Source: Macrocystis pyrifera
Lineage: Eukaryota; Sar; Phaeophyceae; Laminariales; Laminariaceae
NCBI GenBank assembly: GCA_031763025.1
Contig: JASSKH010000001.1
Location: 21,057,142 to 21,121,141 of the forward strand
Reading direction: 5' to 3'
Length of the DNA: 64,000 nucleotides
Shown here: positions 1 to 64,000 of the stretch, one piece after another
How the letters are laid out: each line of letters opens with the position of its first letter
How positions within the stretch are numbered: the stretch's first letter is position 1
Notes under the pieces: generated by a model
Told to the model about the DNA's origin: nothing
The model's input: the letters and a program-made list of their open reading frames with translations, nothing else
Databases searched by the model: none
Position numbers and translations under genes: made by a program

Positions 1-1990
1 TGTAGTGCTGCTGCGTTGTTGCCGTGCATCATGCTGGAAGTGTACATATTTTCGGATCGTCAATAAAATTCCGTAGGTTTCGCGATGGCAGCATACTAGG
101 GTACATCATGCTTTTTTTCTTCCATATTTTCATATCGTTGCTATGCTGCTGCTGCTGCTGCTGCCAACGCTGCTGCTGCCAACGCTGCGGCGATTCATTG
201 CAGCTTCTGCTGCTGCTAATGCTGTAGCTGCTTCTGCTGCTAATGCTGCCGCAATATCCACTGAATGTTCGTATGTACTCGGATTATTGCTTTTATTGGT
301 CGTTTTTGTACCCAAATGGTTCTTTTAATACGTGAAAAATATTTTTGACGTTTTGCTCCTGCATTTTGCGTACGTACTGATTTTTCTCGTTTTTGGCTTG
401 ATTTTTTTTCCTATCGTTGCTATGTTGCTGCTTGCTGCTGCTGTGGTGCTGCTGCGTTGTTGCCGTACATAATGCTGCACTTGTGTGTGTACATATTTCT
501 GTATCGTCACTAAATTTCCGTAGGTTTTGCGATCGCGGCATACCAGGGTACATAGTGTTCTTCTTCCTTATTTTCATATCGTTGCCATGTTGCTGCTGCC
601 AACGCGGATTATTGTTTTTGTTGGCCGTTTTTGTACCCAAATGTTTTTTTTTATACGTAAAAAAAAATATTTTGGTCGTTTTGCTCCTGCATTTTGCGTA
701 CGAACTACTTTTTCTCGTATTTTAGCTTGGTTATTTTCGTATTATTGTTGCTATGCTGCTGCTGCTGCGTTGTTGCCGTACAGCATGCGGGGGTGGGTCT
801 ATCTATAGTGAGGTACCAAAAATGCTTTTCGGACGGACTCGGGGTACATACTTTTTTTCTTCCTTCTATTCATATCGTTGCTATGCTGCTGCTGCCGCCA
901 ACGCTGTGGCGATCCGTTGCTGCTCTGCTGCTGCTGCTGCTGCTGCTGCTGCTAGTGGTGCCGCGATTTCACTGAATGTTCGTATGTACTCGGATAATTG
1001 TGTTTCTTGGTCGTTTTGTCGTTTTGTGGCGCTGCTGCGTTGTTCCCGTACACATCATGCTGGACATGATTTGTGTGCCTATTACACTTGTGCGTGTGTA
1101 CATATTTCTGTATCGTCAACGATTTTTTTTTGTGGTGTTGCTGCGTTGTTGCCGTACATCATGCTGGACGTGATTTGTGTGTTTATTACACTCGTGTGTG
1201 TGTACATATTTCTGTATCGTCAATAAATACCGTAGGTTTTGCGATTGCGGCAGACCAGGGTACATAGTTTTTTTTTCTTCCTTCTTTTCATATCGTTGCT
1301 TGTGTTGCGGCGATCCGTTGCTGCTGCTGCTGCTGCTAATGCTAATAATAATGCTGCCGCAATATTCACTGGATGTTCGCATGTACTCGGGTTATTGTTT
1401 TTCTTGATCGTTTTTGTACCTAAATGGTCGTTTGGGTTCCTGGAAAAAATATTTTGGTCATTTTGCTGCTGCATTTTGCGTACGTACAGCTTTTTCTCGT
1501 TTTGGGCTTCGTTCTTTCCATATAGCTGCTACGCTGCTGTGGTGCTGCTGCTGCGTTGTACATCATGCTGGTCATTTGTGTGTACATATTTTTGTTTCGC
1601 CGATGAAATTCCGTAGCTTTAGCGGTCGCCGCATACCAGGGTACGTACTTTGTTTCTTCTTTTTTATCATATCTTTGCTATGCCGCTACTGCTGCCAACG
1701 CTGCGGCGATCCATTGCTGCTTCTGCTGCTGCTATCGTTGCTAATGCTGATGCAACCACTGCTCGAAGCCGTTGCGGCTGCGGCTGATACTGCTAATGCT
1801 GGCTCAATATCCACTGATTGTTCTTATGTATTCGGATTACTGTTTTTCTTGGTCGTTTTTGCACCCAAATGGTCGTTTTGGTACGTTAAAAAAATATTTT
1901 GGCCGTTTTCCTGCTGCGTTTTACGCATGTACTTGCTGCTTCTGCTACTGCTGCTACCGTCGTATAGCAAGCAATTACGTACTGCTGTTG
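1..1990. repeat. Degenerate CTG-rich tandem array
   Basis: A repeating block contains, in order: a GCTGCTGCGTTGTTGCC motif, a GTACATATTT..CGTC stretch, a CCGTAGGTTT..GCG stretch, a TCATATCGTTGCTATG stretch, a GCTGCT/GCTAATGCT microsatellite, and a TGTACTCGG..GTCGTTTTTGTACCCAAATGG stretch. The anchor motif recurs near 5, 446, 759, 1029, 1135 and 1541, so unit length varies from about 106 to 445 bp through internal deletion. The array is open at the left edge of the window. Cys-, Leu- and Ala-rich open frames in it are products of the triplet repeat and are not called genes. Confidence 0.85.
925..953. repeat. (CTG)n microsatellite tract
   Basis: Uninterrupted CTG triplets inside the third unit of the larger array. 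It is the longest pure triplet run seen in the window. Shorter GCTGCT runs occur near 142-180 and 1318-1338. Confidence 0.9.
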
Positions 1991-2026
1991 TGCCGCTGTA
2001 GAGCAGTACAAATAATGAACTGAACT

Positions 2027-2060
2027 CCCCCCCCCCCCCCCCCCCCCTTCCCCCTCCCCC
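2027..2060. repeat. Poly-C tract
   Basis: A run of 21 C followed by TT and further C-rich sequence, directly between the CTG-rich array and the exon-like segment that follows. Its length may be unreliable because homopolymers of this size are prone to sequencing error. Confidence 0.9.
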
Positions 2061-2112
2061 GCCATTCCCTGCACGCCACTCCCGCCCCGCGCACCCTGTT
2101 TACTTCGACCAG

Positions 2113-2275
2113 GTCGGTGGCAAGTGCTACAACTGCCGCCTGACGGACTCCACCATCAAAGACGGAGACATCATCCTCAAGCGCAAGAAGACTCCCTTCC
2201 ATTTCGCCTGCTCCAGGGCTTCGCGGAATTCCGAAGCAGTACGCCAAGCAGATTGTCTCCATCCAGGACGAATGA
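2113..2275 (+). pseudogene. Exon-like 3' end of a Cys/His zinc-binding protein (unidentified)
   Basis: From 2113 the frame reads through VGGKCYNCRLTDSTIKDGD and on to a HFAC motif, giving C-x2-C, about 21 residues, then H-x2-C. That spacing is typical of a small structural zinc finger and loosely recalls PARP-type fingers, which usually have a longer middle. A shift of one base near 2211-2219 moves into a frame reading GIPKQYAKQIVSIQDE and then TGA at 2273-2275, which looks like a natural C-terminus. The sequence TTCGACCAG before 2113 could be a splice acceptor. This is either the last exon of a gene whose upstream part lies beyond the repeat array, or a decayed copy. Family not recognised. 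Confidence 0.4.
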
Positions 2276-2736
2276 GAGGCAACAAATTGTTCCCACATTT
2301 CCCAAAATCACGATTATTTCTCCCTACACATACCCAACGGGTTCAACAGCGGACAGATCCACATTCTGGGCCTCCCGCCTCGTTACTACAGCAGCCTGCA
2401 AGACTATTTACATATCATGTCTCATCCAAACTCCTATGCTGGTTAAATCGAAATCGCGGCCGCCCAGCAACTATACAACATTTCCATAACCGTTGTTGTT
2501 GCTGGCACTGCTGCTTTCCCCTCTGTCCCGAACCTTCCTGAAACAACAGCCTGTATGTTGTATATCATCCAAATGCCATGCACTACTCCACTCTTTCCCC
2601 GCACTGATGAAAGATGTTATCCTTATTATTAGACGAATGCCATTCTTACTCTTGCGTCACCCGATCTTACGTTTCCCATTACATTCACAAATAAACGCAG
2701 TTATTACATCCTTCACCGTTTCTTACACAAATACAT
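2276..2736. other. Non-coding interval
   Basis: An open frame continues from the exon-like segment to about 2541 but loses any protein-like composition. Nothing else was recognised here. Confidence 0.5.
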
Positions 2737-2920
2737 TTTAGTTTGGTTGGCTTTGAGTATTGCCCCAATTGCAATATAACTGCAACTGGCGTCATAACAT
2801 TTAGTTTGGTTGGCTTTGGGCTAGTACCCCGATTGCAATATAACTGCAGCATTTGGCGTCAAAGCCAAAAGCCAACCGAAACTGCAATTGGCGTCATAGC
2901 CCAAAGCCAACCAAATTAAA
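2737..2920. mobile_element. Small inverted-repeat (MITE-like) element
   Basis: The left end reads TTTAGTTTGGTTGGCTTTG and the right end is its inverted complement, so the element has terminal inverted repeats of about 23 bp. A second direct copy of the left end starts near 2799, making the left half a tandem duplication. Internal blocks containing TTGCAATATAACTGCA and TTGGCGTCA also recur. There is no coding capacity. Size and structure fit a non-autonomous DNA transposon. A target-site duplication was not settled. Confidence 0.65.
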
Positions 2921-3453
2921 TGTACTTGCACAAGAAACGACGGAATACCCACTCCGAAGGAAAGCCTTGCATAATATATACCTGGCATATATAATATGAG
3001 CCGACAGGCAGGCAACAAGACATACAACCATCCAGACAGGCAAAAAGGCAGATAGTCAGAAAACAAACATTGTTGCAGGGGGAGAAAGGGAACGAGAAAG
3101 AGAGAGCGAGAGTGAGAGTGGCAGAGTCACGTACAGATAAAAAAACAGAGGCACGCCCAAATGATCGCATGCAACGTGATGTACTGTAGCACCACACGCC
3201 TCAAACGCAGCCTCCACAGCGCTCCTTTCTTCTGGAAATGCGAAATCGCAGTTATAGTTAGCTCATTATAGTGGTGCTGCTATGATGGCACGCGGCCTCA
3301 GTACAACTATATATAGGTTCGCCGCTAACAATGGGACGTCGTCAGCACGGGGCGCAACCCTTCATGGTACGTCTTGCTCGACCTGCATTACGACGCATGA
3401 ATATCGATAGCACCACTGCTGAATAAGACCACACATACATGCTATTAATATAA

Positions 3454-3634
3454 TATAGGGTTTCCCCGTATTTTTTACAAAACGCCGTGAAAGAACGTCG
3501 CGGAGAACGTCGTCTCAGTTCATAAAATATCGTCGTGAAGTTCGCCGTCACGTTTGAAGGACAGTTTGGCGAGTAGTCTGCGAAAGTTATGGAGATCTCG
3601 CCGCTCGTGCCTTTTCGTGAACAACGAAGGCCCG
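3454..3634. mobile_element. Transposon left-end fragment, copy 1
   Basis: Begins TATAGGGTTTCCCC and runs through CG-rich imperfect repeats (AACGTCG) to GAACAACGAAGGCCCG. It is nearly identical to 4459-4639. The same terminal motif appears inverted at 5858 and 6767, which marks this as one end of a terminal-inverted-repeat DNA transposon. TA dinucleotides at the edges would suit a TA target site. Confidence 0.75.
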
Positions 3635-4268
3635 CGCTTAAACTTGAACGCATGCTCCGCAAAAACGTAAAATCCCACGCACGCACGTACCATTCAAGAT
3701 AGGAGTCGTCCGATTCGTACGTAATCGTCTCGCCAAACTGAGGATTCGAAGAGGAATCATTGTCCGGCATACTCTCTTGGCGGTGTCTTGGTTAGAGGCT
3801 GGATGTCGACGAGTAGTTTTGATTGTCGGAGGAGGTAATGTGTTGTGTCGGGGAGTGGGGGTGCTGGTCGCCGATAAACTGTCGTCGAATTGCAGCAAAA
3901 GATTTTACAACCCAGGTTCTCTTTTTCCGTGGGACACTGATGACATGGAAACGGTAGTTGTCCCCGCGGGTGTGTGAAGATAAAAGCTTTCGTTTAACAA
4001 AAGTGGTACGAGTCCCTACGGACGGCGGGTAGATTGGGGTAAAATAGTAGTGCGTTGCGACCGTGCATGTCTGCGTGTAAATTCACATACGGCGGCCCCA
4101 AGTTTGTACAGCAGACGTTGTGCGCAAGGGAGGGGGGAGGTTCACACGTCTGTGAGAGTTTGTGGTCGTGAAATCCAATTTCCTACATTTATTTACAGTA
4201 TGCCGATTCGCGCATCCCTAATGCTCTCATCACCTGTAACTCATGAACCCGCATCTATCTCATGACAC
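3635..4268. other. Interval with no recognised gene
   Basis: Apart from the possible exon at 3691-3770, nothing was recognised. Both strands carry short open frames of unremarkable composition. The motif GGATGTCGACGAGTAG at 3800-3815 matches the end of the dispersed LINE-tail repeat described elsewhere in the window. Confidence 0.4.
3691..3770 (-). CDS. Possible first exon of an unidentified protein
   Basis: An ATG at 3770 opens an acidic stretch beginning MPDNDSSSNPQFGETITYES. It is followed at 3690 by a strong donor-like GTACGTGCG. No family was recognised. The next bases downstream on this strand belong to a transposon end (3454-3634), so the segment could be the start of a transposase gene or chance. 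Low confidence. Confidence 0.2.
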
Positions 4269-4269
4269 G

Positions 4270-4458
4270 GTTAACAGCTACTAAACTGGCGCTGCTGCTA
4301 CACCCCTTCCATTCGTGGGTCCAATCACGCGTGTGTTGTTTACTGGATGCCTGAAGGTCGTACAGCAGCAGTTACCCCACACACGAGTACATAAAGCAAA
4401 CAGCAGTACGTACTTCCTGCCAGGTGTCATACCTCGTATCTGGTCATTACAGCAGTAG
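4270..4458. repeat. Direct repeat split by a transposon end
   Basis: The blocks GGTTAACAGCTACTAAACTGG, the cluster around CGTGGGTCCAATCACG, and CAGGTGTCATACC recur in the same order at about 4645-4940. The transposon left end at 4459-4639 lies between the two copies. The second copy carries an extra insert of about 80 bp, which also resembles sequence near 54325-54375. Confidence 0.7.
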
Positions 4459-4639
4459 TATAGGGTTTCCCCGTATTTTTTACAAAACGCCGTGAAAGAA
4501 CGTCGCGGAGAACGTCGTCTCAGTTTCTAAAATATCGTCGTGAAGTTCGCCGTGACGTTTGAAGGACAGTTTGGCGAGTAGTCTGCGAAAGTTATGGAGA
4601 TCTCGCCGCTCGTGCCTTTTCGTGAACAACGAAGGCCCG
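4459..4639. mobile_element. Transposon left-end fragment, copy 2
   Basis: Starts TATAGGGTTTCCCC and matches 3454-3634 almost base for base until both stop at AACAACGAAGGCCCG. If paired with the right end at 5858 it would define an element of about 1.4 kb with no recognisable transposase. Confidence 0.75.
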
Positions 4640-4939
4640 GTTTTTGCTAACAGCTGCTCAAAACTGGCGCTACTGCCATTTTATAAATTTTGAAATACGT
4701 CAGCTGTGAGTTCGACTGATTAAATAGTTGATACTCAACTTTGCGAGCTGCGCTGCCATTGTACACCCCTTCCGTTCGTGGGTCCAATCACGTGCGTGTG
4801 TGTTGTTTACTGGATGCCTGAAGATCGTACAGCAGCAGTTGCCGCACGTACGAGTACATACAGCAAACAGCACTTCCTACCAGGTGTCATACCTGGTGTA
4901 AAACACTCGTACCTGGTCATCACAGCACAGCAGTAGTAC

Positions 4940-5858
4940 ATCTTAAAAAACGCAAAATCACGTAGGCTGCGATGCAGCGATCCTCCGTGCATGTAGCTTC
5001 GTACATCATACGAAGGCCATATGCTCCGAATGACCCGCTACATACAACCCCAAGCATATATATCCTGCTGCGGTACCGCCGCCTGCGTTATTCCCCCCCT
5101 GCTCATCCTCGTCCTTGTGTGATCTGCCTCCTCCACCCCGCTCGAACCTCCAACCACTGTGACAGCAGCAGCTCCCCCACCCCTCGTGCTCACAAATTAC
5201 AACTCCGGTGAGAGTCCCAGCGAGCCAATTTGAAAACTATCACCCATACGCACAGAAGAGCCGTTGCTCCCGGTCGCCCTCACTGGCCCAACGCCACCCC
5301 CCTCCACCCCCAGTCCGGCATGCTGCGGCTCTCCATACCCTTCGCGACGGCCTAGGCTCTGCGGGGTGCGAGTGCGAAGGGAATGTCTTGCGCTCGTTGT
5401 TGGTGTGGTTGCATGCCCCTTGCTGCGTGCACCCGAGGACATGTTACCGTCGACAAGAAACTCAACTGGCGATCAGCGCAGAGCTGTAGATGGGTCGCAC
5501 CCAAACAGAAAGCAGTATCTCCTGCGGTGCCGGCCGGCCCCACGTTGAAGCGGTATTGTCGTCGTGGTTTACACTGCTGCTGTGGATTGCTTTCAGCGAC
5601 CCAGATGAGGGATGCCAAGGTTGGGATATATATATGGAGCAGGGGCGGATGGGCTGGGTGCGGTCTGTTCGCAGCTGTTCATCCTCACGACGAAAAAAAA
5701 CAGGCCGTAAAAGTACCTCTCGTGAGATTTTTTCGTCGTGGTAAAATTCCCAGATTTTCGTATTTTTACGGATAATAAAGCGGCGTAACCCCGAGATGTC
5801 TTTTTTTTTCCGAGACGACGATCTTCGCGACGTTTTTTTTTCATGGGGAAACCCTATA
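4940..5858. repeat. 0.9 kb tandem duplication, unit A, ending in a transposon right end
   Basis: This block and the next (5861-6767) are neighbouring copies differing by scattered substitutions and small indels. Each starts around a CAAAATCACGTAGG motif and ends in a right terminus containing TCGCGACG, a poly-T run and GGGGAAACCCTATA. Several Pro- and Arg-rich open frames run through it on both strands. None resembles a known family, and differences between copies show no clear protein-preserving pattern in the frames checked. Treated as non-coding transposon interior. Confidence 0.75.
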
Positions 5859-5860
5859 GT

Positions 5861-6767
5861 ATCTTCAAAAACACAAAATCACGTAGGCAGCGATCCTCCG
5901 TGCATGTAGCTTCGTACATCATACGAACGCCATATGCTCCGAATGACCCGCTACATACAACCCCAAGCATAATATCCTGCTGCGGTACCGCCGCCTGCGT
6001 TATTCCCCCCCTGTTCATCCTCGTCCTTGTGATCTGCCTCCTCCACCCCGCTCGAACCTCCAACCACTGTGACAGCAGCAGCTCCCCCACCCCTCGTGCT
6101 AACAAATTACAACTCCGGTGAGAGTCCCAGCGAGCCAATTTGAAAACTATCACCCAGACACACAGAAGAGCTGTTGCTCCCGGTTGCCCTCACTGGCCCA
6201 ACGCCACCCCCCTCCACCCCCAGTCCGGCATGCTGCGGCTCTCCATACCCTTCGCGACGGCCTAGGCTCTGCGGGATGCGAGTGCGAAGGGAATGTCTTG
6301 CGCTCGCTGTTGGTGTGGTTGCATGCCCCTTGCTGCGTGCACCCGAAGACATGTTTCCGTCGACAAGAAACTCAACAGGCGATCGGCGCAGAGCTGTACA
6401 TGGGTCGCACCCACACAGAAAGCAGTATCTCCTGCGGTGCCGGCCGGCCCCACGTTGAAGCGGTATTGTCGTCGTGGTATACACTGCTGCTGTGGATTGC
6501 TTTCAGCGACCCAGATGAGGGATGCCAAGGTTGGGATATATATGGAGTAGGGGGGGATGGGCTGGGTGCGGTCTGTTCACAGCTGTTCATCCTCACGACG
6601 AAAAAAAAACAAGCCGTAAAAGTACCTCTCGTGAGATTTTTTCGTCGTGGTAAAATTCCCAGATTTTCGTATTTTTACGGATAATAAAGCGGCGTAACCT
6701 CGAGACGTCTTTTTTTTCCCCAGACGACGATCTTCGCGACGTTTTTTTTTCACGGGGAAACCCTATA
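5861..6767. repeat. 0.9 kb tandem duplication, unit B, ending in a transposon right end
   Basis: Second copy of the 4940-5858 block. It keeps the right terminus GGGGAAACCCTATA at its end. Because both units end in a right terminus while left termini lie only at 3454 and 4459, the arrangement looks like nested or partial insertions rather than two simple complete elements. Confidence 0.75.
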
Positions 6768-6959
6768 ATATGTACACATTGGCAACCAGTTCCGTGTTGG
6801 ATGTCGACGGGTAGAAATAATGGTTATATGCAAAAAACACACACAGCCCCCCCGTTCAGTTAGCCGATTCCGGCATGAACCGTCTCATCACGACGCGTCC
6901 AGAAATGCTTACCTTTGAGCCAGCCCTCCGACAGGGACACGCCCATATTCACAAGGTAA

Positions 6960-8230
6960 ACCTAGGGTTTCTACGTAGGAGCAAAAATAATAACTTGTCC
7001 CACTTAAAAAATGATTTAAAAACCGTATAACAGCAGTGTTTTTTTTTCCAGTTTAATGTATAAAATAAGAAAACTAGGTAATCAGGGTACATCTAACCCA
7101 CTTACACGACTTTTTTTGTCACGGTACACCGTTTGCTGGTAAAATGTCAATATCCGTCCCTTTAAGTCACAAAAATGGTACACCAGTGTATTTTTACCAG
7201 TTTACGGAACAAAAAATAAAACGAGGTAATCAGGGCACACCAAATCCGAGTTAGATTGCGTTTTCTGTCATGGTATACCTTTTTATGGTAAAATTTTCAA
7301 TGTCTGGTGTAGCTTATAATCACGAACAAGTTCATGGATACAAACGCATTTATGTTATGCGAATAGTCAAGCGTAGCTTATATTTCCGAACAAACACCTT
7401 ATGAATGGGCCCACGAATGAGAAAAGTACCAAAAACAGGCGAACCCGAGGAAAAACGTTGAGAATCGGCTAACGAACGAAAACAACAAAAAAACCAACAA
7501 AACAAAACGATCAACCAAAACTCCTAAAAAGAAATGGACAATAATCATAACTGAGCAAGATAATCGCGAAATACGGATAAAAACGATGATCGCAAAAAAG
7601 TGGGGAACACATCGTTCTCGTCGAAAACGAACATGCAAGCGGTGCTTTACGTGCGTCTTCTTCTACAACTCATACAAGCAGTCAAGCGTAGCTTATATTT
7701 ATGAACAATTAACTCACGATAGGGAAAAATACGACAAACGGACGAAAACGAGGAAAAACTTCAAAAAGACGAAAACGAAAAAAAGGCCAAAAACATCTAA
7801 AAAATTGTTCGACCAACTCTAAAAACAAAATTGGAACAGAATCAAAACTGAGCGAGATAATCGCAAAAAAAAAAAAACGGATAAACCGATGAAAAAATCG
7901 CAAAAATGGGGCAAACATGGAAATTCTTCGAAAACAAATAATGCAAGCAGTGCTTTACGTGCGTCCCCGGCTACAACTCCGTACTAGTACGTGAGAACTG
8001 CGAGCTCACATAGGAACAATCACAAAAAAAACAAAACTCTAGGGGAAAACGTTAAGAATCGGCCAAAACGCGAAAAATACCCGAAAACGGAAAAAAAAGC
8101 GGAAACATACAAAAAATCGATCGACCAAAAAGCCAAAAAAGGGGAAAATAATTTAAACTGAGTGAGATAATCGCAAAAAAAGGGATTGAACCGATGAACA
8201 AATCGCAAATACAGGGTAAACATCGTGACT
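6960..8230. repeat. Dispersed repeat family with internal tandem blocks, copy 1
   Basis: The first half holds about 160-bp blocks, each with a GGTACACC motif, TTTTTACCAGTTTACGG, a GGTAATCAGGG stretch, CATTTTCTGTCA-like sequence and GGTATACC. The second half holds about 310-bp blocks with CAAGCGTAGCTTATATTT, a GAAAACG-rich stretch, CTGAGC(A/G)AGATAATCGC, and GCAAGCGGTGCTTTACGTGCG. Both block types recur inverted at 51830-53280. Lys- and Arg-rich open frames follow from A-richness and are not called. Confidence 0.7.
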
Positions 8231-8566
8231 GCTATACTACTGCTGCACGTGTAAAAGGATGTTCTACGTGCACACGCACGTGTATGTGTAAATTTCGTAT
8301 AGGGTGTTGCATGTGTACGTGGTGCTGTCTTGTTTCGAGACAACAACCGGTGGAAAAATGCACCAATTAAGTGCCATACCGTCCATAATGAGGCTAGTAA
8401 ATTGCCATCCGACAATGTGCGGCATTAAGGAAGAGTTTCGTCGTCCGTCGCCCATAAGAATCCCCAGGAGGAAGAGGCTGAAGGGAAACAATTATTTCCA
8501 ACTAGTTCGAAGAAAAAAGGCTGACCGCGACAAAAGTTAAACGGTCCACTAACAGGCGTGGGGGTT
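8231..8566. other. Interval with no recognised gene
   Basis: A 78-codon plus-strand frame (8304-8540) rich in Arg and Lys and a 75-codon minus frame overlap here. Neither has recognisable motifs. Nothing else seen. Confidence 0.4.
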
Positions 8567-9000
8567 TGATGCGTCTCCTATATCACAAATGATATAGGGA
8601 TATCATCCATACGGTGTTAGGGGATCCCCCAATTGTCACAATAATTTGTGAAGGAGAAACTGAATAGAGACGCTATATCACAGGACACATGATCCGGGTC
8701 CCCTAAAGTCGTTCGGCATCCCCTAACCTCATATGTGGATCCACCAACATCCTAGGGGATCCCCTAACCTCCCCTAAGCCTGTTAGGGGCATTTGCCTAA
8801 CTGGCTTAGGGATTTGATGTATCTCCTATATCATTTGTGATGTCTCCTATATCATTCATATCATCCATATGTTAGGGCATCCCCCAAGTTTCACAATAAT
8901 TTTTGAAGGAAATTGTTTAATTGAGACGTATATCACAGTACACACATGATATGGGTCCCCTATAGTCGCTGACCTTGTAGGAGATCCCCTCCTGTGGAGG
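8567..9000. repeat. Two-copy direct repeat of about 250 bp leading into the minisatellite
   Basis: The first copy starts near 8567 and the second near 8813. Both share GATGyrTCTCCTATATCA, a CATCCATA..GTTAGG stretch, CACAATAATTT.TGAAGGA, GAGACG.TATATCACAG, and ATGAT..GGGTCCCCTA. Both are studded with the CCCCTAA motif that becomes the minisatellite unit just downstream. Confidence 0.75.
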
Positions 9001-9200
9001 GGATCCCCTAAGCTCGTTGGGGATCCCCTAAGCTCGTTGGGGATCCCCTAAGCTGGGAGGGGATCCCCTAAGCTGGGAGGGGATCCCCTAAGCTGGGAGG
9101 GGATCCCCTAAGCTGGGAGGGGATCCCCTAAGCTGGGAGGGGATCCCCTAATCTGGGAGGAGATCCCCTAAGCTGGGAGGGGATCCCCTAAGGCAAAGGG
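9001..9200. repeat. 20-bp minisatellite with a palindromic core
   Basis: Ten head-to-tail units of exactly 20 bp with consensus GGATCCCCTAAGCTGGGAGG. The first two have CTCGTTGG in place of CTGGGAGG, and single-base variants lie near 9142 and 9150-9165. Across each junction the sequence GGGGATCCCC is a perfect 10-bp palindrome. Irregular units continue to about 9236 and degenerate ones begin near 8985. Confidence 0.95.
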
Positions 9201-9236
9201 GATCCCCTAACCAGGGGGATCCCCTAACTCGCAACA

Positions 9237-10740
9237 CAGCCAACCTACCCTTCTAACCGACTACACAGGTCGAAACAAGACAACAGTGATATTGACTTCT
9301 CCACACCTAAAACCCGCGGAACGTATTTTTCACCCAAGCACAGGTCGCCCCATAGCGTTCGGGTCGGGTGGTCAGCGTCAACTGTATGCCTGGTATCTCT
9401 GCTGCTATCACTTCTTCTGAAAACCCACGCAAGGAACAGTGAATAGCGACAGCAGCAACATAATCTTCAATCGAGTAAACTTGTACCTCGCAAATATCCA
9501 TGTCGCGAGAGACTGGACGGCTGTAAATAGACCCAGCTTATTATACAGCAGCAACCGCGTCATGCTGTACGATACCTCAATCGCGAAAAAAATGCACGCT
9601 AATATCAATCTATGTCGCCAGAGACGGCTGTAATAAGACACAGCTCGTACAGCATCAACATCATGCTGTACGAGACCTCAACCGCGAAAAAAATGTGCCC
9701 ACAGACCTAGTTGCACATACTACACAGGGAATAAAACAAATGAAATGAAGACCGACGGAGACAGAACGCAACAGAAGCACCAGCAGCACCAGCACCAACA
9801 GCACCAGCAGCACCAGCAGAAAGCAGTAGCAGGAGCAGAAGCAGCTGCAGCAACGGATTTGTGGCTGTCCTCCTACTCGTTGTGACTGATGGGTACCTCT
9901 CCTGTGTACGATGTCGTTGACTTCAACCATGGATTCGCACCCAGCAGAAAAAAATACATGGAAGACCAACGCACTTACTGCCGTACTAGACAACAGCATT
10001 AGACGATATGGTACGAGTACGTACTTTCTACGTACTTTCTCGATACCTACATTACGACGATATTTTCCCCCAAACATACAACCGACTGCTTACTGCCATA
10101 CTAGACTACTGTACGACTAGACTATAGTAGTAAGAGTACCTCTCAAAATGCACCTGATCTCTGCAGTATAATGTTATCGTATCGCTGCTGGTATTTTTCG
10201 CAAATATCCTGATAAATGCACAGGCATCTTGTCAATGTTTCTGGCCGACGTGTTGCGAGCGTATCGTTCCTGTTTTTGGGCCGCTTTAAATTTTCGAAGC
10301 CCGACCAATCCCTGAAATTTTCATACCTCCGTCCAACTTTGCATTCAATGGCAACACCTAGGGAACTGCAGGGCAACGCTTGCCCTGCTCTACATTGATA
10401 CTATCCCTGTGGAAAAGGCCTCCTTGTATAAACGCGACAGACGCGCTCACCGGTCACAATCTTAACAAGCCTGCAAGTACAAAGAAGAGGCACGGTAGCC
10501 TCCTAGCCACTGGCATATATACATATATATTTGTTGCGATAACCGAAACGGCCGATACTGCATAGATTGGTGTATCGCGAAATAATACCGACGTGGGTGA
10601 CGACATCGCACTGCAACATTGTACATTGGCATTGACATGTTCGTCACTTCCAGTAGCATCAAAATGGTGGGCATCGTACACCACCATCATTTAGCAATTA
10701 AAACATGAGCGAGACAGACTGAATGGAGGCAAGCGTAGCA
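9237..10740. other. Intergenic interval with a CAG/CAC microsatellite
   Basis: Contains a CAGCACCAGCAC-type microsatellite at about 9775-9825. A short pair of similar segments includes AAATATCCATGTCGCGAGAG near 9493 and a related copy near 9612. The same motif recurs near 56890. The sequence CTAGGGAACTGCAGGGCAAC (10358-10377) matches a block near 56956, so a dispersed repeat links these two places. Missing C-terminal exons of the minus-strand transporter may lie here but were not identified. Confidence 0.5.
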
Positions 10741-10741
10741 C

Positions 10742-13700
10742 CCACCGCGTTTGACGCCACGTTGGTCAAGAACAGCAGGACCAGCGAGGCAGCCAAAAGA
10801 GCTGCCCCGGAGTCCTTCAGCCAGGAGAGAAAAGGGTAGGCGAGGAAGACGGGGATCGCGACGCAGCAGGCCCAGCGCTGCGACTTTCTCGCACCTACCC
10901 GCTTGACAATCCGAGGATATATCAAGAGCTGGAATATTAGCGTACCTCCGCCACACGCAGAAAATACCTATAGCAGTATACACGAGGTGGAAGAAACAAA
11001 CGCGGCGCGAATCGATGCGAATGCAACAAGGGGGCAACAAATATATGCGCGTGCGCGTGAAGCCGACCGCGGTATATTCAAAGGCGTCCAAGAAGTGAAG
11101 GCCCGGGAATGTGGAATGTTTTGTTGAGTACGGGAGGACCTCGAAAATATCACTTATTTCAGGGCGAGATGGGCACCGGTGAACCGCTAGCCAACCGTCG
11201 TGGAGCACGAGATAAAAGGAGGTCTTCAGCATGTGGTTGCCCAGATGGCAATGACGCCCACTTCCTTTGGCGGCAGGTGGTGAGTACACACTGGATGCTC
11301 CGCATGTTTCATTGCCGCTATGGATGGCCGCTGCAGCCATCTATCGGACAAAATATGGTTAGTACGTTCCTGGCTACAAGGAGGGGGGCGTGGGAGGAGC
11401 AAACCCTGGTCGCTTTTGCTTACGAATACCACTATGTTTGTACCGCCCGTATGCCAGTGTATGACGGTTGCCCGCTGGGTACAAGAATCGGTACAAAATT
11501 GACGACCGTCGAGAACAAATTCACTTCATACCAAAACCCGAGAAAAAGCAGTCCAGCTAGGTACAGACGCACTATTACAGAATAATGCACGCGGATGCCG
11601 AAACGTGCAAGGAGGGGAGCATATTCGGGGCGCTTGCTTGGTTGAGGCCAGCCGTCAGGTGCCCTACATCTGTCTTATTTCTTTGGCGATCCAATCCAAT
11701 CCGCCGATACTGGCTACCCACAGAGGGCACGCTTCGTCAAATCAACCCCCCCAAAAAATGGAACGACTAAGCCGGCGAAGAAGCGAGGTATCGCAAGACG
11801 GAAACAATAACGATGCACTAAAGCGTGCTGAGGACGATGTTCGGTACCTGCCCGATCTGCTTTGACGTCCAATCCAGACCACCGTTGGCCAAAGTGCTGA
11901 TCGCCCATAGTGGGTACACCTCCTGGTATCCCATGATTACGAACTACGGTTCAATGGCGACGCGCGAGGGAACGGGTCCAAGATAGACAGCGGAGCCGCG
12001 TCTTTAAGCCAAACGGGGGATGGGGGACACGTGAACGATGAGAAATGGTACGCGCCTCTAAGATTTCCGGTATAAACACTTGAAGAGGCGAACGAACCAA
12101 GATCAGTCACGAGGTAGAGCAATACGACGATACCTGACACACAATGGGCACCTACCGTGTACAGCGGACCGAAAACAAATGGCTTCGTACCGAAAACAAG
12201 GCGTACACGAACAGGATGGTGCGGACCCCCTTTTCTTCGAGAAGCTTCATCGGCAGAAGACACTCCCGCAAGAAGGCTTTCTTCCTCCCCTTCCCCTCTT
12301 GCCGACTCTCGCCACTGCCAGCATCGAAGTTCCCGTCCTGTCTAATGTCGACCCCCCCTGACCTCGCGCTACCACGAGTACCATCATGGACATTGCTGCG
12401 CAATTCCCTTCCCTCCAGATCTGGCGTCCCACTGTATGAGAGAGAGCTTCTCCCAGCGAGAGGCAACTGCTCCTCGGCTCGTGTCTGAGCGCTGCTGCCG
12501 TTACATCCACCGTTGCCGATGGCTTTACATCCACCTTTACCAGCAAACCCCGACACCGCCCCCTCCCCGCAGCCATCGCCACCGCTGCTGGCGGAATGCG
12601 AACGCACAAGATTGTTTTTCGCGAGCTCGAGATCATATGCGTTGTCGAGATCGGCTATTTTGACCCCTCCCCCCTCGCCCACTGCCGCGTAATGATTGTG
12701 AAACTCTGCCTTCGATGCCGGAAGGGACTCGAAGCCATGCCTGCATCCAGACAAGGTGGCCACGAAGCATCATTGAGCCTGTGCATGTGAGGCAATAGGT
12801 CATATACGTTTTACTTCACAGCAGGTTCCGACATTGAGTTGGTTACTCTGACGGTACGCCTGACTATCCCCCGATGCTGTAATGAAAATAGACCGGCCGC
12901 GGTAGACCTTTTATAATTTTGCTAGCCGGTATGGAAAGTTGGCAATCAACACCGACTGTATCTGGAAGCATATTTCAGTTGAGCAATAACCTGTTTTTGG
13001 GATGTTTCGTCTATCACGGACACACGCAGTGTTGTAGAAGTGTGTCCGGCTGCGGCGTGTTTATCGGAGGGAGGGATAGGGCGGAAGGAGTTGGGGTTAG
13101 GGTTAGGCGACCAGGGGAGGAAGCGTAACGTTACCCCGGCGTAGGGTGAGTGTTTTTTTTTCGCACGGATTTCGGCAAGGAGGTCGTAAACCCGGGCTTT
13201 GACGCTTCAACCGGGTTTTTGACGGACTGGTCTACGTCCCCTAAATGAACTTATGTTATATTAATAGTAATTTGCCTTCAAAATAGTGACCTACATTAGT
13301 TCAACCACGCCCGTAGCCCTTACTGCATACCTGTTGCAACGTTTATGGTTGTCGAAGGTTTCTGGGAGGAAGAAATAGACCAGAGGGAGGCCTACCAGGG
13401 CCAGGCCTGCCCCGAGGATGTTCGGAAGCAAGTACGGGAACCTGAGTTGGTTCGGACACCGGCACACGGAAATAGAGGAAACAGTAAAGCTAGCGTTGAA
13501 CCACAGCCAACTTAGACTGTACCCATGGTTCAGGGGAGAATATACTTAGCGTTTGGTAGGACAAGTTCTGTCGGAATAAAAGGTAAAATGACTATCAGTG
13601 CCGATGGTATGCTTCTCGATTGATGAAGCTCAACACGTTTTGGTCAAACCTAATCGCGTGTTCTGTGTATTCTACGTTGCCGCAAAGATACGGCGAGGAC

Positions 13701-15996
13701 AAGATGGTCGACGGTGATAGTGACATGACCCAACGAAAAGAGCCCTTGCTGCTGGAAAACACGTCCTATAGGTTGGTTTAGACTCAGCAAACGCCTCGCA
13801 CGAAAACCATTTGCCCCATTGGACCCTTTCTCCTGGGCGCTGGCGGGCAATGGCTCTCGCTCGGGCGAGTGGTCTTAGTCAGTGCAAACGCTGCTGTAGT
13901 AACCATCGAGGCCAGTCTTAAAGCGCCCCAGGAGGGCCGGAGAGCGAAGATTCGCGGACGAAGCCAACGGCGCAAGTATTGGATAAACACATAACCAAAC
14001 CGACCAAGAAGCACTAACAACAACTATTGTTGCTGTAGACCGCACTTGGCGACCGTTGGAAGCAACGCTTATCGATGTAACAATACCGTTCGCGCGACGC
14101 GTACCTTTCGAACAGCCCCGACTTTGAAAACACTCCGGGGTAGTGATTGGCCGGTTCCACCAGAAGGCCACCAAGGCCGGAACCAAGAACGAGTCCAATC
14201 GACCAACACCCTTGACGGCGAGAATGGCACACGGACCGAACGAAGAGTTTGCAAATAGCAATATTGTATTGGTAGGCAACACGTGTAGGACGCAACAGCA
14301 ACACTTGGTACGGCGTTAAGGACAACCGTTGGCGGGAGTGAAATACCTCTTGTGTAGTAGAAAACACGGCGGTTCATTATAAAGGGATCTACAGCAGGAG
14401 GGAGAAAGGGTTGCTACAGCCTAGCCTTACTTTGGGTCGACGGTGTCGTACTAAATGTTCTTTACTGCAGCTTTATATCGATCTTCTAAACACCTCGAGC
14501 AGGCTATGCGGTGTGATATACCGGTACGCAGATCTCTACTTGTATCTGGTATTGCTATAGCTCTATATGCACGCAGTACTTCGTAAGTGCAAAGTGGCTA
14601 CAATTTCACAATGCATACATTGTAAATTGGCGATATAGTGCAGTTACAAGTCTGGCCGTGAAAATCTGACATTGCGGCCTGTTCTTCTCGCCCTTGGCTG
14701 ACCCAGGTCGCTTGGTATAGGGAGAAACTCCATTGAATATACCTCTTCGATCACACTACCTGTGATAAAGCTCATGCCGACCACCTCATGCTCTCTTCCG
14801 CAAACCTCGGAGATCATAGTCTTTAATACGCCCTCCAGGCCGTTCATTACTCCAAGGAGAAACCTACATCGACGCAACGGTAGAGGAACCCGTCCGCAGG
14901 GAGCGATCGATGAACAGGTATATTGTGCGATATTGCATGCATGTGTCTACTAAAAGTGCTATCAATATTACATCACGTACAGTTTTGGGGGCGGACGACT
15001 ATAAACGTGTGTTTGGATGACTAGCCGACGACGGTGGGAAGTCGGGAGATATTGCATTTTTTATTGATGCCTTGCAGAATGATCGATGACATTGCAGACC
15101 CAGCATTCTGTTACGCTGCAGTGCGACCTGTGCTATCGGACGATGGTGGATCAGAGAATGGGAGATATATGGATGCTCGGCCTACCGGGGTCAAAATCCA
15201 CGGACACCACGAGGTAAACCCTCCTGAAGCATACATACGGCACCCCTCACCGGCAAGCAACAGCCCAAAGAAATGTGGCCGACAAACCGAAAGCGACCGA
15301 CAGGAACGCTATGGAACACAGCCCGATGTACACAACCGGCAGTCGACCGTAGCGGTCCGCGAAGCGGCCCCAGAAATATGAGCTCCCGAAGCGCCCGACC
15401 ATAAAGGCCGATGACAGGTATCCCGCGTAAAAACCTGTATGGGAATCGTCACATTGGTGCACACGCATCATCAATAGCTGTAGCGGCACTATTGTTTTTT
15501 CTACGAGTTAGTTGATAGTTGTCAACGAAAGCGTTGATATACAACAGCATCCGAACAAAACCCACGCCTGGGAGAAAATAAGTGAGACCAGAGCCGCTGG
15601 AGTATGTCCTATCTATAATAGGACGATTCGCGGAATGAAACTAACACGATGTAGATGACGTATCACTGATATTCTCAGGTTAACGCAGCAAGGGACGCAT
15701 GTGCCCTTCTATCCCAGGCAGCCAGCCGTCAGGAGGCAGCGTGGTGGGAAGTGGCATCGTTCAGTTAATCACATAGTTCAGGAACCAAACTCACGCCTCA
15801 TGGAACGATTTCGGTATCCGGGATTTGCAACATTATGCCAAAATATTAACTTGCCAGCCTCATCCTTGTCGTCGGTGACCCCCAGACGTTGCACCATGTA
15901 GCCCACGTAGGGAAACAGGCTGCTGAGGGCGTACGAATGGGCCACAAGACCGATCGAAATCGCCACCATAGGCGGCCACGGAAAAGGCGTCCCCAT
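10742..15996 (-). CDS. Major facilitator superfamily transporter (ZIFL/TCR-like), multi-exon, 3' end incomplete
   Basis: Predicted exons in transcript order: 15996-15855, 15434-15251, 14863-14760, 14210-14105, 13441-13331, 12740-12170 (or to 12191), 11922-11848, 10928 to about 10742. Reading phases agree at all five junctions from the first to the sixth exon. The first exon encodes a start reading MGTPFPWPPMVAISIG and helix 1. The second encodes GFYAGYLSSAFMVGRF and the MFS signature GRFADRYGRLPVV. The third has RFLLGVMNGLEGVLK, the fourth GLVLGSGLGGLL, and the fifth FPYLLPNILGAGLALVGLPL with FFLPET. The sixth is a Gly/Ser-rich cytosolic loop of about 170 residues plus helix 7. The seventh is EVYPLWAISTLANGGLDW and the eighth covers helices 8-9. 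The order matches plant and fungal zinc-induced-facilitator-like proteins, which move small organic ions or metal chelates with protons across membranes; the substrate here cannot be read. ATG 15996 was chosen because the upstream frame has no earlier ATG. About 13 residues between the last two exons, and helices 10-12, were not found, so the gene may be incomplete or decaying. Confidence 0.85.
11670..11738 (-). pseudogene. Decayed duplicate of a transporter exon
   Basis: In the intron after the exon at 11848-11922, an open stretch encodes EACPLWVASIGGLDWIAKEI, clearly parallel to EVYPLWAISTLANGGLDW of the upstream exon. Where the intact exon ends CAG then GTACCG, this copy ends CAG then ATGTAG, so the donor GT is lost. 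The acceptor AG before the Glu codon is also missing (it reads TTTGAC). The coding part is three codons shorter. This looks like a tandem exon duplication whose second copy can no longer be spliced in the obvious way. Confidence 0.7.
12900..13330. other. Transporter intron holding a short telomere-like repeat
   Basis: Positions 13094-13106 read GGTTAGGGTTAGG, about two TTAGGG units, inside an intron of the transporter. A G-rich stretch precedes it. Otherwise nothing was recognised. Confidence 0.5.
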
Positions 15997-18250
15997 GTCC
16001 GTTCGCTCGAGGCGGGTTGCCTTATCCGTTTGCTGGGGTCGGGTTGGGTGGGCGGGTCTCGGATGCGGCGGATTTGTAGGGACTATATACCAGCTACGAT
16101 ACAAGGAGGGGTGTTACAACTCTTCCTGTCCCACGTACAGCTGGTCTACCGGGGAACGTTGCAAGCGCCGGATGTTGGACGGAACAAAAGGGGATAATTA
16201 GAACAGCCATACCCAAGTTCTATTTAATGTGAGAGCATTAGTGGTGTGACAAGCAATGTATTAGCTCTGGATCTTGTGACTGTTTTTCGCTAGGTATGCC
16301 GTATGTATCGCACAATGTACAGGCGCGCCCGTACACGAACACACCGAGTAGTAGCACACCCGTACATGAACGAAAGCGGCCTGTATACTAAATACGTATA
16401 TGAATGGGTGTTGGTTGTAGGCTTGTGCAGGATTCGATCTTGATGACAATTTCGGAACGGGAGTCCCAGTGGCAGAGGGGCTTTGTTATTGGACCGCAAT
16501 CTGATGTGAGCGGGTTCGGATGGTGTGATACCGCGTCTCTTTATGTGATGGTGACTTTATTGTGAACTCTATGGCTTGGTAGGATCTGCACGGACTGAGG
16601 GACTGCGTGTGATTGGAAGGAAGTTCACTTAACCCAGTCTCCACGGTTTTGACCGAGTATGCATTTTTGAAGAAAGACCGCTTGTATGTTCATCCCCGCC
16701 CCCCTCCGCTATAGCAGAGTAAGAGTAAGCTTTGAGCATGTAGTATGCATGCCACGTACATTTGGAGGGGAGGTAGTTAGTAGCGGGGGTACAGTAGGTA
16801 CTTGAAGCACGGATTAATTTTCTTACGCTTGATTACCGAACGACTGACATGTGAATTGAAGTATTTTAAGTGCTGCCATACACTGGTCACATTGATAATT
16901 AAATGCATTCTGCTTTTTCCGTGAACTGGCGTCCTATTGGTTAGTTAATAAGCCGTACTAGGAGTCGATGTTGTTTGGTGAACACATCGTCCGCTTCTGA
17001 GTTTGTTTCGCGCGGGTTCTAGTCCCGGCATGCATCATTTTCCCTTGCGTGGAAAACTCGAAGGTTCTTGGTCATGACACCAGTTGCTCATGACGAGGGG
17101 TATCATTCCACCCCGATGATGAGTTGGTATACATAACTGCGCCTAAAACCAAACAAGGATTGGTGAGGTGTTCGAATGGGAAGAGGGGTAACTAGATATG
17201 GCAATACACCGAAGGAAACACGCTCCGGTTCGGTAGATAATTGTGGTACTTGGAAATATACTCAGTGTATGATAAAAGTTTTTATTTTTGATGTTTGGCA
17301 CCTCATTCCAGAGAGACGTCAGTTATCGACGTGGCTGCACTCGTTTTGCCCACAGACGTGGACTATGCTAGCCTTAAGTTGTCAATGTGAGGTCCATGTT
17401 CACCAGGATAAACGAGAGTGCCAATACCAACAACTGGTATCGTATGATATCTTTCCGCAGGACGCAAACGTGGGTCGAGCTTGGGTGATACACGTACAAA
17501 ATGCAGACAAGTAGTACAAAGAACTACACGGACCAAGTGACGAGATTTGAAACTTTCGAAATATGTAACGGAGTAGGTTATCATACTTGCAGCAAGAATC
17601 GAGCTAGAGAACATTTAACCTGTGTATTTAGTAAATGTAAATTCGATAGTTGAATGTAGCAAGTTTGACTATGTTACCTCCATCGAGGGGTCGAACAACT
17701 ACCATGCAACCCAGCGGTAACCAATATTAGTCTATCCCAAGTCGCTGATCGGTATCATAATCGCCTGTAGCGAGTAGACTAGGAGATGAGCAAACGTATC
17801 GCATTATCGACTTCGCAAATAAATTGTGTCTATTTGCGCGCAGTATGAAATACGAGTATTGTCCTCCCTGCACAGATAAGGATCGATTGCAATATAGCAA
17901 CGAAATAACATGATCACTCAAATCCAGCGAAAAGCAACAACCAAATTTCGACAACAATCTCCCTATCCCCATCCAAACCTTATAATCTTAAATTCTAACC
18001 CCAGAAACTCCCGAAATCCGCTTCAAATGCTCAAACTCCAAAATCTCCGGTTAACCAAGGCAATATACCACGAGAATTCCACTATAAACTGCTCCTAAAA
18101 GGGTCCGAGTAATTTCAAGTCTATCTCACACGGGGCGCATACGTGACTGATGTGTATACGATGTTTACATCCACCGGTCTCCGCTTCATATAAAACCGCA
18201 GGATATCCCAGGAAACATCCTACCAGGTACCAACAAATTCGTAACATGTA
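15997..18250. other. Intergenic interval upstream of the transporter
   Basis: The upstream side of the transporter start (15997-16200) contains the likely promoter, but no TATA box could be assigned with confidence. The remainder has short open frames of no recognisable family. A tRNA-like relic at 16955-17036 is listed separately. Confidence 0.4.
16955..17036 (+). repeat. tRNA-like relic (possible SINE head)
   Basis: The segment GCGCGGGTTCTAGTCCCG at 17010-17027 has the shape of a tRNA T arm with internal promoter box B. Upstream, TTGTTTGGTGAACACATCG resembles a D arm with box A at suitable spacing. The acceptor arms do not pair well, so it is not called a functional tRNA. Confidence 0.3.
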
Positions 18251-18502
18251 CAAGGCGCTTCGCTCCGCGGGCGGCCTACGCGGCCCACTACGTTCGCTCA
18301 GGAAGGAAAAGTACATCAAATTATGCGAAGCGGACAGAGGTCCATGATTGAATATTGTTTTTTTCATGATTGATTGTAGTTGCAAACTGGCGACTTGATA
18401 GTGCCAAGAGTCCCGCCGCAATGCATGCTTCGGGAGGAAACAGCTCGGATGCCACACACGCTTCGCGTCGCGGGCGGTTTTCCGCTACGCTCGCTCACAT
18501 GT
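18250..18502. other. GC-rich palindromic patches
   Basis: CGCTTCGCTCCGCGGGCGGC at 18256-18275 and CACGCTTCGCGTCGCGGGCG at 18457-18476 are similar GC clusters with inverted symmetry, each followed by TACG.TCGCTCA. A related GCGGAGCGCGAGCGCGAAGC patch lies near 61543. Their role is unknown. Such patches are common in some algal organelle genomes, but here they lie in nuclear-looking DNA. Confidence 0.5.
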
Positions 18503-19230
18503 CGTAAGTACCCCAGGTAGGGTACTTATTTTCTTCTTTTGATATGCTTTATGTCTGTACTCGTATGTACGAAAGATAAAGCGCAGCACGGCACAGCAGC
18601 ACCACAAAACAATGAAAATGAAACTGAATTTTTCGGAAAGAAAAAAAATCCTCGTCTCTCGTGTAATATTTTCCTGCCTTTTGGAACACCTTACACCGAT
18701 CGAAAACAAGAAAAGAAAAAAACCAAACGGCAGCGCTTCTCTCTCAGCGACGTACGCAGCCCGCCCCTCTCGCGACCATCTCGCCACCGATTCGGTCCGA
18801 GTAAAGCTTTCCTCCCTCTCTTCCACAGTGAGCCCCGTCGCCCGCCTCGCGTGAAGCCCGGTGCTCACCGTGGACTTCTTTCGCCAGCTCGACAATGTTG
18901 GTACTCAGACTGGGTACCTCCCTTTATGATTTTCAACCCGGTCGCAAAAACAAGCACCGCTTGAATATCATATTACAATCCCGAACGACCCTTAAATACT
19001 CGTACGTACTCTATCAAAAATAAAAAATGGAGGCCAGACAGAGCCCATTCATGCATCCCTCGTGTCTCGAGGCACACGCGACGCCTAGGCACGAAAGCGG
19101 CGACTGCGCTCCTTACAACCCCCCCTCTACTCGCCAGCACCCGCTGACACCCGCAACGGCGCCGGGTTCGCCCGCGGCACCGTGCTCGGAGTACACGCAC
19201 GCACACGAAGCGAAAGAAGAAAAAAGGAAG
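18500..19230. repeat. Dispersed repeat, copy 1 (inverted copy at 53280-53860)
   Basis: Read on the minus strand, this matches 53280-53860 over some 600 bp. Shared stretches include GTGAGCACCGGGCTT, AGAGAGGGAGGAAA, a GGTCGCGAGA motif, and GTGTCTCGAG beside a GGCGTCGCG-type patch. Parallel short frames encode a similar Arg-rich run (RRRVCLETR) in both copies, but stops and differing frames argue against a gene. A palindrome AGTACCCCAGGTAGGGTACT sits near the left end (18508-18527). Confidence 0.65.
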
Positions 19231-19522
19231 AAAGGACCGACGGTGCCAGAGAGATGGAGAAAACAAAGACCCGCTGGAAAGGTTCGACAAGTAATAAAGG
19301 GAGGCGGTTCCCAAGTGGGCGCTCTGAGAGGCCAGGGATGTTCCAACCGAGCACGCTCAGAGAGTGAGATATCTATAAGTAGTTCGATATTAGCTGTCGT
19401 ACATCTGCCTTTGCCAAGGCCATCAGTTGCCAACGCATCCATCGCTATTTCGCAACAAAAGTTCATTGCTCCTTTGCGGCGTAGCAACAACATCAAACGC
19501 TCTGCTTCGCTTGTGGTGGGCG

Positions 19523-19914
19523 TGTTAAGAAATAGGCAGTATGTACATAGCCTGTTGAGTCAATGCCTTGTACGGTAGGTTGTGGTTCAACTAATGGCGC
19601 CACATTATGAGTAACGGAATGTTTAGAGGTCTTTTCCGCAGTTATTGTAGTTGACGAGTTGCAGCGACAAGCCGTCGATATAAGTTGCTGTAAGAGGCTA
19701 TAAATATCGAGGAACAGGAGTGTTTGCACACCCCCACGTTCATTCGTAAAACCTCATCTGACCTTACCGCAGTTCATGTACGTGATCCTTTATTACCCTC
19801 AAACCGCCTTTTTCTCCAGTCATCCATTCTTCACATCCTCGAAACGCAGCGTGTCTACTCGGTCAGTTTAACGACTGGCAGCGCCAATCTTTGCAGCCTA
19901 CTGTGCAGGAGTAT
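19523..19914 (+). mobile_element. 5' LTR of a Copia-type retrotransposon
   Basis: Starts TGTTAAGAAATAGGCAGTAT and ends around TGTGCAGGAGTAT. It aligns end to end with 28407-28794 at very roughly 85% identity by eye, which implies an old insertion or two different insertions. Five-base flanks (GGGCG left, TAATA right of the distal LTR) do not match, so no target-site duplication is seen. Confidence 0.8.
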
Positions 19915-20382
19915 CGTCGAAAATTAATTATATATGTTTTAGCCATCGGTTTGTCAGCGTGGCGCGCACATCGGGAACCTTCGTGGACCCGGAGCAGGAG
20001 CAACAGCTGGGGACTTTACACAAAGCTTCTCAGCTTTATTTTGAGTTTACACAAAGCTCCTCAGCTTCGTTTAGATTTTCCAGCGATCCGACCACACCGC
20101 TCGGTTCCGCGATTCAGCGGCCCAACACAGACTCGGGCGGGTGTTGTTTTTTTTCAGCACCGCGACCGAGACTCGGATCTTTTATCCACTATATAATCCA
20201 ACACAGACTCGGGCGAGTTTATCTTTTGGTTTGCCTGTTATTTGTCTGTTGGTTTGTCTGTTCAGGTCTGTTTGTTTCTTCGTTTCTTTTGGTTTTTACA
20301 GTACAGCGATCGAGACTCGGATTCGTCATTTATCTTCGTATACCTCGTAGGAGCAGATCCGCTTTAACGTCGAGAGGTCGCC
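19915..20382 (+). other. Retrotransposon leader region
   Basis: Untranslated stretch between the 5' LTR and gag. It has small internal duplications (CACAAAGCT.CTCAGCTT twice; an ACACAGACTCGGGCG motif twice; CG(A/C)GACTCGGAT near 20170 and 20305). No clear tRNA-complementary primer-binding site was identified. Confidence 0.5.
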
Positions 20383-20892
20383 ATGGAGAGTGTGGCATCC
20401 AACAACGCCCAGGCGGTCATCAAGAACTGCCCCATCCTTGCCGGCAGGAACAAGGAGTCGTTTCAAGAAGACAAGAGCAAGGTGCGTGTCTGCTTGTCTC
20501 TCTACAACAAGGCCGTCTTCGGAGTATTTCAAGGTAAGGTCCAGCCATCATCTACTCTGGGCAGCACCCACACCACGATGCTTAATGCTGTCGCTGAGCA
20601 CAAATGGCTGCAGGCGAACCAAGATCTCTGGGGTGTTCTACTTCTCACCACAACTAGTTCCGCCAACAACACCGTCAAGGTGTTCGAGGGGAAGCAGCTA
20701 GAAGATGGAGCGGGGCATGGACAGCTGGCGTGGAAGACTCTGACAGAGAAGTTCAACGGCCGCACTAAGGAGGCCAAAAGGGCGTGCCACGAGAAATTAC
20801 AGGTCAGCACGAAGATGGAGCCCGGCCGGGATCGGGACGACTTCTGTTTCGTTCTGGACGAGTGCCGTGACCTCTTCGAGGAAATGGGATAG
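20383..20892 (+). pseudogene. gag: Copia-type Gag polyprotein, N-terminal part
   Basis: The ATG at 20383 opens 169 codons beginning MESVASNNAQAVIKNCPILA. The interior includes LWGVLLLTTT, AWKTLTEKFNGRTKEAK and a predicted helical region ending DECRDLFEEMG. This is the gag-polypeptide/UBN2-like layout of Ty1/Copia elements, which form the particle that packages element RNA. A TAG at 20890 interrupts it; the same frame continues with an ILQALPPEYK motif typical of Copia Gag until about 20979. The zinc knuckle expected further on was not found intact. Confidence 0.8.
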
Positions 20893-21459
20893 ACAGTACA
20901 CGACGAAAGGTACGAGGTAATCATTCTCCAAGCCCTTCCGCCCGAGTACAAGAGGGTACGAGTGGCGCTCTTTCCATAATAGAACTATGCATAGCGATGC
21001 GGACTGCCGCACCCAGCATGGTGTCGTCAGTGCAAACGCCGATAAGGTCAACTATGCTGCTAATTACATCGAACACCCGATCTCGTTCACCGTAGTGGAA
21101 GCGCCGACGGAGGAGGAATCACTTTGGCCATTCGGCTCTACAGATGAACTAGCCGACATCACTGGGTTGTTTGGATCTTTCGGCGGCGTCAGCGGCAAGG
21201 AGACTAGTGACTCGCTCTTCATGGTCGCGGAAGAACGGCCCCATCAACTGGGATTCCGAGAGCGTATCCTCGGGGGTTTGATGACTATGACCCGTGCTCC
21301 AGTGATGGTGGCTATCCTTCACTATATGTGGCTCTCGTTTGACACCTCCTTTATGCCCGAATGGTCAAGACCACCTATGAACAGCCCGAAGTCTTTGGGA
21401 GCATCACCAGTACGGAAGATGGGTCGGCTCTCACAATCGACCGCATCTTGAGGTCGCGA

Positions 21460-21926
21460 GCAGGGCTGCAGCAACGACCCCGTAAATGCGTTGGTGGAAA
21501 GTGGCGCGTCGGGACATTATTTCGATGACGCCATCAACCCCGGATTTCGGGACAGACTGGAAGAGTACAAGGTATTGGACGTGCCACGAAAATATCAACC
21601 GCTGGGAGGGGTGAAATTAATGCCAATGCGCAGGGAGTGCTCCGGGCCACGTCATCGACGACAACGGAGTACGACGGTTAATTGAATTTTCGTGTGTGAT
21701 TGTGCCTGGCCTATTAATAGGACGTATCCTATCCTCTGTCAAGCAAACTGCGCGCAACGGTGTGGGGCCTATCTTAGACATGACCAACCCAAGGCTGGAA
21801 TCCCACGACCACATCTTTCCGCTCCAAGAGCTGGGGCACGATGTTTATTCGTTCTCGCTGGACCTCACCGGCGGTGGCAATGGGCCGGAGCTGGGAATTC
21901 GGACTGCGGCAAACGCCAACCTGTAG
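21460..21926 (+). pseudogene. Copia aspartic protease region, broken
   Basis: Around 21494 the frame reads LVESGASGHYFDDAINPGF. In Copia elements this is the protease active-site loop, normally D-S-G-A; here the catalytic Asp position is Glu. The reading continues with YQPLGGVKL, then a frameshift into one with CVIVPGLLIGRILSSV, which matches the usual protease C-terminal pattern. Stops and shifts mean no single protein is made. Confidence 0.65.
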
Positions 21927-22900
21927 CATCGGCGACCAGGACACCTCAACCGCACGAGCTTGAACCTTCTAAAAACCTTGATTCGAACGGGGTGGGTCTC
22001 GACAAGCCTGTGTCAGACTACGATGTATGCGCCGTGGGCAAGAGTCACCAGCTGTCTCATTCCAAGACCGCCAACCACAAGGTTAAACTCCCTTTCCAAC
22101 TTGCTTTCGCAAACCTGACGGGACCTTTAACCCCAGAGGACCTCGGGAGTTACAAGTACATCACAATTTTTTCCGACGAGTACACCAAGTAGACGGAACA
22201 TTATTCATCCTGAAGTTCAAGCACGACGCTCTCAACCCATTATAGGTATTCGTACAACCTGTGGTGATTCTCATTGGTTTCAGCGTCGAGCGGTTGAGGG
22301 TGGACAAAAGGAGGTGGGTTCATCAGCGAGGAGTTCCAGGACTACTGCCTTCATACGGGGGTGTCGCTCGAGCACGCCAGCACCAATACGCCGCAGTAAA
22401 TTATCTCTCTGGTGGTCACTATCGATAATGGATCGGGTCGTCAACGGGGAAGCTTGGTTACAAGAAGAAGCGGATAGAGTCTCGAGGGTTCGAACGCATT
22501 GGAAGAACTCTTGCAGCTTTGGTGCGGTGTATGCTTGCCGACAGTGGACTGCCAAAGTTTCTGTGGGGGAAATTCATGTTCATGGCGGCGTATCTGGGCA
22601 ACAGGGCGCCGCACTCTGCGATCGGCAGGCAGTGTCCGTATAAAATGCTACACGGCACGGAGCCGGATCTGAGACTTCTTCGAGTCGTCAGTGCCCGGGC
22701 CTTCGTGCATATTGAGACATATTCCTAAACGCTTGAACTCAAGGCGGTGGAAGGACGATTGGTTGGGCACAGCAACAACAACAAGAGCTATCGAGTGTAC
22801 GATCCGGCCACCCGGCGCATTATGGAGAGCCGGAACGCCATCTTATTCGAGACACAATCGCGTCTAGTCCCGTCATCGTTGGACAAAAATTAGCAGCAGA
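21926..22900 (+). pseudogene. Copia integrase region, broken
   Basis: Fragments in shifted frames follow the integrase order. PHELEPSKNLDSNG and CDVCAVGKSHQLSH-like residues resemble the GAG-pre-integrase zinc region. Next come KLPFQLAFANLTGPLTPE and YKYITIFSDEYTK, the start of the core, then a frame with GGFISEEFQDYC near 22314. A segment reading MLADSGLPKFLWGKFMFMAA at 22528-22587 is typical of Copia integrase C-terminal parts, followed by NRAPHSAIG and PYKMLHGTEPDL. At least four frame changes or stops separate these blocks. Confidence 0.7.
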
Positions 22901-22920
22901 TTAGCTCGCCAAGCAACGGC

Positions 22921-23420
22921 ATGGACGACCACAACTACATCACGTACGACGACGTTCTGCGCGATCGTCGCGATTACACTTCCGTGTTGGAACCGCTTCT
23001 CGGTGCTTCTGCCGGTCACACCGCCGTGGGCGGGCTCTCAGGCAATCCATCGGTGGCTGAACTCTTGCAGCGGATCAGCGAGATCACTAGGAGGGACACA
23101 CTGGACGGAAGAGCTGCAAGACCACCACAAGAAGGGGCGATGCCCGGGTGAGAGCCTACGGGCGGAGTTTCGCAGGAGGTTGTTCTCGAACCACAGGAGC
23201 AGGCGATGTCACCCGCGGGAGCGTCCCTGAAAACGCCACTGGCTGGATCACAGCCGCTTCAACAACGAGGACATTGGCGTCAAGAAGCGACTCCTGCGTA
23301 TACGCGTGCCGGCACTGCAGCATAATCATTTGCGAGGCGTAACGCTCACAACCGTTCATACCTAGTGGCGATCACCACCGGGCCCGCGGTGTCTGCGCTC
23401 CGAGGGCTGAGGCTCTACAC
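22921..23420 (+). pseudogene. Copia integrase-RT linker, interrupted by an insertion
   Basis: A 76-codon frame from ATG 22921 (MDDHNYITYDDVLRDRRDYT) ends at 23151. Shifted frames follow to about 23340. This is the variable linker between integrase and reverse transcriptase. It is cut by the tyrosine-recombinase element near 23400-23425, and the Copia reading resumes at about 26313. Confidence 0.55.
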
Positions 23421-23424
23421 CAAG

Positions 23425-23584
23425 GTAATCTCGAAGGAAGAAGAGAGGGGACGCCAGCAGGGCGAACCCCTCTTCGGAAAAAGCCTCTTGTTGTACTGGG
23501 AGGCAGTGGTTAAAGCCCACTCCGTGGTCGACACCGCAGCTCGACAACAGCACGACAAAGTAGAAAGAGGCTAGGGAAAACAGA
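23425..23584 (+). repeat. 160-bp direct repeat, left copy
   Basis: Starts GTAATCTCGAAGGAAGAAGA and ends GGCTAGGGAAAACAGA. It differs from 25987-26146 at about three positions. Both copies are open in one frame (EERGRQQGEPLFGKSLLLYW), so the repeat may once have been coding. Confidence 0.9.
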
Positions 23585-23587
23585 GTT

Positions 23588-24330
23588 ATGTCAGAGGCAG
23601 CCATGGCTTCGGGCGCCTCCCCGCTGGAACCCGGCTGGGTGCGCGGGGAGCTTCCGTGCACCAAGGCGGGTATGCGTGGGCAACCACGCATTCTGGACCT
23701 GACGCGAGTGCTCCACCACGACGGGGCGAACTTCTCTAAGCTCACCATCGTGGAGGCAGCCGAGCGCCTAGCCCCGCTCGTGGCGGCTCGGGGGGAAGAC
23801 GCCACCTCGGCCTTCCCGGTGATGGCAGAGGCCACGGCAGTATCGGCCTCGGCCGTCGGTACCGCAGCATTTAAGAACGCGGAGGGGGTGAGGGTGTTGG
23901 TGGTCGGGCGCTGGAGGCCCTGAGGCCCATTCTGCTCCACAAGGGCAAGACAGTGTACTTGCCCCCTCTACTCGTGCCCGCAGCCCCGGAGCAAGAACCA
24001 ACAGCGCAGACCGCTGCCCTACCTGCATCGACTTCGGTGGTCCCGGAGGTGCAGCAGCCGTCCACTGCCCACGAACGGGCCCCCTGGGAGCAGCAGCAGA
24101 ACATCGCGGCCGAGACAGTGCGTACGAGGGTGGCGGCTACATCCGCGAAGGGCCCAACTCCGGGAGGCACGCCCGGCAAGGAGACGGCGCCCGGCGTGAC
24201 GTCAGCGGCGTCGGCGACCAACACGACGGCGGCGCAGCGGACGGCAGAAACGGAGGCGATCCAGCGGGTCGAGAACAATAAGCTGGTCGAGTTGGTACGG
24301 TCGTCCGAGATCCCGCGCGAGTGTGTGTGA
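23588..24330 (+). pseudogene. Unidentified protein of the recombinase element
   Basis: The ATG at 23588 opens 111 codons beginning MSEAAMASGASPLEPGWVRG. A single frameshift near 23910 leads to a second frame, GRALEALRPILLHKGKTVYL, then an Ala/Pro/Thr-rich tail ending at TGA 24330. Total about 247 residues. The N-terminal half has an even, soluble composition; the tail looks disordered. No family recognised. Its position ahead of the recombinase and inside the direct repeats suggests it belongs to the element. Confidence 0.5.
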
Positions 24331-25229
24331 GAGCGTGAGACTTCGTTTTCGCTGTCGTTTCGTTTCGTTTATTTCGTTTCGTTTCTTGTGAGAGCAGGTT
24401 GGGGGAGGCGGCACTGCAGGCCGCGCGGGTATTGTGCGTAGCCCATTTCTCCTGCTCTGCGTGTGTACGAACTCAACCCCTCCGTGGAGGACCGCTTGTC
24501 ACAGACCATAATGGTACGTGTCGTATCCGCTCGCGTACTGAGTAGGTCAACAGTGCAAGGGTCGCCACACAGAACACGTATTCGTGCCTAGGTTCGCGGC
24601 AGATATCGCTGTACTGTACAGGGGAACGTATGCCTCGTACGGCTGTCGCGCGCATTCGATCGCTGTACCTCGCATGGGCGAAAAGAGTGTATCACCCGCT
24701 GCACCGGTCGAACCCACAGAAAGCGTACGAAAAAAAAAAACAAAATCTATACCAGGTTAGCGTCGGGAACAGCGGCCTTGACATCGATTTACACCCCTAC
24801 CCCTCCTATATAGCACCGGCTTCGACACCAGGCACCCTCGGCCCACGGGGGCGTAGAACACATGTTACAGCAGAAAGCTAGTTCCGTTAACCGCAGTCAG
24901 GGGGTCGGTCCCCAGGTACCCATCAACCAATCGGCCGAACTCACAGCGGGCGCACCGGCGTGTCCGTATATACAGCAGTTGCACCGGGCTATAGCGACGG
25001 ACTACACATGCGGTTTCAGAAAGCTTTCGGCCCACTGGGGCTTAGGATACACACAGGGAACGGGACCCGAACACCCGACCGCGGTCGGGTAGGCGTATTT
25101 ACTCTATTTGCGAAAGCAGGGACTGCTGTATCACGGCCGTCGTAGCGCAGGACCGGATACGTACGTACAGCAGCCCGGACCGTCCGACTATACACCTTGT
25201 CCTGAAATAATCCCGCGAGCACAGGTGAT
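24331..25229. other. Non-coding interior of the recombinase element
   Basis: After the stop at 24330 comes a TTTCGTTTCGTTTATTTCG simple repeat (24345-24385). The following sequence is rich in GTAC, TACAGCAG and TATATAC motifs, with no recognised domain. It could be a diverged part of the element or a further insertion. Confidence 0.4.
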
Positions 25230-25799
25230 GCAGATGCCTAGAGGCGAGGGGTTCATTTTGAATTTCTTATTCGGTAAAACGCTGAGGGAGTCGTCCCAAG
25301 CGGTAGTGGTGCGAAGGAACGTGGAATGCCGTGAAATCTGTGCCGTGGCGGCCATGATCGAATACCGGCAGGCGGCGGAGTCCATGCAGTGGGCACTCGC
25401 GGAGGACTCGGGGTTCCTTTTCCCGAGCGTCCTCGAGAGCGGAGACAAGGGGAAGATGGCGCTATCGCCGGCCCAGATGACCTCGAACCTTTGAGAGCGG
25501 CGGGTATGGAGCACAAGCGGTACTCGCTGCACTCTTTTCGGGTAGGGGGGGCGGCGAGTCACCACATGGATGGGACGGCCATGGACGTCCTCATGGAATA
25601 CGTTGGATGGAGGTCCGCGGCCGTAGCCAGCAGATACGTAGGGATGACAGCATCCGCGTCGGCGTCGAACGGAGCGAAACGTTCGCGAGACACGGCCTTC
25701 ATCCAGGCAGACGCTTTACCGCTGTCGGAGGGGTTCGAGAAATCATACGCGGCATTCCCACGGGACAGCCGGCGGTCGCAGAACCCAGGGAAAGACTAG
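25230..25799 (+). pseudogene. Tyrosine recombinase (phage-integrase family), one frameshift
   Basis: The first frame includes LFGKTLRESSQAVVVRRNVE, then SGFLFPSV and MALSPAQMTSNL, stopping at 25494. Near 25490 the reading moves to a frame with LRAAGMEHKRYSLHSFRVGG (H-x-x-R box, His 25530-25532, Arg 25539-25541). Then MDVLMEYVGWRSAAVASRYV follows, with the candidate nucleophilic Tyr at 25635-25637. These are the C-terminal motifs of tyrosine recombinases, which cut and rejoin DNA through a 3'-phosphotyrosine. The first catalytic Arg of the family was not found, so the N-terminal catalytic part is missing or diverged. The end is TAG near 25799. Confidence 0.8.
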
Positions 25800-25986
25800 G
25801 CTAGAAGTTTGGGAATGATGATAAAGGAAAGGTACCCGCATGGGAAAGGATAAGAGATGATCGAGCGGCGACACTGAGATAAGAAAAAAAGGAAACAAGT
25901 ATATGGGTGTGATCTCATGCCGCAGCAGAGAGGCCTCATTGATCCCAAACTATATACGAATTAACCCACGACGCTCTGTTACAACA

Positions 25987-26146
25987 GTAATCTCGAAGGA
26001 AGAAGAGAGGGGACGCCAGCAGGGTGAACCCCTCTTCGGAAAAAGCCTTTTGTTGTACTGGGAGGCAGTGGTTAAAGCCCACTCCGTGGTCGACACCGCA
26101 GCTCGACAACAGCACGACAAAGTAGAAAGAGGCTAGGGAGAACAGA
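25987..26146 (+). repeat. 160-bp direct repeat, right copy
   Basis: Nearly identical to 23425-23584. It is preceded at 25921-25986 by a 66-bp block (GAGGCCTCATTGATCCCAAA and on to GTTACAACAG) that recurs at 26313-26378, where the Copia sequence resumes. Confidence 0.9.
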
Positions 26147-26366
26147 CCATCCCGCCCGCCCGTCGTTGGTAGCGAGGTGTACCGTCGACAACGACATCAG
26201 TTGTTTTAGTGTGTATTTTACCAGGGTAGCTACTCTCTGCGACGACGTGCCGCGTTGATTGCCAGAGAATCAACGCGGGGGTAGTAACCCCGGGTGAGAG
26301 TCTCCGGCTGATCGCAGCAGGAGGCCTCATTGATCCCAAACCATATACGAATTAACCTACGACGCT

Positions 26367-27436
26367 ATGTTACAACAGAAAATTTTGCCAGATATTGCGC
26401 ATGAGACGTACGGACCAGACTCTACCATTGAATACGCCTACGCCACGACGACCGTTCAAAGCTGTTCGGCCGGAGAGAATGCGGAAATACCTCCAAACAC
26501 CTTTATTAAGGCCATAACTCTACCGGCTAAAGTGCAGGGAAAAGCGGCCTCGGACATTAAAATGGCAAGCCTGAAAAATAACAATCTCTACACTCTCCTA
26601 CCGACGACCTCTGTCTCCCCAGGACACAAGATCATCGAGAGTAGGTGGGTTTACGTCAAGGCGCACAACTCACACAAGAGACGTGTTATTGCTTTAGGAT
26701 GGGGGTAATTGCCGAGCATTGACTGCGGCAGCACGTTTGGCTCCGTCTTCAGACTCCAGAGCATCCGCAAGATCCTGGCAATAGCGGCGGGGTGCTATGT
26801 GGAGTGTTGGCAGTTAGACTACAACACCACGCTTCTGAACGCCGATGCCACAGAGGAAGTCTACGTCAAGATGGCACCCGGATACGAGCAATTAGACCAA
26901 AACGGAGTCCCACTGGTAATGAGGCTGTTGAAAAGCCTATACGGCCTCCGACATAGCTCGATTAACTGGTGGAACACGATCGACAAACATCTGGTAGAAA
27001 TTGTCTTCAAAAATCTCAAGTCGGATCCGTGCGTCTATACCTACGCGGAGTGCAGTGCCGTTTATATCGTTACCCTGTATGCCGACGACTTTCTTTTGCT
27101 TGGAAAATACGTCCTGGTGCAGAGGCGGATTAAGCAGAAGCTCATGAGTCGTTTCTCAATGACGGACATCGGAGACATGTCGCTCGTGCTCAAGATGGTG
27201 GTACCTGTGACCGCGAGAAGGGGACAGTGACCATCATTCAGGAGAAATGTACCAAGTCCCCGCTGGAGCGGTACGGTATGGCAATCTGCAATTCAACGTA
27301 CACGACTGGTGTGAGACAAGAGCGGTCGCTGGACAAGCCGGACGAGAGACTCCGACGTATGAAGGAGAAACAGCGTTTCCAGGCCATCACGGGCAGTGTA
27401 TTGTACCTTGGACAGGTGACTCGTCACGACAATTAA
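26367..27436 (+). pseudogene. Copia reverse transcriptase (RVT_2), broken
   Basis: The frame from 26367 carries KIIESRWVYVKAHNSHKRRV and is stopped by TAA at 26706. The same frame continues from 26709 with the RT core: RLQSIRKILAIAAGCYVECW, QLDYNTTLLNADATEEVYVK, MAPGYEQLDQNG, and RLLKSLYGLRHSSINWW. It reaches the catalytic YADDFLLLG with YADD at 27078-27089. It stops at 27230, after which a shifted frame runs to 27436 with a FQAITGSVLYLGQVTRHDN connection-like segment. Both catalytic Asp residues are kept, but stops and shifts prevent full translation. Confidence 0.85.
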
Positions 27437-27459
27437 TACGCCGTCAATCAACTGGCAAG

Positions 27460-27957
27460 GGCGGTGTCTAAACGGTTCAAAGCTCACATGGCGGCAGCCA
27501 AACATCTACTTCGTTACCTGACCAGAACGGTGGATTTCGTCATCACGTACAAGCAAAGCGGCTTCAAGTTGACTTCATTCTCCGATACAATCTGGGGCAC
27601 CAACTCGGACAATGGCAAGTCGATGTCCTCGTTATTACCTTCCTTGCGAACGCCCCGGTTAGCTTCAAGGTAGGGTTGCAGGGGCTGACAGCGCAATCCA
27701 CTATGTAGGCAGCACTTGTGGCCGCAGCGCTAGCGATGAAGGAAGCGGTGTTCTGCTTCAACACGATGAAGGAACTGGGATTCGGCACGCGCTTCGACAA
27801 CATACCATCATATATCGACAACACCTCGGCTCTGCACGTCGCCGGGAATCGGACCTACATCTCGCGAGTTAAGCACGTGGCTCTACGGTACTTCTTCATT
27901 CAGGAGCTAGTCAAAGAGGGTAGAATCACAGAAAAAAATGTGAAGACAGAGGACTAG
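27460..27957 (+). pseudogene. Copia RNase H domain, broken
   Basis: One frame gives HMAAAKHLLRYLTRT and a TSFSDTIWGTNSDNGKS stretch, the start of the RNase H fold with its acidic residue. After a break near 27673-27700, a second frame has AALAMKEAVFCFNTMKELGF. It continues through SYIDNTSALHVAGN to SRVKHVALRYFFIQELVKEG, the usual Copia RNase H C-terminus, ending at TAG 27957. Confidence 0.8.
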
Positions 27958-28164
27958 CTTGCTGACATTGGCACGAATCATCTCAGTATGCAAAGGCAGC
28001 GCTACCTCCTCAAGTTGATCAGCGAAATCAGGGCCTGAAAAGGAAAAGTTCAGACTATCAAACCGTAGGGGTCCATTTTTTTGCTGGTCGTCTTTACTAC
28101 ATACTTTCACGGGAATGGGGGAGTTAAACTGCACAAACTTTACGGTTGTATTATTTATCAGTGT

Positions 28165-28370
28165 TCTAGTAAAGAAGTAGCGTTGCTTCCAACAAGTACT
28201 GGCGATCGTTAGCCATGATCGGCAGTAGTATAGTTTCTGTCGCTTCCAACAAAAGCTGGCGATCAATAGCCATGATCGGCGCTTTAGGATTGTTTCTATC
28301 GCTTCCAACAAGCGTTGGTAATCGTTAGCCATGATCAGGGCTATAGTCATGTTCTATCGCCCTGGGACAT
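28165..28370. repeat. 60-bp tandem repeat, three copies, before the 3' LTR
   Basis: Three degenerate units each contain TCGCTTCCAACAA, TGGCGATC (or TGGTAATC) and a TAGCCATGATC motif. They lie in the 3' untranslated part of the Copia element, between RNase H and the polypurine tract. Confidence 0.75.
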
Positions 28371-28397
28371 CATCGTTTATGCATTGCGACTTGCATT

Positions 28398-28406
28398 GAG
28401 GGGGAG
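28398..28406 (+). other. Polypurine tract
   Basis: GAGGGGGAG sits directly before the TGTTAAG start of the 3' LTR, the expected place for the plus-strand primer of a retrotransposon. Confidence 0.7.
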
Positions 28407-28794
28407 TGTTAAGAAATAGGCAGTATGTACAAAACCTATTCAGTCAATGCCTCGTGAAATGCGGTTCAACTAATTACACCGCATTATGGTTAACGGGATA
28501 TTTAGATGATCTTTCAGCAGTTCTTGTAGTCGACGAGTTGCAGCGATAAGCCGTCGATAGACGTTGCTGTAAGAGGCCATCAGGATTATGGAACTGGAGT
28601 GTTTGCACACCCCCCACGTTCACTCGTAAAACCGCATCTGAACTTTCTACAGGTCATCATCCTAAGCTTTTATTACCCTCAACCGTCCTTTTTCAAGAGT
28701 CATCCTTTGTTCACATCCGCAACACACAGCGTGTCTGCTCGGTCAGTTTAGCGACTGACAGTGTCAATCTTTGCAGCCTGCTGTGCAGGAGTAT
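28407..28794 (+). mobile_element. 3' LTR of the Copia-type retrotransposon
   Basis: Starts TGTTAAGAAATAGGCAGTAT like the 5' LTR and shares most of its length, ending TGTGCAGGAGTAT. With the LTR at 19523-19914 it frames a region of about 9.3 kb, of which about 2.7-2.9 kb is the nested recombinase element. Confidence 0.8.
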
Positions 28795-30039
28795 TAATAT
28801 TTTTTGCAGTGTGACCAACCCTTGTACAGCTAGTGCAACCACACGTACGACCAGGCGAATACAAAGGCAGATTGCTGCTGTCACAGGTTTGAAGGATGAA
28901 CGAGCAGGCAAACCGCAAAAATATCACGCAGACCGTGGAACGCGCGCGGGTCTCACCATACAAATACCAGCGAAACATACTCGACACCAAATTACTTCTT
29001 ACGCCAACTACCTCGGCGCCATTACTGGCAGTAGGTTTCACTTCTGGAAGGATACGAGTCGAACAGCAGTGTTAATCATCATGCTTTGCTTGTTAAACAC
29101 ATTCCAAACTGCCATGATGTTGTACTTCCTAAGGGATGAATTAACAGTTGAAGATAGGTTTGTGTCGGAGGGAGACAAGAAGCATTACTGCAAAAAACTC
29201 ACAACTGCATCTCAAGAGTATTAAGTACGTCAATGATCAGGTTGTTGACCAAGAACATGAAAGTAACAAAGTAGCAGCCTACCACGTTTCTGCTACCCCC
29301 TCGTACAAAGAAGGAGTATGGCTCTACCACAAAACATATATTGTACGAATAGACTAGCAGACGAACCACGTTTCTGCCGCCCTCCTGTACAAAGGAGACG
29401 GTGGTGCTACGTACTACGAGGCAAATAAATCTTTCTGTTAGGTGGATGCGACTCCGCGGTGCAGATGTCCGTCCCAGCGGTTCAAATGATGTCCAGCGAC
29501 CCCAGACGCGATTTCCCAGCAGCCCTGAAGCGATCCAGGTGATGTCCAGCGACACCGGAAGCAATGTTTTAGCAGCAATAAAAAGTGAAGATGCCCAGCG
29601 ACCCCAAAAGCGATGACCCATCAGACCTAAGCGATTGATGATGATGCGGCGATTCCAGAAGACGTTCCCCTCCGGCAATTCCAATAGATAGATGATACTG
29701 CGGCCCGATCCAGAGAAGACACTTTGGCGACCCCACTATTCTGTTGTTAGTGTGGCGACTCCGGAAGCTCCGGCAGTCTCATCAAATATTGCTTTAGGCA
29801 TTCCGAAAGTTATCTTTTCTGCAATCCAAAACGTTTTTTTTTTTTTGCAGCAATCCCGTGAAACGTATTCCCGGCGGGCCAGCGTTGGTAAGGCGACCCC
29901 CACTATGGCTGGCGGTCCCTGTTCTACTTTCGGAGGCTAAAACGCAAAACCCCTGTCAAAGTCGTTGTCAAAGCTAACAACCGGCTTATTTTCGGCGTCA
30001 TCGGGGCGGGTAGGGTTCTCACCGTAGCAGCCTTGTGCG
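28795..30039. other. Interval with degenerate short repeats
   Basis: From 29450 to 29880 there are irregular repeats of GCGA(C/T)(C/T)CCAGAAG- and GATGTCCAGCGAC-type words, with CGATT and GGCGACCCC variants. From 29275 to 29395 a block with CCACGTTTCTGC and CTCGTACAAAG is partly duplicated. No gene was recognised. The right part may be internal sequence of the minus-strand retrotransposon whose gag follows. Confidence 0.45.
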
Positions 30040-30913
30040 TGCTACTCGCCTGTGGGCGCGACGCCCCTTGCGCATAGCACTCGGCGTCGCTGTGTGTGGT
30101 CGTCTTGTGCACAGAACATCACTTCTGCCCAAGACTGCCCGCTGATCCAGATTTTTCTTCTGGTCGGCGGGCTTGTTCTTTTTGCCGTGGGCCTTGGCAG
30201 GCACGGCGCAGCCGCTCCAGTGGTGCACTGCCTTGCCGCAATTGCGACACATAACATCAATTGGTGATGTTGATGCTTCTATCGTGGCCGTACCACGTCC
30301 AATAATCCTTCAGTTATGTTCCTCGACAGCCCGTCCTGGGAGAGGTAACGTAGTACAGACTGAATCTTAGATATATCGAAGCCTGGGTCCTTCCAGGCCA
30401 TCATCTTGACATCCCGGTACTCCTTCGTGAGACCTTGGAGACCGATGTCGGCAAAGTCGTGATAGGTTCCTCCATCTCGATCAGTAGGTTGCGCAGTCGC
30501 GTGAGCTTGTTGATGTTGTCGGGGTCTTGTCCCGGTGTCATGCTCGTAGTCGCGATTGCTTCCTGTGTGGCGCGTATCGTCTCGTTAGTGATACGAGGGT
30601 ATTTCATCTCCAGCTAGCTCCTTGACGGCCTTCAATCCGTTGCCGCGAGTTTCCCTTGCGCTCTCTGCGTGCTTCGTCACAGGCAGCAAGTAGCAAACAG
30701 ATCCTGGTTCTCTCTGTCATACACGGCTTGGCGTTGCTCGAGAGACTCTTGCGAGGAAACTGCCGTCCCCGTCTTCGTGATGCCGGGCCTGGCTTGCCCC
30801 TCCAGTGTGTGAAAGACATCTGGACGGGCGATGCTCAACGTGAAACAGGCCGTTTTGTACCAGTCATCAAACTGGTTGGGATTCGTACAACTGAGTGGCT
30901 TTGTACCCCTCAA
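30040..30913 (-). pseudogene. gag: Second retrotransposon Gag with zinc knuckle, broken
   Basis: Minus-strand frames in order begin NPNQFDDWYKTACFTLSIAR, continue with PDVFHTLEGQARPGI, then a helical stretch with YDRENQDLFAT. A later frame starts MKYPRITNETIRATQEAIAT (30607) and finally reads CRNCGKAVHHWSGC near 30249. The last is an exact C-x2-C-x4-H-x4-C zinc knuckle, the RNA-binding motif of retroelement Gag, followed by a Lys-rich tail. At least three frame changes separate the blocks. No matching LTR or pol was recognised nearby. The low similarity to the gag at 20383 marks it as a different family. Confidence 0.65.
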
Positions 30914-32185
30914 TGCGCTTGAAAGACTCCTATTCGCGTTAATTTCGCCCGTGTTTCAGCAGATGTTTATTTTCTCTCGTACGTAAAGCAACAGAAAAGT
31001 GTCCGCACTAGGTCAGAAGGACGCCCGTGGGTTTGAATGCGCGCAGTCGGTCTTGCTCTGCCAGCTTCGTCAGTGCAAGAGCAGTGATAATAGTCTCGAA
31101 CCAGTCCGTCATGTACACACGAAATCAATCGATTCCGATGTGTCGAACATCGACCTCATTCGACCGAATGCACTCGTACTTGAAAATGTAATCGCCCCCC
31201 CGCTTACAAAGGATCGTTTCAACCATTTCGAGGTGTTTCCAGCAGAATACTCGTACTCACAAGCCAGGGTTCACCCAAGTGCACGGCAGTAGTACACTCG
31301 TGGTTCGTAGCAATAGCTCCAGATAGCAATCACCGTAGTAGCTGTATGCAGTCCTTGTGTCAGCAAGCAGCTCCCGATAGTGATGCGCGTGGCAGCTCTG
31401 TAGATGTTCTTCCTGTTGTCCTTTGTCGTTCTTCCTACAGCAGGTCGAGATGGTGACAATCGTAGAAGCTCTGTGAGGACAAACTCAAGTGTCGCAGCAG
31501 TCCGACCTCAATCGTTGTCGTCTATCGGTGATGCTGATGGTTTGCGTCTCTGTAGTGCTTACGTAAATCGAAGACCCATGACCTCTTGGCGGACTCCCCG
31601 CCGCGTAGGCGTGTGTGCAGCTCCTCACGAGCTAGATCAAGCAGCCAGCCGCAGAAGTAATCACTTGAGCCAGTGTTAAACGACTGGTGGTTGTTCAAGC
31701 TTCAGCTACGAACATATGAATGAAATTGCACTCAAGGCCAGTGATGATTATCGATCTTGTCCAATAGAACAGATAAACAGTATGAGGAGGAAGAAAAGAG
31801 AAGTAAAGAGAAGAAGTGAAGGAGTGTGCATGTTCACGAACAATCGATCACATAGCTCTCAAGTCTCAAGACCCCCAGCATGCGGTGAAAACTAAAGGTC
31901 GAACAAAAAACCTCGGCTGAACTCGGAAACGGTATTTCAGGGTTCTGCCGCGTGTAAAACCGAGAAAACTGATCCAACGGAGTTTCATCGCGTACTACAG
32001 AATCGGCACCCACCGCATACCACTGAATCAGCATTGGACATACCGCACTGCTTGTACTGCCGTAGCACTTTGTACTGCTGCTGTGGCCTAATCGCTAAAT
32101 GCGACTGTGGTACCGATCAGCGATTCGGTATAGACCACTGGCTACTGCTGGGCAGTATGGTTGCTACCCTTAACAAAACCTATGT
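30914..32185. other. Interval with no recognised gene
   Basis: Short open frames only, none with a recognisable motif. Near 32035-32190 the sequence begins to resemble the dispersed LINE-tail repeat that follows. Confidence 0.4.
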
Positions 32186-33289
32186 GTGTGTTCTGCACAT
32201 TAAACCGTTCTTTCTATCCGTCGACTCCCAGCACCACCAGTGTCCTTGACGATTTTTCAATCCTAGAGAGTTACAAGTTATGTAGTCGCAAAACCACGCC
32301 ACAAAGATATTTTTAATTTATTGTTGCGCAGGAAGCCGATTAGACAACGCAATGTCATGTCATCATACTGGATACGACAGGACATATTTTGAAAGAGATA
32401 GAACAAAGAAAAACAAACAAACTAAAGAGAACGAAAAAACAGAAAGCGAAGAAACAAATCAAAGGGAAAAAGGAATTGTGAGAACAACAGAAAAATCTGT
32501 CGTGCTTCCCGTCAGGAGATGTGGCAGACACATAAAAAAATGAGCTAAATAAACAGCACCAATACATACTACATACAGAGTAAGACTGAGAACCAAGGAA
32601 AATAACAGGCAAACCGAAGCACAAAGCACCCTCCAGATAGCCGCAGCAGTTTGTGGTATGAGTAGCATGGCCAGGTTCTCCCTACTAGGCGGCGTGGTAC
32701 CTTGCTACCCTGCATACCGTCTCCGTCCTGCGTTCGTCAACTATGCCCCACCCCCAGACAAGATGCGTCAGACTATACGAAACAAGTAAAGCAGGCTCGT
32801 CATCCACCCACGCCACATCGCTCCTTTCCTAAGGAAAAGAAGAAATAAAAATGAATTAATAGAATGACAATCACGGAGGATAAAGCGCAACAAAAAGAAA
32901 AGAAACAACCAAAAGACAGAGGACGACCACGTTCGAACCGGTTGCGCCAGTTGGCGGCACGATTAGTATACACATGTTCTACCTACTAGTCGACCTGGTG
33001 AGTTGCTACTCTGTCTGCCATCTCTTTCCTGCTTTCGTCCACCGCGGTTTCCATCTATTCCTCCTGTTGCCCCCACTCTCCGCATTTCCTTGGTTGGGCT
33101 TCCTTCCTCTTTTCCTGTTGTCCCCCTCCCCCCATTCCCTTGGGCCCCACCCACGGCGAATTCCCAGCGCTGTCTACTCAGGTGTGCCTCATCCTCGTGC
33201 CACCTCACCATGAAGCGTTCGGCTGCTTCATTAACCCCCCGATACCACTTCCCCGCCTTTTTTGCTGCAGTGAATCACAGCGCGGTCTG

Positions 33290-34983
33290 AACTCTAAACA
33301 CCGAAGGGGAATGTTCCGTTGACCCTTTGGTAGCCCGGAACTTCCGCTGACCCTTCGGTGGCTCGGAACTCCGTACGGTCTTCGATTATGCATCTATGCC
33401 AAGTTTCGATTAGTCCGCCAGGCATCGGGTTCTCCCCGCCAGCCATCGTCCCGAACACTACCCGAGTACGCAATCGCTCCTGGCTTTGACGTGCCACGGT
33501 CCCCGCGAAAAAGAGCCGTCGTTTACGGGTTGTCGTTTCGATGCTCTCGCAACGTGTCATCTTGAGGGCCTTCGCGTACGAGAAGGTGGCGTGGTCAGCG
33601 CAAAGTCGGCGCTGGAAGCGAATGATTCGCAAGAGGACTCGGTGGTGAGCCGTTCGAAGCTTGGCAAAGTGTTTCGCTTTGAGGGTCCACGTCACACACT
33701 CGTACAGTAGCGTCTCAATCGGCTTCAACAGCGGGGTGGTCGTCCTATCATACAATTCCGGGCCGAACCGTTTGAGGCGTGTCCGCATGACACGGATCCG
33801 TCGATCGATTTCGAGCGAGAGGCCAGCATTTTCGTGGACAATGCCGCCTAGGTATTATAACTTTATAACTGGGCCATCTGTTTATACCTTTGGCCTGTTG
33901 CTTCGATAATGAGCGGTGGGGCGGGGATCGTCTGGTCTGGTGTTCGAAGAAGCATTGTTTCCGTCTTCTTTTGCGATACCATGAGGCCTGCTGCTTCGAA
34001 GACAGTCACGGTGGCTGCCATCATTTTCACGAGCCCTTCAGCTGAATTCGAGACGATTCCTGCGTCATCGGCGCACAATGTACCCCATACAGCCCTTCGC
34101 ACGCATGACAACGGCTCCTGCTCCTCCATTCCGACTACTCCAGCATCATTGAGTGAACCAAATCCCTTGCGATGACTTCGTTTTAGCGGAAACGTACCAG
34201 TACGACGTGTAACGCAGCACTTTGAACAGTAACGATGATGGCACACAGCCTTGTCGCAGTCCCTGCATGACTTCAAACGATTCCGAGTGCTCGCCGTCAT
34301 CCGTACAAACGTGAGCCCGCATGCCGTCGAGGAAATTGCCGATAATTGTAAACAACTTGATCGGTACGCCAGAGTTTGTGAGTACCTTCGACAGCAGCTC
34401 TAGGTCGACAGAGTCGTACGCTTTCTGCAGATCGATAAAGCACACGTACACGGGGATTTTCCTCTGTCGTGGGAGCTCTTGCAACCAGCGCACGACGAAA
34501 ACAACATATCAATCGTTGGTCGAGCGGGGCGGAACCGCACTGTTCCCCCGGGAGTAATCCCTCGGTTTTGCAGTAGTTGCTATGGCGGCACGCGACGATT
34601 TTCAGCGCCGCTTGGCCTGCGTGGGCAACAAGCGAGGTCCTTCTGTAGTTGTTGCAATCAGTGCTGTCCTTCGTTATGTTAATGACCTTGATGATCGCAT
34701 TTTTCCATTGCTGAGAGACTTCTCCTGTTACGTAGACATTGACAAGGATGTTGTGAAAGCACTGGGCGAATGCGGGGTGGTCGATGTTTAGGAGCTCGAC
34801 CGGGAGTCCATCTGGCTCAACAGCTTTCCAATTTGACATGCCCTTGAGTGCTTCCGTCAACTCGTCCATAGGTGGTTCGTCTCGGAGGGACAGTTTAAGC
34901 AGTCGCGGTGGCAAGAGGTCGATGATCGAGGGGTCGAGTTTCAGTGGTCCGTGTTCAAGGTTTTGTGGTCGAACCTCGCCCAT
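33290..34983 (-). pseudogene. LINE reverse transcriptase, minus copy, broken
   Basis: Fragments run in order: LDPSIIDLLPPRLLKLSL, then EPDGLPVELLN (RT block 1), DCNNYRRTSLVAHAGQAALK (blocks 2-3), [17 protein letters not shown] (block A with catalytic Asp), and MQGLRQGCVPSSLLF (block B). The catalytic box reads CADDAGIVS at 34061-34075, where most elements and the plus copy have YADD. A C-terminal frame from 33788 has KRFGPELYDRTTTPL, CVTWTLKAKHFAKLRTAHHR and a GTMAGGENP motif. The Tyr-to-Cys change and frameshifts mark it as inactive. Confidence 0.8.
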
Positions 34984-35325
34984 CGTTCACAAATTCGCAC
35001 CTTATCCTGCAACAGCGTGCCACCCTCGTCCCTAATAAACTACTCGCTCCTCGCTTTAGTACCTTCCAATCCCACCGTCCTTTTCAGGTGCTTGTACATC
35101 CCCTCTGGTCATCGTTCGCTAGGAGGCGTCCCGTTTCGGCGAGGTACTCTTCGAAGTACGCATACAGTCCTGCCTCAATCACCTTCTGCTGGTTCGCACA
35201 CGCAGATATCAGCGTTCTTCCACGCGCTTCTACTGCTTCTATCCAGGGGGTGGGCACGCAAGAATATTCGTACATCCTCCCTCGCTGTCCATGCTATTAT
35301 GACTGCGGCCAAGGTTTCGGCAGAC

Positions 35326-36400
35326 TCACACCACCCATGTCTGTCCGCGGTGGCGACGTAGAGGGGGTGACACTTCTTCTTCGACCGCATCAATGATAGC
35401 CGTGGTGAAAAATCCAACCACGCCAGACGCATTACGGGGCTGGATAAGCTGGTTGAGAGTGGAAACGACCCCCGCGATTACTCGTTGACAACACCTTTCA
35501 CCGGACATAAAAAACTGCCTAGCGAACTCTAGGTGTTTTCGGGTTTTTTTTTCGTTTATATATCTGTTGGGTGCAAAGTAACCACCTAGTCGGACTTTGA
35601 TATACAAGATGCTGTGGTCTGAGTCGGCCTTACCTGCCGGCGGAAGCTGCAGCACGACTTTAACATAATGTACTCTAGGGCGATGGGCTTGACGGGTTAG
35701 GATGTAGTAGATCTACTTACGGCCATTCGGGCTGGTGCCGTTGTGTGTATGCGATATTCCACGCTTGCGAACGACAGACGTCGTCTGCCATTATCGTTTG
35801 CGAACCTCACGTGCATTTGCTCCAAGCACTCTACTTTCATCATCACCGCACCCTTCTATCCTCTGCCCAGTTCGCGCGTTGGCATCCATCAGTACAAACA
35901 GGCACTCCTTCATCGGAATCTGTTCCACCAAGTCCTCTAGCTTTTGTCAGAAAATACGTGTCAGTTCGGCGTATTAGGTACAATCAGTTGGAGCATACGC
36001 AACGACGAAATTAACTGCCTCCCATTTACCGGCCAGGTCAAAGCGCGTAGACATAAGCCATTCGTCAATATACTGGTGTGTGTACACAGACTTACCGCAC
36101 AACGATTCCTTGACAGCAGACCTACTACGTACGGGCCTTGCCTGGCAGCTGTTTTTCCCTGACCTGAGCAAAACACGCACCGCACGGAACGTCGTGCTGC
36201 TGGACCTCCAAGTTTCTTTGGAAGCTAGTGAAGTCACAGCCGAGCTGCTGGACCGTCGCCAGTACACGGTCGTCATGTCCATACCCGTGTTTCCTCTTTA
36301 CAGCCAGGGTGTGCACATTGTAGGTCGCTACCGCCACAAGGGCCCCCTTCTGTCTCTTGCGTGCCTCACGCGCTGCTTTCTTTGCCAGCCGATGTGAGGC
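35326..36400 (-). pseudogene. LINE endonuclease domain (APE type), broken
   Basis: Begins VATYNVHTLAVKRKHGYGHD near 36330 and then VLATVQQLGCDFTSFQ, the usual start of an apurinic-type endonuclease that nicks target DNA for priming. Further frames give WEAVNFVVAYAPTD, an MDANA-type motif near 35880, and ADSDHSILYIKVRLGG near 35620, where the S-D-H triplet is the conserved catalytic end of the fold. Frame changes occur near 36280, 36150 and 35980-35660. Confidence 0.75.
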
Positions 36401-36480
36401 TCGTACCCGCCTCTTTTTTGTTTTCGTTTTTCTCTATGACGAATGTGGCTCTCTCTTTCGTAGCCCGGCACGCGCCTTGG

Positions 36481-37270
36481 TTTCCGTTGGCTGGATACAG
36501 CTGTCCCGGTCAACGCCGACGCTCCCGTCTTTCCTGTCGTGCATGCGTGCCCACGCTGTGACCAGTCTCTCGACTCCCCCGGCTGCCCATGTAGCGCTCT
36601 CTGTTGTGGTGATGTATCCGCCTCGCCTGGCGTCGGAGTTAAGAAGAAAAACATTACAGTCACCCCACGCGGTCCTTAAAGTGAGCAGACCACCAGCCAG
36701 GCTGCGCAAGGTTTCCCCTCTATCCAGCCCGAGGTTCGATGCTCGTGTGACTGTCGCTAGACCGTTGCTGGTCCTGGCAGACCCCCTCGGCCTACCCCAA
36801 GGACGGTGTAGGCCGAAAGGAGGAAGTAGGAATTGAACTAAACTGCTTCAGCGTCAAACATCCACGCCGTTGTTTGGAGTTAGACCTTTCAAATTTGCAC
36901 AAGTAAGTGTACTATGAGCCCATGCCGAGCCGTTGACGTTTCTTTTTTATTTTTCCGGCAGAGATTTTTGTTTCTTTCGATACTTGGAACTAGGACATTC
37001 AGTTTGTTCGGCGACAGAAGAAAATAAAACAATTCGTCAATTAAAGGCTTAGGACACATTTGCCAAATTTCAGGATCTATCTCCAAAACGGCGTGGGGAT
37101 TCATTTGAACTTTTGTGCGGTAAATGTGCGAAAAATAGGCGTTGACCTATACTTACTCAGTTGCAGTATAGGATAAACCCTTTGTTTGGCTTCAAGTACG
37201 ACTTGATATTGGTCCTGCGCAGTCAGTTCTGAAGTGTTTTAGCGCGAAACGTTTTACAGACATGACGTGT
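36481..37270. other. Interval between two LINE copies
   Basis: The part next to the minus LINE (to about 36850) may be its 5' untranslated or ORF1 region; frames there are Arg- and Ser-rich but unrecognised. From 36850 to 37270 nothing was recognised. Confidence 0.4.
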
Positions 37271-37430
37271 AGTTGTGTGTGTTCTTCATATTGAACACTT
37301 CTTTCTACCCGTCGACATCCACCACAACCAGTGTCCGTACCGATTGTTCAGTCCCAGAGACGTACAAGCTCTTTGGCCTCAAAAACTACGACACTGTACC
37401 GAGATACTACATGGTTATGCAGTAAGCAGG
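37270..37430 (-). repeat. LINE-tail end fragment joined head-on to the plus LINE
   Basis: Contains a CATTGAAC-like start, TTCTTTCTACCCGTCGACATCC and GTGTCCGTACCGATT, matching the terminal part of the LINE tail at 32190-32300 and 50220-50290, in minus orientation. It abuts the 5'-truncated plus LINE at about 37430. Confidence 0.65.
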
Positions 37431-39816
37431 GCAGGCACTTTGCGTCCAACAGACAAATACGTAGACCGACAAAACGCCGAGAGTTCGACAGGCAGCTTTT
37501 TATGTCCGATGAAAAGTGTCGTGAACGAGTAGTCGTGAGGGTCGTCTCCACTCCCAACCAGCATAACCAGCCCCGTAATACGTCTGGCATGGTTGAGTTT
37601 TTCACTGCGGCTATTATTGATGCGATCGAAAAAGAGGTACCACCCCCTCCACGTTGCCACCGCAGACATGGATGGTGTGAGTCTGCGGAAACCTTGACCG
37701 CATTCATATTAGCATGGACAGAGAGGGAGGACGCACTACAATTCTTACGTGCCCACCCCCGGGATAGAACCGCGTGGAAGATACTGATATCTGCGTGTGC
37801 GAACCGTCAGAAGATGATTGCCGCAGGACTGCATGCGTACTTCAAAGCGTACATCGCTAAAACCGAACGATTCCTAGCGAACAACGACCAGAGAGGCTTT
37901 TACAAGCACCTTAAGAGTACGGTAGGATTGGAAGGGACTAAAGCGAGAAGCGAACAGTTCATTAGGAACGAGGATGGCACGCTGTTGCGGGATAAGGTGC
38001 GAATTCCAGAACGATGGGGGCGGTTTTACCGCAAACTCTTGAACACGAAATCGCTTCAACTCGATCCCACGATCATCGACCTCTTGCCACCACGACCGCT
38101 TAAACTGTCGCTCGGAGATGAACCATCCATGGACGAGATGATGAAAGCTGTCAAATTGGAAGCTGTCGGGCCAGATGGTCTCCCGGCCGAACTCCTGAAA
38201 TCGACCACCCCGCATTCGCCCAGCGCTTTCACATCATCCTTGTCAATGTTTGGGTAACAGGAGAAGTCCCCCAGCATTGGAAAGATGCGATTATCAAGGC
38301 CCTTCACAAAAAAGAAGGACCGAACTGATTGCAACAACCACAGAGGGATTTCGCTTGTTTCCCACGCAGGCAAAGTTTTGTTGAAAATCGTCGCGTCCCG
38401 CCTCAGCAACTTCTCCGAGACCGAGGAATTACTCCCGGAGGAACAGTGCGGCTTCCGCTACGCACGATCAACGATTGATATGTTGTTCGTCGTGCGCCGG
38501 TTGCAAGAGCTTGGACGACAGAGGAAAACCCCCCTGTACTTGTGCTTCATCGATCTGCAGAAAGCGGACGACACTGTCGACCGAGAGCTGTTTTGGGAGA
38601 TACTCACACGTTTGGGTGTACCAACCAAGATGCTGAGATTTACCCGTAATTTCCACGATGGCATGCGGGCTCGCGTGCGTATGGATGACGGCGAGCACTC
38701 GGAATGGTTTGATGTCACGCAGGGGCTGCGGCAAGGCGGTGTGCTATCACCGTTACTGTTCAACGTATTCTTCGCTGCTGCGTTACACGTCGTACTAGTA
38801 CGCTTCAGCCATAACGAAGCCACCGTAAGGGATTTGGTCCAACGCAGTGATCTGGAGTAGTCGGAACGGAGGAGCAGGAGCCGTTGGCGTGCGTGCGAAG
38901 GGCTGTATGGGGCATGTTGTACGCTGATGACGCAGGAATTGTCTCGAAGTCGGCTGAAGGGGTCGCGAAAATGATGACAGTCATCGTGACTGTCTTCAAA
39001 GCAGCAGGCCTCACGGCGTCGGAAAAGAAGTCAGAGACAATGCTTCTACAAACGCCAAACAAAAAAAAACCCTCGCACCACCGCTCGTCATCGAAGCAGC
39101 AGGCCAGAGGTATAAGCAGACGGCCCAGCTCTTATACTCAGGCGGCATTATCCACGAAAACGCTGACCTCTCGCTCGAAATCGACCGACGGATCCGTATC
39201 ATGCGAGCATGCCTCAAACGGTTCGGCCCGGAGCTGTATGATAGGACGACCGCCCCCCGTAGCCCGAAAGTTCGAATAAATGCTGAAGGCCGAGGTGATT
39301 GAGACCCTGCCGTACGGATGTGTGACGTGGACCCTCAGAGCGGAACACTTTGCCAAGCTTCGAACGGCTCACCACCAAGTGCTGTTGCGAGTCATTGGCT
39401 TCCAGCGCCGACTTCGTACTGACCACACCACCCTGACGTACGCGAAGGCCCTCGAGATGACACGTTGCGAGAGCATCGGAACGACCATTCGCAAACGGTG
39501 GCTCTTCTTCACGGGGGGGGTGGCACGGCAAAGCAAGGAGCGATTACCCAGTCGGGTAATGTTCGGGACGATGGCTGGTGGAGAGAACCCGAGACCTGGC
39601 GGACAGTTTAAGACTTGGCATAGATGCATAGTCGAGAAGACCTTAGGGAGTTCCGAGCCACCGAAGGGTCAACGGAACTTGCCCCCTTGGTGTTTGGAGT
39701 TGAGACCGCGCTGTGGCGCTGTGGTCCACTGCTGCCAAAAAGGCGGGGAAGTGGTTCCGGGGGGTCCTGGAAGCAGCCGAACGGTTCATGGTGAGGTGGC
39801 ACGAGGCTGGGGCTGA
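37430..39816 (+). pseudogene. LINE reverse transcriptase, plus copy, broken
   Basis: The frame to 38257 covers the linker and RT blocks 0-1 (LDPTIIDLLPPRPLKLSLGD, VGPDGLPAELLK). After a shift, 38285-38860 gives [52 protein letters not shown] (usual Y of block A replaced by D) and [17 protein letters not shown]. From 38884 the frame has MLYADDAGIVS with YADD at 38920-38931, then GLTASEKKSETM. From 39280 the C-terminal region has GCVTWTLRAEHFAKLRTAHH and GTMAGGENPRPGG, ending near 39816. Four open blocks remain from one ancestral ORF2. Confidence 0.85.
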
Positions 39817-40066
39817 GCTGAGTAGGCAGCGCCGCGCATCCGCCGCGGGTGGTGTCCAAGGGGATCGGGGGAGGGGGGGCAACAGGAGGAGTGGAAGAAA
39901 ACCCGACCGAGGGAATGCGGAGAGGGGGGGACAGGAGTAGAAGGGAAACTGCAGTGGACGAAAGTAGGAAGGAGATGGCAGACAGGGCAGCAGGGTACCG
40001 GGCAGACTAGGAAGAATGCTTATACTACTCGTGCCACCAACTGGTGCAGCTGGTTCGAACGTGGTC
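37430..40066 (+). mobile_element. LINE, 5'-truncated plus copy
   Basis: Homology with the minus LINE starts at CACTTTGCGTCCAACAGAC (37437) just after the endonuclease end, and runs to a tail ending GTTCGAACGTGGTC at 40066. Loss of the 5' part is the usual product of incomplete reverse transcription. It is closer to the fragment at 50840-51793 than to the minus copy at 33290. Confidence 0.85.
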
Positions 40067-40080
40067 TTTCTTTGTGAAGT

Positions 40081-40268
40081 GGGGCCCGCTGGTAAAGTAG
40101 TGGTAAGGGTAAGGGACGCAGGTGGTTTTGGCAGCTGGAAAGCAGTGCTTCGCTTCTTCTGATTTAGATCTTCTTATTGATGGAGAGAGCTGAGGAGATG
40201 CTCTGGTAGAGAAGTGTGGGGTAGGGGGGCGGGACTCGACGCCCAGATATACTCGTCCCACCCCACGT
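40081..40268. repeat. 187-bp direct repeat X, copy 1
   Basis: Begins GGGGCCCGCTGGTAAAGTAG and ends CTCGTCCCACCCCACG. A near-identical copy lies at 40814-41001. On the minus strand a CTGGGCGTCGAGTCCCGCCC segment recalls a tRNA T arm, so a SINE origin is possible but unproven. Confidence 0.85.
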
Positions 40269-40567
40269 CACAAGCTCTCCTAATTTCTCTTATCTGATGT
40301 ACTCCTACAGAACTTTCCTATGGCTACCGATCGTTCTTGTGCTAATATAAGAACTTCTCACTTCGTGGTCCTATCTGCGTTAAGGGACACTACTCTCGTC
40401 TAACGGGTTATCCGCCCTAGGGAACATTCCTAAAAGAACGTTACTCTCGACTATCGGAATATCCGCCCGGTTAATCAAATCTTCGGATTATTCTCGTATT
40501 CGTGAGACTACAAGACTGCAACATATTATCTATATCTATAGCCCACGAGTACTCCACCCTTATCACA
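40268..40567. mobile_element. 300-bp repeat Y, copy 1 (solo-LTR-like)
   Basis: Starts CACAAGCTCTCCTAATTTC, ends ACTCCACCCTTATCACA, and has no coding capacity. It closely matches 49174-49474. Ends of TGACAC / ATCACA type at the other copy, its length and its solitary occurrence would suit a solo LTR, but no target-site duplication is clear. Confidence 0.6.
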
Positions 40568-40813
40568 TTAGCCCACCCTGAATATTCGTATATGCAGACC
40601 ACAAGATGGTCGGAGGGTGATGACAAAGTTCATCCCAAACGGCCAGGAAAAAGGTGGTCGAAGATGCGGCTATTCGAAACAAAAGAAATGAGGCTATAGA
40701 TCCCCCCACACCTCGTAATAAGACCCAAACACTACGACGAGGGGGTGTTCGCTGAGAACAACCACTAAAAATGCGAGATGTGAAGCGGGTCCTGCCGTCG
40801 ACGCCAGATGTGC
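40568..40813. other. Spacer between the Y and X2 repeats
   Basis: No gene recognised. Short open frames on both strands. Confidence 0.4.
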
Positions 40814-41001
40814 GGGGCCCGCTGGTAGGGTAGTGGTAAGGGTAAGGGACGCAGGTGGTTCTGGCAGCTGGAAAGCAGTGCTTCGCTTCTTCTGATTTAG
40901 ATCTTCTTGTTAATGGAGAGAGCTGAGGAGATGCTCTGGTAGAGAAGAGAGAAGTAGAGGGGCGGGACTCGACGCCCAGATATACTCGTCCCACCCCACG
41001 T
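40814..41001. repeat. 187-bp direct repeat X, copy 2
   Basis: Same sequence as 40081-40268 with a few changes. The two X copies flank repeat Y plus about 250 bp, so Y and the spacer may have been inserted into, or duplicated with, X. Confidence 0.85.
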
Positions 41002-42820
41002 ACCCTGCTGTAACATGGTGAACCCAGGCTAATCGGAGTGCATTGCAGGAGATCGGAGTGTTCGCAAAACGTGTGCAAGAGATCGGAGCGATTGCAAACT
41101 TGTGAAATAATGTCATCGTGTTCTTCGTACAATCCCACGTTTGATCTTGCATAATACTTCCTTGCATACCAGTTACTTGGTATATGCATACATCCACATG
41201 TTTTCGTTGTCGCCTGCCTTGTATGATGGTGATACGTGCAATATGCTGTTATGTATTCACGCTGCCAATGGTGCTCTGCTTGTTTGTTTCGTGAGGATTT
41301 GAAGATACCTATCTGGTCAATGCATGCAGGCATACTAGTTGCTCGTGCTCCGTTTGCCTGTTGCTCGTGCTCGTCTGTTCGCTCGTTGTTCATGATCGCA
41401 CACTCATGCATATTCGTTAATAAATGAGTGCATACTATTGACCACATATTGTCTTCAAAACCGAATGCAACCGACAGGTATCGGTACAAGCCAAAGGTGC
41501 CGTACGTACTAATGCACGCATGCTCTCGTGTACCGTTTGCCTGGTTAGATAATACCGGAAACTAACAATGTTGAGGCTTGCGCCGTTTGGGCGTACGTAA
41601 CCCTATAGAGCAATGAACCCCTGGACAGCACTGTGCATTGTCGGCTGGCAATCATAGAACTTTCAAGAAAACCACGTATATTTTGGTGACTAGTGTTCTT
41701 GCCGAGATGCTTGTAGACTACATCAGTAGTATTAGACCAATCGTCGTATTATGCACACCAAATGGAAAGTCCGATGCACGTTTGACCCTCTTCGATGTCT
41801 CCGGTCGTACCTTTTTCTGTGTTGTATACCAACCGAGCGTTGCGCTCGAGTACCAGGTACAACACCTGAAGGACTGAAAGACAAGTACAAGAGGAAAGGA
41901 CAAGAAAAACTGGAGCAGATGAAGATCGGTTACCCAAGCCTCGGGGGGCACGGGTCACACGGGGTAAGATAGTTTCAGCTGGACGATGATGAGCTTGCAC
42001 ACAACGGAAGAAAGTGTGGCTTGCTGTGTCCGGAGGGTTCGGGCTAGATATATCGATGCAGCCCAACCTGACTAGCATCAGGCCAGCAGGTATGGAGCGG
42101 GTGAAACACAACCGTGGTGATCCTTCTCTTTTTCTGATGTCGTATCCACAGTCGAAAATGCTATATTTTTCTTGCTGTACGTTATTCCTCGAGCGCGAAA
42201 AAAAAAAGGGGGGGGTAGGCTGTGTCGCCCTGATTGACTTAAATTCAAGTCACACACCAAAGCTAGAAAACTCGCGCAGCGCATGCCGTAATATGCTGGA
42301 CCACCGATGTAAGACCAGGGACATGGACCCAATAAGATACCAGTAGCAAGTATGACATTGCGCATACCCGGTGTGTTCGGAAAGGCATGGAATCTGAGTA
42401 GTAAATTGTTTGATGTGCTGTATTCATTTAGACTACCATGAAAAGTATTGCTGTGGGCTGTCAATATATGTACGACTCTATTAGTCAGCCCAACCTGATC
42501 AACTGTCAGTATTTTCGTTGTCACATATCAGATGTACTGGTGTTGAAGAATATCTCGCTGCTGGTATCGAAATAGCAGTAGTAGGGAGTACTTTTGAATA
42601 TCATTGCGGGATGAGCGTCTCCCATAAATGGCTCTAAGTGTGAAGCTGGACGGAGTTACTGCTGAGCCTACCATGCAACGAACACTTGTCGACTGCCGCC
42701 TGGACCAAAGGCGCCTCAACTCGGAATTACACAGAAGAGCCGTAGCTCTACAATGCTGTCAGTAGTCTAAACACTACGCACGATGCTCAAAATGATAAAA
42801 AGAATAGTACTGACGACCTG
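41002..42820. other. Intergenic interval
   Basis: No recognisable gene, repeat array or RNA. Contains a poly-A then poly-G run at 42199-42217. Confidence 0.4.
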
Positions 42821-43017
42821 CACTGCCGTTGCCGTACACGATTATTATTAATATGAATATTATAATATTAGTACATGTAATTTGGAAAAAAAATACAGGG
42901 ACCATACTGCTGCTGCACGCTGTACCTGCAGTTTTTATTTATTTTTTTTCCCGAACATGGTTGATTTATCGATATACGGGGTGGGTGAATACTAAACCAC
43001 AAGCGTATACAGGGGGG

Positions 43018-43211
43018 GTGGCTCGCAGTATGCTTTTTACACATACGTACATAAAAGACGTATACAATATACCCATTATACTAAAACTGTACGGCAAGAT
43101 CCCGAAGGACCCTTTGGCTCGCTGTATGCTTTTTGCACAAACGTACATAGAGGACGTATATAATATATCCATGATACTAAAATTGTATGGCAAGATCCCG
43201 AGGGACCCTTG
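43018..43211. repeat. Two-copy 97-bp tandem repeat
   Basis: Units start GGCTCGCAGTATGCTTTTTA (43020) and TGGCTCGCTGTATGCTTTTT (43116). Each ends in GGCAAGATCCCGA.GGACCC. The repeat is in register with an open frame that therefore shows a duplicated 32-residue block, but no family is recognised. Confidence 0.8.
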
Positions 43212-43518
43212 AGCCTGTCTCTCTTCCCATCTTGACGAGTTATCATGTTGACTCGTTGAAACAGCACCTACACAGCAGTATCTGCTGGATGCACTACACA
43301 ACACCCGTATGTATATATCTAGGGTGAAGAATCAGCACGGACACTATTGCTGGATGTCGACGAGTAGAAGAACGGTTTAATGTGAAAGAACACACACACA
43401 TACACCATATTCACACGGGGCATACTCGAAGCTGGATGAACAGAGTGAAGCTGGGTAGAAGACGTTGGTCTAAAAACACAAGACAACAACCTGGAGGATG
43501 TATATACATATGTGGGTA

Positions 43519-43805
43519 ATACTATTGGTCGTACGGCAAGATCTCCCTCGATCCTTGGGCCTTACGATAGTTGTCCCTTACTACCGCAGCAAGGCATCAA
43601 CACCACTGCCTCTCGGCATAAAGTACTGTTGTGAAGCCGTTCTATATGGTATTCATACTACTATAAAGAAATTAACTGTTGATGGTACTATAGGTCGTAC
43701 GGCAAGATCTCCCTCGATCCTGGACCCTAAAATAGTGTCCCATACTGCCGCAGCAAAGTATCAACACAGCTGCCTCCCGGCATGAAGTACTGCAGTGAAA
43801 CCGGT
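43519..43805. repeat. Two-copy direct repeat of about 165 bp
   Basis: Both copies (43519-43640 and 43688-43805) share GGTCGTACGGCAAGATCTCC, a CTCGATCCT segment, ACT.CCGCAGCAA and GGCAT.AAGTACTG. The GGCAAGATC motif is also in the tandem repeat at 43018-43211, so the two are probably related. Confidence 0.75.
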
Positions 43806-43924
43806 CGGCTGTCCAGTACAGCAATCAGGTTTCATTCGGGTGAAAGCACCGCATGAAAGCTACGTTGAAACTGAGAACTACACAACGACTCATATGTTCA
43901 CAACATAGCTGGTGTTGTGGTCTT

Positions 43925-44070
43925 CTCGTACCCCCCCGGTACGTTGGCATTTCACTTGTTCTACCCGTTACGGTATTCTCGTACCCGGTACGTTGGCAAT
44001 TCACTTGCTTTACCCGGTATTCACCGGTCCGCTGGCATTTCCCTTGCTTTCTTGCTTTACTCATTGCTTT
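43925..44070. repeat. Short tandem repeat, about 55 bp, three degenerate copies
   Basis: Units contain TCTCGTACCC, GGTACGTTGGCATTTCACTTG (second copy GGCAATTCACTTG, third GGCATTTCCCTTG) and a CTTTACCCGGTA motif. Confidence 0.75.
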
Positions 44071-44641
44071 GTCTGCAAATAATAAATCAGAACGGACAAT
44101 GGGTTGGACTGATGTAGTTGGGCATATAGAACGGTATGGCACGCACATAGGGGAAGTACGTACCCCTACGACTCATATCCGTGGGGTCTCCATGCATTCT
44201 ACATCCAGTAGTATTATAAAAAGGTTTTTACATCCGTACGATCGCACATTATTCATGCTGACTGCAAAGCGTGTTGTCTTCATTCCTATTCTATAATATA
44301 CAGCAGTATCTTCAGCATACCGAGCGGTATCACACAGCCTCAGTTTACTCTTGGCAGATACCCCGTATAATTCTGTCCACTACGGCGAGGAAGTGAGCAA
44401 TGAGATAATTACTGCTGTGCATGAGCTTCGTACGATACTATTATTATTGTACTTCTCCGTCCATGGCCAAAGATTCGATTGAAGCATTATTATCTGCTGT
44501 AGATTACGTAAACAATGTCCGCACAGAAACACAATGATTATATTTATTAGGGCTCGACCTTCCATATACCCGATCTGGGTTGTGCCCTGAAATAGTTTCG
44601 TTGGTTTTGATATGGTTGGCCTATTCCTTTCTCTAAAGGCC

Positions 44642-44720
44642 CGCGTGGTCTAGTGTATCGCTCCCGTTTTTAGCGTTGAACCATGGAGCTCGAATCTCAA
44701 GATGGATGAGGCGGGGATTT
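44642..44720 (+). repeat. tRNA-like relic (possible SINE head)
   Basis: CGTGGTCTAGTGTATCGC at 44644-44661 looks like a D arm with box A. GGAGCTCGAATCTCA near 44686-44700 looks like a T arm with box B at normal spacing. The acceptor ends do not pair, so it is a relic or SINE head, not a working tRNA. Confidence 0.35.
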
Positions 44721-45886
44721 ACGCAATATATACAATAAAAAGGTGTGGAATCAACTGCTGAGATCGCCTAACGAGTGTAGGCGCAACAAAGAACTGAAGT
44801 ATTTCCGCACTAAAAACCCAAGGCACAGACCACATCGGGAGATGAATAAAGTGATTGCCGTGTGACACCGGACGTCTATACGTAGGAGGGATAGAGAGAA
44901 AAGGGCGAATATAACAAATGGGATGGAAATCAATGATATATCTGTATCAGACATACATAACTACGTACGAAAAAAAAGATAAGGTACCTGGTGTGAAAAA
45001 TCAGCAAACGAGTACGAAGAAACACTGCATGGTCGGTGGGCGTAGAGGGGTTTCAAGATCGGTTTGGTTTGAAGAATACACTGCCACTACTCACCGGTTG
45101 TTAGGTCCAGACCTTGCGTAAGTATCATCTGAAGATTGGGTTGTCGGGGAACGAATCTGGCCAGCAGGTAAACGCTGCAACTCCAAGAGTGTGGGGTGGT
45201 CAAATACATACTATTGTAGTACGCATTTCGTGTGATGTTCTCACACAATAACAATAGTAGCTCAAACTCCTGAAATCCCACCCGTGGTCACAGAACAGGC
45301 CGTAAAACTAAAATACATCAAACAAACAAGTACGAAATAGTGCCGTACCGGTAGGTGAGAGAAACGGTATTAACGAGCTATTCGATATGGTGTGTATCAT
45401 CCCGTATCAATTGCAAATGAATGACACCATGAACGTGTCCATGCTATTACATTTACACCCTATTCATAGAGCTGAAAACAAAAAGGCAAAGAAATAATAG
45501 TCTGTGCATGAACTAGAGCAGAGTGTGAGCGTCGCATGTACACCCAGCATAGAGCATTGAGCAGGCTAGAACTTTGGGAAAGAATATCAACGTTGATGTG
45601 AAAACAGGTGCTTGTTATAACGTGCCGAAAGGACCCCGGATGGTTGGCTCCTATCATGAGTGATTTGCCTGCAGGAATTGCGACTGCTCTCCCGGAACTG
45701 ATACTGCATCCTAATCGGTGGATTCGAGATACACTATGCCAACCAAACTGAACAGATAAACCTGACCTTTTCCACTAGGCAAAACCCCACCCAGGACGCA
45801 TACTTATTCGCTGCTTTACTCACTAACGCGGTGAACAGAAAGTCAACCGATTTTGACGCTGTTTTAAGTATCTGACACGGTTCCCA

Positions 45887-46084
45887 ATGTCGACTGGGCA
45901 TCTTAGCCTTTGGAGTACTGTACTGCTGTACATGTACCTAAGTTTGACCCTAATTCCAAGTGTTTCGTCCGCGCAATGGAAGGGCAGTTCTAAAAGCCAC
46001 ATGCCCAATGCCCAAACTAGAGGTTCCCTGAATGTCAAAAACAAAACGCTAACGGTGCGGGAGTTTGCGAACGCGAGCGTGTAG
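45887..46084 (+). CDS. Small ORF with a signal-peptide-like start, unidentified
   Basis: ATG 45887 to TAG 46084, 65 codons. The N-terminus MSTGHLSLWSTVLLYMYLSL, followed by TLIPSVSSAQW, has a hydrophobic core and a plausible cleavage site after Ala. The remainder is polar and basic. Nothing supports expression and no family is known, so this may be chance. Confidence 0.15.
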   Translation: MSTGHLSLWSTVLLYMYLSLTLIPSVSSAQWKGSSKSHMPNAQTRGSLNVKNKTLTVREFANASV

Positions 46085-46855
46085 GTGTTGAGCGTACCAC
46101 GCATCCCTGTTTTATTTGTCCATATCCGAGTAGCGGATGATCCGCCTGATCAGAGAGGAATGCTTGAAGAGACACTAAATTGCACCGCACCGAATGCCGA
46201 GAAATATGTTGGGATCATACTTCTGCTCTTCAGGTGACTATCTTCGATCGCCACGATGGCACAATAACAGTGACAGTCGAATAAGAGGCAAGTCGACACA
46301 AAACCCCAGCTAAGAGAGTGGTATAGCTGGATACAGCCAAGCATCTATTACGACCGACCAGGCTCCTTAACCCAATATCAGGGGGATACAGACCATCAGT
46401 GTTTTGCTATACGTTTTTCGTGATAATACCTAGGCTTTGGGATTGTTCACACAGACAAGGTATCATAACGTTTGGATACCCACATGTAGGAAGGAACGAG
46501 TGCATGTGCAAGTCGCCACACCATGCACAGGTACACATTTATGATACGCTAAACCGAGATGGAATGTGACGAGCTTTGGTATGATCTGCGCAACCTAACA
46601 GGATACTATATGTCGCTCCAAGCATAGTGGTCGAGGGTTGAAGGAACGAATCGACAGGTGTGATTGGAATGCCAGTAGGTGGTAGGCAGTTTCTGTTCTG
46701 GGGGGGTGTTTGTCTCCACCTTGCTGCAACTACTTCCACAAAAAGCGTTATACGAGGGGTACTATTTGGAAGTAGGTCTGGACGAAGGCCGTTTTAAGAC
46801 GCGTGATTGATTTTAGCACGAACAAGTCGCACGAGTGGACAGTGTCCGTGCTGGG

Positions 46856-47102
46856 GGGGTGGCGTAAACGTCAGTACCTTCAAACACTTTTTAACTCTGA
46901 ATCAAAAATTTACCTTGGCTAGCGCCAGTAAGTCAATGTGGAGTACCTTGAAACGACCTAGGTCACTCGAATAAAGGTGGGGCAAACGTCAGTAGCTTTA
47001 AACACTTACTTAACGCGGAATCAAATATTTACCTTGGCTAGTGCCAGCAAGTCGATGTGGCGTGAACGTCAGTACCTTGAAACGACCTAAGTCACTCGAA
47101 TA
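46856..47102. repeat. Two-copy tandem repeat of about 120 bp
   Basis: Both units share AAACGTCAGTA.CTT.AAACACTT, ATTTACCTTGGCTAG.GCCAG, AAGTC.ATGTGG, and TACCTTGAAACGACCTA.GTC ending ACTCGAATAA. Confidence 0.85.
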
Positions 47103-47827
47103 ATAATTTTGACCCGGAGTAGAAAGAACTCATGAACTTCCTACAGCCCGTGCTGAACGTATACATAAAACGACCTCCACATTCGCAAGGAATACCTACT
47201 CTCAATGCAGAGAAGTTTGAGATCATCACCAAAAGAAAGGCCTATATAAAATATAAAACGCGTGATACGCGCGACCGAAGTATCACACACAGCTTGCAAA
47301 GGACTAGCGTGGAAGCTGGCAAAGATGAGCTTCGAAGAAATCCTCGATCTCTTAGGTGTTTCTTTTGTTCTGTCCATATATCAAAACGTGGTATCCATAC
47401 CAAGAAACTAGAGATATCTGGACAAACTTCAGAGTAGCAGATGGATTCTAACTTACGTACAATTAGTTTAAGGAAGGTACAGTGAGAAACGTCTGGCGAA
47501 GGTTAAGTGAATGGTGGAAGCATCGACATAGTCCACTGCGCACGCTGAAACGTGACAAAGGTACGTGAAGTTTTGCCACATCGATACAAACAAGTACGTG
47601 AGTATATTGGAATACTGATCGGTGAACCGTTATAACAGGTTTGACAAGTCAAGCCCGTAAATATATATAGAGAGGCAAAGTGGACAGCCACCGCAGCGTC
47701 TCGGTAGTGTGGTCGCGTATAGTCATACGACAAAGGACTGGCAGAATTATCTGAAGTCTCAGTTAAAGGCTAGGTGGTGGGGTAGGACGATGGTAGCTTT
47801 CAGTGGAATGTATGTCTGGGCAAAAGC
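47103..47827. other. Intergenic interval
   Basis: A 101-codon plus frame (47132-47437) starting MNFLQPVLNVYIKRPPHS has no recognisable domain and is opposed by another frame. Nothing else seen. Confidence 0.4.
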
Positions 47828-48508
47828 TTAAACGTGTAGGTTATTGTCAAAGTGCAGACGTAGGCCTTCGAGAGGAACCCCCACCTCAGATGCAGGTGAG
47901 CCACGAAGAAAACATGTTTTTTCGCAGATGAGTACATGCTCCGAGCGTGTTAGACAGATGTGGCGCTGGCAGTTGCAAGTGAAGACTGTACGAGGGTCAG
48001 GTCCACCGCTCTTCTCAACACCGTCCAAGGTCAGCACCGCGGGAACAAGAGGCGCTGCAACATTGGGCCGACGGCGATAGACGGGGGAGGAAGGCTGAAG
48101 AACATCTGGACGAAGGTCAGGACCGCCGTTGTTCTTACCACCGTCCAAGGGCAACACCGCGGAAATGAAGGGCGCTGCAACATCGGGCCGACGGCGATGG
48201 GTGGAAGAGGAAAGCTGAAGAACATCTGGACGAAGGTCAGGACCGCCGTTCTTCTTACCACCGTCCAAGGGCAACACCGCGGAAAGGAAGGGCGCCGCAA
48301 CATCGGGCCGACGGCGATGGATGGAAGAGGAATGCTGAAGAACGTCTGGACGAAGGTCAGGACCGCCGCTCTTCATACCACCGTCTGAGGGCAACACTAA
48401 GGGAAGGAGAGGAGCTGCAACATCGAGCCGACGGCGAGGTGCGGAGGTGGAAGGCGCCGGCGCTGCAGTGGTCCATGATCGTAATACCCGCTGGGCACCA
48501 TCGCTCAT
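47828..48508 (-). CDS. Open frame over a 120-bp tandem repeat, 40-residue protein repeat, unidentified
   Basis: From ATG 48508 an open frame of about 226 codons contains four copies of a 40-residue unit with RRRPDVAAPF, SAVLPLDGGKKNGGPDLRPD and VLQLSS segments. A C-terminal part has CNCQRHIC and CEKTCFLRG, two Cys-rich clusters. The opposite strand is also open through the repeat (VQGQHRGN.GRCNIGPTAM unit), because a 120-bp unit keeps any stop-free frame open. Coding on the minus strand is favoured only by its greater length and Cys clusters. The bases upstream (to 49030) hold Pro/His-rich minus frames that could be earlier exons or a broken N-terminus. Confidence 0.35.
   Translation of the reverse strand: MSDGAQRVLRSWTTAAPAPSTSAPRRRLDVAAPLLPLVLPSDGGMKSGGPDLRPDVLQHSSSIHRRRPDVAAPFLSAVLPLDGGKKNGGPDLRPDVLQLSSSTHRRRPDVAAPFISAVLPLDGGKNNGGPDLRPDVLQPSSPVYRRRPNVAAPLVPAVLTLDGVEKSGGPDPRTVFTCNCQRHICLTRSEHVLICEKTCFLRGSPASEVGVPLEGLRLHFDNNLHV
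47995..48445. repeat. 120-bp minisatellite, four units
   Basis: Units begin near 48098, 48218 and 48338 at the phrase GAACATCTGGACGAAGGTCA, with a more diverged first unit near 47980 and a truncated, diverged last one. Each contains CACCGTCCAAGGGCAACACC and GGGCCGACGGCGAT. The three central units are very similar, so the array has expanded recently. Confidence 0.95.
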
Positions 48509-49173
48509 ATGCGCCGGTCTGGGGGGGGGTGTCCGAGGAGGAAAGCGCACACGCTGTCGCCGGGCTAGCACCGGGGCGCCGGCTTTGTGCCGACAATGGT
48601 TATGTGTCGGGCAGGGGGGTGTTACAGCGGGTGGCGCCAGGGAGGGAGGTTCATAGCGCTGTGACTGTCGTGACCAGCGCTATGGGGAGGATAATACGGC
48701 GCGTGACCACTGTCCTGATCAGGGTCACGCGTCGGGTCTATTCGATAGGCAGAGGGCAAGCTTTGGTTAGCATCCTCTGGGCGGATCTTATAGGGGCAGG
48801 GAGGGTCCCCGGTGTGGGAACGCCTTCGGTCTCGGGTACAGAGCCAGTAACGAGGTCCCGGGACCACCCGGTGTTTACAAAACACCACCAAGTGAAGAAA
48901 TAAAAAGCCAAGTGATCTGTGATACCTGTCCTATCGACTCCCAGCCCCTTGGGCCCTGCCTTGCCCGTCGTGCCCGTCATCGTGTCTGTGGTGCTACATT
49001 GAGTGTTCACGATGACTGCTTGCATTTACCGCATTGCATCGATCCACGTTCTGCGTGACCCGATCATTACTGCCTGAAGGCACTTCCTCGAACTCCCAAA
49101 CAACAGGTGAGCCGGCCTCAGAGATCTAACGAGCGCAGGTCCTTTTTACGATCTGAGAGCTGTACCCTGCTGT
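48509..49173. other. Interval with unresolved minus-strand frames
   Basis: Minus frames (for example 48738-49025, 48622-48891) are Pro-, His- and Asp-rich with no recognised motif. They may be upstream parts of the repeat-containing ORF. Confidence 0.35.
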
Positions 49174-49474
49174 GACACAAGCTCTCCTAAATTCCTCTTA
49201 TCTGATGTACTCCTACAGAACTTTCCTATGGCTACCGATCGTTCTTGTGCTAATATAACAACTTCTCACTTCGTGGTCCAATCTGCGTTAAGGAACACTA
49301 CTCTCGTCTAACGGGTTATCCGCCCTAGGGCACATTCCTAAAAGAACGTTACTCTCGACGAACGGAATATCCGCCGGGTTAATCCATTCTTCGGATTATT
49401 CTCGTATTCGTGAGACTACAGGACTGCATCATATTACTATATCTATAGCCCATGAGTACTCCACCCATATCACA
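49174..49474. mobile_element. 300-bp repeat Y, copy 2 (solo-LTR-like)
   Basis: Begins TGACACAAGCTCTCCTAAA and ends CTCCACCCATATCACA. It matches 40268-40567 with few differences. Flanking sequences differ at the two sites, so both are independent insertions. Confidence 0.65.
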
Positions 49475-49639
49475 CCGCTGTCTTCCTTTTGTTTTGTTTA
49501 TTTTTATTGCATTTTCTTTTCTTCTTTTTTTCGCTGGCCTTATGTGGTTTTCATTTTATTTTCTTCTTTTTTTCGCTGACCTTATGTGTTTCATTTTATT
49601 TATTTCTCTTCCTTTCTTCGATTGATGAGCCTTATTGAA

Positions 49640-50760
49640 GGAGTCCGGTGGCGTGGGTGGATGACGAACCTGCTTTGCTTGTTTCGTATTGTCTGACGCC
49701 GAGGGGCCGGGCATAGTTGACGAACGCTGGACGGAGGCGGCAGACAGGGTAGCAAGGTACCAGGCAGACTAGCAGGGAGAACTTGGCTGTGCTACTCGTA
49801 CCATTAACTGCTGCCGCTACCTGGAGATTTGTGCTTTGGTTTGCCTGTTATTTTCCCTTGGTTCTTAGTCTTACTCTGTTTACAAGTAGTGGTGTTTTTA
49901 TTATTCTTTTTTCCTTTTTTGTCTACTCGTTCTTTTCAAGTGTCTGGCACATCCCCTGCCGGGGGGGCACGACGGTTTTGTTTATTATACCTTTTTTCTT
50001 GTGTCTTCTTCTCTTTCGATTTATCTTCTTTGTTTTCGTTTTTTTTTCTTTGTTTCGTTTCGTTTCCCTGTATAATGGAATGTGTATGTCGTGCCAGTCG
50101 TATCCAGTATGATGACATGTCATTGCGTTGCCCACTACTGTGCTTACTTGCTGCATCCGTGGCAACGCAGTATCTCTGTCGCGTAGCTTTGTGACCACAT
50201 AACTTGTATCTCTCTAGGATTTAAGAATCGGCACGGACACTGGTTGTGCTGGATGTCGACGGGTAGAAAGAATGGTTCAATGTAAAGAAAACAACAACGA
50301 CACATCCACGAAATAGAGAAACGAAACGAAACAACGAAAAAAAACAAGAACAACGAAGACAAATGGAAAGAGAAAGAGAAGAAAGATAAAATATAAGAAA
50401 CAAACTTTCGTGCCCCCCCCCACAGGGGATGTGGCAGACACTTGCAAAGAACCCGCTGGAAGAAAAGGAAAAATAAGAAAAACACTAAGATTAATATTAA
50501 TACTCGTCGTGAACAGAGTAAGACTAAGAACCAAGGGAAAATAACAGGCAAACCGAAGCACAAATCATCCTCCAGGCAGCAGCGGCAGTTTGTGGTACGA
50601 GTAGCATAGCCAGGTTCCACCTGCTAGTCCGCCTGGTACCTTGCTACCCTGTCTGCCGCCTCCGTGCTGTGTTCGTCAACTATGCCCGGCCCCACGGCGT
50701 CAGAGAATACCAAACAAGCAAAGCAGGCTCGTCATCCACCCACGCCACACGACTCCTTCA
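49640..50760. repeat. Large inverted repeat made of LINE-tail sequence
   Basis: The left arm (49640-50075) and right arm (50310-50760) are inverted copies. Matching blocks include GCTTTGGTTTGCCTGTTATT, CTTGGTTCTTAGTCTTACTC, a TGTCTGGCACATCCCCTG box, and AAGCAGGCTCGTCATCCACC on the right against its complement on the left. The spacer (50076-50309) has the terminal LINE-tail motif GTCGACGGGTAGAAAGAATG. Outer parts also match the LINE's own 3' tail, so the structure is probably two LINE tails head to head. Confidence 0.8.
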
Positions 50761-50839
50761 ATCAGTCTTATCAATTGAAGAAAGGAAGAGAAAGAAATAG
50801 AAGGAAAATCACTGAGGATCAGCGCTAGAAATGTAAAAA

Positions 50840-51793
50840 AAGAAGCCAAAGGAAGACCACGTTCGAACCAGCTGCACCAGTAGGTGGCACGAGTCGAATA
50901 TGCATGTTCTTCTTCCTAGTCTGCCCGGTACCTTGCTACCCTGTCTGCCATCTCCTTCCTACTTTCGTCCACTGCAGTTTCCCTTCTACTCATGCTCCCC
51001 CCCCCCCTCTCCGAATTCCCTTGGTCGGGTTTTCTTCCATTCCTCCTGTTGCCCCCCCTCCCCCGATTCCCTTGGACACCACCCGCGGCGGATGCGCGGC
51101 GCTGCCTACTCAGCTCAGCCTCAGCCTCGTGCCACCTCACCATGAACCGTTCGGCTGCTTCCAGGACCCCCCGGAACCACTTCCCCGCCTTTTTGGCAGC
51201 AGTGGACCACAGCGCCACAGCGCGGTCTCAACTCCAAACACCTAGAGGGCAAGTTCCGTTGACCCTTCGGTGGCTCGGAACTCCCTAAGGTCTTTCTCGA
51301 CTATGCATCTATGCCAAGTCTTAAACTGTCCGCCAGGTCTCGGGTTCTCCCCACCAGCCATCGTCCCGAACATTACCCGACTGGGTAATCGCTCCTTGCT
51401 TTGCCGTGCCACCCCCCCCGCGAGGAAGAGCCGCGTGCGAATGGTCGTTCTGATGCTCTCGCAACGTGTCATCTCGAGGGCCTTCGCGTACGTCAGGGTG
51501 GTATGGTCAGTACGAAGTCGGCGCTGGAAGCCAATGACTCGCAACAGCACTTGGTGGTGAGCCGTTCGAAGCTTGGCAAAGTGTTCCGCTATGAGGGTCC
51601 ACGCCACACACCCGTACAGCAGGGTCTCAATCACCTCGGCCTTCAGCATTATTCGAACTTTCGGGCTACGGGGGGCGGTCGTCCTATCATACAGCTCCGG
51701 GCCGAACCGTTTGAGGCATGCTCGCATGATACGGATCCGTCGGTCGATTTCGAGCGAGAGGTCAGCGTTTACAAGTTTGTTGGCGAATCTCAC
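50840..51793 (-). mobile_element. LINE 3' fragment, minus copy
   Basis: The minus frame 51242-51793 encodes the LINE C-terminal region (RACLKRFGPELYDRTTAPRS, LLYGCVAWTLIAEHFAKLR, GTMAGGENPRPGG). It is followed by a second frame with RFMVRWHEAEAELSRQRRAS and a tail ending at GGAAGACCACGTTCGAACC (50852). It is 5'-truncated within the RT C-terminal part. The tail continues directly into the inverted repeat on its left. Confidence 0.85.
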
Positions 51794-51829
51794 TATCGTA
51801 CATGTTCTTGGCCTCTCTTCTCTTGATGT

Positions 51830-53280
51830 ATAAATACGGACGCACGTAAAGCACCGCTTGCATGTTGGTTTTCGACGAATTTACGATCTTCACCCCATTT
51901 TTGCCTTTTTTCATCGGTTTATCCGTATTTTGCGATTATCTCGCTTAGTTTTGATAATTTTCTACTTTGTTTTCGGAGTTTGGTCGATCAATATTTTTTG
52001 GATTTTTTGGATATTTACTCGTTTTCGTTTTTTTTTTTGCCGATAATCAAACGTTTCCCCTCGGTTTCGTCCGTTTTTGGTATGACGTACTTTTCTCATT
52101 CGTGATGTATTTGTTAGGAAATGTCAGCTACGCTTGACTATTCGTATGAATACGCTGTACGCTTGTATCTATGAACTTGTTCGTACACCAGAGATTGTTT
52201 TTTTACCAGAAAGAGGTATACCATGACAGAAGACGCCATCTAACTTGAGTTTGGTGTGCACTGATTATCTGGTTTTCATGTTTTGCATCGTAAATTGGGA
52301 AACAATCCCTCACTGGTATGCCGTTTTTTTGCCATTTTTTTCAGTGGGACATGCTTCTAATTGTGTTCCTAATAAGTGATAAAAACCCTATAACGAGGGA
52401 CCATAGTAAATAGGACCAAATGTTGTTAGTAAATAGAGCAAACTATATAGGTTTTTGTGTGGACCGTAGGTCCTACGTTTTTACTATGCCCCCCCGTAAT
52501 AGTTTAAAACCTAGGGAATTATTGCCTTTTTCCGACTCCGGCGGCCCCCACGCACCCCCGGCGGCTCTCCGAGGGCCGCCCCTCGCCCCAGGGGGGGGCT
52601 AACACGCCGGCCACGCGTGTTGCACAATGTTCGTGTCATTTGGAACACGCCTTCCAGCAAGAGTAATACTTTGGCGTATACTGCTTCTTGTCTAAACAGC
52701 AGTGTATGCATATGCCGTCTCTATAAATTACCAAGCTTTTGAGCAATTTGCCTTTTTAGGACCTCTGAGAGAGAAGAGGAGTTGATGCAAAATAAAAGTA
52801 AATATAGGGTTTACCCTAGGGTAATCTAGAAGCAAAATTAATTTCCTGTCCTAACGGACAAAATTACAAAAAACGGTACACCAGCGCTTTTTTTTTTTGC
52901 CAGTTTACGGTACGAAAAACTCTCACCAGGCCATCAGGGTACACACAACCCAAGTAAGATGACATTTTCTGTCAAGGTATACCGTTTTTTGGCGAAACAT
53001 CCATGTCCGGCCGTCTCACTTGCAAAAATGCCAAAAACGGTACACCATCGTATTTTTGCCAGTTTACGGTACGAAAAGTAAAACGAGGTGATCAGGGCAC
53101 ACCAAACCCAAGTCATATGACATTTTCTGTCAAGGTATACCGTTTTTTTCTGGCAAACAAACAATGTCCCGGTACAGCTTATATTTTGGAACAAACACTG
53201 CGTGCGTCAATAGAAGCGCCTTCTCGTACTCATATTCATACGAACATACCACGTACGAGTCAAGCGTTGCTTACATAAGC
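51830..53280. repeat. Dispersed repeat family, copy 2 (inverted relative to 6960-8230)
   Basis: Near 51840 it carries ACGCACGTAAAGCACCGCTTGCAT and CGATTATCTCGCTTAGTTTTG, inverted forms of the 7560-8230 blocks. From 52840 it has repeated GGTACACC..TTTTTGCCAGTTTACGG, ATCAGGG.ACAC and GACATTTTCTGTCAAGGTATACC blocks matching 7100-7290. A short MITE (52390-52500) lies inside. Confidence 0.75.
52390..52500. mobile_element. 105-bp MITE, copy 1
   Basis: Ends read ACGAGGGACCATAGTAAATA and, inverted, TTACTATGCCCCCCCGTAAT. The interior contains ATATAGGTTTTTGTGTGGACCG. The same ends occur at 62265-62377 and 62788-62890, with the middle in the opposite orientation. Confidence 0.7.
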
Positions 53281-53860
53281 TGAAGCCATTTTATTTCGTT
53301 TCGTGCGCGTGCGTGTAGTCAGAACACGGTACCGAGGGCGAGCCCGGCGCCGCCGCGGGTGTCAGCGGGTGCTAGCAGGCAGAGGGGGTGTTGCAAGTAG
53401 CGCCTTCGCCGTTTGCATAGCTAGGCGTCGCGTGTGTCTCGAGACACGCAGGAAGCACGAATGGTATCTGTCTAGCCTCCTTGTGAGGCTCCGCTTGCAC
53501 CATATACGAGATATAAGGGTTGTTTTGATATGCGAAATAGTATTCAAGCGGTGCTTATTTTGGCGACCAAACTAAACGTCAAAGAGACTTCAATGGAGTT
53601 TGAGCACCAACTTTGTCGAAGTGGCGAAGCAGGGCCACAGTGAGCACCGGGCTTGACGCGAGGCGGGGCGACGACGCCCACTGTGGCAGAGAGGGAGGAA
53701 AACTTTATCCGGACCCAATCGATGATGAGGTGGTCGCGAGACGGGCGGGCGGCGTACAAGGCTAAGAGGGAAGCTCTGCTGTTCGTTTTTTTTTCTTTTT
53801 GACCGGTGGAACGGGCAAGCGGTAAACGCAACTCGTGAGTCACGTTTAAAAAATCAACTC
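53281..53860. repeat. Dispersed repeat, copy 2 (inverted copy of 18500-19230)
   Basis: Shares with the first copy a GCGCGTGCGTGTAGTC-like start, GGTGTCAGCGGGTGCTAGCA, GTGTGTCTCGAGACACGC, GTGAGCACCGGGCTTGACGC and AGAGAGGGAGGAAAACTTTA. No intact coding frame is shared between copies. Confidence 0.65.
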
Positions 53861-54404
53861 AGGGGACGATAAGTAAATATCCCCTTGTACCCGCGTCGTC
53901 CAACCCCATACAAACATACAAACCGTTGGATACTCCGGTCAGCAAGTCAGGCGATCTTACGTACCGAACACATGCCAAGGCTGAGACTGACGCGGCCACG
54001 AACCGCGGCTGAGCAAGATACGAAAGCATAATTGCTCGCAGTAGCCTTTGTCCTTTTGTGGTCTAGTCTAAAGCGCTCGATTCGAGCAGCTACCTCGGCA
54101 CGAGCAGCGAGAAGCCTAACAATATCAACACAGCAGTCCAGGTTGAAGCATGCCTTCAAAAAAGAGGTGGGTGCAGATGTGCAGATGGTGTAGACTGCTG
54201 TAGACCGACCTACCGTTGTATCTATCGCTGTCGCTCGTGACTCTTGACCAGAGGGTTTGGCTGTTGATTCACAGCAGTTTTTTTTCCTTGTGTCGAATGT
54301 GTCCCTGTTTGGTTGGTCGGATCTGTACGTCAGCTGTGAGTTCAACCGATCGGTCGATACTCAACTTTCTGCACACCCCCGACAGCTCATGAGCTAGCTC
54401 ATCT
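53861..54404. other. Interval with no recognised gene
   Basis: A 132-codon minus frame (53947-54345) lacks recognisable motifs. The segment ACGTCAGCTGTGAGTTC at 54328-54344 recurs near 4693. Confidence 0.4.
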
Positions 54405-54650
54405 ATTGTGCATAGCTCACGCTTCGAAAACATGTGCAGATGAGCTACCGCCTATAGCTCAAGCCGGGGGAAACATGTGTAGCTAATGTAGCTCCTATAG
54501 CTCATCTCGGGCGCAGATGAGCTACTGTAACTCATGTAGCTCCTATAGCTCAGCCTGGGAAAATGTGTGTAGATCAGCTATCTTCTGTAGCTCAAGCCTT
54601 CAAAACATGTGCAGATGAAGTACCACCTATAGCTCAAGCCTTCCAAACAT
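54405..54650. repeat. AGCTCA-rich minisatellite, about 43-48 bp units
   Basis: Some six degenerate units, each with ATAGCTCAAGCC or a variant, AAACATGTG(C/T), AGATGAGCTA and a CCTATAGCTC junction. It directly abuts the truncated helicase gene. Confidence 0.85.
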
Positions 54651-56471
54651 CGACGCCGCCGACAGAGCTGGGCTAAAGCTGGACGGGCTCCCTCGAGGTG
54701 TCATCGGCTGCTGTCCGGTCTACAGGAAGTTCTCCATCGTTGGTAAAGGCAAGCGGAAATTCACCATCAACAGAATGCAGGTGCCTCTGTCTCTTGGTAT
54801 TATTTCCCCAGTCTATCGAGCACAAGGCGAAACCATCCCTAAACTTGTGCTCGACATTCGTAAGCCAGTAGACGGCTATATGGACAGCGCGGCCGTCTAC
54901 GTCGCTCTGTCCCGAGCGACCGATGCCAGCAAGCTCTTCTTGCTGTCGCCGGTTACTCTCGACGATCTGACCCATCCACAGGACGACGATGTAGCGGCTA
55001 TGATCTACTACCTCGAACGCCTCGACAAGGCTACACTAGCCTTCTTCTTGGATGATCCCTCTTCATTCCGACCGGCCACGACAAGTCCTCCGGCTAGTTA
55101 TACATCCCACACCAACGACGGACAAACAGACACCGGCTCCATCCGCTCTTCACCTTTTCTGCCGCCCAATGAGAACAACAATTGCTTCTTCAACACCGCC
55201 ATCGCCTCCGCCATAGCTGCTTGGGAAGGACACCCTCTCCCTAACCCAACCATGGCAACACCAGCTGGAGCCATCTTCTTCTCCACCCTTGCGGCTGTGC
55301 GTGCCTGCAATTTCGACGGCAAGCCTCTCCAACGCACCCTCTTGGTAAGTTCTTGCTTGTTCTGCTATCCACATCTCATCGTAATAATACCCCCCAATAC
55401 TTACCGTCGCCCGCAAGTACCCATATATACATAAATACTACGTTGTGCTTTCATGTGTCTTCTAAACGTATTGTATCATCTCGTTCGGTATGCGTCGCAT
55501 TCTTTGGCGGAATGCAGGGATCAAAGGCTCAAGCACGTGACAAGATCCTTGGTAGTAGCGGCCTACCGGGCGCAGGATCCGTAATGGGAACGCCAGGCTC
55601 CATATACGAAGCGATCACCCTTCGACCTGATGATCAACTCCACCCCAACAGCGGGAGGCCAGGTGACGTCGTGGAACGGCATGCTCGTATCATGTACACT
55701 CGGATGGTTCTCGGATTCAACTGGCACTACACTACCGATTGCCATATCGAAGACCATGACCATATCGAGATAACCGCATCCCAATGTGCACGATGGCGAG
55801 ATCCCGCACCAGTCTTGATTCCGCACGGACCGCCCCAGTCACTCCATGATGCAGTCAATGCCTTGTTCCTAACCGGAGCCGCCTCCGACTTCTCATTTCC
55901 TGGACCTGTTCCGTGCCCCCCCTGCGACGAGAGCTGCGCCCGGCACATCAGCACATCCACATGGTCGATTCTTCCTTGGAGTGCGGACAACGCCCCAGAT
56001 CGCGTTTTCTTCGCGTCTGCACGTGTAGACATCTACGAGGACGCCGGAGAGCCGCCAGCACCGTCACCCATTTTGATGATAGGCGTTGAGTACTGCCTCG
56101 TAGCTGTCATCTACTCCCTTCCGAACCATTTCGTGACCCAGTTGCGTTCGAGAAGGCGGTGGTTGAAGTACGATTGCATACTCGGGGTGAGTACCACGTC
56201 TTGCGACGATTTCGACTATGACTGGTATCATGGTTTCCAGCATATGTATGTCTACCTTCGAAAGCCGATGACCTTGCCTGTTCCCCAGGCACAAACGACA
56301 CCATACCGTAGTGCTAGCTACCATGAGCGCGCAAGCCAAGAACGCGCAAAGATAATCGAGGCGACTAGACAAGGACCCATCATGCCTCCGCCTTACCGAA
56401 GTCCTGGCCGCTACGACGTGGGGAGCGCAGCTGTGCCTTGCCGACTCGACTCCGACGTACCGCCGCCTTGA
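54649..56471 (+). pseudogene. 5'-truncated Pif1/Helitron-type helicase fused to a ubiquitin-specific-protease-like domain
   Basis: Two exons: 54649-55344 and 55518-56471, joined by a GT-AG intron (GTAAGT donor, AATGCAG acceptor) that keeps phase. The first encodes the helicase C-terminal part, VPLSLGIISPVYRAQGETI (motif V region) and AVYVALSRATDASKLFLLSP (motif VI), as in Pif1 and Helitron helicases that unwind DNA with ATP. Motifs I-III are missing upstream, where the minisatellite begins. From 55170 the protein reads NENNNCFFNTAIASAIAAW, a Cys box like that of C19 ubiquitin proteases (Cys 55183-55185). The second exon has a CPPCDESC cluster and later YCLVAVIYSLPNHFVTQLRS then WLKYD, the His/Asp box (His 56127-56129, Asp 56172-56174). 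All three catalytic-type residues are present. The frame is otherwise intact to TGA 56471. The start is a truncation edge; a Helitron-like transposon origin is inferred. Confidence 0.75.
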
Positions 56472-57328
56472 GCGTCTCCCGTGTTCTTTACATGTGTGTT
56501 GAAACGTTTTGATTTTTGATGCGATATTGCTTCTCGATTAGGACTGCCTGCCTTCTTGTTACCCTCTTTTTGCTAGAACAATTTTTGTAGAAATGTTGCA
56601 CGGCGCGTCCAGCCTTTCGAGTTCTGCGCGGCTATATTTATATTAACTGTTCGGTCGACAGAGTGTTGTTTACGGGGTGCATGTACGTGACGATCATCGG
56701 CGAAAAGTCTACTTGTATGCCTTTTGTCATCTTTGACTTCACGGCAGCGTTTTATTTGGTGTGGGTGTGTTCGCGACACATCGAGGTCATCGAAAAATCT
56801 GCGCGATGCTCGACTGTGACGTTTTGTTTATGTGTTTGCTTCGAAATAGCGGCAACATCAGCATCTGCAAACAGGTAATACTCTACGTGGCAAATATCGA
56901 CGTCGCGAGAGAATTGTCATACCGCCGGCCAACCTTTTGTTTTATTGTAAAACCCTAGGGAACAGCGGGGCAACCCTTGCCCTGGCCTGAAGTACGATTA
57001 CAGCGTCGGCACTACTTGCTGATTCGAGGTGTTTGGGACCGGGCACTTTCGGTGTCTTTCCTATTAATACAATGGATGGAAGGAGTCTCGTGACACGGGC
57101 ATATATATCAGGTCCTGTTCAACTGCTGCGCACTCTCATTACTTGTAGACTGATCATTACCCCCAACCTAGGTACGTACTGGTAGCTATATTATTGTAGT
57201 AGTTCGAAGGATTATTATGTCTGTAGTGCATATCATTTACAACATCGTATACGAGTATTGTTCTTCCATTACATCAGTAATTATCGACCATATCAAATCA
57301 CGTCGACGCCATCTCCTTGCCGCTGGAC
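56472..57328. other. Intergenic interval
   Basis: Near 56880-57000 two blocks, GCAAATATCGACGTCGCGAGAG-like and CCTAGGGAACAGCGGGGCAA, match 9490-9515 and 10355-10380, indicating a dispersed repeat. No gene recognised. Confidence 0.45.
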
Positions 57329-57661
57329 TTTTTTTTTTTTTCTTTACTCATCACTTTCACTTTCCAGCCTAATTCGTAAGAGGTTTTACCCTCGATGACC
57401 TTCTGGACAAGCCGTGGTCACAGGTGTCTTCCCTTCTCCCCCCCGGTACGTGCCTTTATTTTTTATCGCGCATAGGGTTCAGCATTCCCACTGCTCGTCG
57501 ATTTTCATCGAATGTAACTGACTCACGCTCTCGCGCTTCCGCTAATCAATCTCTTTTATGCAAGAAAAATCCCCTACGAGCATGCACTCGGTGAGACTTG
57601 AACCCACGAAATTGATCTTGATAGGCACTCGGATCACCTACCAAGCCACCGGGGACGCCGG
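57329..57661 (-). mobile_element. tRNA-derived SINE-like element, copy 1
   Basis: Read on the minus strand the head has GGTGGCTTGGTAGGTGATCC (box A, 57631-57650) and GGGTTCAAGTCTC (box B, 57593-57605), spaced as in RNA polymerase III tRNA promoters. The body follows, and the 3' end is an A-rich run (T-rich on the plus strand at 57329-57343). The acceptor stem does not pair, so it is not a tRNA gene. A second copy lies at 58550-58900. Confidence 0.7.
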
Positions 57662-58549
57662 TTATGGACGCTATCAACTAGCGAAAATACCGAGAATAGT
57701 CCGCGAAAGGCGTCTTGGTGGCTACCCCAAACGAATGGAGCTTGGCCATGGAGCTTGGCCTACGTGCTATTAATACCTGCAACTCATCTCCAGTGTGCGA
57801 TCCTGCCCCAAAACTCTTCGTATACCCATCGAGACAAGCCAACCTCTCTGCATCGCAAATGACACACCGGTATAGAGAGCAGCAAGTGCGTGCAGCAAGT
57901 CTAAACCCGCCACCAGGTATGTATGTACGTACGTACCAGACGAATTATGAATAGATATGATCAAGTACGCGCAGCGCGCTGAAAGCCGCAGTGTATCAGG
58001 TCAACTCAGCAAGGAGGGGGCCCGCAGCGTGCCTTTCACTACTGCGTCGCAAGAAGTCGACCAGAGGACAAACATGTTAAATGCGGTCCTCACTGGTATC
58101 AACTTCTTCTGTACACGAACTCAAGATCGAGAATGTTCCTGTACCAAGCTGGCTTGCTTTCATGAATGACATGTCCTGGATCGGCGTCTCCACCGACATG
58201 AGGAGGGTAGCTATAGCGCGGAGATGCTATTTAATGTCCGCTCTGGCACTCTTCCCCTTTCACTTAGTATTACTTTTTCAGGGGCCTTTCTTTCTCTAAG
58301 CAGGCTATTAGTAGTAAATTTATCAGGTGGCTTTTTTGCGTGTCTGCTCTCTTGTTCCAGCATTTAATATTTTGAATATTTTTGTACCCCCTATCCGGGT
58401 TAGGTTCCATATTGGACACGCTTTAAAACGGGCACGACATGGTTTGTCCATTTCCGGCCGTGATGCACCACGTACCCGGTACAGCAAGGTATCATGGCTC
58501 GTAGCAGCAGATCCCGATGGATCTCGAGCAAATTCGTCGGCGCGCGCAT
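57662..58549. other. Interval between the two SINE-like copies
   Basis: Short open frames only; no family recognised. Confidence 0.4.
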
Positions 58550-58900
58550 GTATTTTGTTTTGTTTTGTTTTGTGCGTTTTGTTTTAATCATTACTTTTAC
58601 TTTCCAGCCTAACTCGTAGGAGATTTTACCCTCAGCGGTGTTCTGGACAAGCCCTGGTCACAGGTGTCGTCCCTTCTCCCCCCCGGTACGTGCCTCTATT
58701 TTTTGTCGCGCATAGGGTTCAGCATTCCCACTGCTCGTCGATTTTCATCGAATGTAGCTAACTCACGCTCTCGCGCTTTCCGCTAATCAATTTTTCATGC
58801 AAGAAAAAGTCCCTTCGAGCATGCACTCGGTGAGACTTGAACCCACGAAATTGGTCTTGATAGGCACGCGGACCACCTACCAAGCCACCGGGGACGCCGG
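58550..58900 (-). mobile_element. tRNA-derived SINE-like element, copy 2
   Basis: Matches copy 1 through the body (CATAGGGTTCAGCATTCCCA, CTGCTCGTCGATTTTCATCG, GAGCATGCACTCGGTGAGAC on the plus strand) and the tRNA-like head. Its A-rich 3' tail is a (CAAAA)n run, seen as TTTTGTTTTGTTTTGTTTTG near 58552-58572. Identity to copy 1 is high by eye, about 90%. Confidence 0.7.
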
Positions 58901-61020
58901 CATACAACCACATGTTTGCTGTGTTGAGATGAAGTAACAAACACCAAAATTCAATACTCCCCCGCGCAGCCCTTGCCCTTCGCCATGCTGAAGCTCAGGG
59001 GCAATCTTATTGGAGAGCTTTTTCTTCCATACTTTCCGCTTTCGAGCGTTTTCTTTTGTAATTTTCCGGTCATTTTTGTCGGAGAGTTTATTATATTTTT
59101 TTCGCCGAAGTTTTAATCTTCCAGATTTTCCTGATCTTTTTCTAAATACGTGGAATATAACTTTCCTGTTTTTTTATACTTCTGAAGAATTTCACAAACT
59201 GTGACAGAACGCCAACGTATCTTGGTACAAATATATGTCCAACTAGTTCCAAGCTTTGGGAAATTCTGGAACAACAGCTCTCCCGTAAAAAACAAAACTC
59301 TCATCTGTGGGTACTGCTTGTATGTAGCAATTGACGCGCGCTCACCTGCTTAATTTGAGCCCTGCTGGCGACAATCGCGGCTGTATGATTGCGTGCGCAT
59401 CATGTTATGTACAGCAGTGTTCGCTCCAGGAGAGCGGCGAGGGGTCCATCCACAAGGAGGAGCAGCTAAGACAATCAGTAGGATGAATTGCTTCTCCCAG
59501 AGCCCAGTTAGGGCGTCGTCGAACACGTATCAAAACACTCTTTAGGTATGTGGAATATGGTACGCACTAACTTGTAGGTGCCATGAAGTTTCGAGGAGTC
59601 ATGTCACTGGGGGATACCCAAAGTTTTCGTGCTTTTTTACCCAAGGAATTCTGTGAACCGCTCTCAAATATTTAATTTGAGAAAGACAACGTACGCCCAC
59701 CCCTGCCCAACCCGATGAGCAATGCCGTGAGCTACGCGTAGGCTAGGCATACTATCTGGGTAGGAGTGAACCCTCAATTGAGGGAGCCCCATCAGTCAGA
59801 AAAACAATAGGCCTAGAAATATCCCCCGGTGTGTGTTCTTCGGACTAATACAGTAATTACTTCTACCGGTAGACACCCAGCGCACTCAACGATGTCCGCG
59901 CGCCGACGCTTCATCCTAAAAACATACAAGCTCTGTGATTTAGTAAAGTACGATACATTGCAATGCAGCAAATACGAGTACGCAAAGTAATGCCATTGAT
60001 ATAAGTCATGTCGTGACTCAAAATGAACAATTCCAAAGAACGATCGCTTTCTTCGCGCTTATCCGGGTGGCACCCTTGAGAGGTCGATGCAAGGCCGGAC
60101 GTCAAAGACGCGGGGTTCTCGAGCGCCGGGCATATTAAGACTGTACGCAAGGTTTGGTAGGAAAGTCTTGAATAAATGAGTTAGGTTGGATGCAAAAGCG
60201 GAGCCATCCCCGACCTGCTGTGGCCAAACACCTTCCACAACAGGTAAAAGAGCAATAATAACTGTATCAAAAACATGCGATAATACTACTTACTGTACAG
60301 CACACCAACATGGATACTCTCCCGAACCCACCTGTCTGTGTTGTTTCCGATGCGCGAGATGACGGTCTGGTGCCTGGTGTCGAACGGAGTGTTGCTGAAC
60401 CGATTCTCGTCATTTCACGGGAAGGAAGAAGTGTACCAACTACGAATATTTTATGCTTGTTGCACCAATCACCAACATACCATTTCGCGAATAAACGTCA
60501 GTGGCATAGGTGTGGTTTTCAGTCAAAGTTTAGAACTTTTTGACTCTGAAGTAACACGTACTGGTATGTATAGTCCAAAACCAATCAAAAGTTGGTATTT
60601 GTTCATGCAATTTATGCACGCGAATCTGGAAATCAGCGAGTGAGTGTCTTCATGTCTTCACCCTCTCCAAAGAGCTTTGGAACCAACCGAATGTAATACG
60701 ATTGCCACACGAATTGGTATGAAAAACTAGCAGATTCAGTGCAGCCCGAGAAAAAGAGTGATTTATCGATTTATCTACTCTAGGAAGTGGAAGAACAGGT
60801 ATTAGTAGGTGGCGGTGCTTGCACCCACACACCTAACATATGCCGCTCCCCCGTCCGGTGAGGTCGCAAATAACAAAGACTCCCCGTTTTGTTTTTACGT
60901 GGGTTGTTGTGCCGAAGAGGTGCACGGCAGCGGCGTTGTTTCCTCTGCGTCATACGCCCTCCAAGTCTGTTTGATGCAGGGTTGTGCGATGCGTGGTTAT
61001 GTAGTATACAGTGATATACA
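58901..61020. other. Intergenic interval
   Basis: A T-rich, Phe-rich frame at 59010-59204 and a 101-codon frame at 60338-60643 show no recognisable motif. Nothing else identified. Confidence 0.4.
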
Positions 61021-61420
61021 TGTATAGCATGTGTATTCTTCTACCCGTCGACACATTGACATCCAGCACAACCAAGTGTCCGTGCCGATCTTCAATCCTA
61101 GAGAGATACAAGGTATATACTACGTGGTCACAAAACTAAGCCATACAGTGTTATGCAGAAAGCAGACAGAGTGGACAATGCAATGCCTGTCATCGTACTG
61201 AATACGGCAGGCACGACATACATATTCTGTGGAAGAGACATAACAAATTCTATGGAAGAGAGATAGCAAATTCTATGAAAGAGAGGTGACCAAAGAAACA
61301 GAAACGAACACAAAAAAATAGAAAAGAAAAGGAAAAAGAAGAGAAGAAGGTCGTGCTCCCCCGAAGAGGATGTGACAGACACTTAAGAAGGAGCTAACAA
61401 AACAATAACACAACTAAAAT
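61020..61420 (-). repeat. LINE-tail fragment
   Basis: Contains TCTTCTACCCGTCGACACAT, CAGCACAACCAAGTGTCCGT, CAATCCTAGAGAGATACAAG and, further on, GAGGATGTGACAGACACTTA. These match in order the 32200-32530 LINE tail. Orientation is as in the minus-strand LINE. Confidence 0.7.
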
Positions 61421-62260
61421 GTATAAACATCAGTCGTATAATAGTAGTACCTGATACACCTGGTACCGAGTACACTATTAATGTTATTATTAGTTATTAA
61501 TAGTATTGATACTATTATTAGATTCAATTCATTCTTAGTTGATGCGGAGCGCGAGCGCGAAGCGCGAACCTTTGTTTTGGTTTCCCAAGGAAAAAGCCCT
61601 CTTCGTAACGAATCGCACGAGAGTGCCTTGTTTATAGTTTATCTGTAAGTGCGTGTGTCGGTGTGTGTCAGGGTGTCAGGGTGTGTCTGATTCAGCATTT
61701 TATTTCGGTCACGTTTGTCCACCGCGCTCAACGCACACGGCACCACCAGTGCCAGTCCCGGCGGGCGCTGTGCACGCGCATACACTAACGAAACCTTCAG
61801 AAGGTGCGGTTGTAAGTCATTCAGAGTTGGACGAGCTAGGTGAGGCAACGTGTGTGTAAACACATGGCTGGACCATGGTTTGAGAAAAGCAGAACCGTAA
61901 AATATCATACCTGGTACAAGGTCCCCCTTCGGGATGTAGATAACGAGTAAGAGAGAAGGGAGTCACAGTTTAGACACGATTGTATATACTGTTGCCGTTC
62001 TTGGCGGAAACGTGAGCCATGGGTTAGCGTATTGCTCGGAGGAAAGAGAGTAATTAATTAATTAATTATAATATTAATACAGTAGTAGTTAGCAGGAAAT
62101 AAGTACTACTCTTTCTGTGGTCAATACTACACTACCATGTATATGCACGCGGCACCATGGGTTGACTACTTTACTGTTACCATTAATATACAGCACTACT
62201 ACCACTACTACGCAGATATATTGCATGTAGAAGGAGCATGCACTCTACACAATACTATTA
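61421..62260. other. AT-rich intergenic interval
   Basis: TTATTATTAGTTATTAATAG-type runs (61480-61520), a GC patch near 61543, and an (AATT)n run at 62053-62069. No gene recognised. Confidence 0.45.
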
Positions 62261-62264
62261 CGGA

Positions 62265-62377
62265 GGACCATACATAGTAAATAGCACCTACGGTACACAC
62301 AAAAACCTACCGGTATATATTTCCCTATTTTACTAACAAAATTTGGTCCCATTTACTACGACCTCCCGTAATACCTG
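62265..62377. mobile_element. 105-bp MITE, copy 2
   Basis: Starts TACGGAGGACCATACATAGT and ends, inverted, CATTTACTACGACCTCCCGTA. The interior has ACACAAAAACCTACCGG and ACTAACAAAATTTGGTCCC, shared with copy 3 and inverted in copy 1. Confidence 0.8.
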
Positions 62378-62524
62378 GTACACTAATACTACGACTACCG
62401 ACTATATTACTGTACTAGTACAGTAAGTACTACTGCTAGAGCATGACCAATCGCCCATACAATACAGACAACCTCATCATGGTAAACAGAGAGGTCAAAT
62501 AACCACGCGGTACCATGGCTTGGG

Positions 62525-62745
62525 GCTAGAGGTGGGCACGTTTTAAAAAAAAGCCGGTTTAAATCGGTTTTTGGAAACCCAGCAGGCTTGTTCGAGTATT
62601 AATAGTCGGTTTTTGAAAAAAATAAAACCACGGTTATTTTGGTCGGTTGAAACGGTTGACCGGAAACCGGATAAAACCGAAAAAAAGACCGGAAAAAACC
62701 GGAAAACCGGAAAACCGGTTTAAACCGGCAGAACCGGACGCATTT
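62525..62745. repeat. CCGGTTT-rich segment with a hAT-like end motif
   Basis: CTAGAGGTGGGCACGTTTTA at 62527-62546 resembles the TAGAGGTGGGCA terminus found on many hAT transposons. It is followed by repeated AAACCGG / CCGGTTT words of both orientations, typical of hAT subterminal regions. No matching right end was seen, so this may be a one-sided remnant. Confidence 0.4.
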
Positions 62746-62787
62746 TAAAATGATTTTCGACAGAACAGAACAATTATTATTGCTGGG

Positions 62788-62890
62788 AACCATACATAGT
62801 AAATAGGGCCTACGTTACACAAAAAACCTATATATTTACATAATTTACTAACAATATTTGGTCCTAGTTACTATGGCCCCCCGTAGTACC
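62788..62890. mobile_element. 105-bp MITE, copy 3
   Basis: Contains AACCATACATAGTAAATAGG, AAAAAACCTATATATTTA, ACTAACAATATTTGGTCC and TTACTATGGCCCCCCGTAGT. It is the same family as 52390-52500 and 62265-62377 and lies about 410 bp from copy 2 in the same orientation. Confidence 0.8.
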
Positions 62891-64000
62891 AGTTTTTTTT
62901 TCTATTAATAGACTACCTTTACAGCAGCAGCTGCGGGACGAGGATTAGTTCGTAGAGCATATTGCGTACTACGTGCACGTACCTCGTACCCGGGTAGGTG
63001 TTTACATCTTTCAAAGCTCGGCCGGCATTTTTTTTTAATGCTGGTATTTTTAGTATTAATGGGAAATTATGTAAAGGAAACGTAGACTCGTATACAAGGT
63101 ACGAGTGTATCATATGATGTGCCTATGCATACACAAGGGCGCATATATATGTGAATATGTGTGTTGTATGCTGTGTGTGAAGGTGACGTAATTGACACCT
63201 CTTACTTTCTTTAGGAGACAATCTACAGCGACCCCCATACCATAGTATTAAATAAAAACATATCATCGCGAGACCCGTCAAATCTCCTGTTCTCTTTTTT
63301 GTCTCCTGTGATGCATGACCACGGTTCATGCCGATTTGTTGTGTAAAACCCTGCCAATAAGGGTATCACTATTATATGCCAAGAACACCTTATATGTATC
63401 AGGTAAACAACTGAGCCTGTCGAGCCTGCTGCACGTCCTCCATGCCTCAATTTATTTTAGAGATTGCTACATTACTAGAGCAGTATAATTGCCTTGTAGG
63501 GTTGCAATAATAGTTGAAGCTCTACACCAAATATATTATACACTATTAATACCAGGCGGCAGGTGTACGGTACTGTGCTACCACTACTGTTACTCTTAAT
63601 ATACACTATATATAATTCCACTACTACACAGAGAGATGTACTGCTGTATTAAAGTTACCAGGCGAGTCCTTCGTATACCGGGCCAGATCTGCTTAGCATT
63701 CTCCAATCATATCGCTCCATTTGCTTCGCATCGCAACGCACCCAATGTATGGAAACCCATTTTTGCTTAGCATTGACCAATCAAGAGACCCAGTTTGCTT
63801 ATGACATCGCGCCGCACTTGCTTGGCATCGCGCCGCAAGGCCCGCGCTCACAGCACACACCCGGCATTTCGCACACTTGGATTTCACTCTGCACACACCC
63901 CTGGACTCTCTGAGTTGGGGACCATCCTACGTTCACCCTTGGTCTCCTGTGAGCCACGTGTTGTGGTGTGGAAGGCCTCGTGCTTTGACAACCATGACGG
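62891..64000. other. Intergenic interval to the window end
   Basis: A short repeat of TTTGCTTAGCATTG(A/C) and CATCGCGCCGCA words lies at 63690-63840. No gene recognised. Confidence 0.4.

Follow-up and report, generated by a model that had tools for sequence, protein, structure and literature searches.

The question raised by this locus is which kind of protein domain follows the helicase part of a Helitron-type gene in the window, that is, in the whole stretch of 64,000 nucleotides analysed here. OTU and VTD domains have been reported in Helitrons (in the consulted parts of PMC9741609 and PMC4067079). Helitron helicases with a protease tail are thus already known, and any new aspect would lie in which protease type is present. 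A preliminary description had proposed a single gene at 54649..56471 in which a Pif1/Helitron-type helicase carries a C19-like ubiquitin protease domain. The features of the locus are:

52805..56988, + strand: non-autonomous Helitron/Helentron-like element, nearly complete, ~4.2 kb (blastn to the C198 copy)
52805..52821, + strand: 5' subterminal palindromic repeat TAGGGTTTACCCTAGGG (from the sequence; other copies start TTCCCTAGGGTTT)
54395..54643, + strand: diverged minisatellite of ~42 bp, directly before the coding stub
54619..55344, + strand: exon 1, 242 codons, with PIF1-type motifs V-VI, linker and Cys box
54784-54942, + strand: PIF1-type motifs V-VI, within exon 1
55168-55203, + strand: Cys box NENNNCFFNTAI, with the Cys codon (C189) at 55183-55185
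55345..55517, + strand: intron, GT-AG, phase 0, 173 bp (based on reading frame and relatives)
55518..56471, + strand: exon 2, 317 codons then stop, with the remainder of the protease-like domain
55914-55925, + strand: CxxC, exon 2
56127-56129, + strand: His codon (H446), exon 2
56160-56174, + strand: W..D box (D461), exon 2
56950..56962, + strand: AAACCCTAGGGAA, inverted repeat in subterminal position at the 3' end (the family 5' end, TTCCCTAGGGTTT, is its reverse complement)
56967..56983, + strand: 3' subterminal hairpin GGGGCAA CCC TTGCCCT (folding energy)

One gene across a phase-keeping intron, as first described, is confirmed: the exons join in phase over 55345-55517 and the spliced frame is open (242 + 317 codons). 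Among 1000 dinucleotide shuffles of the region none contained an open run of at least 318 codons, and eight contained one of at least 242 codons. Splicing is well supported even without transcripts, because C141 and C218, two diverged relatives from this genome, keep GT..AG at the same codon boundary with a different intron sequence. Motifs V-VI, the Cys box (C189), the CxxC pair and the His/Asp box (H446, D461) are likewise all present. The designation as a helicase applies in part: motifs V-VI are there, but they form a C-terminal stub, and motifs I-IV have no match. Exon 1 matched Pfam Viral_helicase1 at E 0.011, below the family cut-off, and the PDB PIF1 structure 5o6b at E 3.8e-4, with the PIF1 likeness confined to its C-terminal part. 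Upstream exons were sought on the + strand from 26001 to 54700, where neither Rep nor helicase motifs I-IV gave a Pfam match; Helitron_like_N (HUH Rep) had no match for the window copy in the + frames of 26001-64000, nor had AP endonuclease after the helicase in the + frames downstream within the window. An NCBIfam search found nothing, and the same holds for tRNA and Rfam scans of the window. Phage matches to exon 1 were rejected as relatives, being only weak helicase matches. Elsewhere in the window, reverse transcriptase matches are located at 26616-27194 and 38309-39063 (+) (RVT_2 E 2.1e-33, RVT_1 E 1.2e-19 and 0.0055).

The extent 54649..56471 proved too small, the feature being the element at 52805-56988. 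By blastn the window copy aligns to positions 7-4180 of 4186 of the C198 copy at 96.0%, and its outermost 6-9 bp at both ends differ from other copies (eroded ends). Element boundaries were placed by eye, using 12 upstream and 8 downstream stretches of copies. Five copies (L011-L014, L016) start within 2 bp of one 5' end, eight downstream stretches end at CCCTACA(A)T (by eye; other copies are cut or different), and no obvious target site duplication was seen by eye at eight left and eight right ends. In the family 31 bp separate the AAACCCTAGGGAA repeat from the 3' end, and the hairpin comes after this repeat. Folding energies are -7.9 kcal/mol for the family 5' end (6/200 shuffles as good), -8.8 kcal/mol for the family 3' hairpin (10/200) and -7.2 kcal/mol for the window version of that hairpin (35/200).

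The consulted part of PMC4067079 describes the Helentron/HINE layout as a 5' palindromic repeat that recurs in inverted form close to the 3' end, together with a hairpin; the marks of this class, subterminal palindromic inverted repeats of 12-15 bp and a 3' hairpin, are found here. With the HINE/DINE-1-like Helentrons of that part of the paper the window family shares a 13-bp palindromic 5' repeat with its inverse near the 3' end, a hairpin 8 nt from the 3' end, tandem repeats and a high copy number. The 31 bp from inner repeat to 3' end compare with 38-60 bp in the mite families covered there and, unlike HINE/DINE-1-like elements, the window family retains ~1.8 kb of gene. The element ends thus resemble those of non-autonomous Helentrons/HINEs, and the family is a high-copy one: in the genome (537 Mb, 223 contigs) exon 2 has at least 125 scored matches, its own included, out of 1207 candidates, all exon 2 match counts being lower bounds.

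Because it has motifs V-VI only and no Rep, the window copy reads as a deletion derivative. Being non-autonomous it cannot supply the whole protein, and it is probably without activity of its own. A diverged copy, L022, has the same ends but retains less of the gene, which brings the number of derivatives to at least two. Three further fragments in the window, 18711-19209 (-), 7171-7292 (+) and 52199-52339 (-), are 76-84% like the element's 5' non-coding part and perhaps represent other non-autonomous relatives. Downstream of the element, 57336-57661 and 58577-58900 are two direct copies of ~325 bp, 91% alike; they are perhaps tRNA-derived SINEs, because tRNA-like A and B boxes can be read by eye on their minus strand, where ARAGORN finds no tRNA.

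Relatives with more of the protein occur in the same genome. PIF1 matches number 82, and in one of the eight loci for which downstream DNA was fetched (C141) the window-type domain follows; C218 was found by eye, comparing the PIF1-match list with a second match list, and was then confirmed. Over ~10 kb of one strand, C141 carries DUF6570 (E 1e-16), Helitron_like_N (E 2.9e-15), a PIF1-type helicase (PIF1 E 7.9e-10; AAA_30 E 3.8e-5, below the family cut-off) and the same C-terminal domain, with 52% identity to window product residues 19-530. DUF6570 and Helitron_like_N were found in one frame, with X written at stops. A relative with an upstream Rep, as the preliminary description had asked for, thus exists, though it is broken. 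Rep is separated from the helicase by about 4.5 kb containing stops, which makes C141 as one gene an inferred state. In C218 a helicase 53-76% identical to that of C141 is followed by the domain, and Rep and DUF6570 had no match in ~5 kb upstream of this helicase. Both relatives are disrupted, C141 by stops and C218 by frameshifts, and neither ends typical of the window family nor element ends of their own were found at these loci. The Rep, helicase and DUF6570 of C141, used as queries, matched nothing at E<=1e-3 in the window or the 12 upstream stretches, so the 4.2-kb copies are devoid of these C141-type parts; no close full-length parent of the window family was seen. Outside this genome, no relatives appeared in viral_contigs or genome_contigs, searched with a few exact short peptides that could miss distant relatives, and none in plasmids searched with exon 2. 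By eye, two viral contigs carry USP-like genes adjoining a ribonucleotide-reductase-like gene (L001 4965-5729, L002 3866-4612).

A second Helitron family in the same genome has long open frames with PIF1, a 2B domain and a C-terminal OTU (L031 934-3447, L032 1-3450; Pfam OTU at the C-terminus of the PIF1 protein in these two scanned of the eight PIF1 loci). This family is perhaps recently active, because the top PIF1 loci score nearly alike.

The C-terminal domain has been under strong constraint. Comparison of the window copy with C141 gives dN 0.18, dS 0.94 and dN/dS 0.19 for the helicase part (132 codons), and dN 0.27, dS 1.50 and dN/dS 0.18 for the domain (311 codons), with dS near saturation; over this comparison the domain is as constrained as the helicase part. 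The window-type majority sequence against L022 gives dN 0.081 and dS 0.213, and 13 recent copies pooled give Sd 43 and Nd 90, with dN biased down by the choice of these copies from among the top-scoring protein matches. Low dN/dS against C141 and L022, together with the pooled counts of the recent copies, shows that the deeper lineage was constrained, whereas the derivatives are so only weakly. Window, C141 and C218 all retain the Cys. Of the Cys boxes read in fetched loci, 17 keep the Cys, two have Trp and two Arg (overlapping loci counted twice), so some copies have lost this residue; in L050 the reading frame around it is lost. All four of window, C141, L022 and C218 have the NH[FL] box; the Asp of W..D is present in window, L022 and C218, with Tyr in C141.

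What type of protease does the domain resemble? A C19 assignment is plausible: likeness at the motif level and a weak profile-profile signal speak for it, whereas Pfam gives no UCH match and PDB no USP. As in the C19 USPs (USP7, 8, 12, 15), Cys box, CxxC, YxLxxV, His and W..D, read by eye, are colinear; in contrast to these USPs there is no HMM-detectable homology and one CxxC pair only, and the QQDxxEF box is not placeable. Motif patterns chosen post hoc, with the sequence already seen, each have a single occurrence in the six-frame window, and 0/100,000 shuffles contain all of them. With USP-derived templates, 47 of 3000 shuffles reached the Cys-box score, 371 the His-box score and six both; among 539 window frames of at least 60 aa, exon 1 ranked third (Cys box) and exon 2 outside the top six (His box). 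Pfam UCH/C19 had no match at E<=5 and E<=10 with HMMER filters on, no USP in PDB was matched by phmmer or profile, a PDB profile search with A2 returned five matches at E 0.58-1.9, none of them a USP, and against a three-sequence USP HMM the product scored no better than shuffles. AlphaFold on exon 2 alone yielded a pLDDT of 34.6, useless as a fold.

Profile-profile alignment (hhalign) of the single domain scored 21.97 over 118 columns against three USPs (11/600 shuffles as high) and lower, 20.7 over 58 columns, against six. The family profile scored 25.16 against six USPs (1/500 column shuffles as high) and, with C218 added, 24.91 (3/1000 as high, none of the three spanning at least 100 columns). 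The USP profile alignment runs over 106-118 colinear columns and matches CxxC, YxLxxV, H and W..D; hhalign probabilities versus USPs are 1-5%. Aligned separately to USPs, the Cys and His halves gave E 0.026 and 0.007. Among 73 window frames of at least 130 aa, exon 1 ranked top, its alignment covering 13 Cys-box columns, and exon 2 came fifth but was aligned over a greater length than any other of the eight listed. Judged from these sequence comparisons, the locus represents a Helitron with a C-terminal cysteine-protease-like domain that is probably a deubiquitinase.

Other readings of the domain have to be weighed against this. It is doubtful that the domain is no protease at all but a conserved domain at the Helitron C-terminus that binds DNA or zinc and whose motif likeness is due to chance: the lack of a family or structure match would fit, as would the fact that shuffles sometimes reach USP scores (e.g. 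11/600), whereas each half, that with the Cys and that with the His, points to USPs with order and register correct, and window, C141 and C218 retain the Cys. It is unlikely that the domain is some other papain-like cysteine protease, OTU-like or unnamed, or belongs to a new protease family, with transposon or host proteins and not ubiquitin as targets, even though by eye the Cys box also fits OTU and L031 and L032 carry OTU at the same place. No OTU profile matches the window-type domain, whereas the L032 control gives OTU at E 4.3e-9, and the Cys-His distance here, 257 residues, is long for OTU; the W..D after the His is a further difference. Also unlikely, in our view, is a diverged VTD (viral-tegument-like) deubiquitinase, with an acid-x-His ~130 residues after the Cys and a non-catalytic NHF..W..D box. 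This class is already reported in Helitrons, DrT1-VTD2 having C322, D451 and H453 (consulted part of PMC9741609); the window product has C189, then D316-C-H318 and E320-D-H322, and alignment columns D199, H200 and H202 are invariant in three aligned rows. Yet an invariable Asp-x-His would be expected, and two of the three aligned rows have Leu or Pro in place of H318; Asp stands at the E320 position in C141 and C218 alone, and L022 has Arg in place of H322, E/D-D-H322 being mostly kept. Herpes_teg_N had no match, and it is the NH[FL] and W..D boxes that are kept among the relatives, apart from the Tyr of C141. According to the same part of PMC9741609, the Asp-x-His of VTDs is invariable and the Helitrons that bear them have an AP endonuclease; here neither is established.

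For the element itself, an origin without deletion, in which the 3' part of a Helitron gene was taken up by a non-autonomous Helentron unrelated to it, seems improbable. Rolling-circle elements do pick up gene fragments (PMC4067079, consulted part), and neither C141 nor C218 showed the ends of the window family. Against capture, the fragment is the gene's 3' end adjoining the element's 3' end, as expected from deletion, and L022 has the same ends yet a shorter part of the same gene.

On balance we favour the joint reading of a non-autonomous deletion derivative of DUF6570-Rep-PIF1-protease-like Helitrons whose domain is a papain-fold deubiquitinase, most likely C19/USP-like. The ancestor would have been a Helitron protein composed of DUF6570, HUH Rep (Helitron_like_N), PIF1 helicase and the cysteine-protease-like domain, C141 presumably having once been a single gene of this kind. 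An internal deletion would then have left the window family with the element ends and the last part of the gene, and short copies could be mobilised in trans by the Rep and helicase of full-length relatives. The domain, with Cys box, CxxC, His box and W..D as its putative papain-fold, C19/USP-like signature, may have as its target the Rep-helicase, in cis, or host factors present where the element inserts. We propose that the transposase would be spared proteasomal turnover because the domain removes ubiquitin. For Helitron VTDs, prevention of proteasomal degradation of proteins needed for transposition has been proposed (PMC9741609, consulted part).

The nearest known systems are alike in outline. 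OTU Helitrons/Helentrons (PMC4067079, consulted part; L031, L032) also combine a Rep/PIF1 rolling-circle element with a ubiquitin-field cysteine protease, in L031 and L032 at the same C-terminal position as the window-type domain, and VTD-bearing Helentrons (PMC9741609, consulted part) combine a rolling-circle transposon protein with a thiol deubiquitinase. In the literature searched (open-licence PMC papers) no USP/C19-type domain on a Helitron was found. A tentative possibility is that USP/C19-like domains are a third, independently acquired deubiquitinase type at the Helitron transposase C-terminus, besides OTU and VTD, and that deubiquitination was repeatedly recruited after the helicase. 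This genome offers two Helitron families for comparison, the OTU-type and the window-type, the latter with a constrained domain and recognisable active-site candidates. If true, the repeated recruitment of ubiquitin proteases would point to ubiquitin-dependent turnover as a general host brake on transposition.
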